A stretch of DNA of 64,000 bases from NCBI GenBank assembly GCA_964019135.1, contig OZ025248.1, positions 55,483,670 through 55,547,669 of the forward strand. The letters run 5' to 3'. This DNA is from Arenicola marina (lineage: Eukaryota > Annelida > Polychaeta > Arenicolidae). Positions within the stretch are counted from its first letter, which is position 1, and each line of letters opens with the position of its first letter. Below the pieces are notes generated by a model. The model had not been told where the DNA came from and did not search any database. It saw only the letters and a list, made by a program, of their open reading frames with translations. The position numbers were made by a program, and so were the translations under genes. Shown piece by piece: positions 1 through 64,000 of this stretch.

Positions 1-8
1 CCTTTGGG

Positions 9-238
9 GTCCTGGAACCGTATTCATAATCCCCTCGTAAGTTACGCACGAAAAGTGCATTTTCGTCTTAGACTCACCAAATCGTTGTGGTGGTGTTCAT
101 GATTAAGAAATTTTAGCACTTCCTCAATTCAGGAAATCCATATCTTGGGTGAATAGATGACTTTATTTTCAGCCCAATAATCACTCGACAAATGAGTGGC
201 GTATCCTAAGTGGAGATTATGAATACGGCCCCAGGACA
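9..238. mobile_element. MITE with about 26-bp terminal inverted repeats
   Basis: The left end (9-33) and the right end (212-238) are inverted copies sharing the core CCGTATTCATAATC, with only a few mismatches. About 175 bp of non-coding sequence lies between them. The size and structure fit a non-autonomous DNA transposon. The window starts 8 bp from the left end, so I cannot judge the target duplication or assign a superfamily. Confidence 0.7.
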
Positions 239-356
239 CTGTGAGATACGGCCCATCGAGCATCAGCGAACGAGACTTTACTAAGGTTTTTATTGGACGA
301 TATAACGCACTAAGTGCAACGATTACACAGTCAGATGGTAATATTTCATGTCTGAA

Positions 357-460
357 ATAAAGAGAGAGAGAGAGAGGGGCAGATAGGGAGAGGAGTGGGG
401 TGGAGGGCGAGAGGGAGAGAGGGAAAGGAGGGGATGAGCGAGAGACGGAGACACAAGGAG
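357..460. repeat. GA-rich purine tract
   Basis: A pure AG dinucleotide run (about 361-376) grades into an imperfect GGGAGA/GAGGG purine tract on the + strand. It is a simple repeat with no coding potential. Confidence 0.85.
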
Positions 461-1393
461 GCTTGAGTTAATGAGTACTGAGTAATTTGTACATCTCTTG
501 TCCTAGCGCTATTAATGAGAAGGGGCGGGAGGGAGGGAGGGGGTGGGGGGAAGGGTCGGAGGAGCTTAACACAGGGGGCTCTTTTTTACATCCACCCACC
601 TCGTCTGCCATCTTCCGCGCCCACCCCTCCACCCCGCTGGGCAAGTTAGCCGCCTATGGGCTTAATACACCGTTCCGGACTGTCAGTCATTCATTGACGT
701 CACTGTTGCTTTTATCCAATCATGTGGCGAGAAAAGGTCTTCCACGTGCGTCCCACAAACAATTCCGACAAACAAAGCAGCATGTCTCTTTCTGGTCTGT
801 TGCAGAGATAAGTACTTCTCACTGTTACCTACCATAGCATGGTTGTCAATTTCCTACTTCCGATGAACAAAAATGAAATGCGTGGGCGGGGCTTAGGTAA
901 AAAAACAACACTGGGGAGGCCGTGAGCACAAAAATAGGGGAAGGAGATTAATGAGATTTGAAAAGAGGGGGCGAGGGGGGGGGGGGGGAGGGGGGAGGGG
1001 TGCATAGTACGTTCCCACAGTGATGTCACAATAGATCCTCGCACAAAAGCGCCTGACAACTATTCCGTAATAAATTCCGTGATACCCCATTATCTCTGCG
1101 ACATTCCTCGGTGACGCCACCAGACGGTCGCCGTGTGAGTTGCTGTGTGGTGCCGTATTTGACTGTTACATCCCGCATTAAGTTGTGTTAGGATGTGCCA
1201 GGTTGTTCTCAACAATTCACTCTTCTCCTCTTTGTCAGTTAATTATACGTACTTTTTTATCGAAATTTTAACCTTGTTAACATGGGGGCTCAGTATAATT
1301 ATATCAGGACAATAGACGGCGCTAAATCAATCTGAACATTCCACATATACCGAATTTCTGTAGAACATGTGAAATGAACGTGACTATCATTTG
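461..1393. other. Non-coding stretch, no gene recognised
   Basis: Short open frames occur on both strands but none has recognisable motifs or non-simple composition. A G-run of about 20 bp lies near 975-1000. No RNA gene or inverted-repeat element was seen. Confidence 0.6.
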
Positions 1394-1537
1394 AAATGTA
1401 CGTAATAGTAACGTACATTTCGGTTCATGCAAACGCGTTTATAATCAGACTGTGATAAGAATTCAGCCTCCATATTACATCTTGTTGCAAAACGTAACAT
1501 CATACAATTATTGAGCGTACCACGAAATGTACGTTAC
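1394..1537. repeat. Inverted repeats of an AAATGTACGT motif
   Basis: AAATGTACGT and ACGTACATTT form a 10-bp hairpin with a 7-nt loop at 1394-1420. A third copy, CGAAATGTACGTTAC (1523-1537), is the reverse complement of 1408-1422. The interval could be a small foldback element of about 140 bp, but no target duplication is visible. Confidence 0.5.
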
Positions 1538-1599
1538 CGGAGAGTCTCCCACTTTCCAAGGTCGTTTCACACACCCACTACAATCCGAGGAAAAGTAGG

Positions 1600-2331
1600 C
1601 AGTACCAGGCTGTGCTAGTGAGTAGCAGGCTGTGCTAGGGAGTAGCGGGCTGTATCAGGATGTACCAGGCTGCGCTGGGGTATACCGGGCTGTGCTAGAG
1701 GGTACCAGGCGAAATCAGGATGTACCAAGTTATGTTGTAGTATACCATCCCCCACGTACCAGTCGTGCCATCCTGCACCATGCTTTACCAGCCTGCACCA
1801 TGCTGTACCAGCCTGCACCGTGCTGTACCAGCCTGCACCATGCTGTACCAGCCTGCACCGTGCTGTACCAGCCTGCACCGTGCTGTACCAGCCTGCACCA
1901 TACTGTACCAGCCTGCACCATGCTGTACCAGTCTGCACCATGCTTTACCAGCCTGCACCATGCTGTACCAGCTGACACCGTGCTGTACCAGCTTGCACAT
2001 GCTATGCAAACCTGCACCATGCTGTACCAGCCTGCACCATGATGTACCAGCCAGAACCGTGCTCTACCAGCTTGCGCCGTGCTGTACCAATCTGCACAAT
2101 GATATACAAACCTACACCGCGCTGTGTCAGCTTGCAACACGCTGTGCTAGCCTGAACCGCGCAGTACCAGCATGCATCGTGCTCTACCAGCTTGCGCTGT
2201 GCTGTACCAACCTGCACAATGATATACAAACCTGCACCGCGCTGTGCCAGCCTGCACCGCGCTGTGCCAGCTTGCAACACGCTGTGCTAGTCTGAACCGC
2301 GCAGTACCAGCTTGCATCGTGCTGTACCTGG
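1600..2331. repeat. 20-bp minisatellite (about 35 units)
   Basis: The consensus unit is close to TGCTGTACCAGCCTGCACCA. It is most regular at 1790-2060 and more diverged on both sides; 1600-1735 holds weaker 20-bp-period units. From 2067 a longer block of about 120 bp recurs as a block of about 140 bp with one extra unit. Three units make 60 bp, so long open frames (up to 176 codons) appear on both strands. They encode only a 20-residue repeat and should not be read as genes. Confidence 0.93.
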
Positions 2332-3015
2332 GCACACAGGTGGCAGGTGCCTGGCGATGCACTAACGTTGGTGCTGCACAGTTCTCGCGGGTTCTATTTC
2401 CGGTTTAGGTCTTTTAGGCACCAACAAAAAAACACGTGCTCTTAGAGCGAGTGCGCATCCCGCTGGTGCCTTGCTACAGCTGCTTGACGCGCATTCATTG
2501 TAGTCAACGTTTGAGTGTTGGGAACCGGCCAGATGCGCGGTTTGTGCGTGAATAATCGAGTGGGTGTGAAAGTATTTTTTGTTTGCTTTGGTCCAGGCAT
2601 TGCTAACCATGAAATCATAATATAGTCAAAGTGAAGACATTTATCTCTCCATCATGCATGTGATCCGTTGGATGAAACTCTTGGAAGCGTTGTATTTTGA
2701 GGCAATTTATCGATGTTGACATTTCTGGACAAACGGCACACCATTTTCCTCGCCTGGTCAGTCCATATAAGGAGCGTTGTTACGTAACCATAGATACCGC
2801 GCGCAGCCATGCGAGTCGTGATGATTATTACGTCATACGACATGGAAAACCCCGCGCAACACATTAGATGGCCTGACACTGACAGTCACTCATGAGACAA
2901 CCACATTCTGGTTTATCAACTGTCTAACCGCTCATATATTACATAAAGCTACTCGGATTGTTATAATTCTAAAATGCGCAAAATTTCAGTGGTCAGTTGT
3001 GCGGCTAGCCTGAAT
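2332..3015. other. Non-coding stretch, no gene recognised
   Basis: Unique-looking sequence of mixed composition. Short open frames (for example minus strand 2362-2610 and 2652-2879) show no family motif. No repeat structure was recognised. Confidence 0.5.
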
Positions 3016-3066
3016 GTTCAGACGTTACAGTCTTGACACTTGTTCTTGTGACTGTAACGTCTGAAC
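3016..3066. other. Perfect 17-bp stem hairpin
   Basis: GTTCAGACGTTACAGTC (3016-3032) is exactly complementary to 3050-3066, with a 17-nt loop. This could be the core of a small foldback element or a structured transcript. Nothing beside it identifies a role. Confidence 0.75.
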
Positions 3067-3224
3067 TCATCGCGTAGAATTGCTGTTCAGCCGCAAATTT
3101 TTGCCTTCAGCACAAATACTCATATTAGTCAAAAAAAATTGATATCCTAAACTTGTTCTATGGTAACTTCTTTAGTTCCGTGAGATATGGATTCGTGCCA
3201 ACTCGTCGCCAATTTTGTATAAAC

Positions 3225-3279
3225 GACAAGTTTTTTACCCTGTCACAAAACTGTTTTGCCGCTTGCCGCCATGTTGATG
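3225..3279 (-). other. Short conserved fragment, inverted copy of 4823-4878
   Basis: About 55 bp here match 4823-4878 on the opposite strand, centred on GCAAAACAGTTTTGTGAC. Read in one frame on the minus strand this copy gives STWRQAAKQFCDRVK and the other gives STWRRAAKQFCDKIK. The differences (Q/R, R/K, V/I) are mostly conservative. The fragment lies in a 155-codon open frame at 3158-3625 (minus) that I do not recognise. It may be a duplicated exon fragment or an internal piece of an unrecognised transposon. Confidence 0.45.
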
Positions 3280-3610
3280 CCCTGAAGGTGGCGCCACGGC
3301 CCAAAGCGATGTTAGAGGTAACTTTGTAGTATAGTTTTGTACGTTCAGCATTGACATCAGTAAGCAATACGTTGCAGACCTGAATACACCACGTGTAAGA
3401 TGCACCTCGTAAAAATAGTTTCAGAAGCATTGCGGCTGCCGTATGTGCACAATGCGGAGCGGGGGTAACCCTGTACTCCATAGAAGCAAAGACATGGGAG
3501 ATAGAATGATTGTTGTTGCTGGGCCCATTTTCAGGAATACGACGGCCAAGGAGCCTCGCGAGACGATTAACACAGATGAGAGATTGAGGAAGCCAGTAGA
3601 GCAGGTGCCC

Positions 3611-3685
3611 GGAGCGCATTGTCAAACCAGGGACCTATTGATCTAAAGCCCAGCGCGCTATCAACTGAGCTATGGAAACTCCCCG
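3611..3685 (-). pseudogene. tRNA-like pseudogene or SINE head
   Basis: The minus strand carries a good A-box/D-arm, TAGCTCAGTTGATAGCGCGC (3653-3672), at the right place for a tRNA. The anticodon stem pairs poorly and the T-arm has lost its stem, with only GGTTTGACA left of the B-box. An intact tRNA is therefore unlikely. It is either a decayed tRNA copy or the head of a tRNA-derived SINE. Confidence 0.6.
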
Positions 3686-3978
3686 CTGATTTCACATGTA
3701 AAAACAACAGGGGTAGGAGCGGAGGGTGAATTAAGTGGATTGGTGTTATCTAACGTGCCCGGGGCGGATAGCGAGCGGAGTGGATGGGCGGGCACTAGCT
3801 GACACAAGTAACAGTCTTCTTGTGGATCCGAATTATAAAATGAGACACATGAGAGGTTTCAGTCGCGCAAGGGGCAAAACAAATAAATTGATTAAAACGC
3901 TAATGAACCAATGTCGAGCTGTGTAGAAACTGCGACTGATCGCAAGAGATGGAAGCCTTGGCGAAGGGTGTCATCACT

Positions 3979-4009
3979 TGTGTGTGTGTGGTGGGGGGGG
4001 GGGGGGGGT
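3979..4009. repeat. TG run followed by poly-G
   Basis: A short TG microsatellite runs into a G-run of about 17 bp. It is low complexity only. Confidence 0.85.
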
Positions 4010-4822
4010 GACGGCTCTGCGTATAGGACACAAGGTACGGCATTGCATTTTTTTTAAGGTAAATATAGAGCTCTTTCCCGCCAAAAAAAGTATTCAAGTT
4101 TATAGTGAAGGTCATCAATTTTTGTTAAGTAACAGTGCCATGGTGTCACCGGATAAACACGTTTGCCATATCACAGTCGAAACGGCGATGAGTATTACGA
4201 TTCTTAATTGACAGAGTTTCTGCTTATTGTATGTTGCCTGGGCTTAGATTTGGCGGATAAAGCTTGACAAGCAACTTTCACTCACTACACAGTGGCACAC
4301 ACAAATTTGTAAATAAAACATAGTTATAGCGGTAGATATACATAGTATACGATTTTAGAATCGATTTTTGGCATTGCGCGCAGGGCGGCCGGGGTGTATT
4401 GGATATAGAAACATTTTATCAGATACCATCATAATTGGCATGTGGAAGCAAAATCAGGAATAAACATTAGCTTCCGATCAGTGTCTCATAAATAGACATT
4501 TCGGTCTCTTAAATTTACAGTACTGGGGAACAAAAAGAATAGCTGTGATTTTACAAAAATAAATATATAAAAGAAACCATAGCTAAACAAATAATACATT
4601 AGTGAAGCGGTTTTTGAACAAAATCGTGCCGCCAAAGGAACGTGTTGTGAAAGACTTTGGTACCCCTAAATGGAAATCGTGGTTAAATGTTTCCGAGAAA
4701 TGATCGTGAAAGACACTGTAAATCGCAATTTTTGAACGACCGAGTAGAGAGATTAGAGTACGATGATCTCTAGAATTATAACTCCGCTGTCGCTCACAAG
4801 CGGCGCTGAGGGTATGAACGAC

Positions 4823-4878
4823 ACATCAACATGGCGGCGAGCGGCAAAACAGTTTTGTGACAAAATAAAAAAATGGTC
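4823..4878 (+). other. Second, inverted copy of the 3225-3279 fragment
   Basis: This copy contains CAACATGGCGGCGAGCGGCA and then the shared GCAAAACAGTTTTGTGAC core. The same reading frame stays open through the match and onward for about ten codons. No extended homology to the first copy is visible outside about 55 bp. Confidence 0.45.
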
Positions 4879-4879
4879 A

Positions 4880-7084
4880 ACCCTGCCACTGCCATATGTA
4901 CTTATATGATATTCTGCTTGATTATCATGAATATGTATTTCGAAAGTGAATGGAACATATGAATGATTATGTTTTATACCACCCGATTAATTAATTAGGT
5001 GGAATAAACAATTCACATTTCACAGAAGAATGCCTTTTTTAATTTATTGGATGAAGAGCAAGATAGATTTACTTTTGTTAAATATCTTTTGATGGTATTT
5101 GGATCACATTTAAAATAAAGATTTTTTTAAATCTAATATATTCCATTAATATGTAAAATGAAATATATCATACAAATTTTTTATTCTAGGATACAACAGA
5201 AAATGTATTGATACTATTATATCTGATTCTATGGGTTGTTTTTGGTTTAAAAATAATGAAGCACAAACAGTATATATTCAGTTGTTTTATTATTAAAATC
5301 TACAAATATTACCTGAAAGTAAAACCAATCAAACGTATGAAATGATTTTGTATACGGAGTGATAAATATATATACCTGTGCTAAACAAATCTTTTGATAA
5401 TTAATATAGAAGCTTTATTTGGTAACCGAATTTTGTCTAAAAAGACATAATGAAAAAAAATAGTTTTAATGCTCAAGCTACTAAATTCGCAATTTATATT
5501 CAGAATTACTGTACATATTTTTATGTATCACAAAAATGTGAAAGCAGAACTACCAGGTTTACCAAGAGAGAAATATTTATCAATTTCATTTAAATATGTA
5601 TTTATTATTTTTCATACATATTTCTGGTAATTTTTATTTTTTAAATAGATTATCAAAAATGCCATACAACTTATATGAATAGTAGTATTTTGTACAATAA
5701 TTTTCATTGTATTGTTCCTATATAAAGTTTTATTGTTTAATCCAAGTTTTAGCAAAATAATTGTTTGATCAATTAACACAACTTAGCTCTATAACTCGTT
5801 GCATAAATTACATTATTCAGTAAATTCGTTTAATTATAATAAATATGAAAAGCAGACATTGTATATTGACTACATTTATTTTACCTTTGTGGAAAATTTA
5901 ATATTAATTTTAATATCTAAATTGAAATTACATTCTTTAAATTGTAAGGACATTTTTATATTGACAATAAAACCTTGTTGAGATCTACAATATTTTCCCT
6001 CCAATCATTGTTTCATTTTTATACCTTCCCTCAACAGATCATTTGAAGCGAGATTAAAATTAATGACTGAAAGTGAATAATCCTGGGGGGCCAAAAGTCT
6101 AGAACCTGAGTTTTCACTGCAATTATATCTTCTGGGTCATTCTCGATCCCTATATTATTTCCAATGTAAGCTTGTATATTCTTGGTTTGATAAGGACATT
6201 TAGAAAGTGTAAACAATATGTTCATTAGAGTCAATCAATTTTTGGCATGTATTCTTTTATCAGAGTGAAATAAAAGAGGGTATAGGAGACAAGCTTCCAA
6301 GAATATATATGTATGGCCTGTCTCTATATTAATAACAAAGAAAATTAAACCAGTCAGTTAAACTGTTCTAGATCTATAGGTTTGCAAACATATGAAAATC
6401 ATATTTTCTCTTTCGCTTGGGCCGTTCAACGCTTCGACCCTCAGCCTCCGGCCGAACTACTTGCTGTGCAGACAATTACATTTGCGCTGTTACACGACGG
6501 ACGTTCCTCGTTGTTATTGAGTTGAGGGCGGGTGGACCATTGACTGAGCGTGAAATGTTAACTAGGCCTACATGGCCTTTACAGTTATAAATGAATATTT
6601 CCTTGGCCATTCCACTTCGTCCGAAAAGTTGCGGTCCGGTCGTTCACCGACACCGTTGCACAGTCTGCTCCGCGCTTGGCCAGTACGAACACCGTCACCT
6701 GGTCACTTGGGTTTCTATTAGCATTCAGCTGTACAACAAATATTGATCATTATGTTATAATAATAATAAGGTCCAAGGCCAATGAAAGATCCTAGGTGGC
6801 AATTGAATCACTGACAATCGGCGAGACAGACTCCGGTTGTCACTCTACACAAAGGTCCGCATGGGGAACCCCCTTCAACGCACTCCAGTACAAGACGTCA
6901 TATCCGGTTTCGGTCTCTGGCCAAGATCCCCAATAATTTTTTGGCGCGAGTTCTTCAAATTCGTCAAAAAAGGATTTTTTTGTAGATTTTGTAAAAATTG
7001 CTAAAATAAACAGTCAGGATGACCCATATTGTGACGGGAATGTCTTTGCAGATCTGCAAAGTGGTATAAACGCTCTCAGGGGGT
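4880..7084. other. AT-rich desert, then mixed non-coding DNA
   Basis: About 4980-6400 is strongly AT-rich with many A/T homopolymers and no open frame worth calling. About 6420-7084 is closer to average composition, with no recognisable protein motif, tRNA box or inverted repeat. Confidence 0.6.
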
Positions 7085-8383
7085 CTTTAAGCGGCGCGCC
7101 TAATGATTTGATGTCGCAATATGATTTACTTTGATCGTTCTATGTAGTTTCATCAATCTGTAGCAACCCTTAATTGTCATTACTAGGCAAACCATGAAAG
7201 TAGGTTCATAAAAACAGCAGAATAAAAAAGCAGAAAGGAAATAGGGATCAGGAGAAACTGCTCTGATGTTCCATGTGTTACTAGTGTAGACCGTACTGAA
7301 CGGGATACCCATCATTTTGAGGATTACTGGTATGGAGAGTGTATTTCCTTGCCGTCAATGTTGCTTGCTAACGTCATGCTTCACCTTGCCACCAAGCTGA
7401 TAAGGCCTTTCTTGTCCCGAGCCACATGTCGTTGCAATGAGGATTCATGCAGGCAAGTCCTCTTGGCCGTGTTGACTCTCTGGTGATGGCGGGTGTCGGT
7501 CACTGACATGTTCTCTGTGTGGGTCCGCTGACCGCCGCCAGAACGTAAATTGCGCCATGCAAACACAGAGAACGGCAGACGGGCGTCAGGTTCAGAGAGA
7601 CGGGGTAATTTGGACAAGAAAACCCCAAATTACGAGTCGATGAACAACACGGGCTCAGGACGCCGATTTTTTGTTCGGGAACAATATGAGGACAGATCAT
7701 CAGAAACCGAAGTCATGTTAGCGTGGCATGAACTCCCCACCCCCCCGCCCCCCCACTCTCGCTCTCTCCCCTTCGCTTTTCTTTCTGTCCCTCGTTTTGC
7801 TGTCAGTCTATACGTCTTCGATTTTGCTTCCATTATGAAATTTGGTTTCGAAAAGATTTGCATGATTATATAGTAATTTGATGCCTTCGATACATTGGGC
7901 CACAACGTAGATCACTTCAGTAGATCAGTAGATAATATCTATAAATAATATCTTTTCTTTTATAGTGTGTCGATAATATCCACAATAATCGCCCGCAATG
8001 TAGTTAGTTTTTCTCCGATTTCTTCGGTATTTAATATAAAAATCCACACTTTGTCATCATTAATATGATTTTCTGCAATTTTCCTATTTAGAAATGCCAG
8101 ATATTGTTGCAAAGTTAGGATGCGATTTGCCCGCACAAGTCTGTATAGATACCCGATACACCAACCCACAGTGGGATGACTAACCCTGTAATTTGGTTGG
8201 TGCTCTCCTCGTCGTGTTAATTATATTAACTAAAGTAAAAGTTATAAATGCCGTAGACTCACGTATCGTGTTTCTTTTAAATTATTATTCCTTATCATGC
8301 TAATACACTGGTTGGTATTTAAACAGCATTTAGACTGTTGTGGCAGGTGTACCTCGTGTGTAATATGTGAGCTATACAAATTT

Positions 8384-8409
8384 TGATACTATCATGTTTG
8401 ATAGTATCA
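8384..8409. other. 11-bp stem hairpin
   Basis: TGATACTATCA (8384-8394) and its exact complement (8399-8409) flank a 4-nt loop. It lies in the part of copy A (8156-8995) that is absent from copy B. Confidence 0.7.
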
Positions 8410-9991
8410 GGGCAGTTAAGTCGTCTAGGATCAAAGGCAATGTCATGGCATTTAGCTCTGTATCGACAACGTGAACCTATAAAAAAAGTGAACAATTTAA
8501 CATTGACCCTCGGCTTATGATAAAGATATATTTAACCTTTGCGTTGTTCATTATTTATATATTATTTTAAGCTCCGGAGCAACGTATATAATCTAAAATT
8601 TATAAATATTAGAATTCTTAATCTTTTTCTTGCACTCGATTGTCAGTGGCCAATGTTGACACCCGTTTCTGGAAGCACCCATCCCGGTATACGTCAGCTG
8701 TCAAATTTCCGGAGAAAATGAAGGGTCATGTCAAGAGATAGATCCTGTTTGACCTAAACAATCATTTTCGTTACCGCCATAGTGAAAAGTTTACTGACGT
8801 CAGTCTCCGGAAACACGGTCGCGTGCAGCATTTAAAGCTACAATTTCCATAAAAAATAAGCATTGCAGGAGCGTGGACGGGGATTTTGGCGGGAAAGGTT
8901 TTATGAGTTTCTATGCGGGCCCATTTAAACACTACCAGTCTGTATGAAGCCTGGGTGGTGAGGTGACGTTCAGTTCCGGATGGGGACAGGTTCACATTTT
9001 TCTCATTATGGCAGTATCCTTTATTTATGCTGCAAAATAAGATTCTCCTCGTGGTAGGTACCTGTTGAATAAAATAATATTCAATAGTTTGAAGTTATTC
9101 TAAGAAGAATCATTTAGGCTGCACTGCACTGTGTCCCTAACCGATATCCTCTTGCATACTTCTTGACCATTTAGTGTCGCTGAGCTAGGCCCTACTTACA
9201 CAAGCTTAAACATAACCTATTTTGATCTGAATAGCTCCATAACATTGGCCGGCGTAGTAATACATTACACCACACCGTTGCTCACGTGAAAGTTCACTGT
9301 GATGATTTTGACTGAATCTACATGCAGTCGTACGTAGTGTTGCCCTCTTTAGATGTATGTGTTGATTTCTGAACTTTTGAATGTATATCACAGCGCGAAA
9401 ACCTCGGCACAAATCTCCGAACTCCTGCCTTCGCCTAATATGTGGGACTTATACTGAGATACACGCATCTCGCACTCGAAGCAATGCTATATGTTTTTTT
9501 TCTCTCGAATATAAATATTCTCACACTCAATGTTTTCATGCTGTTGATCGACTGAGACTTGACAGGTACTCGATAGCTTAGGTAATATGTGTATTAAAAC
9601 CGTGAGAATCCGGGCGGACGTTGTGTCAGCCATCATGGACACTGGTTGAAAATGACAAAAGGAATAAGCAAAACAAACGCGGTGAGAGAGTCGGTTTTAT
9701 ATAGATAGAGAGAGAGAGGGTGGGTGTCCTGAGAGCAAAGGAGTGAGCGTGAGAAAGAAAATTTATAAAGGGGAAAGGCAGGTAGAAAGAGAAATACATT
9801 AATTGGCCTTTTTGTGTATGAACATAATTACGTGGACGTATAACATCGTGGTTCGGTGTGAGCCTATTGGACATTATTCTTTCCCAGCTAGGTCCGACCG
9901 GACCCACTGGGAAATGGAGTGGGGGGGGGGGAGTGCGTGGGCGATCCCAGTGGAGAGACGAGGAAGCCTGCCCAATCAGCCTTCATTAACT

Positions 9992-10994
9992 TAGGTGGCC
10001 ACGGAGCGGGGGCTGTGGAGGAGACTGACACAGATTGGGTCTGTAAACGGCCACATTCACTGTACGGAATTCCATCCAGTGACGTCACAAAAATCCCATC
10101 AGCCTCCGCGGCATCTCACCAACCAAGAAAGCGAGAGCAAGTGGTCGACATAACCATTCCCAATTCATGCAAAGCTGTGTGGTGCATGGCGTAAGAACAC
10201 AATAATTCGACACAGTTTCCGGTGGCGGATCCAGGGAGAGGGGGGGTAGGGGGGTTGCAGCCACCCCCCCCCCCTTGGGAACCAGAACATACAACATACA
10301 TGTTAACATACATGTTAAGGTCCCAATTCTTCAGAGAGCAACAGCCCCCTTGGGAACCTGAACATACACTGTTAAAGTCGGCTTCTCCGAGCACGCCCTG
10401 CCACCCCCCCGCCCCCCCCCCCCCCCCCCCGGTGGCAAGTTTTTCAGAGAGCACACCCCTCGGTCGGAAGTTTTCAGAGAGCAACCCCCCCCCCCCCTTG
10501 GCAAATTCCTAGATCCACCCCTGGTCCTTACTTTTTAGAACGTTGCAGTCGGCTTCACCGGTGGTTTACTGGCGCCGGTACCAAAAATATGCCGGAAAGT
10601 CGCTGAGCCTAAGGAACGGGCCCTTTGATCCCAAGGGCGAGAGGTGGGGATGGTTTTGTTTCACTTTAAACCTTAAATGTTAAATATTTCCGCCTACAAT
10701 CACATAAATTTTTTCCTAAATAGCCATGCGTCTGCTTTTCTTTCCTGGTTGTTTCGTTTATATGCGTTAAAACTATTTCAGTAGCAAGTTTAAATCTTAT
10801 TTGAGCCAAAACTCTTTCACTTTCTCCAAAACTTTGTCAACAGCTGCCATGATGCACCGCACTGAGCTAAAGTTAGCACAGCTAATGAGAATATTCGAAA
10901 CAGGCAGAGCGCGTTGACCAATCCCTGCCAACCTTAGATTAGCCGTTTACAGCCTCACATGGAGCGAGCGGAGGTGGGGCTGTGGAAGAGCCTA
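9992..10994. mobile_element. 1.0-kb insertion in copy A with a 9-bp target duplication
   Basis: TCATTAACT occurs at both edges (9983-9991 and 10995-11003), while copy B shows it once, uninterrupted, at about 19370-19378. Both termini carry GGGCTGTGGAGGAG-like sequence in direct orientation, and CTGTAAACGGC occurs near the left end with its complement near the right end. An 8-9-bp duplication fits hAT- or Mutator-type insertion, but clean terminal inverted repeats are not evident. No transposase frame is present. A smaller MITE sits inside. Confidence 0.75.
10220..10523. mobile_element. hAT-like MITE, nested
   Basis: The left end CGGTGGCGGATCCAGG and the reverse complement of the right end, CAGGGGTGGATCTAGG, form imperfect 16-bp terminal repeats of the CAG-start type seen in hAT elements. 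The interior consists of C-runs and about three diverged copies of TTCAGAGAGCA-type sequence. I see no clear 8-bp target duplication. Related ends occur at 16047-16165 and 40564-40687. Confidence 0.6.
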
Positions 10995-11379
10995 TCATTA
11001 ACTATAATTAAATCTCATCTCCGTCACGTGTGATGACGGGACAATGAGGGCTTGTGGGAGACAAGCCACGAAACACCCAGCGAGCTCAGCGATTGTTTCT
11101 TCTTTTCCTTGCAACTTGACCTTCTCGGCGACTGACATTAGCAATTGACCTTCACGTACGTCCGACCAAGATGTCTTGATCCACGATCGGACGGAGATCA
11201 TTCACAAGGCGGGCGTACAAAGTGGGGAGTTCTTTGACGAACTGAGGGTCACTTCAGTGGCGTAGCTTTAAGTAATCAGGTGAGACACACATTGAATTGA
11301 CACCGGAGGGCTGCCAGAATTTACAAATTGGGGAGGATGACGTCATTGTCTAACATCTGTTTGATACAATGCTTGAACT

Positions 11380-11420
11380 GCCACACAAATGTCTGAAAGG
11401 CCATCCCAATGACTTAATGG
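11380..11420. repeat. Two or three minisatellite-like units in copy A
   Basis: Units of the form ...AAAGGCCATCCCAATGACTT appear here at the position where copy B carries a 2.2-kb array of the same motif. The units are diverged and not amplified. Confidence 0.65.
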
Positions 11421-12920
11421 CCATAATCTTCAAAATAAAAATGTGTCACTGTTTCACTGTGTGGTTCACTCGCTTAATATTGTTTACGTTTGGGATCTAG
11501 ATCGATATTTCTAAGAAAATCTTGACATTATTAATCAGTTTTCTCGTCTACGTATAAATAGAGCTCACTTCAAACAGAGGCCTTGCGTGACACGTTTTTT
11601 AGTCAACAATTGACATCGTCGTCTGCGATGATGTCATACTATTACTATAATGGCATACTGGTAGCAAAAGTCGTTCTCACTTGTTAGTGCTTGAATCGAG
11701 ATTGACATTTTGCGTAATTGGTCAAAATAGGACAGCCAAGCCACGCCAGGTGAAAGCAATTAGAAGAGTCAGAAAACGCGAAGATTTGGCCGTTCCGAAT
11801 GCCAGACTGGTTTCAAGTTGCCATGATGAAGGGCACAACATGTCATTGTTGACGTCAAACCGTTCGCCGGCTTGAAGCCGTGTCGACCGTCACCAATGTT
11901 ACCAATGGGACCGTCTGGAATGAAAGCAAGAAGAAAGTGATTTTGCTTTACTGAGACACAATGGGCCATGCCATCCCTGGCCTACGCGGCGTAGGATTAT
12001 TTTATGCTAGGCTTATCGCATCGAATTAATGACGTAATAGGTTGCGGTGAAGAAAAACGACCCATTACCCCCCCCCCCCCCATATCACCTACCCCCCTCT
12101 CCCCGGCGTCCCTGTCACCCCTTACACCTCACCCTATTTCAGGTCTGTCACCAGAGATGGGGGCAAATATAAAATCTGCACCCAGGCGTTTATTGCATTC
12201 GTTACGGTACAACGTGCATTGTGATCGAAATGCCAGTGATGGCAACTACTGAGTATATGTGTTGTCAGCTAGGGGAGCATGTGCAAGTGCATCACGTACA
12301 GCATGACTGGGTAGCCAACATAGGCGTTGCTATGACGATAAATATTTCGTGATCCCAGCGTCAAGTGGTGATTTGTAAACAAGAAGTAAGTTATGAATAA
12401 AATGCAAATCCAAATGAGAAAGAGAATGAGAAGAACGTTACCAATGGGCAGAGTGTTTACCACATGGCTGATTGTCTCACGTGCCATTTTATTGGTTTCT
12501 ATGGCAATCCGCACCAAATTGAAAATCGTGATAATGATCCCATATTGCAAGATGAATACCTCACACTGACGACAGGGCCAGCGTTATGCTTGACTTGCGT
12601 TCAAACAAACGTCATACCATGAACATCCACTGATGAAAGGCGTGTTCATATGAGGGAGCAACATATTTGCTTCTCAGAAAGCTTCGCAGAAGCACCCAGA
12701 TGTTAGTTGCAAATGATTCATTCCCGCTGCTGTCTAGCAGGATACTGACCGCTGCTGCAAAGTGGTTTTCCATTTGCACAACGCCCCACGAACAATGTTT
12801 TCAGGGTGTTGATCGGGAGGGTTGAGGCATGCCAGGTATGTGGTAGTGGCGGGCTTGGGGGCGGGGGTTCCGAGAAAAAGAGTAAAGGAGCGTGGGAAGA
12901 GATATATATATATATCATTG

Positions 12921-13355
12921 AAATATAAATTAGCCATCCGCCTTCACAATGTCACATTAAAAATACACGAATGTACGACGGTTATGGAGGGTTGGTGGAC
13001 AATGGCGCCATCTTCCACGCCATCTTTACTGGAGGCAACTACCTGAGAGAAAGAATGATTGGTTCGTTCGAAGAAATGTAAGGGATCACACTGGATGTGA
13101 TTGGAAAAACCTAGTTCCCACGCGAACAGAAAAAATAGCCAATACACCATCCGTCAACAATAAACAGCAGTAACTATTATGACCAGTTGATGATCGTGGT
13201 AATCGGTACACTAGTGTCAGTCTAACTCTTACATCTGAACAGTGCTGAAGGCGGCTAAAGTCATGTAACCTGGCTCAAACCGCAGTGCTACCCATTCAAC
13301 CGATAATCGGTGCCATAGTAACATTGCAAGAACAATGAAAGACGACGGGTATAGA
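12921..13355. other. Spacer between copies A and B
   Basis: About 435 bp without similarity to either copy that I can see. No gene, tRNA or inverted-repeat element was recognised. Confidence 0.5.
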
Positions 13356-14377
13356 TTTAAGCGGCGTGCCGAATGATTTACTTCGATCGTTGTATGTAGT
13401 TTCATCACTCTGTAGCCGCCCTTCATTGTCATTAATCGCTGCTGCACATAATAAAAGTCGCCCTATTGTTATATTGTATTCTCTCACCCGCAACAACGTA
13501 ACCGGTGGGATTCTAAGGTACATAATTACTTTGCAAACAATGAAAACAGGAGCATGAAAAAGCAGAAAGGGAAAAGGGTTCAGGAGAAACTGCTCTGATG
13601 TTCCACGTGTTACTAATGTAGACCGCACTGAACGGGATACCCATCATCTTAAGGATTACTGGCATGGGAAGTGTATTTTCTTGCCGTCACTGTTGCTTGC
13701 TAGCCGTCATGCTTTACCTTACCACCAAGCTGATAATCCCTTTCATGTCCCGAGTCACATGTCGTTGTAATGAGGATATATGCAGGGAAATCCTCTTGGT
13801 CGTGTTGACCCAGAAGACAATGGTGATGGCGGGTGTCGGTCACTGACATGTTTTCTGTGTGGGTCCGCTAACCCGTAAATTGTGCCATGCAAACACAGAG
13901 AACGGCAGATGGGCGTCAGGTTCAGAGAGACGGGGTAATTTAGACCACAAGTAGGCCATCAATTACGAGTCGTTGAACAACACGGGCTCAGGGCCTGGCC
14001 CTTTTTTTCGGGAACAATGTGAGGACAGATCAGCAGAAACCGAGGGTTTTGGGATGATGTTATCCTATCATGACCCCGCCTCTCCCCTTACTCCCCCCCC
14101 CCCCCTCCTCTTTCTTTCCCTCGTTCTACTGTCTGTCTCTACGTCTTCGATTCTGCTTCCATTAACAAATTTGGTTTTGTGCAAATGCAAGGCAATAGGA
14201 CAACATGATAGTATATGAGTTATCAATAAATAGTTGGAATTTTAGGGCGCAATTTTCGGTTTTGGGCTATTGTATTCAGCATTTGATGTAATTAAATTGA
14301 GAACATATTTCAAATATATTACCTTGTTCCATCGTCTCCGAACAGATTTGCAGGATTATATGGTAATTTGATGCATT

Positions 14378-15028
14378 CAGTAGATAAGATCCACAAATAA
14401 CATATTTTCTTTTATATTGGATCGATGATATCCACATGAATCGCCCGCGATGCAGTTATTCTTTGTTCCATTTCTTCGGTATTTCTTCTTCAAACCCAAA
14501 TGTTGTCATTATCAATATGCTCGTTGTAGCCTACTATCATTCTCAGGCATCGAATTACTACACGATTTATTCCCTACAATTTTCCCATTTACAAATGCCA
14601 GATATTATTGCAAAGTTAGGATGCGATTTACCCACACAAGTCTGGGTGGTGCAGTGGCTAGGGTGGCGGCCTTCTCAGCGTAGGATTGGACGTTCAATTC
14701 CCGATTGGGATATGCTTAGAATTTTTGTTATTATTTACTGATGGCGGTATCCCTTATTTATGCTGGAAAATAAGGTTTTTCACATGATAGGTACTTGCTG
14801 AATAAAATAATATTCAATATTGAAAAAAATTATTATAAGACGAACCATTTAGACACCACTGTGTCCCTAACCGGTATCAGTAGATAAAATCCATAAATAA
14901 CATCTTTTCTTTTATATTGGATCGATGATATCCACATGAATCGCCCGCGATGCAGTTATTCTTTGTTCGATTTTTTCGGTATTTCTTCTACAAACCCAAA
15001 TGTTGTCATCATCAATATGCTCGTTGTA
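14378..15028. repeat. 500-bp tandem duplication inside copy B
   Basis: Unit 1 is 14378-14877. Unit 2 starts at 14878, is interrupted at 15028 by a transposon, and resumes at 16622 to about 16970. The offset is exactly 500 bp across landmarks such as GGATCGATGATATCC (14419 and 14919). The units differ at only a few percent of positions by eye. Copy A has a single version, so the tandem duplication is specific to B. Confidence 0.9.
14643..14712 (+). repeat. tRNA-derived SINE head, first copy
   Basis: GTGGCTAGGGTGG (14653-14665) resembles an A-box and ACGTTCAATTCCC (14690-14702) a B-box, spaced as in a tRNA. The body that follows, including GGCGGTATCCCTTATTTATG, is AT-rich. The corresponding place in copy A (about 8150) lacks this head, so it is either an insertion in B or a loss in A. 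Confidence 0.65.
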
Positions 15029-16621
15029 GGGGAACATGGGGCAAAATGACCCATCGGGGTCAAATGGCCCACCACCATATCGCGCACTTGCGGTGCTGCC
15101 ACCTGTATTGAGGCGTTTTATATTTATTCCTGTTTGTTACGTAATACCTTAACAAATCTACATGGGCGCTGAAGCAGACAGCTGAGCTTCGTTACCGAGG
15201 TAGAAGATTCTGGGCTTTTTCTATCTATGGTAAACACTGGAAGAAAGTAGAGCTCAGTGGATACTAGCTTGGGGGGAAATTTTGATAAATTAACACGATC
15301 AAAGATAAGTCTAAGTCAAGCCCCAAACGTAATTCAGGTGCGGAATATACTGCGTCTTATTTTCATACAGCGTTCAAATGTTAAGGTTACTAACAGGGGC
15401 AAAATGACCCACGCTGCTTGGGGCAAAATGACCCAGTGGGCCGTTTTACCCACATCCAATTTAATATGTATACTCTAACAGAAATGATTATCTTTAGCAA
15501 ACTGGATGATATGTCCACTGAATCGGAACATCTTTGATGATCATGAATATGCTTGAAGAAGGAAACGATGTGCGTCACAGGAAGCTTGAAGAACGGAGAG
15601 TTGTGCGCCCCAGGGAGCCGGAAGCGTTGATTGAGGCAGAGCCATGGCGGCACGCGACATCGTGTCTCCATTCGATACATACAGCTCGTCAAGATGAAAC
15701 GCAGATGGGGAGCGGGGTGGGGGCACTATTATACAAATCTGCAAATCTGGTGGGGGGAGAGGCGGGGGGGGGGGGGGTTCCGCGGGTGCCTTGATGCCTG
15801 AGAGAGCGGATATTTGTGACAAAAAAAATACCCCTATAGAGAGGACATTTATGATGAAAAAGATACTATTATAGAGCGAATATTTTAAAACTTGCGATCG
15901 TGGGGGCGGGGGGGGGGGGTGGCGTTGAAAATGTGCGTTCATAGAGCGGATTTTGGCGGGTGAAAAGGGGGGGCTTTACCCGGAACCCCCAAACCCAGCA
16001 ATGTATTTTTTAGCCCCCCTCCTTCCTGAATCCGGGGGGCCGGTTTCAGGGTCGGATCCAGTTATGTTGGATAGGGGGCCGGTAAATGGTATAAATTATA
16101 TACATTTCCGCCCTGAAAAGGGGGGCCGGGGCCGGGTCGCCCCCCCCCCCTTGGATCCGCCCCTGCCCCGGAACTGTTCAACAGTAGGACTTCGCATGAA
16201 AGCTGAGTTCCGCGCCTCAGAGGGCCTAAATTTTGCACTGAAAAATGGCAAAAAGTGGGGAAAGAGGGTGTCCCCCACGCCCGATCCGCCTCTGCTGACG
16301 TAAACGTTTTTTTGGAATTCCTGCGTGTGATCCTTCTGGGTCAAACTGTTCCAGAGAGTTTGGGGTTTGCCTTCTTAGGCTGTTCAGTTCACTCATTAAC
16401 ATGCTGAAATAATGTGCTGACCATTTTGCCCCCCTAATGTGACATAAAACATGTTTTTTGTGCTAGTAAAAATTGTGTTCATGTTACTCGCATGTATCCA
16501 AGCTATGTTATTCACAATACTACCGTTGTCAGTTTACCAAAATTTGGCTCTTTTTGTAGCACTGCTTGTCCTCCAAAAAAGACAAAGAAAGTTAATGTGG
16601 CCATTTTGCCCCATGTTCCCC
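15029..16621. mobile_element. TIR DNA transposon, non-autonomous, 1.6 kb
   Basis: The ends are inverted copies beginning GGGGAACATGGGGCAAAATG, matching for about 24 bp with one mismatch. They are flanked by TA on each side (15027-15028 and 16622-16623). The motif GGGGCAAAATGACCCA recurs near the ends (15038, 15396, 15420), with complements at 16421 and 16601, as subterminal transposase-binding repeats do. A TA duplication suggests a Tc1/mariner-like element. The matching uninterrupted site (14521-14544) has five extra bases (GCCTA) between the flanks, so the target duplication is not certain. No transposase was recognised. Confidence 0.85.
16047..16165. mobile_element. Short hAT-like MITE nested in the TIR transposon
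   Basis: CAGGGTCGGATCCAG (16047-16061) and TTGGATCCGCCCCTG (16151-16165) are imperfect inverted ends of the same family as 10220-10523. A lone right-end-like GATCCGCCTCTG follows at about 16280. The surrounding 15700-16300 is rich in G- and C-runs and repeats of ATAGAGCGGA. Confidence 0.55.
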
Positions 16622-16732
16622 TACTATCATTCTCAGGCATCGAATTACTACGCGATTTATTCCCTACAATTTTCCCATTTAGAAATGCCAGATATTTTTG
16701 CAAAGTTAGGATGCGATTTACCCACACAGGTT

Positions 16733-16802
16733 TGGGTGGTGCAGTGGCTAAGGTGGCGGCCTTCTCAGCGTAGGATTGGACGTTCAATTCCCGATTGGGA
16801 TA
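16733..16802 (+). repeat. tRNA-derived SINE head, second copy
   Basis: Near-identical to 14643-14712 and carried along by the 500-bp tandem duplication. The A-box and B-box matches are preserved at the same spacing. Confidence 0.65.
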
Positions 16803-17489
16803 TGCTTAGAATTTTTGTTATTATTTACTGATGGCGGTATCCCTTATTTATGCTAGAAAATAAGGTTTTCCACATGATAGATACTTGCTGAATAAAATAA
16901 TATTCAATATTTAAAAACATTATTATCAGACGAACCATTTAGACACCACTGTGTCCCTAACCGATATGCTAACATTTAGTGTCGAAGAGCTAGGCTATAC
17001 TTACATAAGCTTAAGCCCGTACAGGCAGAACTTGATATATTTGTTAAAGCACGCACGATCAATACTTCACCACCTATTTTGATTGGCTCGCGTAGCAATA
17101 CATTACGATGCAATGATATTGACTGAATCTTTACATGCAGTCGTACGTAGTATTACCCTCTTTAGATGTCTGCGTTGATCTCTTGGAAACTTAAATTTAT
17201 AGCTACGCTAAAAAACATATGGCATCGAGTGCGGGTTTGTTTGAGCACAAATCTCCGAAATCCTGCCCACGCCTAATGTTTGAGACATCTCGCACTCGAC
17301 AATATCATTATGTATTTCATCGCGTAAATATAAATATTCTCGCACTCAGTGATTTTATGCTCTTGATTTCAACGATCGAGACGACAGATACTCGGTAGTT
17401 TTTGGAAATACGTGTATTTAAACCGTGCGAATCCGGGATGAACGTTGTATCAGCCATCATGGACAATGGTTGAAAATGCGAAAAGAACA

Positions 17490-19010
17490 AACAAGAAGTA
17501 AGTGGGACACTGAAAATGAGAAAAATCTGTTTTCTACTAAAGTCGACATTTTCCCGACTTCAAAGTGTTGTCAGTGACATTTTGGGAAATGCGCGCACTG
17601 TTGATGCTGTTTAGATAAAAGGGCGTGTTGTAGGCGCCATATGTAGATCAAACTGTGTATTATAGGCACTATGTAGGGCAAAGTGTTGTATTCGCTATTT
17701 AGGGCAATGCGGACACTGTAGGCGTTACGGAGGGGAACATGTGCGCTGCAGGCGCTATTTTGAGTAATTTGCGCATAGTATTAAACGATATCAACGGAAT
17801 TATAGTGGTTTGGGCCAGTGACGTCATGCTGACGTCACGTGACGCATGCTCCGCCTTCCGATTTCATGCTGGATTAGATATAAAATGATCATACATTTCG
17901 ATATCTAGAGCGATGATCTTCGCGATATTAATGGTGCTATGAATGTTACCTGTTATTTAATATGACGTCATCGTGACGTCGCATGACGCTAGTGACGCTT
18001 ACCAAAACGTAACGAATTGGATTCTAATTTTATATTTTACTTACTTATTAACTCACAGTGATGGAAACTATTACTTAAGTAGGTGAACGTGAAGCCATTC
18101 CACAATTATCTCGGATCACTTTAACTACGACGTCATTTTTGACGCACACGTTTCGGTACTACGAAAAAAGTTATGCATGGCAGTACTTGTCCCTGGATAT
18201 AAGGTACAACACAAAATAAGTCGCTACAATGTTGAATAGTAATGACCTTTGTAAAACTATGATGTCATCACGTCATGGTGGCGTCATCGCATGGCGCACG
18301 GAAATATTCAAATAGAATAGGACTCAAACGTGTTGCCCCATAACGTAAAAACGTTGACCAACACCGCGGTAGGAGCATCAGCCCTTCACATATAGCTTGA
18401 CGTAATTACCAAAAAATGCTATACTTCATCATTAGAAAACATCAAAAACGAGCAGGCGTGCAAAGGACACTTCGGTCGAAAGACACACAGCAAGAGTTGG
18501 TTTCACCAGTTATTTGGAGATGTAAAGTCCCTGCCATTAACCGCAAAGATCTTAGCTCTATCTTGTTTTTCTGACTTTTTACAGATTTTCCAATTTAGCC
18601 AGAAATTGCATACTTTATCATTGGACCACTGCTTCGTTGCTATGGAAACACAATTGCATCTTGGCTTTCACCATATGCTTGCTCTACGTCTCTTGTACTT
18701 GTCGACATCTTGCACCATAGTAAAGTAAAGTGAAATCGCCAGACGGAAGTACGCTATTTTGAATAAGGTTCGATTATCTCCATAGGGTCCCATGATAAAC
18801 ATTTTCGACTATATAACGAAATGTAATAGGATATTGTTACCACGTTTACAGTCTATGACGCAATTCAGTATTATCCATCCATAACTGCAAGCATCGAGTG
18901 ATGACCTAAATAAGACCGTAGCTGCATCGTTCGCCTACACAAACAAACAAACCCACAAACATCTTAACGAGACCAAGTGACATAATGAACAAAATCAGTT
19001 TGCTCATTAA
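17490..19010. mobile_element. 1.5-kb insertion in copy B, family unknown
   Basis: Copy A runs continuously through this point (about 9660-9680), and copy B resumes at CAAACGCG (about 19011). Inside, 17620-17770 has diverged units of about 35 bp around TAGGCGCTATNTAGGGCAA. From 17815 to 18300 clusters of TGACGTCA-like sequence recur roughly every 130-165 bp. No open frame of note and no clear terminal inverted repeats were found, so it may be an insertion or a block lost from copy A. Confidence 0.6.
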
Positions 19011-19724
19011 CAAACGCGCTGAGAGAGTCGATTGGGTAGAGAGATAGAAAGAAAGAGCCGGAGGGTGAAGGCCCCGATAGCAAAGAAGTGAACGTATGTG
19101 GGAGAAACAAATATATATAACGGTAAGAGGCCGGTAGAAAGAGAAATAAAATTTAATTGGCCGTTTTGTGTATGAACATAATTACAGGGAGGTATACGAT
19201 CGTGGCTTCTGCGTGAGCCTATTAGACATTATTCTTTTCCAGACCCAAGTCGGCCAGTACTGATTGCCGCTGACTACGGCTAGGTCCGACCGGACCCACG
19301 GGGAAGGGGAGTGGGGAGGGCGCGTGGGCGATTCCAGTGGAGAGACGAGGAAGCCTGCCCAATCAGCCTTCATTAACTATAATTAAATCTCATCTCCGTC
19401 ACGTGTGATGACGGGACAATGAGGGGTTGTGGGAGACAGGCCACGAAACACCCAGCGACCTCTGCTATTGTTTCTCCTTTTCCTTGCAACTTGACCTTCT
19501 CTGCGACTGACATTAGCAATTGACCTTCACGTACGTCCGACCAAGATGTCTTGATCCACGATCGGACGGAGATCATTCACAAGGCGGGCGTACAAAGTGG
19601 GGAGTTCTTTGACGGACTGAGGGTCACTTCAGTGGCGTAGCTTTAAGTAATCAGGTGAGACACAAATTGAATTGGCGCCGGAAGGCTGCCAGAATTTAAA
19701 ATTGGGAAGGATTACGTCATTGCC

Positions 19725-21935
19725 TAAACATCTGTTTGTGAAAATGCCTGAAGGGCCATCCGAATGACTGAATGCAATCTCAATAGCTGAACGGCCATCC
19801 CAATGGCTGAACGGCCAGCTCAATGACAGCAGTCATTTACAAGGCTGAACTGCCACCCCAATAGCTGAACGGCCATCTCAATGACAGCGGCCATCTCAAA
19901 AGCTGAACTGCCATCTATATGACAGTGGCCATCCCAAAGGCTGAACGGCCATCTCCATGACCACGGCCATCCCAAAGACTAAACAGCCATCTCAATGACA
20001 GCGGCCATCCCAAAAGGCTGAACGGCCATCTCAATGACAGCGGTCCCAAAGGCTAAGCTGCCATCTCAATGACAGCGGCCATCCCAAAGGCTGAACGGCC
20101 ATCTCAATTACAGCGGCCATCCAAAGGCTCAACGGCCATCTCAATGACAGGGGCCATCCCAAAGTCTGAACGGCCATCCCAAAGGCTAAACTGCCATCTC
20201 AATGACGGCGGCCATCCTAAAGGCTGAACGACCATCTCAATGGCTGAACGGCCATCTCAATGACAGCGGCCATCCCAAAGGCTGAACTGCCATTCCAATG
20301 GCTGAACGGCCATCCCAAAGGCTGAACTGCCATCCCAATGGCTGAACGGCCATCTCAATGACAGCGGCCATCCCAAAGGTTGAACTGCCAACTCAATGAC
20401 AGCGGCCATCCCAAAGGCTGAACGGCCATCTCAATGGCTGAACGGCCATCTCAATGACAGCGGCCATCCCAAAGGCTGAACGGCCATCTCAATGGCTGCA
20501 CGGCCATCCAAATGGCTGAACGACCATCTCAATGTCAGCCACCATCCCAAAGGGTGAACGGCTATCTCAATGACAACGGCCATTCCAAAGGCTCAACTGC
20601 CATCTCAATGACAACGGCCATCTCAATGACAGCATCCATCCCAAAGGCTAAACTGCCATCTCAATGACAGCGGCCATTCCAAAGGCTCAACTGCCATCTC
20701 AAAAACAGCGGCCATCCCAAAGGCTGAACAGCCATCCCGATGGCTGAACGGCCATCTCAATGACAGCAGCCATCTCAAAGGCTGAACGGCCATCTCAATG
20801 ACAGCGGCCATCTCAAAGGCTGAACGGCCATCTCAATGACAGCGGCCATCAAAAAGGCTGAACGGCCATCTCAATGACAGCAGCCATCCCAATGGCTGAA
20901 CGGCCATCTCAATGACAGCAGCCATCTCAAAAGCTGAACGGCCATCTCAATGACAGCGGCCATCAAAAAGGCTGAACAGCCATCTCAATGACAACGGCCA
21001 TCCCAAAGACTAAGCGGCCATCTCAATGACAGCGGCCATCCCAAAGTCTGAACGGCCATCTCAGTGACAGCGGTCATCTCAAAGACTGAACGGCCAGCTC
21101 AATGACAGCAGCCATCCACAAGGTTGAACGGCCATCTCATTGACAACGGCCATCCCAAAGGCTGAATGGCCATCTCCATGACAGCGGCCATCCCAAAGGC
21201 TGAACTGCCATCTCAAGGACAGCGGCCATCCCAAAGGTTGAACGGCCCTCCCAATGGCTGAATGGCCATCTCCATGACAGCCGCCATCCCAAAGGCTATA
21301 CTGCCAACTCCATGACAGCGGCCATCCCAAAGGCTGAGCTGCCATCTCAATGACAGCGGCCATTCCAAAGGCTCAACTGCCATCTCAATGGCAGCGGCCA
21401 TCCCAAAGTCTGAACGGCCATCTCAATGACAGCGGTCATCTCAAAGACTGAACGGCCAGCTCAATGACAGCAGCCATCCACAAGGTTGAACGGCCATCTC
21501 ATTGACAACGGCCATCCCAAAGGCTGAATGGCCACCTCCATGACAGCGGCCATCCCAAAGGCTGAACTGCCATCTCAATGACAGCGGCCATCCCAAAGGT
21601 TGAACGGCCCTCCCAATGGCTGAATGGCCATCTCCATGACAGCCGCCATCCCAAAGGCTATACTGCCAACTCCATGACAGCGGCCATCCCAAAGGCTCAA
21701 CTGCCATCTCAATGACAGCGGCCATTCCAAAGGCTCAACTGCCATCTCAATGGCAGCGGCCATCCCAAAGGCTGAACTGCCATCCCAATGGCTGAACGGC
21801 CATCTTAATGACAGCGGCCATCTCAATGACAGCGGCCATCCCAAAGGCTGAACTGCCATCCCAATGGCTGAACGGCCATCTCAACGACAGCGGCCATCCC
21901 AAAGGCTGAACTGCCATCTCAATGGCTGAGCAGCC
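19725..21935. repeat. GGCTGAACGGCCATC minisatellite, 2.2 kb
   Basis: The basic units are 18-20 bp and share CGGCCATCYCAA. The commonest composite is a 38-bp pair, GGCTGAACGGCCATCTCAAT plus GACAGCGGCCATCCCAAA. Order varies and some stretches use only one subtype. Open frames on the minus strand (up to 94 codons, rich in W, M and A) are by-products of the repeat. In copy A the same position holds only a few diverged units. Confidence 0.95.
21015..21745. repeat. 362-bp tandem block within the minisatellite
   Basis: The pattern at about 21015-21376 recurs 362 bp later with only scattered differences, including rare variants such as CATCCACAAGGTTGAACGGC. This is a recent higher-order duplication on top of the short units. 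Confidence 0.85.
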
Positions 21936-22854
21936 CTATTTTAGATCTGTCACCAGAGATGGGGGCAAATATAAAATCTGCACCCAGGCGTTAACTGCAT
22001 TCGCTAGGGTACAACGTGTACTGTGGTCGGAATGCCACTGATGGAAACGACTGAGTATATGTGTTGGCAGCTAGGGGATCATGGGTTTCTAACGCCTCTG
22101 ATTACACATAAAGAGCAAAAAGCGAAATGGGACTGAGCATGTAGCAAATCATCAATATTATTTTGTGGCAGGAAACATCTCGTGCAGCATGACTTGGTAG
22201 CCACCATAGGCGTTGTCATAACGATAAACATGTCGTGATCCTAGCGTCGAATGGTGAATGGTAAACAGCAAGTAAGTTATGAATCAAATGCAAACACAAA
22301 TGAGGAAGAGTTTCAGTTTTATATGACAAAGGAGAGAACATTTGGGCAATGAGTAATTTCTTCGCACATCTAGTGGTTACATGCAAGTCGATAGGATGTG
22401 AATACGGACATGAACTTGATGAGGAACATGTAGTTTTTGGCAATACCACGAACAACCGTAATATGGTACAGCAATGGTGTACCAGGGGAGTGTGGCAGTG
22501 TGAGGAGTGTTTACCACATGGCTGATTGGCTCACGTGCCATTTTATTGGTTTCTATGGCAATCAGCGCCAAATTGAAAATCGTGATAATGATCCCAGATT
22601 GCAAGATGAATACCTCACATTGACGACAGGGCCAGCGTTATGCTTGCCATGCGTTCAAACAAACGACATACCATGAACATCCACTGATTAGGAGCATGTA
22701 AATGTTAATTGCACATGATTCGTTGCCGCTGCTGTCTAGCAGGACTCTGACCGGTACTGTAAAGCGGTTTCTCATTTAAACAACGTCCCGCAAACAATGT
22801 TTTCGGGGTGTTGATCGGGACGAGAGAGACATGACAGGTATGTGGGAGTTTTGG

Positions 22855-23722
22855 TTATGTCAGCCATCATAGGCAATGGTTGTGAAGGAGAAGAAAAAGA
22901 AACAATTTAACAATTACCGTCAGGCAGAGGCGTGGGGAGCGTGGGAAGAGATACATATATACATTGGAGAGGCGGGTAGAAAGAAAAAGATATTAATTGG
23001 TCGTGTTTTGTATGGACATGAACATCTCGGCTGGATGTATGTTATAGTAGCGGTAGAATTACGAGCAGGTTTCTGCGTGGGCCGATTGCACATTATTTTC
23101 TCTCGGTGGAGCGCGTGGGAGATCCCAGCGGAGAGACGAAAAAGCCTGCCAAATCAGTCTTCATTAACGATAATTAATTAATAATTAGCTACCTGACTTG
23201 TGATGATTGAACTATGAAGGGTCATGGACGACAGGGCCTGAAGCACCCAGTGACCTCTGCTATTGTTTCTTCATTTCCTTGCAACTTGGCTTTGATCCAC
23301 AACCGCCCACAGGACAAAAAAAGGTCGTTCACATGGCTGAATGATCACCCCAGTGGATCAACGATCATACCAATGTCTGAACGGCTATTCCAATGATTGA
23401 ACAGCTATTCCAATTTTTGAATGGTCATTTCAATGTCTAAACGATCATACGTTGGACTGAACGGCCATTTTAATGGCTCAACGGCTATTCCAATAATCGA
23501 ACAGCCATCCCAATTGTTGAATGGCCATGCCGACGGCTGAAACGTCATGCCAATGGCTAAAAGGCCATCGAAATGGCTGCACGGTCATCTAATGACTGAA
23601 CGGCCATTTCCTTGTTGAATGGTCGTTCACATGTCTGAACGACCATACCAATGGCTGAACGGCCATACCAATGGCTGCATGGCCATCAAAATGTTGACTT
23701 AACGGCCATCTCGATGGTCATC
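22855..23722. repeat. Segmental duplication, partial copy C
   Basis: GTCAGCCATCAT (22859) starts similarity to copy A from about 9626. The match continues through AATTGGTCGTGTTTTGTATG and GATCCCAGCGGAGAGACGA to the CATTAAC site, and then to the AGGGTC...CACCCAGTGACCTCTGC block. Large parts present in A and B are missing. It lies directly after copy B in the same orientation, so the locus is a tandem array of at least two and a half units. Confidence 0.75.
23325..23722. repeat. Diverged minisatellite units in copy C
   Basis: About 20 units of 18-20 bp, such as TGGCTGAACGGCCATACCAA, lie where copies A and B carry the same motif. The units are more diverged from one another than those in B, which suggests an older or less homogenised array. 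Confidence 0.85.
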
Positions 23723-24429
23723 AGAATGGCGACGGAACAACTGCCCGTGTAGTTTTCGGGGAGGACTACATTTTTGCAAACGGGCGAACGAGAACCTGCC
23801 CACAAAGCATGATGGATCGCCACCATGATAGGAGCGATAGATTATTCTGTTCCGGGGCTTCATTGGGCGCGAAAAGGCCATTACTTGGGGATTATCGAGT
23901 GCATGGCCCACATGGGTTTGAGTGGACTCGCTACAGGAAGCTGTGAGCAACTCTGCTGCCAACGACCTAAATTATCACAACCAATAACCAAATCAACAAT
24001 TCATCCTTCACATCTCAACGGGCGAAAGATCTCTCACAACTGGCTGTTTATTGGTCTTATACGGTGTGATAAAACAATATTTATTGCGCCTCACCAAGGA
24101 GCGTGAGCTTCAGCTGGGGCGGGTAGGGATGCTAATGGGGAGGGGGGGGGCTAGATGGGGGTAAGCAAACCCGCCAGACGCTCGCCACCTCCTTCCGCCG
24201 CCACCCTGTTGACGACCCCTTGAGCCTCGTCGCCTTTGCAAGGGCAGAATGACGAGAATGGATCGCTACAGCTGCCCCCATCACTATTTGTTTCCCGGTG
24301 GCCCCCTAATTACAGAGGCATTACCCACGGAGACGCTTCCATGGTCACCGTTGGGGTGCGACGTGTATTGGGCGTCAGGGGGCTGAGACTGAGGTGGGGT
24401 GGGGGTTAGGTTGGGAGAGGTGGGGGTTA
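23723..24429. other. Non-coding stretch after copy C
   Basis: No gene was recognised. A G-rich segment lies at about 24120-24160 and a GT/G-rich stretch at 24380-24430. Short open frames on both strands have no family features. Confidence 0.5.
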
Positions 24430-24439
24430 TGGGTGGCCG

Positions 24440-24680
24440 GTTGGCGATCCGGAATAAGGAGGAATCTGAAGAAGAGAAGGAGGAGGATGGAAGGGCGAAG
24501 GCGAGAAATACGTGGAGATGAAGAAGGATGAAAAGGATGAGAAGTGGAGAGGCGAGGATGAGAAGAGGGGGGTGAAGGGGCAGGATGAGAAGAAGAAGGC
24601 GGAGGAAGAGGTGAGAGGACTCAGACAGAGGGTCTGAATCAACGGGGAGGAAGGAAAAGGCGGAAGAGGTGGGTTGAGGG
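24440..24680. repeat. Polypurine tract (GAAGAAGG / GGATGA)
   Basis: About 240 bp of almost pure purine on the + strand made of GAAGGAGGA-like words. The long minus-strand open frame here is only a Ser/Pro-rich shadow. Confidence 0.85.
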
Positions 24681-24689
24681 CAACGACGA

Positions 24690-25366
24690 ACAAAGGCGTA
24701 AAGGCAAGCCTCTGCAGGTGCTGTTTTATTGGCTTATATCATCCCTTATCGCTGACCTTTTCTTTTTTTAATTGATGGAATCTATGAAGCTTCTTCACCT
24801 GATATAACCTTATCTCGCTCGTTGATGTTGAGGATCTGCTGGCCTTCTCCCTTGGGCTATATATTGGTCATATAACATGGGCGAAATCTCGGATGATACA
24901 TTATGTCTGGCCACATCAAGTGCCAGGTCATATATATTTGCGGTCTGCTTTGGATTTCCCGAAAGAGTAAGTCGATAGTTCGTCCAGCATAGTCGTAATC
25001 ATTTGCTTTATCCATATCAGTCTGGCTTTCGCGAATGATAAACTTGCAGGTAAGCAAGCACTTTTTAACAGTAGGCTCTATAAAACCGTATGTAAAATAA
25101 ATGGCTCTGCGCTCTGCTTGACACATGGAAACCACGCATGTTTATGTTGTGTGACCAATAATGTGTGCATGTCACTTGAATAACGGATTGAAAATAGCCC
25201 AAGTTAAGTCGCGACCTTTGATCAGGTAGCGCGGAAGTTTGAGCAATGACGATACTCGGCCTAGGACTTATTCCTTCTTTTTCACACCGTTTCCAATTTT
25301 GCATATGCCCGAATGTTCCTGAGCTATATAATGTTCCATAATAGTAACACATTTGGCTCATCTATA
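24690..25366. other. Non-coding stretch before the pogo-like element
   Basis: Mixed composition. No recognisable coding, RNA or repeat feature was found on either strand. Confidence 0.5.
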
Positions 25367-25368
25367 TA

Positions 25369-26609
25369 CAGTGGAACCCCGCTTTAAGACAACCCCGGTA
25401 ATGTGACTACCCGCCATTAAGACCACTATTTCCCAGTCCCGAATGTTTGCCTATACTTTAACATGGGTCTGAACCCCGCTAATGTGACCACCCCGCTAAT
25501 CCGGCATTAAGACCACCAAGGCCAGACCCAACCAATCAATTTCAATGGAACTCAACCCAGCTAAAGCGACCACCAAAGTTTCGGCGATTTTTTTCGAAAC
25601 AAAGAGTAACAGCTTAATTACGACGCGGTCGCGGGCTCTGTCTTTGTTGTTTGTGACATGTTTATTTTACGGCTTACAGGATGCGGATTAACCTCTTCTC
25701 GACTGATGTACAGTATTGATGGTTCTGTATGCGTGAACATTGATGCGTACAAAGGCATCATCGTAACACACATCGTTATTTGATCTGTTATATCAGAGTC
25801 ACTGCCGCGAGCTCTGTCTTTGTTAGTAACATGTTTATCTTTCAGATTTAACACTGATTGCGCTCAACAGGCATGGTAATAGTAATCAACTACTTGTAAA
25901 CTGGCCAAGCCGTTCGGGTTTAGTGACTTATACCTGGCTTGATTTTAATTGATTCAGAAGGTGTTAACAGTTCAATACCAGAAAATGCGTGTAAAAAGCA
26001 GTGTATTCTTTAGTGTTCTTATCGCTACCATGGCTGGTAATCCTCGTAAACGACCGCGAAATGAGTTATCACTGGCAGAAAAGGTATCCCTGATAGAAAA
26101 GTCGTCAGACAAAAGTCAGCGACAGCTCGCGGGGTTGGTTTCAATTGAAAAAACACAGGTGCAACATATCATCAAGAGAAATGATGAATATGTCGAGGCG
26201 TTTGAATCAAGTGCATCAAACGAGCAAATAGGATCGAATTGTGATGCTATAGACAACGCCATGTGGGAGTGGTTTCAAAAGGCGAGCGCTATGAACTTCC
26301 CGCTATCAGGACTTATGACACAGAAGAAATCACGGGACTTTGCCATCAAACTCGGCTACGACAATTTCAAAGCTTCGAGACTACAATTGTTTTCGTACTA
26401 CATCACCGACATCCACCCCCTCCCCCCCCCCCTACCCTCACTGCATCTCACCGCCTTATTTTTGGCGCGAGATAATTCCATAATCCCTTAATCCCATCGA
26501 TAATAACACTAACTGTTGTTATTGGGCAAGTTTCGCTAATGAGACCACCCCGCTATTGAGACCACTTTTGCTCAGTCCCGTAGGTGGTCTTAATAGCGGG
26601 GTTCCACTG
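25369..26609 (+). mobile_element. pogo/Tigger-type DNA transposon, internally deleted
   Basis: The ends are CAGTGGAACCCCGCT (25369) and its inverse AGCGGGGTTCCACTG (ending 26609), flanked by TA (25367-25368 and 26610-26611), as in the pogo group of Tc1/mariner. Subterminal words such as ACCCCGCTAATGTGACCACC recur on the left (about 25390-25580) and GAGACCACCCCGCTATTGAG on the right. At 1.24 kb it is about half the length of typical complete relatives. The only recognisable coding part is the transposase N-terminus at 26030-26491. The DDE catalytic domain is absent. Confidence 0.92.
26030..26491 (+). CDS. Transposase DNA-binding half (CENP-B-like), DDE domain missing
   Basis: The 153-residue frame starts at ATG 26030, in a good context (ACCATGG). 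An open frame runs 27 codons further upstream, but the family resemblance begins at MAGNPRKRPR. Residues about 11-55 match the CENP-B/Pipsqueak-type helix-turn-helix (LSLAEKVSLIEKS, then RQLAGLV and VQHIIKR). Residues about 72-114 match the second, CENPB-type HTH (MWEWFQKASAMNFPLSGLM, then SRDFAIKLGY and NFKAS). In relatives a linker and a DDE nuclease of about 200 residues follow. Here the similarity stops near residue 114 and the tail is a C-rich low-complexity sequence (IHPLPPPLP). It could not transpose itself. If made, it could still bind element ends. Whether it is expressed cannot be told from sequence. Confidence 0.8.
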   Translation: MAGNPRKRPRNELSLAEKVSLIEKSSDKSQRQLAGLVSIEKTQVQHIIKRNDEYVEAFESSASNEQIGSNCDAIDNAMWEWFQKASAMNFPLSGLMTQKKSRDFAIKLGYDNFKASRLQLFSYYITDIHPLPPPLPSLHLTALFLARDNSIIP

Positions 26610-26611
26610 TA

Positions 26612-27024
26612 CATAGATATATGCTTGAAATGTGCAACATATGGGAACCAAAATGACTAAAAATGCATCGTTAGACATTCGATATTCTCATTGCATTGGT
26701 CATGGGTGGGGCCACCCCATCCCCTGCCACACACACGGCCTCGCGAGGAGCCCCGGGGGTTGATCCACCCTGCCACCCACAGACCATATTTGCCCACCCT
26801 CCCCTTTATCGTCAAGGGATGACCCATTAGGAAGAGGTGACATGGTGTCAAAACAAATAATTCAAATCCAGACCCGGCGCAGGCACGGTTTTGCTGAAAA
26901 ATACCACAAGGCAAAAGAAGCTCGATCATCTGCACTGCTCGCACTCTCTCGTCCGTCAGACTTCATGTATGTACCACCGGCTGATATATAAATGTTAAAG
27001 ATGCATTCGTTTGGCCACAAAAAG
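26612..27024. other. Non-coding stretch
   Basis: About 410 bp between the pogo-like element and the inverted-repeat arm. No gene or RNA was recognised. CGGCCACAAAA-type words are repeated at the right edge (27012-27040). Confidence 0.5.
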
Positions 27025-27564
27025 CGGCCACAAAAGCGGCTACAATAATAGTTGTAGTGCATACCATAGTGTTTTTCTACACGAAAAACCTAAGTATATC
27101 ATTTTCATTTAAAACATTTTCAAGTTTGGGAGGGAAACTATTGCTTTAATGATAGGGAAGATGATTCCCACTATGGGATGGCGGCTAACCCCGTGGGGTC
27201 GCCAAGGCTGATCCTGACACCCACAAGGTCGGGAAGGATTAGGCGTCAGTAAAGGACATGGAAAACACCGCTGACGCGGAGTGGCAAGGGAAAACGTGGC
27301 CCTGTTGTGACCCCAATGCTAAATCCCAGAGGAACATGCCTCGCAGGCCCAACACATGTGACTGTCAGGGATCGGGATTATGTCTCCGTTCCATAATAGG
27401 AATTACTAACGGAGATGCAACTATAGTACATTTGGAGCCAAATTTGCCATATGCCATCATTTCGTTTTCACATCCTGGAGGCTTCGAGATGGAATTATCG
27501 GTTTAATGCTTTTGAGATGCGGTTGGAGATTTGGTTCTGGTTGGTCCCCTAACCATACGGTAAC
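27025..27564 (+). repeat. 0.5-kb repeat, left inverted copy
   Basis: It matches 30100-30604 in inverted orientation from CGGCCACAAAAGCGGC to CCATACGGTAAC. A segment of about 180 bp (27258-27440) appears identical between the copies and contains an open frame beginning MENTADAEWQGK that I do not recognise. This copy holds about 43 extra bases at 27437-27480 bounded by GGA, and lacks about 11 bp found in the other copy. GGCGGCTAACCCCGTGGGGT (27180-27199) and the bases after it can fold into a strong hairpin. The class is unknown and no terminal inverted repeats were seen. Confidence 0.85.
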
Positions 27565-28760
27565 GTTCGGTGAAGGATACCTTGCCTTTGCGAGGCTCAT
27601 AGAATACACCAATGGGACATTTCGTGGGATGCTTACCATCAGCGACCTTAGCGGATCCTATGTGATATCTATATCTATGTAATATAGCTACTACCCGAAG
27701 TTTTCCAGACATATATCCATATTGCGACAAACCGAGGCATTAACCCTACATTATTGCCATGACAAACTCTGGCTACCAGACTCACACACTTAGACGCTCA
27801 TAACCACAGTATTAAAACTATTATGACTGCATCCGTTTTACAACAAACTTAAGATTGCCATAACTATTTTATTTTGACAAACGACAACTATAATCATATC
27901 ATTTCTACGACGAACTCAGACCGTCATAACTACAATCTTGCGAGGGCAGAACTAAGTTGTCCATACGTCTTCAGCATCACATAAAGACGAATATATTGAT
28001 GTCGAGTGGGAAAGGCAATAGTCTCAGAGCAATATATCAGCTGATGTCCGGAGGTCGGTCCGGCGGTCGGTGGCATGGTGGGGATAAATCAAGGCCTGGG
28101 ACTGTGTGCGTGTTTGTGTGTGTGTGTGTGGTAAAGATTGCTGAGGCCAAAGGGTCGATAGACAAACAGAGGGTAGTCACTAAGACAAACCTTGCTCAGT
28201 CCAATTAGTGACGCGTCCAGCGCTTCAATTGGGCACTTGTTGCAACCAACAGCCACAGTGCTGCACCGCTCGTTTAGGAGTGCGGACGAAGGTCAATTCA
28301 TGGTTCTTACACGCCCGCTCTAGGGCGGCCATGTTTGATCGGACTCTTGTGTACCCCTGGCCTTTTTTCCTCGGTCCAGTCACGAACCGCCAACTGAGTA
28401 GACGAGACGGCTCATAACCGCCCCCCCCCCCCCGCCATCTCCCCACGCACACCCACCCCTATGCATCCACCCAGCTCTCCGCCTGCCGTTTGGTCTCTGT
28501 CCAAAGTGCAGTTTCGCGTTCCGCTTGTCCTTGTCAGGAAAACCGCAATTTGCCTGGGCAGTAATGACAGAGAATCGCTATTTTCACATGATATCGCCTT
28601 TGTTAGAGCGTCTCATGTGGCATTTTTATAGCTACATGTTTATAAGGACGTCAGAAGTGAATACCTTATCATGTCAATCTTAGCTTTTAAAGATGAAATA
28701 TAAACATCTGCGCATTGCAGTATTTACTTATGACATAAAAATATCTCGTAAGCAGAACAT
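27565..28760. other. Non-coding stretch between repeats
   Basis: 27730-27960 has diverged units of about 55 bp around GACAAACT...CATAACTA. A TG microsatellite lies at 28107-28130 and a C-run at 28422-28434. The remaining sequence shows no gene or RNA motif on either strand. Confidence 0.5.
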
Positions 28761-28948
28761 GTTAGTGCTAACGCCCGCTTGACGTGTTAAAGCTAATGCC
28801 TACTGGACGCGTTGGGGCTAAGGCCCACTGGACGCGTTAGTGCTAACGCCAACTGGACACTTTAGTCTTGACGCCCACTGGAACACGCCCACTGAACGCG
28901 TTAGTGCTAAGGCCCACTGGACGCGTTAGTGCTAACGCCCACTGAACA
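28761..28948. repeat. 25-bp minisatellite (about 7 units)
   Basis: The unit is close to TTAGTGCTAACGCCCACTGG plus ACGCG. Units are 80-100% alike, with one irregular compound unit near 28870-28895. Confidence 0.9.
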
Positions 28949-29368
28949 CAACATGTACCGTACCGCATTCAGTGGGCGTCAACCCGTAATTACTGAACTG
29001 TTTTCGTGCTTGCCAATGTGGTGAAAACAATTAATCCTGACCTTATATAATCACAGTTGCCACGTACATGCATCCGTAGCAAAGCACCACTTGTCAGCCA
29101 AGGCATGAGCGTGGAGTATGTGGAGGTCTCTGATATGATTGAGTGGTCGATAGTCTGTATAATTCAATGATAAGTATATACCCGTGTCTTCTTACTTGTT
29201 TTGTTGTTGTTGAAATTTTCAATTTGTTCAAGCCTTTGTACTTTTTGCACCGGTAACATCTGTCCGCATATCCTATCATTACCTTATTTTTGCCCGGTGT
29301 TAGTATTGTTATTATAGGTTTTTCTTCTATTTTGATGTTATAAAAGATCACATTCCTGTTGGTCAGGT

Positions 29369-29551
29369 AGCCCGGGTGACAGCGACCCTATAGTCTTAGC
29401 CCGGGTGACAGCGACCCTATAGTCTTAGCCCGGGTGACAGCGACCCTATAGTCTTAGCCCGGGTGACAGCGACCCTATAGTCTTAGCCCGGGTGACAGCG
29501 ACCCTATAGTCTTAGCCCGGGTGACAGCGACCCTATAGTCTTAGCCCGGGT
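29369..29551. repeat. 29-bp tandem repeat, six identical units
   Basis: Six exact copies of a 29-bp unit (AGCCCGGGTGACAGCGACCC followed by TATAGTCTT) plus 9 bp of a seventh. No differences between units were seen, so amplification or homogenisation is very recent. It also holds CCCGGG in every unit. Confidence 0.97.
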
Positions 29552-29889
29552 CAACCATCCTACATGTTTGAATTACGTTTAGATTTTTACATCCAACATT
29601 TACTGTTGTCAAACATGCACATTTATTCGATCGAGACACACTTCCATTCATTGTGTGTGGGATCAGCTAAAATTAATTTCCTTTTTGTTAGTTATGTCCC
29701 GTGCGGGAATTCATTCGAATATAACACATTCATTACATGACGCATGATGCATGACGCATAACACATGACGCAATATGACTCGTTACATGCGTTTCACATT
29801 GCGAGAGTTTTTTCTGTGGAGATGAAATTATTTGTCTTATGCACATGGACAGATAGTCGCATCCCTTAAGAACGAGAGGTTCGGTTGGT

Positions 29890-31975
29890 GATTATTTGAC
29901 AAAAGCACCAAAACTAATTTGCATAAATAAAAAGCAGCTTTCGTCCGATAAATTAGCGAATGCATTTCTATGCAGTAAAGATAGAGACAAATGGACAGAA
30001 GTGAGGAAGATACGTTCGACCAAGTGTAACTTGCCAAACTGCATTGACGACGCTGTAGGAGAACCAGCTGTTAGGCAGGTATTTGGCAAAAAATATCATG
30101 TTACCGTATGGTTAGGGGACCAACCAGAACCAAATCTCCAACCGCATCTCAAAAGCAAGTTACATTTAAACCGATAATTCCATCTCGAAGCCTCCAAATG
30201 TACTATAGTTGCATCTCCGTTAGTAATTCCTATTATGGAACGGAGACATAATCCCGATCCCTGACAGTCACATGTGTTGGGCCTGCGAGGCATGTTCCTC
30301 TGGGATTTAGCATTGGGGTCACAACAGGGCCACGTTTTCCCTTGCCACTCCGCGTCAGCGGTGTTTTCCATGTCATTTACTGACGCCTAATCCTCCCCGA
30401 CCTTGTGGGTGTCAGGATCAGCCTTGGCGACCCCACGGGGTGAGCCGCCATCCCACAGTGGGAATCATCTTCCCTATCATTAAAGCAATAGTTTCCCTCC
30501 CAAACTTGAATTTTTTTTAAATGAAAATGATATACTTAGGTTTTTCGTGTAGAAAAACACTATGGTATGCACTACAACTATTATTGTAGCCGCTTTTGTG
30601 GCCGAAGCTGTTAAACAGAGATGTTGTAAAGGTTTATGTCACTCGAATCATTATCTATGCAAAGAAGATGTATATAACACCATTGGAATGTTGAAGCCCG
30701 GGAAGGGGGATTGTAACCTGGGGCACTCTACATATCATCTGATAAACGGAACCCATACTCTCTACACGCTCATATCGGTTCTTTTCAGGAGTATACTGCG
30801 CCATGCTTTCTCTCCGCCTGGTTTTCTTTTATCGACAAATCCATCAGTGACTCATCGAATTACAGAGGTATTGCAATCAGTAGCGTATTAGGCAAGCTTT
30901 AAATCATATCATTCTGAAGAAAAATGAGCATATATTTAAATCCTGTGACCAACAGTATGGGTTTAAAAAGGGCCATTCTACCTCGCAGTGCACCTTTGTT
31001 TACAAAGAGGTGATACAATACTATATGAATGGTGGAGGTATTAGATGCAACTAAAGCTTTTGATTGTGTAAATTATATAAAACTGTTAAGACTCTTATTG
31101 AAAGGAGGATATGTCCCGTCATTGCCAGTTTTCTTGCAGTGCTGTATACTAATCAGAGTGTGCGCGTGCAATGGGCTAATTTCGTTAGTCCTGCATTTAC
31201 TGTGAGCAACGGCGTTAAACAAGGTGGTGTAATGTCTCCTATTCTGTACTGTGCCTAATGTGCCAAATGATAGAACGACTGAAAAGCTCGGGCCTTGGGT
31301 GCCACATAGGCCATATCTTTGTCGGTGCCTTGGCATATGCAGATGACTTAGTTGTACTTGCCCCAAGCAGACATGCTCTTGAAGCCATGTTAAGCATAGC
31401 AAGTGACTTTGCAAACGAGTATGATATTTAATTCAATCCCAAGAAGAGTCAACTGTTGATATTTATATTACAAAAATTGTTTTGAGGGCATGCTGTTAAT
31501 ATCCCAATAACGACTCTACATTTTGGTAATCTCGTCAACTCTACTAAGGACGATGGAGGTGTGCATAATACCATCAACGCATTCTATCGAAAAGTGAGCG
31601 TCTTTATAGCTCAGTTTAATGTGGCGCATGACGTTAAATATGATTTATTCAAGGTTTTATGTATGTCGGCTTATGGGTGCAAATTATGGGATTTCTCGTC
31701 CACCTTATGGAACTCACTCTAAATTTCTTCCAATTATGTGTAATGACCTGGCTGTTGAAGTACAACTTCACAATAGATTTATTGTTTTCGTAAAAAGTAT
31801 GCTGGTAAGTAAGAACCCTTGCACGAATTTCTGTGCACGGTTGTCCTTAAAGGGAAGTAAATCCAATACAAGTAAGAGTGTTAGTTTTATATCTGACAAA
31901 TATCGTATCAGTAAGTACAACTTTAGTGCTTTATCAGCCAGCCGCTTAAGCTTAAGCCCCCTCAGTCACTCCTCT
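29890..31975 (+). mobile_element. LINE (CR1/jockey group), 5'-truncated and interrupted
   Basis: A non-LTR retrotransposon. 29896-30098 encodes the linker before the reverse transcriptase (KWTEVRKIRSTKCNLPNCID, then GKKYH). A 0.5-kb repeat (30100-30604) is inserted there. Coding resumes with EDVYNTIGMLKPGK, then LDATKAFDCVNYIK (31041-31082), NGVKQGGVMSPIL (31208-31246) and the catalytic box YADDL (31336-31350), followed by the C-terminal part (31530-31960) with YGCKLWDFSS, YGTHSKFLP and SKNPCTNFCARLSLKGSKSN. Several frameshifts and stops make it a fossil: for example, a stop follows NEYDI at about 31429. The endonuclease is missing. CR1/jockey-group assignment rests on the motif pattern; the exact clade is open. 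Confidence 0.88.
30100..30604 (-). repeat. 0.5-kb repeat, right inverted copy, inside the LINE
   Basis: The reverse complement of 27025-27564, and apparently identical over the 180-bp core. It separates the LINE linker (ends about 30098) from the reverse transcriptase part (starts about 30605), so it arrived after the LINE. I see no clear target duplication at its edges. The two copies form an inverted pair with about 2.5 kb between them. Confidence 0.85.
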
Positions 31976-31986
31976 TCTCGTGGCCA

Positions 31987-32284
31987 CTATATTTAGTGGC
32001 CCACCTCTCCCCACAGTCCCTTCCCGTGCTCACCCCCGTTCAGCCCAGTAAAAAAACTCGGGATGCAACTCCGGGTTTGGAACGACTTTTTTTTCGAAAA
32101 AAAAGTCGTTCCAAATCTTTTTCAAAAAAAATAAGCTCGTTCCTAACTTTGTCGTGGGACGAGTTTATTTTTTTTCAAAAAAAAGTCGTTCCAAACCCGG
32201 AGTTGCATCCCGAATTTTTTTACTGGGCTAAACGGGGGTGCGCATGGGAAGGGACTGTGGGAAGAGGTGGGCAACTACATATAG
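31987..32284. mobile_element. Snapback (foldback) element, 298 bp, almost all palindrome
   Basis: The left arm from CTATATTTAGTGGCCCACCT reads as the reverse complement of the right arm ending GGTGGGCAACTACATATAG. The arms stay complementary for over 110 bp, through CCCAGTAAAA and ACTCGGGATGCAACTCCGGG to TTGGAACGAC plus a T-run. Only about 60 bp in the middle, itself made of the same TTCCAAA/T-run words, is unpaired. It lies at the 3' end of the preceding LINE. It is typical of a foldback-type MITE. Confidence 0.9.
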
Positions 32285-33059
32285 TTAGGTATACTTTGCC
32301 GCCCTAACAACCGCTTTTTTCGTCGGTTTCTCTCTTTCCTCGGTGTAGTTACATACATTTTCTCTGAATGTGGCCATCTGAGACTGAAACTTTCTATTTG
32401 TAATGGAAAAAAAAGTTCCATATTCTCCTCACATACACGACTTCGCAATTATACGCCAACTTGGAGAAAACATGACTGGCACAAAGAGTTCTGGGAAATA
32501 TTTTGGTGTTATCTTGATTTTTTTCTATGGAACTTACATCCAGATTACGTAACTTTTCCGTTACATAGATGACAATATCGCATGTTTAGGCATCTACAAA
32601 ATAAGTTGTCATGTGATGACGCCATCGTGACATCCCGCTAAGACCAAAATAATACCCAAAATGCATTGCACATGCAGTGGCGCCTAACAGTGGAATAATC
32701 TGATTTATGATTTGCGAAGCGGTCTATGTTTCGGTAATCCCCTTTCCCGGAGATATCAATCAGCTTAATCCCCAACATACGTTGCATAAATGTGATTGTC
32801 AAATTCGGATGCCATTTTGTTCACCAAAATATGGTATTTTCCTCACCACAAATCGCATAGTTTTCTCTCACTTTCCACACTGCAGTAAGGTGTGCCTCAC
32901 CTCCCCCATTCCTTGGGGAAGAATCGATTATTATGTCCCACTGCTGCATGTGGTTAACCAGCTACGAAATCAGCCACGTGCAATCATGGCAACCTTTGAA
33001 GTCAACCCCGACCGCCGCCAAAATAACAGGAGAGTGTCTACACAGTGATCCGGTCATAG
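32285..33059. other. Non-coding stretch
   Basis: No gene, tRNA box or inverted repeat was recognised. A-runs at 32407-32415 and some T-rich segments occur. Confidence 0.5.
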
Positions 33060-33275
33060 CGTGTATGACTTTTTTTTTAGAAAAAAAAAAATAACTCATT
33101 CCACGTCGAAGTTTGGAACGATTTTTTTTTTTTTTAAAACAATAAGTCGTGCTCCAACAGAATTTGGAATGAGGTAATTTTTTCTGATAAAAAAAAGTCG
33201 TGATCCTTTGTTCCTTAGGCCACCTTGGTGCACACATGAGATAAACCATTCCAAGAGAATTTGGAACGTCTTATT
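33060..33275. repeat. T-tract/GGAACGA repeats related to the snapback element
   Basis: Words of the form TTTGGAACGA followed by long T-runs, and A-runs followed by AGTCGT, occur several times (33063-33085, 33112-33140, 33150-33200, 33257-33275). The same words build the core of 31987-32284. The arrangement is irregular and no clean terminal repeat is seen, so this may be a decayed relative. Confidence 0.5.
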
Positions 33276-33299
33276 TTTTCGCGATGTCCTAAACCGGGC

Positions 33300-34262
33300 A
33301 CCATAGCTCTACATCAGGAAGCTTATGAATATATTGAGAACTGCAACGCACAAAGAGCCTATTACGTCCAGATCCCTAGAAATTGAGAAGGGAAAAAAAT
33401 ATTTCAAGTTCTGTTTAAACTTGGCCAAACACAGAAGCGAAATAAAAACCCGTGTCTCACACTTTGATCTTAATGGAAACAACATCATAACTGATTCAAA
33501 GATGACCCTAGAACAAACAGTGAACAATTCACGAAACTTTACTTTGATATACGAAATGATAGAGGTAATAATAAAGAACGTACGGAATTTCTAAATTACG
33601 AAGTTAAAACATTCTCTAGAGCTGTTTGCCGCCAAGTAATGTTATGGAAAAGTAGACTAAAATGAGATATTTATTCACATTTGTCAAGACTGCCACATTG
33701 CCTTAAAATTGTAGTACCAAACCTAATAGAAAAAGTACTTTTTGATTGTCAAGTTCAGTTGAAAACTATGTGAACTACGTCCCAGATATGTGTGCACTTG
33801 ACCGTTTATTGCATCACTTTGGGGGGATGACGAGCAGACGTTGGACAGATTGCGCTGTCGCAGCTCCAACTAATTCGAGGCAAAACACATATCTTTTATT
33901 TAGGAAATGCAAATCGCAGACCAGATGAGACACTTGGGATATCCGACGCTGTTATATATATTACGGTTCTAATTGCCTACTTAATTATGTAATGACATGA
34001 AACTCATGTCCATGTAGAATCTACATGAGAGATACACTACATGTAAAAATACTTAATTTTAGACAACCCGTTACTTCACAGAAAAATCACAGTGACGAGC
34101 TTGACTATATCATTGTTAAACTACGGCACTGTCCGCGGTTTTATTCAAAAGGTAGATAATGACCTCAATGATCAATATGCTTCGGGATAGCAAAATGGCA
34201 AAACAATTATTCACAAATATGATATTGAAGATGGAGGTTTAACTATGCCTAAGTTATAATTT
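33300..34262 (+). mobile_element. Decayed L1/Tx1-like LINE fragment
   Basis: Three patches resemble the second ORF of L1/Tx1-type LINEs. 33385-33530 gives EKGKKYFKFCLNLAKHR and later DLNGNNIITDSKMTLEQ, like the GEKNTKYF linker before the reverse transcriptase. 33560-33680 gives RNDRGNN and EFLNYEVKTFSRAVCRQ, like the upstream linker, and so seems out of order. 34205-34257 gives HKYDIEDGGLTMPKL, like the conserved C-terminal GGLxMP motif. Frames change and stops are frequent. No catalytic domain survives. The fragment is weak piece by piece but consistent together. Confidence 0.6.
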
Positions 34263-34269
34263 ATATATA

Positions 34270-34520
34270 CAGTCCGACCCCGTTTATCCGACACATGTTA
34301 ATCCGGAAACCCCGCTATCGGACACAGTTCTGTAACGGATTTGCCCAATGCTAATAGCCCTCTTTAATCCGACATTCGCTTTCCGACACCGACACGGCTT
34401 TTCTGCAACCAAAACGGCCAATTTCATTCGTTTATCCGACCAATTGGCCGTGAAGCCGTGCCGTGTTAATTGCTTTCGCCCCATTCTTTTGTATTGATGT
34501 GTCCTGCGGACTGTTAACAT
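34270..34520. mobile_element. Left end of a second pogo-like element
   Basis: After TA (34268-34269) comes CAGTCCGACCCCGTTTATCC, the usual pogo-group CAG start with subterminal repeats: TTAATCCGGAAACCCCGCTA, TTTAATCCGACATTCG and GTTTATCCGACC. Inverted words AACGGCCAATT and AATTGGCCGT follow. No matching right end was found downstream, so this is a solo end or a deletion remnant. Confidence 0.7.
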
Positions 34521-34819
34521 ACAAAGGATTATTACTGACGGTTATGGCTTTCAAGCCTCGACCCCTGAAGATGTATTTGTGCGTTATACAGATTTCAAGG
34601 CGCTTTTAGGCTGAACAATAAAAGGGTCTCTCGAAGTGATAAATTGGATAACGTCATGTCACATTTCTCTTTATTCAATCAACACTTCAAACCATGTCCA
34701 ATCAATCCAAATGACAACTAGGTAGCTCCCTATACACCGAATGGCAGAACCGTTCTTTGTCACAGCAACTCGGCTCCACTTTTGACAATGTCATATCAGA
34801 CCAGGCATATGTTGTTACG

Positions 34820-34948
34820 GTGCAAAATGTCCGCCCGTTGCAAAATTTCCGCCCGTTGCAAAATGTCCGCCCGCCAATTTCGTTGCAGAATGTCCGCCCA
34901 AAAATCATTTCATCATTGGAAAGTGTTCGCCGTTGCAATATGTCCGCT
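34820..34948. repeat. Short repeats of GTTGCAAAATGTCCGCCCG
   Basis: About five units of 19-20 bp, the later ones diverged and unevenly spaced. Frames here show RCKMSARCKISA-like repeats and are not genes. Confidence 0.8.
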
Positions 34949-34949
34949 A

Positions 34950-36149
34950 AGTTTGTTTACTTCCGGCGAGCGGCGGAGCATTCAAAACGAAGCGAGAGAG
35001 GACACAAATCGCCCGGATTACAAGAAAATACACTACCGACCAAAGAAATGACTGTCCGACGAAAATCATAAAATCTTTAGGAACCTAATGGAACAAATTG
35101 ATGGGTAGGCACTGCATATTTATTCTGTTAGGACCTTCGTCTCGAGCCACCGGTCCGCGATTTCTAATTTTAGGCCATGGCTTTTCACCCTTGCTCCGTT
35201 TACGGATGTGGTCAGAGAATCATGTACCGGGGCAAACAGTAAAATGGCAAGGGTCAACTGTCCCTGACAATGACGCAGTGACTGTGTGTGTCTGACACAG
35301 TGACGGTGTGTGTTTGACACAGTGACAGCCCGAGACAGTAAAAATGAGTCACACTGACCACACTGACGGCGACTGGTGGCAGTGCAGTCAGTTCAACAGC
35401 CTAGGCTCAGCTGTCAGACGGACACGGGACAGACAGAAAGTGAGACAGTTGCCACGGTGCGAAAGCAGGTCAACAAACTGGCGAATGGCGTAGCATTACA
35501 CGCAGTTTTGCACAATGAATTAAGTATTACACGCAGTTTTGCACAATGAATCAAGTAACGCTTATCTGTGATCGTTGTTTCATCACATTATCAGTTTCTG
35601 GTCTGTTAATTTTCTTTGCGAAATGGTGATTTCAAACAGTTTAAGTGAATAGGTGAGCAAAGCTAGCAGACGACCAGCCATTTTATTAAACGAAGACACT
35701 CATAGTTTACAATGCCGGTAGGTGGCATTCCGTTTACAGGGGCGACTGTGCATGTGAACGCGAACCAGTCAGTGAAAGCGGAAACAGTCAGTTGCAGGTC
35801 GGGCACCAGTCTCACTAGTAGAACACAGCCCGAGCGCCCTCTACCGGGAGTATGGCAAGGAATATTTGGCGCGGCGCGGATCGTTGAACTCATAAATGTA
35901 TTGTAATCTAAAGCGTAAATGAAGTGTCAGCGTTTCAATAATTTACCAGTTACCTTAAGGTAGATAATTTAATTATTAAAGACTTGACATAACACCTTTC
36001 GACCAGTGTTTAGGGGATACTTTGGTGGTGCCGCGGAAATTAGCTCCTTACTCAGAAACGTCTCATGGGGGCTGTTACGCGAAATGAAAGTCCTATGCCT
36101 ATGCTTGAAATAGACTTTGATTATGCATGCATGTTGCCTTAAGAGCTCG
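34950..36149. other. Non-coding stretch with small direct repeats
   Basis: GACACAGTGAC recurs at about 35290-35330. A 31-bp direct repeat around ATTACACGCAGTTTTGCACA starts at 35495 and again at 35526. No gene was recognised. A frame at 35712-35906 (PVGGIPFTGATVHVNANQ) has no assignable family. Confidence 0.5.
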
Positions 36150-36640
36150 CTTGCGCTCCCTATAATTGTGAACGAGTCTCCAAGGTTTACGTAGCACTGT
36201 CGGACTCATCTAGCGCGTTTGACACAGTCTGGCATGATGGTCTTTTCTATAAGTTATACACATTTGGTGTGCGTGGCAAGCTATGGCGACTGTTACTTGC
36301 CGCTTACGAAAACATGGTGTCTAATGTGGTGTGTAACGGCCTCCAGTCTGATGATATACCTATACATCGATCTGTGCGTCAAGGTTCCATCTTAGGGCCA
36401 TGGTTATACATGTTATTTATTCATGACTTGACAATTGAATTGAGTGGCTCTGAATATGGCGCCAACTTTGGGGCAGTGTCTTGTGGCGGAGTTCTCCAGG
36501 CTGACGATATAGCACTCTGTGCCCTGACCGTTCAGGCTCTACAGAATCTTATACGTGTATATGTGAAGAGTACAGTGAGAAGTGGCAATTTAAGTGCAAT
36601 CCGGTGAAAATCAACTGCATGGTCTTTGGCGAAGGCATAA
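36150..36640 (+). mobile_element. LINE reverse-transcriptase fragment (CR1-like)
   Basis: One open frame covers the middle of a reverse transcriptase. It begins KVYVALSDSSSAFDTVWHDG (36182-36241), then RGKLWRLLLAAYENM, RQGSILGPWLYMLF (36378-36419) and the catalytic box QADDIALC (36499-36522). The canonical first box position reads Q-A-D-D where relatives have Y/L-A-D-D. After about 36607 the frame breaks, and NCMVFGEG follows in another frame. The endonuclease and the 5' region are absent. It is a short, decayed copy of a different LINE from the one at 29890-31975. Confidence 0.85.
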
Positions 36641-37018
36641 AAAGGGGAAAAAAAGCTTCGAAGCAGAGAAATCTGTATCTGTAGGATCAAGTCATAGAGA
36701 AAATAACAGAATGCACCCAGAATGCACTGTGCGCCCTCTGCCGGGAGAGTGCCATCGCGTGGGTGTAATTTGTGTGCACACGTTGATGACGACGTCTTCT
36801 TGGTCCAAACCGCCATGATTGGATGATACGGCGGAATAAGGTGAGGGTGTGATATAGGGTGAGCAGTAGGGGGGAATCACGGATTAACAGGCAGGGATAT
36901 GGTGGTGGGTGGCGGTGGGTGCGGCTCGGGGGGGGGGGGAGGAGGAGAGTGGAGGCTCTGGGGTGGGGGGGGGCAGGGAAGGAGACGCTCGGCGGCACTC
37001 ATCAAGACAGCTAAGTAA
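36641..37018. other. GC-rich low-complexity stretch
   Basis: G-rich words GGTGGGTGGCGG and two poly-G runs (36928-36940, 36963-36972). The Pro-rich minus-strand frames are shadows of this composition. Confidence 0.6.
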
Positions 37019-37666
37019 GTGTGTGGTGAAGCAGGTCTCTGTGGCAAGCGATCGTCCTCCAAGCTGGATTATAAAGGTGTCAGGCGGAATAGAAATTTAA
37101 CCCCCGCGCAGCCATCACCGCCTCCTTTGACCCTCCCCCCCCCCCGCCCCCCGACTGTTCTGCAACCCCCGTCCTACACACACATCTCCGTGTCTAGCAG
37201 TCTGGTGTCTGGGGATTATAGCATGGCCCCCCTGCCCTCGCCTGCAGCCTCACCCGACCCCGCCCCTGGGGATGCTGATAAGGCCAGCTATCATGCCTCC
37301 CCACGACCGTCCGACACTGAGGTCGCGCACGGCGAGCCTTGTCAAGGCCCTCATGTGCGGGATGTCGACGCATGCATATTAAAGAAAACCATAGGAGGGT
37401 ATAATGCTAAGAAGATAAACGGCTTCTCCGAGATTGCCGGATGTCAATGGAGGAAGATTAGCCGGTGTCTCTGCAGGAAAAAAAAGATGAGGTTCATTCG
37501 GTGCGCAGTGGCTAGACAGTCTTTGGCCAAAGTGCGTGTTTTCTCGTTGTTTTTTAATACAATTTACAAAGCTATGCGGCAACAACTGATTATTACATAT
37601 ATCTCGGCGTTGCGGATTAATATTTCTCGCCAATTTGCGAAATTATTCGTAGTACAAGGAAATTAA
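37019..37666 (+). CDS. Longest open frame in the window, 215 codons, unrecognised
   Basis: An ATG-to-stop frame of 215 residues. The first about 90 residues are Pro/Ser-rich and arise largely from C-runs (QPSPPPLTLPPPRPP). Residues 120-215 are basic with Cys (CQWRKISRCLCRKKK) but match no family I know. There is no signal peptide, no clear domain and no obvious splice context. It is more likely a chance frame in GC-rich DNA than a gene. A transcript or a homologue in related species would change that view. Confidence 0.12.
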   Translation: MCGEAGLCGKRSSSKLDYKGVRRNRNLTPAQPSPPPLTLPPPRPPTVLQPPSYTHISVSSSLVSGDYSMAPLPSPAASPDPAPGDADKASYHASPRPSDTEVAHGEPCQGPHVRDVDACILKKTIGGYNAKKINGFSEIAGCQWRKISRCLCRKKKMRFIRCAVARQSLAKVRVFSLFFNTIYKAMRQQLIITYISALRINISRQFAKLFVVQGN

Positions 37667-40349
37667 GATTATCATGCATATTTTAGAAATATGTATGATG
37701 TGTATTTTATAAATATATGTTTGTAAACTGAGTGAACTAAGTGGCACGCCTTTAACAGTCACATGGATATGTGTGAAGTTCAGAGTATAGATTATTGGAT
37801 TTATAATTTCAAAGTTTTCGCTAAGTTAACCAGTTCTCCGACAACGAATCTTAGCGCCAAATATATATAGTTCTTGGACTGTTTTAAATTCAGGTACTGA
37901 TATAATATCTACGGAATTGTTTGGGTAAATGTACATACCAGCATCATGCTGACGTGATGCATTGTATGTTGATGATAATTTTGGGGGCGATGCCATATAT
38001 GTTATGTCTGACCACTGACCTGGTGCATACTTTACGGTGGACAAGGGAAGGCATTAACGCCATTGCCATCACGACATTACGGTATAACTTTCCAGACCGT
38101 TCTTTGGCGTGCTAGTGTGGTCGTCGGGTGCGTACTTTAGTAACACATCCGGTATTTTAGCGTTGGATAAGTAAACCTTCTCCATCAGGCGAGAAACCTG
38201 CTTTTGGGCCCTATGACACACCGCCATCATTAACAATGTCCTCCACTGGTGTTATGTAAAGGCAAATTCTTATTATTTATGAAGTTCGTAGAATTTATGA
38301 AGCTTTCTGTACCCTCTGTTTCCTTATAACAAACGATGAGATCACATGTCCATGGGAAGAAATGCCATTGTTGACGTATTAAATGAGTCTTAATGTTCTG
38401 AGTATCTCTACACGCGAAGCGCTTGAAGTTCCAGACAGTGCCGATGGGCACATATGGCTTAGCTTAATTAACTTTGATACCCCTTATAAAAAATTGTCGG
38501 ATGATATAGGGGGCAATGTTGACTTGGAAAGGGTTGTTCCATGTAATGTAACTCAAGCATTCCTCTCGTCTATTGAAGTAGTCTGGCCTCGATGGTTGCC
38601 AGTCATGTCGAGGAGTTCCGGCCTCGGGCAGATACAGATTGAAAGTCTTGTATTAACGCTGTTGCGACACGTGCTGGTATGCAGAGAGATCAAGGACATT
38701 TCTGGGCTAATTGCATAATGATCTGATCTGATCTGAACAACTACTTCCGAGAATCCCTCCTCTTCTCTTCAACCCCAGAGGTTGGACGATGGAAGCGGCG
38801 GGGGGTTCTTCCAATATGGCGGAGGTAATAAGCATCCAAAGATCACCCGGAAATGACGTAATGCTTCTTATTCATATGGCCGCAAGTCAAATTAATGTGA
38901 AGCACAAGCCGCTATGCTGTTTTGTTAAATAATGTCCGACATCAGTAGTAATGATAGGACGTCCCCACCGGGTGTTTGCACCAAGCTCACGGTTCTAATC
39001 TAAGACGCCCTTTTGAATTGCGATCGTTCCGGTCTTTCCACAGTCGAGACCCGTGGAAACGATCCGCTTCGTCAGCTCTGTTTATTTAGGCCGAAATGGC
39101 GTGGAGAAACTGATGATTTAAATTCCGAACATTTTCGAGCAATGGAAGCTCACTTTATTTAATGAGAAACCTATCCCTTTGTGTCGGCGATAATATACAA
39201 AAAGGGGCAGCATAACCAGCGAGAAACGGGCCAATCATCTGCCGCCATCTTTATAGCCCGCTTCCGACTCGTCAGGCGCCATCGATTCGCCGTCCATGTT
39301 TGGTCTTCTCGCAAGCAGCGCTTTTCGCCTCTTGCCGGGAAGACGTGGATCGACTGGGCTTTGCGGTAATTAATCAGCGATTCTGATCACGTCCTGCGTC
39401 GTTCAAAAATGTCAAATGACGCATTTCATTGAGCTGTGAGGGGACATGGTGACGCATTATAAATATATAGTGAGCAGACTACACAGACTGCACAACAGTT
39501 AAGTTAATGTCCCATTATTTTTCGGATGTCCCATAATCTTAATGATTTCTGGGACACTGGGACTCACCCACTGGCATACCTATCAGCATCACTGCGGTAA
39601 TAACGTTATTTGCCACCGCCTGTGTAAGTTATGGTCTTTCTACACGTTATATCTGCATACTAGACGTCGCTACTGCAGGTAAACAAGGCAAACAACCAGG
39701 CTGAAAAATACCCATTGTAGCAACGTCACTCTGCTGGTTGTGTCCAATACTATTTTCGCCATAATTCCAACATCCGATGTGAGTTGTTGTTCATTCTCCA
39801 GTTCTCTTGGCAACTACACGTAAACACCGGACGTGGTGGACGTGCTAACATCCATTTCCTCAAGAAAAACTAACATGGAATCGTGGTCAAATAGTTCGCA
39901 GCGCAAACAATCGAGTGACGTCACTGCTAACAGACAAAGGCGTTTGGACCGTAGGGGCGCGAAGCCCAGGATGTCCGGCACGATCGCGGGCATGTCAGAG
40001 CTGTCAGAGCTCACTCACCAAAGCCGAACGTGCTACCCCCCAACCCAGTATGGCGGACACCCCTAGACATCGCAGGAATGCGCAGTTCGGCCCCTGACGG
40101 ACACGAGGTGTCTACATACTGACCCCGGCACTCATCATGTGTAATGATGTACCATTGACGAACAAATCTCGCCATCACTACCCTCGCTATCACGTGAATT
40201 TGACTATTATTGCTCGAAAGGTTCAAGCAGTGTGCAAATAAATTATCGTGGATAAAACAATGGTTGTAGACCCATTTTGCGCCCACGACGGCTAAATTAG
40301 ACCAATTTAAGGAACCTTCGGGGACAGAGAATGAATAAAATATTCCCCA
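37667..40349. other. Non-coding stretch, 2.7 kb
   Basis: Many short frames on both strands, none with recognisable motifs. The largest (38383-38718 +, 40011-40535 -) were read and not assigned. The latter overlaps a SINE head. GATCTGATCTGATCTGA occurs at 38720-38737. A frame starting MESWSNSSQRKQSSDV at 39873 is short and unassigned. Confidence 0.45.
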
Positions 40350-40430
40350 GATTATATCACCCAGACCGTGATTCGAATCAGCGAAATATTGATCTGCAGT
40401 CGAGTTTTCTACTACCCGGCCACTCCTATT
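40350..40430 (-). repeat. tRNA-derived SINE head
   Basis: On the minus strand GTGGCCGGGTAGTAG (40409-40423) resembles an A-box, and GCTGATTCGAATCAC (40369-40383) is a near-perfect B-box, with tRNA-like spacing. The middle word ACTCGACTGCA is shared with 49555-49605, suggesting one family. Confidence 0.7.
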
Positions 40431-40563
40431 TGTGGAGTAAAGGTCGGATTCTGAGAGATTCACGAGAGCCGTGGCGGTGTTATACAAACCTTTGGTGTTC
40501 TTGCTGTTGCGATGCTCGTCATCCAAACGGAACATCGATGTATGTGCATAATATAGGGTAGTA

Positions 40564-40687
40564 CATCGTGGCTTATCCAGAGGGGGGTACGGGGGGCACG
40601 TGGCCCCTTTTCTGAATATTACACCAAGGTCTCACCATATAAATCAAATATCAAGGCCCCTTGCGCAAAATCCTAGATCTGCCACTG
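40564..40687. mobile_element. hAT-like MITE, 124 bp
   Basis: The left end CATCGTGGCTTATCCAG and the reverse complement of the right end, CAGTGGCAGATCTAGGA, are imperfect inverted repeats of the same family as 10220-10523 and 16047-16165. It lies 50 bp beyond the truncated 3' side of the neighbouring LINE. Confidence 0.6.
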
Positions 40688-40736
40688 GTACGAATGCATG
40701 ATTGGTTGTATATTCAGGACACTTTAACCAATTTTG

Positions 40737-43370
40737 GTCATATCGCGTCAATAGGGGAAGACAGGGAGAGTGGAACCATGTTCCCGAGATTGAGAGCAAG
40801 CTTATTAATTTGTAACCAATACTGTATGGGCTTTAATTCCCCATTCAGCGTTTCAATCGTTTTATTGATATCCTTGCCCGATAAACGGAAATTAGAATCA
40901 TCTGCAAATAGGATGTCAAACAATTGCGTATAAAAGAAATAAAAGTGGACCTAGAACAGAACATTGCAAGGCTCCACATACTATTCGAGATCGGTTCGAA
41001 AATGTATTATTGTAAACTACAAACTGTTCTCTTGCACTGAGGTAACGTTCTGGCCCCGTTAAAGCAGGCCCTCTTACGCCGTATCTGTTTAATTTTTTAA
41101 ACAATATATCGCGGTCAACCGTATCGAAGGCTTTCGAGAAATCAAGAAATACACCAACAGTAATTTGTCCCATTTCCCTAGCAGTCGTTAGTTTATCTTG
41201 CAGAAGTAAAAGGGCCAAGGTAGTAGAGTGATTTGATCTAAAACCAAATTGGTCTTTGTGTAGTAAGTCATACTTGTTAATAAAGTTGATTAAACGTTTC
41301 TGCATCAGCTGTTCGAACACTTTAGAGAATGTTGGAAGAATTGAAATTTGCCTGTAGTTAGTAAATAATTTACTATCCCCCCCTTTCAGGATAGGTGTTA
41401 CTTTTGCACGTTTAAGTTCTCCGGGAAATATCCCTTCACTATATGAGAGATTAATTACATGAGTTAAGGGTTGAATCTATAATCGTTTTGATTACTTTGG
41501 CTGTTAGCGAGTCCCATCCTGGTGAGCTGTTCTTTAGGGATGCAAGGGCGTTGCGGACTTCACTACTAGTAACTGGCTCAAGGAAAAGCGATTTAGTATT
41601 GGTATCTTTCATAAAAGTGAGTGGTGAATGTCCATTACTTGGGATTGTTTTTGATATAGATTAACCAACATGAACAAAGTAGTCATTAAACTCATTAACA
41701 ATTTGGCTTCTATCAGTAGTCAGTCCTCCTCTTATCGAAAATGTCGTTTGGGACTTCTGACCTTGTTTTTTGTTTACTGCCTCTTTAATTGTTTTCCACA
41801 TCTTAAACAAGTTATTTTGATTGGCTTTTATGGCGGATTGATAATACGTTTTTTCTGCCGCTCTAACAGTGGATAAAAGCTTATTTTATATTTTTTATAA
41901 TCTTGCTCAGATTCTTTGGTTTTTAGTCTCATAAATCTACAATACAATCGATTTTTCTTAGATATGCAGTTCTTTAATCCTGCGCTGAGCCAAGGCTTTC
42001 TGTTTTGATATTTAGATCTGGAGATAGTGAGATGAAAACATTTCTCATGTATAAGAGAAACTGAACTGTGGAGTTTAGTGTAGGCTTCCTGGGTGCTTTG
42101 GGTCTCTAAAATATTATCCCAGTTTTCGTTTGTTATACAATGAACAAATTTCTCAAGATTGGGCTTACTCACATTCCTTTAGTTTCACGATGTTAACTCT
42201 GTCAACATTAATCTGAACATACTCTGATATATAGAACACAGGAAAATGATCTGTAATATCTGTATACATAATGCCTTTCAGGGAAGAGTTAATATCGCAC
42301 TCGTTAGTGAAGATATTATCAATTAGCGTAGCTGTGGTACTTGTTACTCTGGTCGGTTTGCTTATAGCGGGTAGAAACGCATGGCTAAACATTGAATCAA
42401 TAAATTCAGCTGTGGGTCTATGAGAGTCCATATTCAGCAGATTAATGTTAAAATCTCCTGCGAGATAACAAACCACCTTTTCAGAGTAAATCTTATGCAA
42501 TAACTCGTCTAACTACTCATTAAATACAACAATGTTGGTATCCGGTGGTCGGTACACTACACCTACTGAAATTGACTTTTGGCTCACATGAGCTCCCTCA
42601 TCCAGTTGAAACAATAAAGATTCCATATGTTCATTAAATACATCCAAGTCCGGTCGTTTGCTGAAATTAACTCCGGACTTAATAAACATTGAAACCCATC
42701 CACCAGTTCTGTCTTGTCGGTAACTATTGACGGGGAGATAACCGTCCAAACCATGGCAATCAACGTTGCCTTCGTTAAACCAGGTTTCAGTAAAGGCATA
42801 CACAGTAAAATCGTGATTTAAAGTTTCAATATAAGATCCAAACTGTGAGAAGTTTTTCTGCGTACTTCTATGTTCATATGCATAATGGAAAATGACAGCT
42901 CCTCGAGTCTAAATTCTTTGCATGACTTATTGAAGGCGTCTTATAAATAGTATTTACAATCTGACATGCTCGCAGACGAATCTACATAGAAATTTACATC
43001 AGGGTCAGTGTCATTTACCGGCACCATATAATCTGAGTTTAACTCAAATGGATTAAACAACTGGCTTTCAAGCTCGACCAGTGGGATACGCGAATTATTG
43101 ACGCTACTAGACGAGATAGCGAGTTCAAAAGCCCGAGTCTCAGTTATCCCATTAAACGGAAATATTTCAGCTATACAATTGATGCAATACCATGAGTCAT
43201 TATTTTCTGTCACAACCTGCAGGTCTTCTCTGGTAAAATGAGATAAACAATTAACGTGATAGAAACAGTAGCAACTAGAACAATTTATATGACACGAGTG
43301 ATGTAATATCTTACGTTTGCATACAGCACAATGACAGTTGTTTCGCATACCAGTGTGTGGTATCAATATT
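40737..43370 (-). mobile_element. LINE with PHD finger, endonuclease and reverse transcriptase (CR1/L2 group)
   Basis: Read from 43366 downward. A Cys/His zinc finger of PHD type (43366-43170: CHCAVCKRKI, then NCSSCYCFYHVNC, then WYCINC). An apurinic-type endonuclease (about 42905-42170) with TETWFNEG, GVVYRPPD, LAGDFNINLL and TDHFPVF. A linker (42170-41830) with NRKPWLSAGLKNCI. A reverse transcriptase (about 41450-40740) with KDQFGFRSNHSTTLAL, VFLDFSKAFDTVDRDIL, VLGPLLFLLY and FADDSNF as catalytic box. Frames shift at least three times, and a stop follows VVFNE (about 42512) within one frame, so it is inactive. The thumb and C-terminus beyond about 40737 are missing. Related elements with the PHD finger fused to the endonuclease are known in invertebrates. 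Confidence 0.93.
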
Positions 43371-44422
43371 ATAACAAGAGAAACTCATGGGCCTGTAACA
43401 ATAATCCCAAATAATGGGAGCAACATACACAACACTACATAAACATACTATATATACACAAACAACGTATTTACATGTAAGAACTGGTTCGCTAGACGCT
43501 CTCATGAAAATACGGTGCTCTGAACGTGACATTATATGGGCAACTTCTACATAGGAGAGGGGCGGAACATACTGTTGGGACAAAACATAAACTTGATACC
43601 TAATAAGGTAATGATCAATTGCACGAGCAGTGACCAGACAGGGGGCGGATGACGTGGGGTGGGGCGGTGGGGGGGGGGGACCGTGACGTTAAAAACTGCC
43701 AACATGAAATATACCATAGTAGGTAAGTAGCAGGTCTGAAACGAGTGAAATTAACAAGCAATTGAACATTGACTTGGGAGTCCACTAATTTACCTCCAAG
43801 AGCAATCACCTGCACATATGATACAACGATGAATTTAGAAAGGCAATGTTTACCCTTAGCACCCACACATTGTGAGCAGAGGTTACCACTTAAATTCTCA
43901 TACATTACGCCAACAAAACAATTAAGCGGTCTATCACCGCATACAAATAAATTGCACCCAAACACAGTGATAGAAATGGCGTCATAGGGCGACCTGTTTC
44001 TAGAATCCTCATTATCGTTTACCAAACCGCGTGTTAATTCCCAGCTGCTGAACATAGCGTTGGATACTGGCTGGCTTATTACATTACCTCGTGCGTTAAA
44101 ACAACCGTACTAAAACTGGGTCAAGCGGATGTTCGGAGTGCTTTAGAAGAAACTACTGCCGCGTGGTGTTCGCTTAGCATTGACATTTCATGTAGGCTAT
44201 TAACATAACTGCATCATCTCGGTGAATATATACTTCTGATGTTTTTTTGTTTTTTTAAAAAAAGCCTCCCAATTTAATGACAATACTTATATCTTGGGGG
44301 GGGGGGGGGGGGCGGGGGGGGGACTACAGTAGTTATATCGTTTGGATTTACATATAGACACAGTGGATATATCATATGGACTTACATCCCGACATAGTGG
44401 ATCTATCGTACAGCTGTTGTCA
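43371..44422. other. Interval between LINE ORF1 and the PHD-containing ORF
   Basis: About 1.05 kb. It has a poly-G run near 43669-43680, another at 44296-44323 and a 146-codon minus-strand frame (43615-44055, VFGCNLFVCGDRPLNCFVGV) that I do not recognise. If ORF1 and the PHD-EN-RT ORF belong to one LINE, this interval is unusually long and may be an insertion. Confidence 0.5.
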
Positions 44423-45749
44423 TCAGTTCGCCATGGCTTTAGGCAGCGCGGACTCCACCACTGCCTCTAGTAGCTTGTACTTCTCGGCGTTGGGGATTCT
44501 CCCGGCATATTGTCTTGTGACGACCACGATGACTCCGGTTTTCTTGTGGCGTCTGAGGAGATACCGTAGGTGTCCTCCGGAGCCGGGATCCCCGTCATCC
44601 TGCCAGCCTTCATCCTCGTTGGGGAGTCTTTATGCGGCGATGTTATGAATTGCTCCAGCCGCTTCCGTATCCATCAGCAGAAGGCGATAAGCCTTCCGGA
44701 TATCTTGTAGGGACTCGACCTGGATCACGGTGGCGTAGGCACTAGATGAGCACGAGGTTATGACGTCACCTGTGGTGGCTTGTTCCATGGATAGCAGCTC
44801 ATCCTCTCTCTCTCCAGGCGATTGGGCTAGTATGTCTCGTGTCGACACTGCAGGTAGGTTGTCTCGTTGGAGTTCATTATTGATGTAAAGCGCGTCGTTT
44901 GATATCCTGGTTTGGATCCTATGAGGAGCGGCTCTGTCTCTGGCCTGCTGGGCCCGTTCCCCAAACTCCCTACGCCTTTCGACAATTTCAACGGGAAACT
45001 GGGGGGTGACTTTTGGGGCGTTTCGTTCTTTGGAAAGTTTACTGCGACCAAACTCAAGAATAAGATCAGCGTCTTTATAAGACAGCAGTTTGAAGACATT
45101 CGGTCTTGGGCGTGCTTTCGAGCCGCCAGCTGCAGGCCCAAGCCTATGGCAGCGCTCAATGGCCGGTACCCCTGTGTAGCCATTGCTGGCCAGGAGGCCC
45201 CTCACCTAAGCCTCGCAGTCTTCTGGATGTTTTCTGTCAGAGGTGGGGTCCTCTTGGATGTTGTGGAGAAGGATATTATTCCTCAAAGACTGACTGGTAT
45301 TTTAGATTAAGGGACTCAGTCTGTAGGTCGCCAATTTGTTTATCCTGTTTAACAACGATTTTTTTCAGGAGTGATACATCATTCCTAAGATCCTGTATTT
45401 CATGCTGTAGAGTGGCGATTTGACCTGCATTTTCCCAGTTGTCTCTGGCTGAGAGGGCCAGTTGATCCAGGATCCCGTCGTTGCTATGGATTTTCGATGA
45501 ATGCACCTCATGTTGTGATAAAATCAAGTCCAGTTTAACATGTATCTGGCTAAGCGAGTCACTGATACTCGCTATATCCGTGGCGGGTGGGCTCGCGGGA
45601 GGGCTCGCGGGTGGGCTCGCCTGTCTTTGGCTTTGTTGACTTGACGACGGGTCCTCCATTATGGTATTATCGCTCAGAGACTTTGATTTCGTGAAATCCT
45701 TTAAGTCCCCACTTCGTGTCCTGTTTCTCTTCCTTAACGGTTTTCCCAT
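44423..45749 (-). pseudogene. LINE ORF1: coiled coil, L1-type RRM/CTD and IMPACT-like C-terminus
   Basis: Starts MGKPLRKRNRTRSGD at 45749. About 45560-45290 is a heptad-like coiled coil (IATLQHEIQDLRNDVSLLKK), preceded by a PPASPPASPPA spacer. After a frame change at about 45205-45276, RNNILLHNIQED and IERCHRLGPA followed by RPRPNVFKLLSYKDADLILE match the L1 ORF1 (Transposase_22) RRM, and FPVEIVERRREFGE its C-terminal domain. From about 44770 the frame reads AYATVIQVESLQDIRKAYRL, GAIHNIAA, one stop (44630-44632), then RLPNEDEGWQDDGDPGSGGH and GVIVVVTRQYAG, ending at a stop at 44423. That order matches the IMPACT/UPF0029 fold (ATHNIYAYR, DDGE.GAG, VVVSRWYGG). The Gly-Gly of the last motif is replaced. 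It is inactive as it stands. Confidence 0.82.
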
Positions 45750-46349
45750 CGGATAAGATGATTAGCTCAGTATATTGCCCTTTAGATGTTCATAAATGTA
45801 GAATTTGTTCAGATCAGCTAACAATCACGTCTCACTCCTCCGACATATTAGTCTCTTATCTTCCAGTGAAGTCGGCAACTATGTGCATCGGGTCTGGAGG
45901 TGAATCACAATTTACCCCCAGACAATGTGTGATAAGGAACACCGCGTTAACAGCGGACAACACTTGGTCATATAGGTTCAAGACATATCCACAGTGTTTT
46001 GTATATATATTTTATTTCTAAATAAAAAATGGTAACCTTATTTATTGATCTTTTTTTTAAATCGTTATTTCAAATGATCAATATTATCAATCTCACAGCA
46101 GAGGGCGTTCCACGTAGGCAGTTAGTCCCTTTGCCCCAAGTTTAATTTAACCAAAATAATTATCCTTTATATGCGAACGTTAGAAAGTAATGTACGTGAC
46201 GTTTGGCATCAAACACACCTCATTTAGCATTTGATGTGTCTTTGGTATCGTACAGAACAAATTCATTCGACTTTCCTTAATTTGAGACCAAGTTAATTTC
46301 AAACTAGATCTTCCAGTTCGACGTCACAGGCGTGCAGCGGTTTTTAGTT
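45750..46349. other. Region upstream of ORF1
   Basis: Possibly the 5' untranslated part of the LINE whose ORF1 follows on the minus strand. I cannot place its 5' end. No other feature was recognised. Confidence 0.4.
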
Positions 46350-46589
46350 AGGGATTACAATACGGTAATTATCCTAGCTATAGGCCCGAACGCGGTTCTT
46401 CTCCTAGCTAGGGGTCATGACAGGGCCATTATGTTAGCTAGGGGTCAAGACGGGGTCATTCTCCTAGCTAGGGGTCATGAAAGGGTCATTATCTTAGCTA
46501 TGGGTCAAGACGGAATCAATCTCCTAGCCAGGGATCAGGACGTGGTCACTGTCCTAGCCTGGGGTCATGACGGGGTCATTGTTCTAGAA
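46350..46589. repeat. 30-bp minisatellite (8 units)
   Basis: The unit is close to GGGTCATGACGGGGTCATTC plus TCCTAGCTA. Because 30 is a multiple of 3, one + frame stays open and encodes a ten-residue repeat (LLARGHDGVI-like) of 87 codons at 46332-46595. This is probably a by-product of the repeat. Confidence 0.92.
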
Positions 46590-47708
46590 TCATAACTTCC
46601 ATCGGTTACTTGATGGTTCTTTTTCTTCAAGATCTGGTAATTGGTTTGCAATTAGTCTCTTGTTGGCTAGAGTGTTTCTTCTCTTGCTCCATGTATAATT
46701 GGGGAACAGTGACGTACGTACAATATAGCTGATCCGCTATTACAATCTGTTGTTTTTGTAACGGTAGACAATCACGGATTACTTTCTACGAGATCTGGCC
46801 CATCAATAATCGACGCCGGATAACGCATGGAACTAATGAATCAGACTTAATGAATGAAACCAGTGCCGCCTATATATTATCGTCGGTAATTAGTGTTCGA
46901 ATCCATCAACGGATCGTTGGAAGTCCCACGTTGGTTAAGTTTGCCGACGTCCCATATTTGTGCGGTTCCTGTAGCTGCGGAATGGGTCAGATGTGCCTTT
47001 TGGCTGTACCAACGAGATAATTTTCATAAAGCTATTTATGACTATATATATCAGACCATCGTCAACGCCATAACACCAGTTGGACGCAGGGGAAGTACCC
47101 TACACATGTAAATATTTGTACATTTTTGCAGGGTAAAGATGATGCCACATCCCGACCACCGACTTTGTAATGGTGTCTACACAATGCCGTCAAACAATTA
47201 TAACGCTAAATGACCCTACCGTAGCTGGTTAGGCCTGTATTACTTATTATGTAAGTGACGCTGTTCCCTGAGAGCGAGGGTGTATGGGATGATGAGGGAG
47301 GGAGGGGCAAGATCGCCGGCACAATGTGTGCGTTGATCTAGTGATACCGGATGGTCTGCACTGTTAACTGAGTTAAGTAAAGGTCATTGTCAATATATAT
47401 ATATATATATATATATATATCGTTGAACAATTGTGCCGTTGAATAGCATAGAAGTGAGAAGGACACAAAAATAATCGATGAGACTAGGAGAGGAAACGAG
47501 AGATCAAGGCAAAGAGACGAGAGAACACAAATAGTTCTAAGAGGCAAATACGGTACTCTCGGGCTGCAGGATCCTGACGAAGCCAACCCAAGTGTCCCAA
47601 AGTTCTTTCAGCAAATGGCATCAAAAGAGGAAGAAACTAGGCATTAGACAAAGTCTGCACAAGGTCCGCCGAGGCATACAAAATGACCGTGTTTCCGATG
47701 AAAGGGTA
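46590..47708. other. Non-coding stretch with a TA microsatellite
   Basis: A perfect TA run lies at about 47392-47420. The remaining sequence holds only short unassigned frames. Confidence 0.55.
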
Positions 47709-48011
47709 AACGTTAGGGCCCCATAGGGGCTTTTTCGACACGGCGACACGGCGATTTTTAAAATCGACAACGCGACATTGGGGTTGTCTTAGAATCGACA
47801 TGCGACATAACACTTAGCGACACGCGACATGGAACTTTTCTTAAAATCGACACGCGACATGGAACTTTTCTTAAAATCGACACGCGACATGGCCCTATTC
47901 TTAAAATCGACACGCGACATGGACCTTTTTCTTAAAATCGACACGCGACATGGACCTTTTTCTTAAAATCGACACGCGACATGGCTACCCCCCCTCAGGG
48001 GCCCTAACGTT
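47709..48011. mobile_element. TIR element filled with a 30-31-bp tandem repeat
   Basis: AACGTTAGGGCCCC (47709-47722) and GGGGCCCTAACGTT (47998-48011) are exact inverted ends; similarity continues through (C)ATAGGGG and CCCCTCAGGGG. ACGT at both outer edges may be a palindromic target duplication with the true ends at TAGGGCCCC. The interior has about six units of TTAAAATCGACACGCGACAT plus about 10 bp. It looks like a non-autonomous DNA transposon that carries an internal minisatellite. Confidence 0.8.
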
Positions 48012-49554
48012 GTTGATGGGCGACTGGTGGCGCGCGTCTCATTGCGGGTCAATGCATTCGGTTGACCTAGAGGATGGCGCAAGCCAACGGCGGAAGTCAT
48101 CGCTGTTTGCGGAACAAAAGTCATCACGGGGATTAAAACGTTATTTCCGGCAGTATATCTGCATCTTATGGGCAAAGTCATCTTGCCAGGGGAGAAGGCT
48201 TCGAGGAATGCGGCGGGAGAGATTAGACCGGCGGGGTCGGTTGTCTGGGCTCCGGAGAAGGGGAGAAAGAATGATCTGGCGCAGTCATCAGCAGACCTTT
48301 GGAGAGTGAACCTCGGGGAGGTGGTACCAGTTTACCGGAGCCAGTTTATCGTCTACCAGGCATTCATCTTCCACCATTAAATACCGCCGCCACTCCTCTT
48401 TCATCTCCTCTCTCTCCCCTCCTGCTCTCCTTCCCGGTGTCGTTAGTTCCATGGCCACCCGACCTCCCCACTCCCACCCACCCACCCGAAGCTTTTCAAC
48501 TCCAGTTCAGACACAATAAGGCAATATAATCAAGAGCGCCGATGAGGTTACGACTTTCCCAGTGCCGACCCACCTGCATGGTGGTATCGCACAACACATG
48601 AGGACTTCCGGTGGGGACAGCGGCACCAGGTTGACGGTCGCAGTCTCGAGATCGGCCTCGAGATCGGCTAGCGAGGTTTGCGGTAAGCATCCATGCTGAG
48701 CGATGTAATAGCTGTCTGTATCGCTTCACTGACCGAGTCAATTAACACACAGTGGAGATGTTAGGACCCGTCGACACGTGCTCGGGGCCAAAACACGCGC
48801 ACACACCATTTGATATTGAGAGGCGATTGTAGAATGGCGTTGGGTAAAATAATGTTCTTCAAGGGGAAAATAATGTTCTTAGCCAAATAAAAATTGTGCT
48901 ACTTATGCGCTCCGCCAAAGACCGAATTGCTGGCTATATGCATTCCCAGTGTACCAAAACATTGATCCTAGATTCATCAGATTCCCCCCCAAAAAAACTT
49001 GCCGCGTGGGTAAAACTCGGTAAAACCCCGCTTTAGAAATTGTATGGTAGGACTCTAAACACGCAACATCTGACAGCGTGCGCGGGAAGTGTGGGTGTGC
49101 AATGAGGTCTTTATGCAGATACTAGACAGTCAATATTAATCCGGTTTAGGCAATTTCAGCTCTGACTGAAAATTACTGGCGACTAACATCAATCCATGGA
49201 TAGATATCACTCGTTGTATTAAATTCTACCATTTGTGGTTCCCTTTTTTTTATAGTCCAGTAGGTCTATACAAATTGAAAATGTTTGCCACCAGCCTGTG
49301 ATTCATGAGGTCATTAATGGACCAAAAGCCAGAGATATGCTCCTGTATTGCTCCTGGCATAGACACATCGGACCAATGATCTCTCCATTATGTGTGTTAT
49401 CACCCCCACGCCGTGTGGGACCCAACTATCTGGGCGGTATAAGCAGGTGTTTGGTTTACGAAGGCTACTGCTTGTTTGTGAGTGGGGTGAGGACGAATGG
49501 ATGGATTAGCGTTTTCCACTTGGGACCAGGCAATGAATATTGTTAGGGTTATAG
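48012..49554. other. Non-coding stretch
   Basis: Short frames only. CTCGAGATCGGC is repeated twice at 48643-48670. No gene or RNA was recognised. Confidence 0.5.
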
Positions 49555-49605
49555 ACACGAGTGATATTTGAACCCGCAACCAGTTGCGATGCAGTCGAGT
49601 TGCTG
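49555..49605 (-). repeat. tRNA-derived SINE fragment
   Basis: On the minus strand AACTCGACTGCATCGCAACT leads to GCGGGTTCAAATATC, a good B-box (49562-49576). The word AACTCGACTGCA is shared with the SINE at 40350-40430. The A-box side is less clear. Confidence 0.55.
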
Positions 49606-50249
49606 GGTTTTGAACAAGAAAGGGAAGAAAGACACGGGATCGTTACCCTGAACAGACAATCATTTGCACAGGCGGGGTTTAAACCGAACAGGTACCACCG
49701 ACCAGGCCACGGGGCCGCCCCACGCGTCTGCAAGCTGTCTACCTGACTGGGATTCAAGCTTTAGGTACCGGAAGTTAGCACACCTGGGTTACAAAGCTTT
49801 TGCTGCTTTTTTTGTGAAGAGTTCTATATTGACGTCTTGGCAGTTTTGTCTGTTAACATTGTTATTAACTTGCACGATTGGTTGGTTGATTAATCAGCAT
49901 TAATTACAGGGGTTGACAGGCCTATAGAAAGTACGAGACGTAATTATCCTAGGTGGGATTAATGAGATGATAACGTTAATACGAAAAACGCTATCGTAGC
50001 GGCTGCGGAACGGGTCCGGGAGGGGGGGGGAGGGGTGGGGGGGCAGTACCTTACTGCAGGGGTGGGGGTGTGACGCCCAGGTCATGGAGTATCTTATTTC
50101 CTTGAGGAGACTTAGTAGTCTCAGATGTGCACATTGAGAAAAAATGTAGGTTTTCTGCTCCGAGAAAAGAATGAAAACAGGCGAAAACAGAGGTAATTTG
50201 GAAGGCAACTATGTGTATACCTTTACGTAACCATATATTGTGCCTTGGG
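49606..50249. other. Non-coding stretch
   Basis: A G-rich low-complexity patch lies at 50021-50045. No gene was recognised on either strand. Confidence 0.5.
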
Positions 50250-50335
50250 GTGGCGTCGGGTATCTTGGGGTATCTTGGGTATCTAGGGGTATCTTGGGGT
50301 ATCTTGTGGTATCTTGCGGTATCTTGCAGAAGTCG
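50250..50335. repeat. 10-11-bp repeat GGGGTATCTTG
   Basis: About eight units of GGTATCTTGG with small variations. It is a short variable-number repeat. Confidence 0.9.
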
Positions 50336-50392
50336 TTGACCTAAACGGGGGGAAAACACTCATTTTCGGAATGCATTGGTTTGTGCCGCCGG

Positions 50393-50615
50393 TAACTCTT
50401 TACAAAAAAAGACCTGGGATCTTGTTCCTGCTCGGAGATGAGTCATGCCTCTGGGAGTAAGCCCCTAACTCTTTACAAACAAAGACCCTGCATGGCTCGT
50501 TTCCTGCGCGGAGAGGAGCCATGTCTCTGGGAGTAAACCACTAACACTAACAAACAAAGATACGGGCTTCTTATACAGCGCGGAAAGGAGCCATGCCTCT
50601 TTACAAACAAATACA
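50393..50615. repeat. About 75-bp tandem repeat (3 units)
   Basis: Units begin TAACTCTTTACAAACAAAGA (50393, 50466) and TAACACTAACAAACAAAGAT (50542), and contain CGGAGAGGAGCCATGTCTCT and GGGAGTAA. They are roughly 80% alike by eye. Confidence 0.85.
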
Positions 50616-51521
50616 TTGGATATTTATCGTGCACAAACATGTGGTCTTATTGTGGAGTGATTATACAACCAGCGGCCGTTGCAATTACCTCCCTTTACTG
50701 GTTTTCTGTTCCGTGCTCCGTGCTCCCTGGGGGGTGCGCTGGGGTTTGTTACAACCAACTTTAACAGAGTGCCCCAGCCACCACCAACCACCCACTCCTA
50801 TCTTCCAACCCTAGCCAGGTCACCACCATCCACCCACTCTGTCCTCCAACCCTCTCCCATCATACTTCCCCATCCTCACAGCCTCCCTCTCTCTTCCCTC
50901 TCCCCATACCCCAATGGCGGTTCATCAGCGCTATCGTTTCTCATGACGGCTACGAGGGGTAATTAGTCACCAGGGACCGGCCTGCAGGGTAATTTACGGG
51001 GGGGGGGGTAGATCTAGAGGCATGTAGTCATGTGATCATGAGGCGACGTTGCGGGTAAAGATTGTTTTCCCGGAGGTGTATTCAGAGCTGAGTTGTCACA
51101 GTCCCATTTTGCTGCATTGAATACGCCGTTGGCTTCAAACATGGGGCCTTGAGGCTCACTGGCTGTCAGCAACTTGGAGACGACTGTTTTGTATGTCGTT
51201 CTGCCGTGGTAGCCTGTACACCAGTGTGTCAGTGTAGCTCATGCTTTACCCGCTCACTACAAACAATGTATCTCGTGGACATATATGAGGGCCGTTTTGC
51301 TGACCGTCCCGGATAGTCTGCCTGTTTCATATACTTCATTATACCGCTATGTACAACCACAGGGAGCCATATACAGCACAGAGTGGTCACACACCCGCAC
51401 AAAGACCGGCGTGCATCCGTAATACCGTGATGGACGGCCATTGATAATCGACAGGTTGCAACATACAACTCTATTTGCCAGTAAATATTACTGTAATATA
51501 CAAATGCATCCGACCTATAAC
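50616..51521. other. Non-coding stretch
   Basis: A C/T-rich segment (50760-50920) of CCACCCACTC-like words and a G-run at 50999-51009. No gene was recognised. Confidence 0.5.
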
Positions 51522-51675
51522 ACCCCAATAGAAGGGCATACTTTTTCCACTTGCTTTCGCACCTAACAATTTAACTTCTGCGAGCGAGGAAAGTGACGTC
51601 AAAGGGAAATACAAACGCATGTGTTTTTACATTCATATTCATATTCTCTGAGCTCATTGGCTTGAACTCAACGAA
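51522..51675 (+). repeat. Dispersed 150-bp repeat, copy 1
   Basis: It matches 54703-54857 in the same orientation, including GCGAGGAAAGTGACGTCAAA and CTCATTGRCTTGAACT. Identity is about 80% with a few gaps. No terminal repeats were seen. Confidence 0.8.
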
Positions 51676-53074
51676 AGGCACTCAACCATGAGAACAATAT
51701 ACGCCGTCAACAATAAATGATTATGCACTGCATCAGAGCACATCTGTCAATCATGTGACATCATTGAAGAATTTTCAAATAGCGCTCAGATGAAATGCTC
51801 CCATAAATAAACACGCCCGGGCCTCGCATTTGCTACTTCGACGAAAGCGTCTATAGTAATTTCGTGGAATAAAAACTGTAATTCCCCTTAAATAAAATTG
51901 TTATTTGTTTATCTTACCTAAAGAAAGTTAGCCCTGAGCACGAACGCTTTAATTTTGGGGAAAGTGATGATAGTTCGTGCGAATTAAAGATTTGAGGCCG
52001 ACAGAATTCAAATTCAGTAATGCCGTTCACACTGCTTTGGACCGAGATTTTCGTTAAAAATTTAGTCATTGGCTGCAGGAACCAGATACCCAATCACTTC
52101 AATCATACTTTAGTTGCTGCAACAATCATTTCTTTCTGTATTATGCAAAGAAATATATCATGGGGACCGCCACCCAGCGACTGAGATTGATACAGGATAT
52201 GAAAACCGAGCTGGGATCACAATGGAGCACAGCAACAAAATGGATACGTCGACCGTCAAATCTAAAAGGGAATTGAGTGCAAAATGCCTGGTAATGCAAC
52301 ATTGAGCTTCTTTCTGATTTGTTCAGTTATTTCTACATTGAGAAGATTTCTGGCGCAGTTCATATACATTAAATGTGCAGTGTATGAATTTAATCTTTCG
52401 AGCAACGTTTAATTGACATTCATCTGATTTGATCACAAACGACTCTTTCGCATGCCCAGTGGTGTAATAAAAATATGAACGTCCCAAATATATCAATGCG
52501 TATGCAATATTGTTCATAACGTAGGTACTTCGCAAATCAATAACTTACAACATGACACCGCGATGTCATTTTTATTGATATATATATCACGGTTGGCATC
52601 GTATCCACCCTAGTAAAGCGCTGGATGGTCGGCTTGTCTTCTCGCAATCGTTATAATAAAAGTCCTGCCGTTCATATTACAAGCCGACAGTACTCCGCCA
52701 ATGGCTCACCCAACCCGGGATTCTAGCAGCGTGGCGACACACCCACACCGATCGCCCGGCAAGCAATCATATAAAATACTGAACGTTAATTGAAAATGAG
52801 ACGTCGCTATCGAACCCCACTTGTGGCGAGCAGGGCTGAGCCCCGTTCGGTACGGTATGACCGTGAAACGAGCCCTTTGTGAGGGGCTAATCACATCGAT
52901 CGGGGTACTGAGACTCCCAGCGACGAGGACGAGGCGAGATAAGGCGGCGAGACCGGTATGTCGCTTGGTTGCTATGACAGTAGTCGCGGATGGCGAGACG
53001 AGGCTTGTTCTGCTTGCACCTAATCATTTTGATGACGGATGAGTCATGCGGTACGCTTTACTACAGTCTCGCCG
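51676..53074. other. Non-coding stretch
   Basis: No gene, RNA or mobile element was recognised. It includes a short TATATATATC patch at 52578-52588. Confidence 0.5.
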
Positions 53075-53235
53075 CGTCTGGTGTCATGTCTCGTCAGGCA
53101 GAACCGGTCTCGGCCCTTCTGATGGGACGTTCCTGTCTCGCCCTGTCTGATGCGATGTTTCGTCCGACAGAACCGGTCTCGCCCTGTCTGATGCGATGTC
53201 TCGTCAGACGGAAGCGGTCTCGCCAGATGTGTCGC
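53075..53235. repeat. Imperfect repeats of CGTCTGACAGAACCGGTCTCG type
   Basis: About three units of 41-50 bp built from GTCTCGYCCTGTCTGATGCG and TCGTCAGACGGAACCGGTC-like words. Similar words appear less regularly at 52910-53000. Confidence 0.75.
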
Positions 53236-54084
53236 CTGAAGGCATATCGGTCACGGACAGATTTCTATCGTTCTGTCTGAACGTATTAGTGAATCAATTA
53301 GTGTGTCAAGCCATTGTGCTGATTCTATTCTTGAGATAATGAGATAAGTAATTTGTCTAAATAATAACGAGATGCCTAACAGGATCAACGATCGAATCTT
53401 AGTTCGTTGGTCTGAAGCGCTGCCGCCAAAGAAGCAGAGGCTCCGTGCCAGACAATGAGACAACATGGGGTTAAAAGCGATCCTAAAGGTGTTGAACGTG
53501 GTCGCGCATCGACCCGATGGTCTGAATAAAGCTGAGCGCTTTGAGTTGTCAATACGTCCAACCCGTCTGATCGTCCTATCAATGAACGCGCACATGGCAC
53601 GTGAATGGAGTAGAGGGAGATATGTCTGCCACAGTGCCAACATGGATGCAGAGATGTGTGCGGGACTACCATTTGCCATCAATTCCGCCACGAGACTTTC
53701 TCAGAGGCGGCAGCCGTGCAGCACGCTCTCAGACAAATCCTAGCGGCCTTTATGTGGGTGTATCAGACCGTGTAAAGCCCTCTATTTGCTTCCTTCGCCA
53801 AACCCCGCTACGTGCCCTAATCGATCACGATCGATCGCTATTAATCTAAGCGGTCGTATCTTTTTATGACCCATCTGAATTTAGGCTTGGGGGGAAGGCT
53901 TAGGATCAGAAGGGGATGGGGAAGGGGTAAATGGCGACATTTGGCACCGAGAATTTGACGAAGATGACGGTTGTGTAAAGTCATGCATAGGTCTACACCC
54001 TAGATAGCTCCAGACACAGGATAACAGCCCAGAAAGCATGTAAACGTTAATGTAACGTTAGGTTTTGGTTCGAATGGTTTCCAG
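53236..54084. other. Non-coding stretch
   Basis: Open frames on both strands at 53251-53691 and 53465-53849 were read; none shows family motifs. CGATCACGATCGATCGC lies at 53822-53838. Confidence 0.45.
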
Positions 54085-54180
54085 CTACTTGGCAGCGTTA
54101 AACTAACGTTTATTATTTGTTTGCAAATAAACGTTTCCAATTAAACTGAAAATAAACGTTAGCAAAACGTTTAGAAAAGA
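54085..54180. repeat. Cluster of AACGTT-centred inverted words
   Basis: AAACGTT/AACGTTT occurs about six times in both directions. AACGTTTATTATTTG and CAAATAAACGTT form an imperfect stem across 54104-54135. This may be a foldback remnant. Confidence 0.5.
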
Positions 54181-54351
54181 TCGCAGCGAGAAAAGTAATC
54201 GAAATTGTGAACATTTCGAAAAATAAAGGGCAAATAAAGTAAGCTTCATTTCAACAATAGTTATTCGAACGAAAGATTGGGGGATAGAAGACTCATAGAA
54301 CAAAGTTGGCCTCTATATTTATTCGAACCGTTTGATAAGAGTCTTAATATA

Positions 54352-54430
54352 AAGCCGGCTTAGGTAGCGCGGCGGTTAGCGTGTGTGCCTTGTTATCTCG
54401 CGACCGGGCTTTAATCCCCGAACCTTCCGA
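54352..54430 (+). repeat. tRNA-derived SINE head, different family
   Basis: TAGGTAGCGCGGCGGTTAGC (54361-54380) fits a D-arm/A-box, and GACCGGGCTTTAATCCC (54403-54419) a T-arm/B-box at normal spacing. The non-tRNA body probably continues to about 54500 (GTGACCAACCTGGGACCACG). Confidence 0.7.
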
Positions 54431-54702
54431 GTCCTATGACTTCAACTACCACACTGGTGACCAACCTGGGACCACGCTCTCGGGAAATACGCAGTGACAC
54501 AGGGTGTTTCAAAATGTTTTACTGTTAACGTGTGCAGCGGCAGGAAGGCCGAGTTTTGCCGATCGCTACCGTCAGATAAGCGCCTAAAAACGGTTTACTG
54601 ATAAAGTTAAAACACAAATGTTAAACAGTTGGTGCCACGCCAAAACAACTTTAGATTATATCATTCTTCTTCGCTTTCAAGTTGATATTATCGAGGTAAA
54701 AC

Positions 54703-54857
54703 GCCCTAACTAGATAGTAGAAGGGAATACTTCTTCCACCTGTTTTTCGCACATGCCGATTTAAATTCTGGGAGCGAGGAAAGTGACGTCAAAGGGGAAT
54801 ACAAACGATTGTGCTTTTACATTGAGATTCTCTCTGCTCATTGACTTGAACTTGATA
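54703..54857 (+). repeat. Dispersed 150-bp repeat, copy 2
   Basis: Second copy of 51522-51675, 3.18 kb downstream in direct orientation. It starts about 270 bp after the SINE head. Confidence 0.8.
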
Positions 54858-56839
54858 CGTGATACTATCGAGTTGCTGTTTGTTCCCCGATTGACGAGGT
54901 GGCTTTTATCAACGTAATTGCGATTTTATCACTACGCCATCTATTGTATTGTCAGATAAATATCACGAGCCGAAAATAATCATGTGCCATTTGAAGCCTT
55001 TAGTGAACAAATATCTGGCGAAGGTTAATCCCGTAATCACAATTGGTTATTGTAGAGCACTTAACATTCATGTTTGTCATCGACTGACATGATGTTTGAC
55101 ATTAATGAGGTTGCTAATATAGGTCCCACCCATTTGGGTAAATAGCACAGGGTGAAGTGACCTTTATCATTGTTAGTGTGGGCAGTGATGCCGGGGACAT
55201 ACAGGGCGACATGATCGGGATAACAGCTTTAGTACGTGATCAAAACTGATGCGATCACGTGAGCATGAGCATATGCAACCGCCGATTAACCTGTAGCCGG
55301 GTCTGTGGATCAATCATATGGGGCCACTCGAACACTAAATGCAGGGTTAATCATGGCGACGTGTGGGACTTTAGCATGAAACATATCTCCATGTCTCTGA
55401 CACATATGAATTAATGTATTGTTAAATTTACTGATGCAGATATTTGGCATTTTTACAAATGTGTGTGTTGTTCTTGTTTTTTTGAAAGATGAACAAAGAC
55501 TGATTTATTATATATATAATAACAGAACTGTTACATTTGCGTCAAATATAATATTAAATACTAGAAAATACTTGCTTGACTTGCCAGTTGACAGTATAAG
55601 TTGGAAGCTACGTGTAGCAAGCCAACACAAAGCAAGGACATTGAGGAACAAAAATAAATCGTCCTTGCACTAGTCAGGCCATGAAGTATCACCATTGCAG
55701 ATCCTGACATGATACTGATAAAGACATGACACGATAAGGAACTGTTTGCATTATTTAAATGTGTATTCCAATGATACAGATGTGATTTTTGCATTTACAG
55801 TATGTCGAATAAACGATTTTCCATTACTGCATGTTTGCCGCCACAAGAATACCTGCCAATGTTAGCTTATTGGGTGCGGAAGCCACAATATATCCAGCTG
55901 GTCGCTTCCTAGATGTATTTAACTTCACAGCATCCAGCATGAAACCAGATGGTAAATGATATTCGAAATGTTGTGCCGTCGCCTTAGATGCTAAGTGAGC
56001 TATCGGGAGCCTCGACCCAGGAAGTAGCACTAAGTGCTCCTCGGGGAATCGGGTTGGCACCATTCTCGTCATCACGGTGACACTCACCAGGTGGCGTTCG
56101 CAGATCCGCAGGGGACGTTCCCCAGACGGCGTTTCCGGTGGGTAATAGGGGAAAAAGAGGGGAAGGGCGGTGTCTGCCGTTCTGTAGCACGTGTTGGAGG
56201 GCGGGCGGGGGTCATTTTGAGAAACCTTATTGAGAAACTTTTTGAAAAGCACATTTGTTCACCGGAGTAGAAGTTGGTGACGGGCTTTATATCCCTGCGC
56301 GCAGGTTCGCTGACCGTTCGTTGTTCGGTATGCTGTGTGATGTCGACCGCGACTCGCTAGGACGTCCGCGCAGTTTTATGTTAAAATTGTGGTTTTACAG
56401 ACTTAACGAGATATAAAACAAATATGCTTAATGATTTTGAGAAACTTTTAGTCAACTTTTAGTCTTGCTTCTAAAATGTAAAAGTGGGCTGCTTTAAAGA
56501 GCTATTACCACGATCCCAACTACTATGTGAAAGTTATTGCGGCGCTCGTTACCATTTCGAAACGGGGGTTAACAATGGGCGTCACTGACGATGGGGGTTC
56601 TCCACAGTATTCTGACTACCCAGATATTGAATATGGCCGGGAACATTTACTTCCTCGGTTTGAAAGTTTCGAGCATGCAGGAAATGACCTATGGTAGGGT
56701 GCTCCCTGTGTGTTGTGGGACTTGTCTATATGCAGTGCAAGAGGAAATGGGCGGGGGTTTGTAATGGTTTGCGTCTGTGCAGTTGCTCTAGACAAAGGTA
56801 TGACACACATGGCATTAGTATCCACTCAACTCGGTACCC
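54858..56839. other. Non-coding stretch with one unassigned frame
   Basis: A 142-codon frame on the minus strand (55824-56252) has ordinary composition (LPSGFMLDAVKLNTSRKRPA), but I recognise no family and see no gene structure around it. The remaining sequence has no assignable feature. Confidence 0.45.
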
Positions 56840-57075
56840 ATTGCCGGTATGTGAGGGGAGGGGGCGCGGTCAGGCCTGGGAGTCTGTGAGGGGATGGGGG
56901 ATCCCACCTAGGTATGGGTGCGGGGGGAGGGGTTTCCTTCCGGGTATGTGAGGGTTGTGGGGGGGGGGGGCTGGGAGGATCGTAGGTCCGTCCTGGAAAG
57001 CGGAAGTCCATCGATCCCTGGTGGGTGCTTGCGAGGGTGGGAGGGGGTCCGTCCCGAGTATGTGCGTGAGAGGGA
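56840..57075. repeat. G-rich diverged repeat
   Basis: Words like GGGTATGTGAGGG and GGTGCGGGGGGAGGGG recur without a strict period. G-runs on the + strand could form quadruplexes. The open frames here are compositional. Confidence 0.7.
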
Positions 57076-59583
57076 GGTAGTGGGCCGGCCCGGGGCGACA
57101 AACCATTCAACATTTTTGAAACTGGATGTCTAATGGCATTGGACCTCGCGCATCTGTGATTTAGTATCGGTAAAAACTTTCTTGCCCAGATAAAATACCG
57201 CTATACTCATATGCACCAGAGCTGCTCCCCGCCCCCCCATTCCACACGGTGGCCATGAGCGTGAGTGATGTATAATGACGTTAGACAGGCAGACACACGG
57301 GCAGGGACACCCTTTGTGACGTCATGCTGATGATGGCTCTACAGTTGGTGAGCGCGCGGCGTCTGACGTCACGCTAACAGCCGTAAATATAATATTATAT
57401 GAAACAAATATAAGGGTGAAAATATGCAAAAATGTACAGAATTGGCATATCCTCCATATTATCGTCCAACGGAAATATCCGTTCATAATGTAAAGGTAAT
57501 ATCCTTACAACGGATTAAGTTCTAAGTAATGACAGTAAGTAAATTATACCATAAGTTTTCCAATAATAGTTATCACCACGCAGTACGGATATTAAGCTTA
57601 GTTCCTGGGGGGCATGAATGTAATTAATATGCATCAATGGGTGAGGTGACCATCATGATGATCCAGCAGCATGTGTGACACCTCACTGATTCATTATTGC
57701 GATTATTGCAATGAGGAAGGTCATGAAAATATGTCAAATGTAAAAAAAAAATACGCATCATGAAGTTTCCATGGAATTACAAGAATACATATACATCCAC
57801 AACATATTATTAATGCCGAAATGGCACAATGCCATGACTGTGATGTTATCAAGCAAAATAGTACACAATGGATCCCCCCTACCCCCCCCCCACCTCCCCT
57901 GCCACACTTAACCCATTCAGACCAGTAATAAACGCATTTTAACTTAGAGATAACCCCCGACATTTTTGCAGCTTCGCTGTTCGAATAGAGCGAGTTGACC
58001 TTGGCTGCATAATCATCCCGATGATGCTCACTACGTGGGAGCCTCAGCCCCCACCCCCCACCCCCCGCCCATTTCTCCTAGATCGAGGCCAGATCGGGGT
58101 CCCATGATTAGCCTGGCGTCGTTATAAGGGTCAGAGGGCCAGACGCGCTCCTTATCAAAGGGCAAAGAGGATTTGTCGCGAGTAACAAAATGGCGACAAA
58201 TGAGTCGCTGAGTCCCATTGTGAGCACTGAAAATGGTCTGCCACCTATGAATGATGCCCGGATGAAAGCGAAAAAAAATTTAACCACGGAACAATACTTC
58301 GCATAGCAAGCTCCGCGTGATAAATCGAGTCATCGATTACAGACGACACGTGACGAAGAGTTGGATTAAAGAATTGTCTTCGCAGGAGGGTCATTCGTTG
58401 GCGCCGGCGTTGTTCGCCAACGACCTTGGCCATGACTCCTGTGCGATCCCATTTAGATTTGACCATGGAAGAGTCTTGACATTACTAGCGCCCTCCATCG
58501 GTGACGTTGGTCTCCACGGGCCGCGACCGTTGCGCCAGGAAGGAAATGCCGGGTCGGTATTGCCGCACTGACACAGGGTGAGATGAGCCGGTGGAGACCC
58601 GTGAGACCCGCTCTCAACAGCTGCTATTTGCGGAACCAGAAGTGGTTATAACTGTCTGTGTATGTCCGCTCTTATAAAGTGAACCACTGCTGCGTCTACG
58701 TCGCATGAATGGCTCGCAGCGCCGGAAGTCCGAAGCGTCAGGAAATGGACTTTATTCCCTGATGAAAGGAGACAAATTGAACTTAAATTAATTTCGAACC
58801 GTTTTGAGGTCGAAAGCAACGCAGCTGCGTCTTTGATCACGCAAGTCATCGTTTATATATTTTGAAGACATCCCCTGGTGGTGTATGTATCTATATTCTG
58901 TGGTAAGGGGTTGATTTTTGGCGGATGCTGCACTGTAAGGCTAAATAATTGAGCCATTGTGAAGCCATGAAAGGAAGTAATGAAACCGACTCAGAAATAA
59001 TTGAGTTTTGAACCTGAAATTTGTTTGTGTGCCGTCATGGAACGCCACCTAAGACATATCCAGAAATGTTTGAGAAATATAAGACATAAAATAAACATGA
59101 TGATACTATTTACTTCATAACTGTATTTTCATTAACTCGTTCGTATCTAGTTTTCTTATAGAACTATATTACTACGTGGTTGTAGGCGTAATTCCATTAT
59201 GTCGACTGAAGGTTTTTAGCGCGACATGCCTAACAATGGGTCCGTATACCGAGATGTAATAATCACCATATAACACAAAACAAAAGGTATGCATATATAA
59301 CATAAACACTCCCAGATATGAAATAACAATAAATATTTTATTTTGCAATTACAAAGCTGGATTAATGCTAATACTGGCCATTTTAATCGGCAAATGAACG
59401 GTTTTGGCACGACGTTTTTACCTGACTCAGATTAATCGCTATCTTGTTCTCTGCTGAAATTGTAGCATTAGCAATTCATCCTTACAACAAGAACATAATT
59501 ATTCATTGAGCGGAATGGCGCCCTGCGAATATTTTTCATATGCGTTAAATTAAATATACATGTATAGACCTTTACGATAAGGG
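57076..59583. other. Non-coding stretch, 2.5 kb
   Basis: No gene or RNA was recognised on either strand. It includes C-runs at about 57884-57893 and 58051-58066 and AT-rich sequence at 59100-59350. Confidence 0.5.
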
Positions 59584-59690
59584 ACTTAGTTTGTTATATG
59601 ACCTTTCAGATCCGAGCCTTATTTTGCTACAACCCCCTTAAGATCCGAGAGTTATTTTGTTACAACGCCCTTAAGCTCCTTAAGATCACA
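59584..59690. repeat. About 33-bp tandem repeat (3 units)
   Basis: Units around CTTATTTTGCTACAACCCCC plus TTAAGATCCGAG, with the first unit diverged. Confidence 0.75.
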
Positions 59691-59760
59691 GTTAAGCCAT
59701 GTTTAGTCGTGGGTGCGTTGCATATAGCCTACGCGTCGTGGTTTATTTCACTTGGGTTAA

Positions 59761-59998
59761 TGGTATAATCCCTAGTGCGCACGTGCACGAGCGCTCACCT
59801 CCGTTGATCATAATCAATATCTGGGTGGATTCGCGCTTGATGGATGCCTGAGGTGGGTCGAAGTGTGAGGCGGGCGGGCGGTGAGTTGCTTATTCTTGTG
59901 TATATTATACAAAGGGCCGCCGTGCGCTGACGGACGCAGTACTGATTATGATCAACGGAGGTGATCGCTCGTGCGCACGGGTGCCTTACATATACCAG
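59761..59998. mobile_element. MITE, 238 bp, with about 56-bp inverted ends
   Basis: TGGTATA...GTGCGCAC and GAGCGCTCACCTCCGTTGAT (left arm 59761-59817) pair with the right arm 59942-59998. Agreement is best over CACCTCCGTTGATCATAATCA (21 of 21, with the flanks a little diverged). The interior is about 125 bp of non-coding DNA. No clear target duplication was seen. Confidence 0.8.
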
Positions 59999-60419
59999 GT
60001 TTACCCGTCTATTATATTAGATCTACTGCGATGATATATGATGTACATTTGTTGGTCTTGTGGGTCATCGGCTATTCATACAGGCACTGATTGCCGTACT
60101 CAAACACTTTATCACATACTCAAAAAAATCCATTGGGTCCCTTGAGTGTCGTTGTCCTGTAGCCGGGGAATCATGGCGACGCGCCCATCACTAGCACTTA
60201 CATCATCTGTTGCCATCGGTCCAGCAGTAGCGCCGACCAGGACCGTGCCTGACTGCTATCACAAAATGACGTCACCACAACTACGGGTCTAGGAAAACCA
60301 TGACATTCATTGCTTCCATGGCAACCCATCCGTTCGATGGAAATGCGGGTCACTTATCACGTGGTATGTGCCCGGTACCTTAAAAATGGTATCCATGTTT
60401 CATTCTGTTATGTGTCTGG
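59999..60419. other. Spacer before the 64-bp satellite
   Basis: About 420 bp with no recognised feature. Confidence 0.5.
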
Positions 60420-63400
60420 TAAGGTAGTACCTAGCTCTCAACATGCTTGATGTAATACTAATGACCCATTTCGCTCAGTTAGATGGCATCCAGCTCTCAT
60501 CATGCCATGTCTGATGTCTTACTGGTGACACGTGTCGCTCTGTAAGATGGCGCCCAGCTCTCATCATGGCATGGTTGGTGTCTTGCTGATGACCCGTGTC
60601 GCTGTGTAAGATGGCATCCAGCTCTCATCATGCCATGGTTGGTGTCTTACTGATGACCCGTGTCGCTCAGTTAGATGGCATCCAGCTCTCATCATGCCAT
60701 GTCTGATGTCTTACTGGTGACTCGTGTCGCTCTGTAAGATGGCGCCCAGCTCTCATCATGGCATGGTCTGTGTCTTGCTGATGACCCGTGTCGCTCTGTA
60801 AGATGGCATCCGGCTCTCATCATGCCATGTCTGGTGTCTGATGATGACCCATGTCGCTCAGTAAGATGGCGCCGAGCTCTCATCATGGCATGGTTGGTGT
60901 CTTGCTGATGAGCCGTGTCGCTCAGTTTGATGGCATCCAGCTCTCATCACGCCATGTCTGATGTCTTACTGCTGACACGTGTCGCTCTGTAAGATGGCGC
61001 CAAGCCCTCATCATGGCATGGTTGGTGTCTTGCTGATGACCCGTGTCGCTCTGTAAGATGGCATCCAGCTCTCATCATGCTATGGTTGGTGTTATACTGA
61101 TGACCCGTGTCGCTCAGTTAAATGGCATCCAGCTCTCATCATGCCATGTCTGATGTCTTACTGGTGACACGTGTCGCTCTGTAAGATGGCGCCCAGTTCT
61201 CATCATGGCATGGCTGGTGTCTTGCTGATGACCCGTGTCGCTCTGTAAGATGGCATCCAGCTCTCATCATGCCATGGTTGGTGTCTTACTGATGACCCGT
61301 GTCGCTCAGTTAGATGGCATCCAGCTCTCATCATGCCATGTCTGATGTCTTACTGGTGACACGTGTCGCTCTGTAAGATGGCGCCCAGCTCTCATCATGG
61401 CATGGTTTGTGTCTTGCTGATGACCCTTGTCGCTCTGTTAGATGGCATCCAGCTCTCATCATGCCATGGTTGGTTTCTTACTGATGACCCGTGTCGCTCA
61501 GTTAGATGGCATCCAGCTCTCATCATGCCATGTCTGATGTCTTACTGGTGACACGTGTCGCTCTGTAAGATGGCGACCAGCTCTCATCATGGCATGGTTG
61601 GTGTCTTGCTGATGACCCGTGTCGCTCAGTAAGATGGCGCCCAGCTCTCATCATGGCAAGGTTGGTGTCTTGCTGATGACCCGTGTCGCTCTGTAAGATG
61701 GCATCCAGCTCTCATCCTGCCATGTTTTATGTCTTACTGATGACCCGTGTCGCTCCGTTAGATGGCATGCAGCTCTCATCATGCCATGTTTGATGTCTTA
61801 CTGGTGACCCGTGTCTCTCAGTAAGATGGCATCCAGCTCTCATCATGGCATGGTTGGTGTCTTGCTGATGACCCGTGTCGTTCAGTTCGATGGCATCCAG
61901 CTCTCATCATGCCATGTCTGATGTCTTACTGTTGACACGTGTCGCTCTGTAAGATGGCGCCCAGCTCTCATCATGGCATGGTTGGTGTCTTGCTGATGAC
62001 CCGTGTCGCTCAGTTAGATGGCATCCAGCTCTCATCATGCCATGTCTGATGTCTTACTGGTGACACGTGTCGCTCTGTAAGATGGCGCCCAGCTCTCATC
62101 ATGGCATGGTTTGTGTCTTGCTGATGACCCGTGTCGCTCTGTAAGATGGCATGCAGCTCTCATCATGCCATGGTTGAGGTCTTACTGATGACACGTGTCG
62201 CTTAGTTGGATGGCATCCAGCTCTCATCATGCCATGTCTGATGTCTTACTGGTGACACGTGTCGCTCTGTAAGATGGCGCCTAGCTCTCATCATGGCATG
62301 GTTGGTGTCTTGCTGATGACCCGTGTCGCTCAGTAAGATGACGCCCAGCTCTCATCATGGCATGGTTTGTGTCGTGCTGATGACCTGTGTCGCCCCGTAA
62401 GATGGCATCCAGCTCTCATCATGCCATGGTTGGTGTCTTACTGATGACCCGTGTCGCTCAGTTAGATGGCATCCAGCTTTCATCATGCCATGTTTGATGT
62501 CTTACTGGTGACCCGTGTCGCTCAGTAAGATGGCGCCCAGCTCTCCTCATGGCATGTTTGATGCCTTACTGCTGACCCGTGTCGCTCTGTAAGATGGCAT
62601 CCAGCTGTCATCATGGCATGGTTGGTGTCTTGCTGATGACCCTTGCCGCTCTGTAAGATGGCGCCCACCTGTCATCATGGCATGGTTGGTGTCTTGCTGA
62701 AGACGCGTGTCGCTCTGTAAGATGGCATCCAGCTGTCATCATGCCATGGTGGATGTCTGATGATGACCGATGTCGCTCAGTAAGATGGCGCCCAGCTCTC
62801 ATCATGGCATGGTTGGTGTCTTGCTGATGACCCGTGTCGCTCAATTAGATTGCATCCAGCTCTCATCATGCCATGTCCGATGTTTTACTGGTGACACGTG
62901 TCGCTCTGTAAGATGGCGCCCAGCTCTCATCATGGCATGGTTGGTGTCTTGCTGATGACCCGTGTCGCTCTGTAAGATGGCGCCCAGCTCTCATCATGCC
63001 ATGGTTGGTGTCTTACTGATGACCCGTGTCGCTCAGTTAGATGGCATCCAGCTCTCATCATGCCATGTCCGATGTCTTGCTGATGACCCGTGTCGCTCTG
63101 TAAGATGGCGCCCAGCTCTCATCATGGCAAGGCTGGTGTCTTGCTGATGACCCGTGTCGCTCTGTAAGATGGCATCCAGCTCTCATCATGCCATGGTTGG
63201 TGTCTTACTCATGACCCGTGTCGCTCAGTTAGATGGCATCCAGCTCTCATCATGCCATGTCTGATGTCTTATTGGTGACACGTGTCGCTCTGTTAGATGG
63301 CGACCAGCTCTCATCATGGCATGGTTGGTGTCTTGCTGATGACCCGTGTCGCTCCGTAAGATGGCGCCCAGCTCTCATCATGGCATGGTTGGTGTCTTAC

Positions 63401-64000
63401 TGATGACCCGTGTCGCTCAGTTGGATGGCATCCAGCTCTCATCATGCCATGTCTGATGTCTTACTGGTGACACGTGTCGCTCTGTAAGATGGCGCCTAGC
63501 TCTCATCATGGCATGGTTGGTGTCTTGCTGATGACCCGTGTCGCTCAGTAAGATGGCGCCCAGCTCTCATCATGGCATGGTTTGTGTCGTGCTGATGACC
63601 TGTGTCGCTCCGTAAGAAGGCATCCAGCTCTCATCATGCCATGGTTGGTGTCTTACTGATGACCCGTGTCGCTCAGTTAGATGGCATCCAGCTTTCATCA
63701 TGCCATGTTTGATGTCTTACTGGTGACCCGTGTCGCTCAGTAAGATGGCGCCCAGCTCTCCTCATGGCATGTTTGATGTCTTACTGGTGACCCGTGTCGC
63801 TCTGTAAGATGGCATCCAGCTGTCATCATGGCATGGTTGGTGTCTTGCTGATGACCCTTGCCGCTCTGTAAGATGGCGCCCAGCTGTCATCATGGCATGG
63901 TTGGTGTCTTGCTGAAGACACGTGTCGCTCTGTAAGATGGCATCCAGCTGTCATCATGCCATGGTGGATGTCTGATGATGACCCGTGTCGCTCTGTAAGA
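60420..64000. repeat. 64-bp satellite array, about 56 units, continues past the window
   Basis: Units run from GATGGC to GCTCTGTAA. Three main subtypes differ at fixed sites. Type A has GATGGCGCCC and CATGGCATGGTTGGTGTCTT. Type B has GATGGCATCC, CATGCCATGTCTGATG and GGTGACACG. Type C has GATGGCATCC, CATGCCATGGTTGG and ends CTCAGTTA. They often follow each other in the order A, C, B, giving a higher-order period near 192 bp, with many irregularities. The first unit (60420-60481) is the most diverged, as expected at an array edge. Since 3 x 64 = 192 is divisible by 3, open frames arise but are not genes. Confidence 0.97.
62206..64000. repeat. 1,215-bp-offset block duplication inside the satellite
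   Basis: 62206-62785 recurs at 63421-64000 with about ten differences by eye. Shared rare variants include GTGTCGTGCTGATGACCTGT, CAGCTTTCATC, CAGCTCTCCTCATGG, GACCCTTGCCGCTC and GTGGATGTCTGATGATGACC. The offset equals about 19 units. Confidence 0.9.

Follow-up and report, generated by a model that had tools for sequence, protein, structure and literature searches.

In the genome of the polychaete Arenicola marina, a LINE lineage carries a UPF0029/IMPACT-type domain as a regular C-terminal part of its ORF1, and the identity of this fusion (a UPF0029 domain joined to a LINE ORF1) is near certain. The best explanation overall, held with modest confidence, is that a LINE ORF1 gained the UPF0029 domain, that ORF1 was afterwards exchanged, and that the domain would serve as an accessory binding module.

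The copy in the window (the whole 64,000-nucleotide stretch analysed; Table 1) was aligned by blastn to L015:2385-7494, a relative with open frames, with 91.3% identity over 5153 columns, and the alignment stopped at 40785, before the end of the L015 ORF2. The peptides quoted in the preliminary description, which had proposed an IMPACT/UPF0029-like domain at the end of a LINE ORF1, were present in a single frame of the minus strand running from 45205 down to 44426, and the place given there (44423-44770) fits the extent of the domain as delimited by similarity to the open copy. The single stop reported in the same frame corresponds to one TAA within the domain. The window ORF1, starting near 45749, is frame-shifted, with its N-terminal part and its RRM/CTD in different frames; one TAG lies inside the RRM/CTD, and ORF2 is broken into several pieces. 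Pfam matches of the ORF1 N-terminal part were all below the cut-off, and the coiled-coil-like region was visible in the alignment only. For the endonuclease region of ORF2, 42165-42512 matched Exo_endo_phos with an E-value of 0.0043, below the cut-off, and 42513-42908 had no match. In addition, a PHD-like Cys/His segment was observed at the ORF2 N-terminus of the window family, in the window copy as well as in the relative L010, the ORF2 of which matched PHD with an E-value of 0.0014, also below the cut-off; PHD domains at the 5' end of ORF2 are known from L2 subgroup 5 and CR1 subgroup 4 (PMC4120745).

Table 1. Parts of the LINE copy in the window (window positions).
Feature	Start	End	Strand	Basis
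Decayed LINE copy with IMPACT-like domain	40785	45850	minus	blastn to L015
ORF1 N-terminal part: basic start, low-complexity stretch, coiled-coil-like region	45276	45749	minus	open frame; aligned in relatives
L1-type RRM and CTD of ORF1	44768	45292	minus	93% aa identity to L015 RRM/CTD; frame-shifted
UPF0029/IMPACT-type domain, ORF1 C-terminus	44426	44749	minus	PF01205 E 1.3e-9; 91% aa identity to L015 domain
In-frame TAA inside UPF0029 domain	44630	44632	minus	window copy; domain of open copies elsewhere stop-free
ORF2 N-terminal Cys/His-rich, PHD-like segment	42941	43384	minus	open frame; window copy without Pfam match
ORF2 endonuclease-region pieces, two open frames	42165	42908	minus	Exo_endo_phos weak match
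ORF2 reverse transcriptase piece	40916	41476	minus	RVT_1 E 3.7e-17

The Pfam scan of the window was performed on a 260-residue read in which the in-frame stop was entered as X, and UPF0029 (PF01205) was the sole family matched, scoring 38.5 bits (cut-off 27) along positions 5-88 of 107; the profile match on which the preliminary description had made its proposal depend was significant. Taken alone, the part after the stop matched UPF0029 with an E-value of 3.6e-5 (24.2 bits, below the cut-off), and the part before the stop showed no UPF0029 match in the same scan. Against the PDB, the window domain alone gave a weak match to the IMPACT homolog 6bqi (E 0.049), and a profile built from the domains of 16 relatives matched the same structure with an E-value of 2.7e-9 and, at E-values up to 1, nothing besides it, bacterial family members included. 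The C-terminal domain resembles eukaryotic IMPACT, and a eukaryotic IMPACT gene is most likely its source. A recent transfer from bacteria was considered and is not favoured, because the LINE profile found IMPACT and, at E-values up to 1, no bacterial PDB member, and because the LINE domains lack the two extra residues present in two bacterial sequences. No relatives were found in a phage collection (DNA search) or in viral, bacterial and archaeal contigs (domain profile). A single-sequence structure model of the domain was too poor to use (mean pLDDT 54), and its fold search was without a match at E-values up to 0.001.

The RRM/CTD part of the window copy matched no Pfam family. Its profile found LINE-1 ORF1p structures in the PDB, namely 2ykp (E 2.3e-5), 2yko (2.6e-5), 2ldy (2.7e-5), and 2w7a (0.01), together with one unrelated designed protein at an E-value of 0.16, and therefore the L1-type label given to this part at the outset holds. 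The profile PF02994, which had been named for the same purpose, contributed nothing: 0 matches were obtained in the genome and none in the 10 open ORF1s, and the genome search is uninformative because control genomes gave no match either. The order of coiled-coil-like region, RRM, and CTD is the same as in the Type II LINE ORF1 (L1 ORF1p; 'Tnp22' in Metcalfe and Casane 2014, PMC4120745), whereas the ORF1 described here has an extra C-terminal UPF0029 domain of about 110 aa.

Searches for further copies covered the genome that contains the window (one genome, 867 Mb in 762 contigs). Its COX1, on contig C762, is free of stops when read with the invertebrate mitochondrial code, among others. A profile search with PF01205 yielded 289 first-look candidates, 150 of which were scored; all 150 were above the cut-off, and for 66 of them the frame is at least 400 aa long. 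Not every scored match is a LINE: at least one (C10:33245131) is a host exon with a canonical RWYGG; at this locus (L047, C10:33242600-33245500), the exon of an apparent host IMPACT gene was observed beside minisatellite-like repeats. In a scan of ten open ORF1s (427-475 aa), each of them matched PF01205 above the cut-off (E 1.1e-9 to 1.2e-15).

The co-occurrence of the RRM and the IMPACT-like domain was followed from the RRM/CTD side with two queries, whose lists of 150 places overlap. With the RRM/CTD of L015 (1029 candidates), a UPF0029 match lay just downstream in 108 of the 150 scored places, and 18 of the 42 unpaired places were fetched, of which 15 hold at least part of the domain and three do not. 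The total for this query is thus 123 of 126 examined places among the 150 listed. The second query, the RRM/CTD of the L1-type element L016, gave 104 places paired with UPF0029 out of 150, which is a lower bound because the list of UPF0029 places is incomplete (one place from the profile scan and many from the similarity search are missing). Among its 46 unpaired places, 20 were fetched, of which 19 hold at least part of the domain and one (L065) is interrupted near the expected start; five further unpaired places were known from the L015 test, with the domain in L032, L034, and L036 and without it in L037 and L044. The domain was accordingly present in 126 of 129 examined places of the 150 listed for L016, a count that takes in 25 of the 46 unpaired places. 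Across both lists there are four distinct exceptions (L035, L037, L044, and L065), each interrupted near the domain start: L044 breaks into other sequence before the domain, and L035 and L037 about ten residues inside it. At L031, L032, L054, L055, L056, and L057, the domain is partial or divided between two frames. Among the places examined, neither query turned up an intact ORF1 of this lineage that lacks the domain. The proposal that a LINE lineage carries this domain, and the co-occurrence by which it was to be checked, were both borne out in this genome. Seven places, L015 included, have a domain protein 100% identical to that of L015, which suggests recent spread.

Members of the UPF0029 family are marked by the His of a THN..AYR motif, by DDGE, and by RW(F/Y)GG. 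In 16 aligned LINE domains, His37, Asp54-Gly55, Gly58, and Arg61 are invariant and Asp53 nearly so (L015 numbering). Alignment with segments of 6bqi, 2cve, and 1vi7 revealed that the His and DDG motifs are common to LINE and cellular domains and that the RW(F/Y)GG loop of the cellular members has been lost from the LINE domains; after DDG, the LINE domains are spaced like 6bqi, and the two bacterial proteins are longer by two residues there. The isoelectric point was 7.9-10.7 in all 16 LINE domains versus 5.1-6.6 in all three cellular segments, although pI is only a rough guide and two of these cellular segments are shorter (85 and 91 aa).

The domain is evidently under constraint in LINE ORF1s, judging from substitutions counted by the Nei-Gojobori method in eight pairs. 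In the older comparisons, where dS is 1.1 or more throughout, the two least saturated gave a domain dN/dS of 0.10 (L014/L027, dS 1.11; 0.11 with L026/L027 as a near-identical substitute) and 0.30 (L015/L023, dS 1.13); values of 0.11 and 0.14 were obtained for L015/L014 and L023/L027, both with dS above 2, and L012/L016 was saturated. The young pairs gave ratios of 0.29-0.84 or undefined ones, i.e., undefined in the domain and 0.29 in the RRM/CTD for L014/L026, and 0.41 in the domain and 0.84 in the RRM/CTD for L020/L028.

RVT_1 and Exo_endo_phos matches were present in all eight ORF2s scanned, and the UPF0029-bearing ORF1 occurs both with L1-type and with unrelated non-L1 ORF2s. The ORF2 of L012 matched L1 ORF2p nearly end to end (residues 14-1189, 332 bits, E 4.8e-98), and L016, with an ORF2 54% identical to that of L012, was assigned to the L1 group via L012. 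The L015 ORF2 matched L1 ORF2p over the RT only (E 2.9e-17), and the non-L1 ORF2s (window family, L015) presumably belong to the Jockey superfamily. Between L012 and L015, the ORF2s are 26% identical over 376 residues, whereas the ORF1s are 35% identical in the RRM/CTD and 42% in the UPF0029 domain; ORF1s of the lineage diverge by up to about 65% in the RRM/CTD.

In trees of 12 loci, ORF2 grouped L010, L015, and L023, a group rejected by ORF1 (p-AU 8.8e-6), and ORF1 grouped L010 with L017, which was rejected by ORF2 (p-AU 2.1e-6), the groups for these AU tests having been picked after the identities were seen. The 12 were chosen from the 20 large loci (L009-L028) for having an ORF2 stretch that could be used, each near-identical family pair being represented by one member; L019 supplied the ORF1 in place of that of L018 (same family), the frame of which has a long foreign N-terminal extension, the ORF2s of L024 and L025 are partial, and L022 is a long branch of unsure placement. 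At L022, a UPF0029-bearing ORF1 and a diverged ORF2 were observed, flanked by long repeat arrays whose translation gives proline-rich open frames. The most direct sign of conflict comes from L015 and L023 (C12): along 2994 bases that include ORF2 their DNA is 90.9% identical, against 65% in ORF1, and the shared stretch ends some 100 bases before the ORF2 frame begins, near L015:5115; this junction has the look of a recent ORF1 exchange.

The simplest reading of these patterns is that whole ORF1s have been exchanged among ORF2 partners. The L1-type L012 and L016 fall together in both trees (ORF1 support 100/99), and therefore an exchange of ORF1 across the divide of L1-type and non-L1 ORF2s would have to be old. 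Vertical descent of a UPF0029-bearing ORF1 from a common ancestor is a formal but less likely alternative, given that ORF1 is less diverged than ORF2. Reticulate evolution of ORF1 inside the Jockey superfamily is already known (PMC4120745), and the finding of the same kind of ORF1 on L1-type and non-L1 ORF2s goes beyond the exchanges described there.

With this fusion, the range of LINE ORF1 types gains one more domain, captured domains as such being already known from retroelements. The LINE ORF1 domains named in PMC4120745 are coiled coil, RRM, CTD, CCHC, PHD, esterase, zinc finger, and leucine zipper, and a word search of its main text found IMPACT, UPF0029, and YigZ absent; likewise, titles and abstracts in the literature searched, which covers few subscription journals, yielded no report of a UPF0029/IMPACT domain in a LINE. 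Parallels of domain capture are the esterase in the ORF1 of CR1/L2 (PMC4120745), a viral helicase in TRAS (PMC5563155), and an m6A demethylase in orchid Ty3/Gypsy elements (PMC9289625); these concern other domains and host groups, whereas here an L1-type ORF1 is found on both L1-type and non-L1 ORF2s. Compared with IMPACT/Yih1, which combines RWD and UPF0029, the LINE domain agrees in its His and DDG motifs and, with 6bqi, in the spacing that follows DDG, but it is basic, has lost RW(F/Y)GG, is fused to RRM/CTD on a retrotransposon, and comes without an RWD match. Bacterial YigZ/TTHA1053 belongs to the same Pfam family and has the His and DDG motifs in common with the LINE domain, whereas DDGE is followed by two additional residues in the two bacterial sequences aligned. 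In YigZ, UPF0029 is followed by DUF1949; neither RWD nor DUF1949 was matched in any of the 10 open LINE ORF1s at E-values up to 0.1.

According to the mechanism proposed here, a LINE ORF1 lineage with an N-terminal coiled-coil-like region, an L1-type RRM, and a CTD would have acquired a C-terminal UPF0029 domain, most likely derived from a eukaryotic IMPACT gene, and whole ORF1s would subsequently have been swapped among ORF2 partners. The domain would then act as an accessory binding module of the ORF1 ribonucleoprotein, in which the conserved His/Asp-Gly cluster was retained and the surface may have turned basic, most of all in the helix that follows DDG. Accessory binding of RNA or ribosomes is the favoured role because part of the conserved cluster has been kept, no RWD was matched, and the domain is basic. 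As for the specific mode of action, added RNA or ribosome binding, by which ORF1p would stay at the translating ribosome on the mRNA that encodes it, is a tentative proposal, clearly short of an even chance. Against it stands the mapping in Yih1, where the region sufficient for ribosome binding is said to overlap a linker-containing Cdc28 determinant and not to be the ancient domain as such; loops on one face of the protein are reported to hold the motifs that do not vary from Yih1 to YigZ (PMC4503747). The 'ancient' UPF0029 domain itself is found in bacteria and eukaryotes; its function has been called unknown or elusive (PMC7140605, PMC4503747, PMC5054600), and the LINE copies bear on it: a retroelement with this domain in an RNA-binding protein offers a selectable readout, because loss of the domain should cost retrotransposition if the domain matters.

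The domain could instead be a structural cap or passenger that was fixed in the founder ORF1 and is kept only for the folding or trimer packing of ORF1p. Its presence in nearly every related ORF1 examined is what a founder effect predicts, and the decay of the RW(F/Y)GG loop is in line with it, but the His, Asp-Gly, and Gly/Arg positions are invariant in all 16 rows despite the strong divergence of the RRM/CTD, and the basic surface suggests a use beyond packing; we regard this explanation as rather unlikely.

The preliminary description had linked the domain to translation control through GCN1/GCN2, with a possible benefit to the retroelement under stress or at ribosomes. On this reading, the domain would dampen GCN1/GCN2 signalling as IMPACT does, so that LINE mRNA is translated under stress. 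Membership of the IMPACT family (the PF01205 match and 6bqi) speaks for this, as does a suggested role of PF01205 together with PF09186 in countering translation inhibition, cited by a study of coupling (PMC6822775). However, competition for GCN1 is a property of the N-terminal RWD domain of Yih1/IMPACT, and overexpression of RWD by itself strongly inhibits the recovery of yeast from amino-acid starvation (PMC7140605, PMC4503747, PMC5054600). This reading is weak because the GCN1-binding RWD domain was not found in any of the 10 ORF1s; the cellular RW(F/Y)GG loop is lost as well, and action through GCN1/GCN2 is considered improbable. On a comparable level of improbability stands the stronger version of the accessory-module account, in which a single capture of the IMPACT ancient domain would have created an ORF1 module mobile across L1-type and non-L1 LINEs, with a ribosome-acting ribonucleoprotein that holds its own mRNA and shields the translation of this mRNA from stress control; if true, it would provide an assay for a domain of unknown function shared by bacteria and eukaryotes.

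Less probable still is a role of the domain in tethering the LINE ribonucleoprotein to some Yih1/IMPACT partner besides GCN1, for example G-actin or a cyclin-dependent kinase. Both G-actin and Cdc28 are bound by Yih1, whose fragment 133-258 still bound Cdc28, but the major Cdc28 determinant mapped in this fragment includes the linker (PMC4503747), and the LINE sequence offers no pointer to G-actin or a CDK. Finally, a chance junction or mis-scored repeat, with an IMPACT pseudogene neighbouring a LINE fragment, would fit the frame shift and stop of the window copy, but its probability is practically negligible and it was rejected because open single-frame ORF1s with the domain exist at many places and RRM and domain co-occur, the exon of the host's own IMPACT-like gene with its canonical RWYGG lying elsewhere.

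Several minor observations were made in addition. Closely similar ORF1s are clustered at C19:19.13-19.31 Mb (four) and C9:40.79-40.84 Mb (several), and these clusters are probably segmental or tandem duplications carrying a LINE. Within the window, overlapping tandem arrays with periods of 20, 38, and 324 occupy 19743-21929, and strong GC and AT skew was detected at 20001-22000. A 29-base unit is repeated 6.3 times with 100% matches at 29368-29551, and a 64-base satellite of about 56 copies extends from 60442 to 64000, up to the window end.
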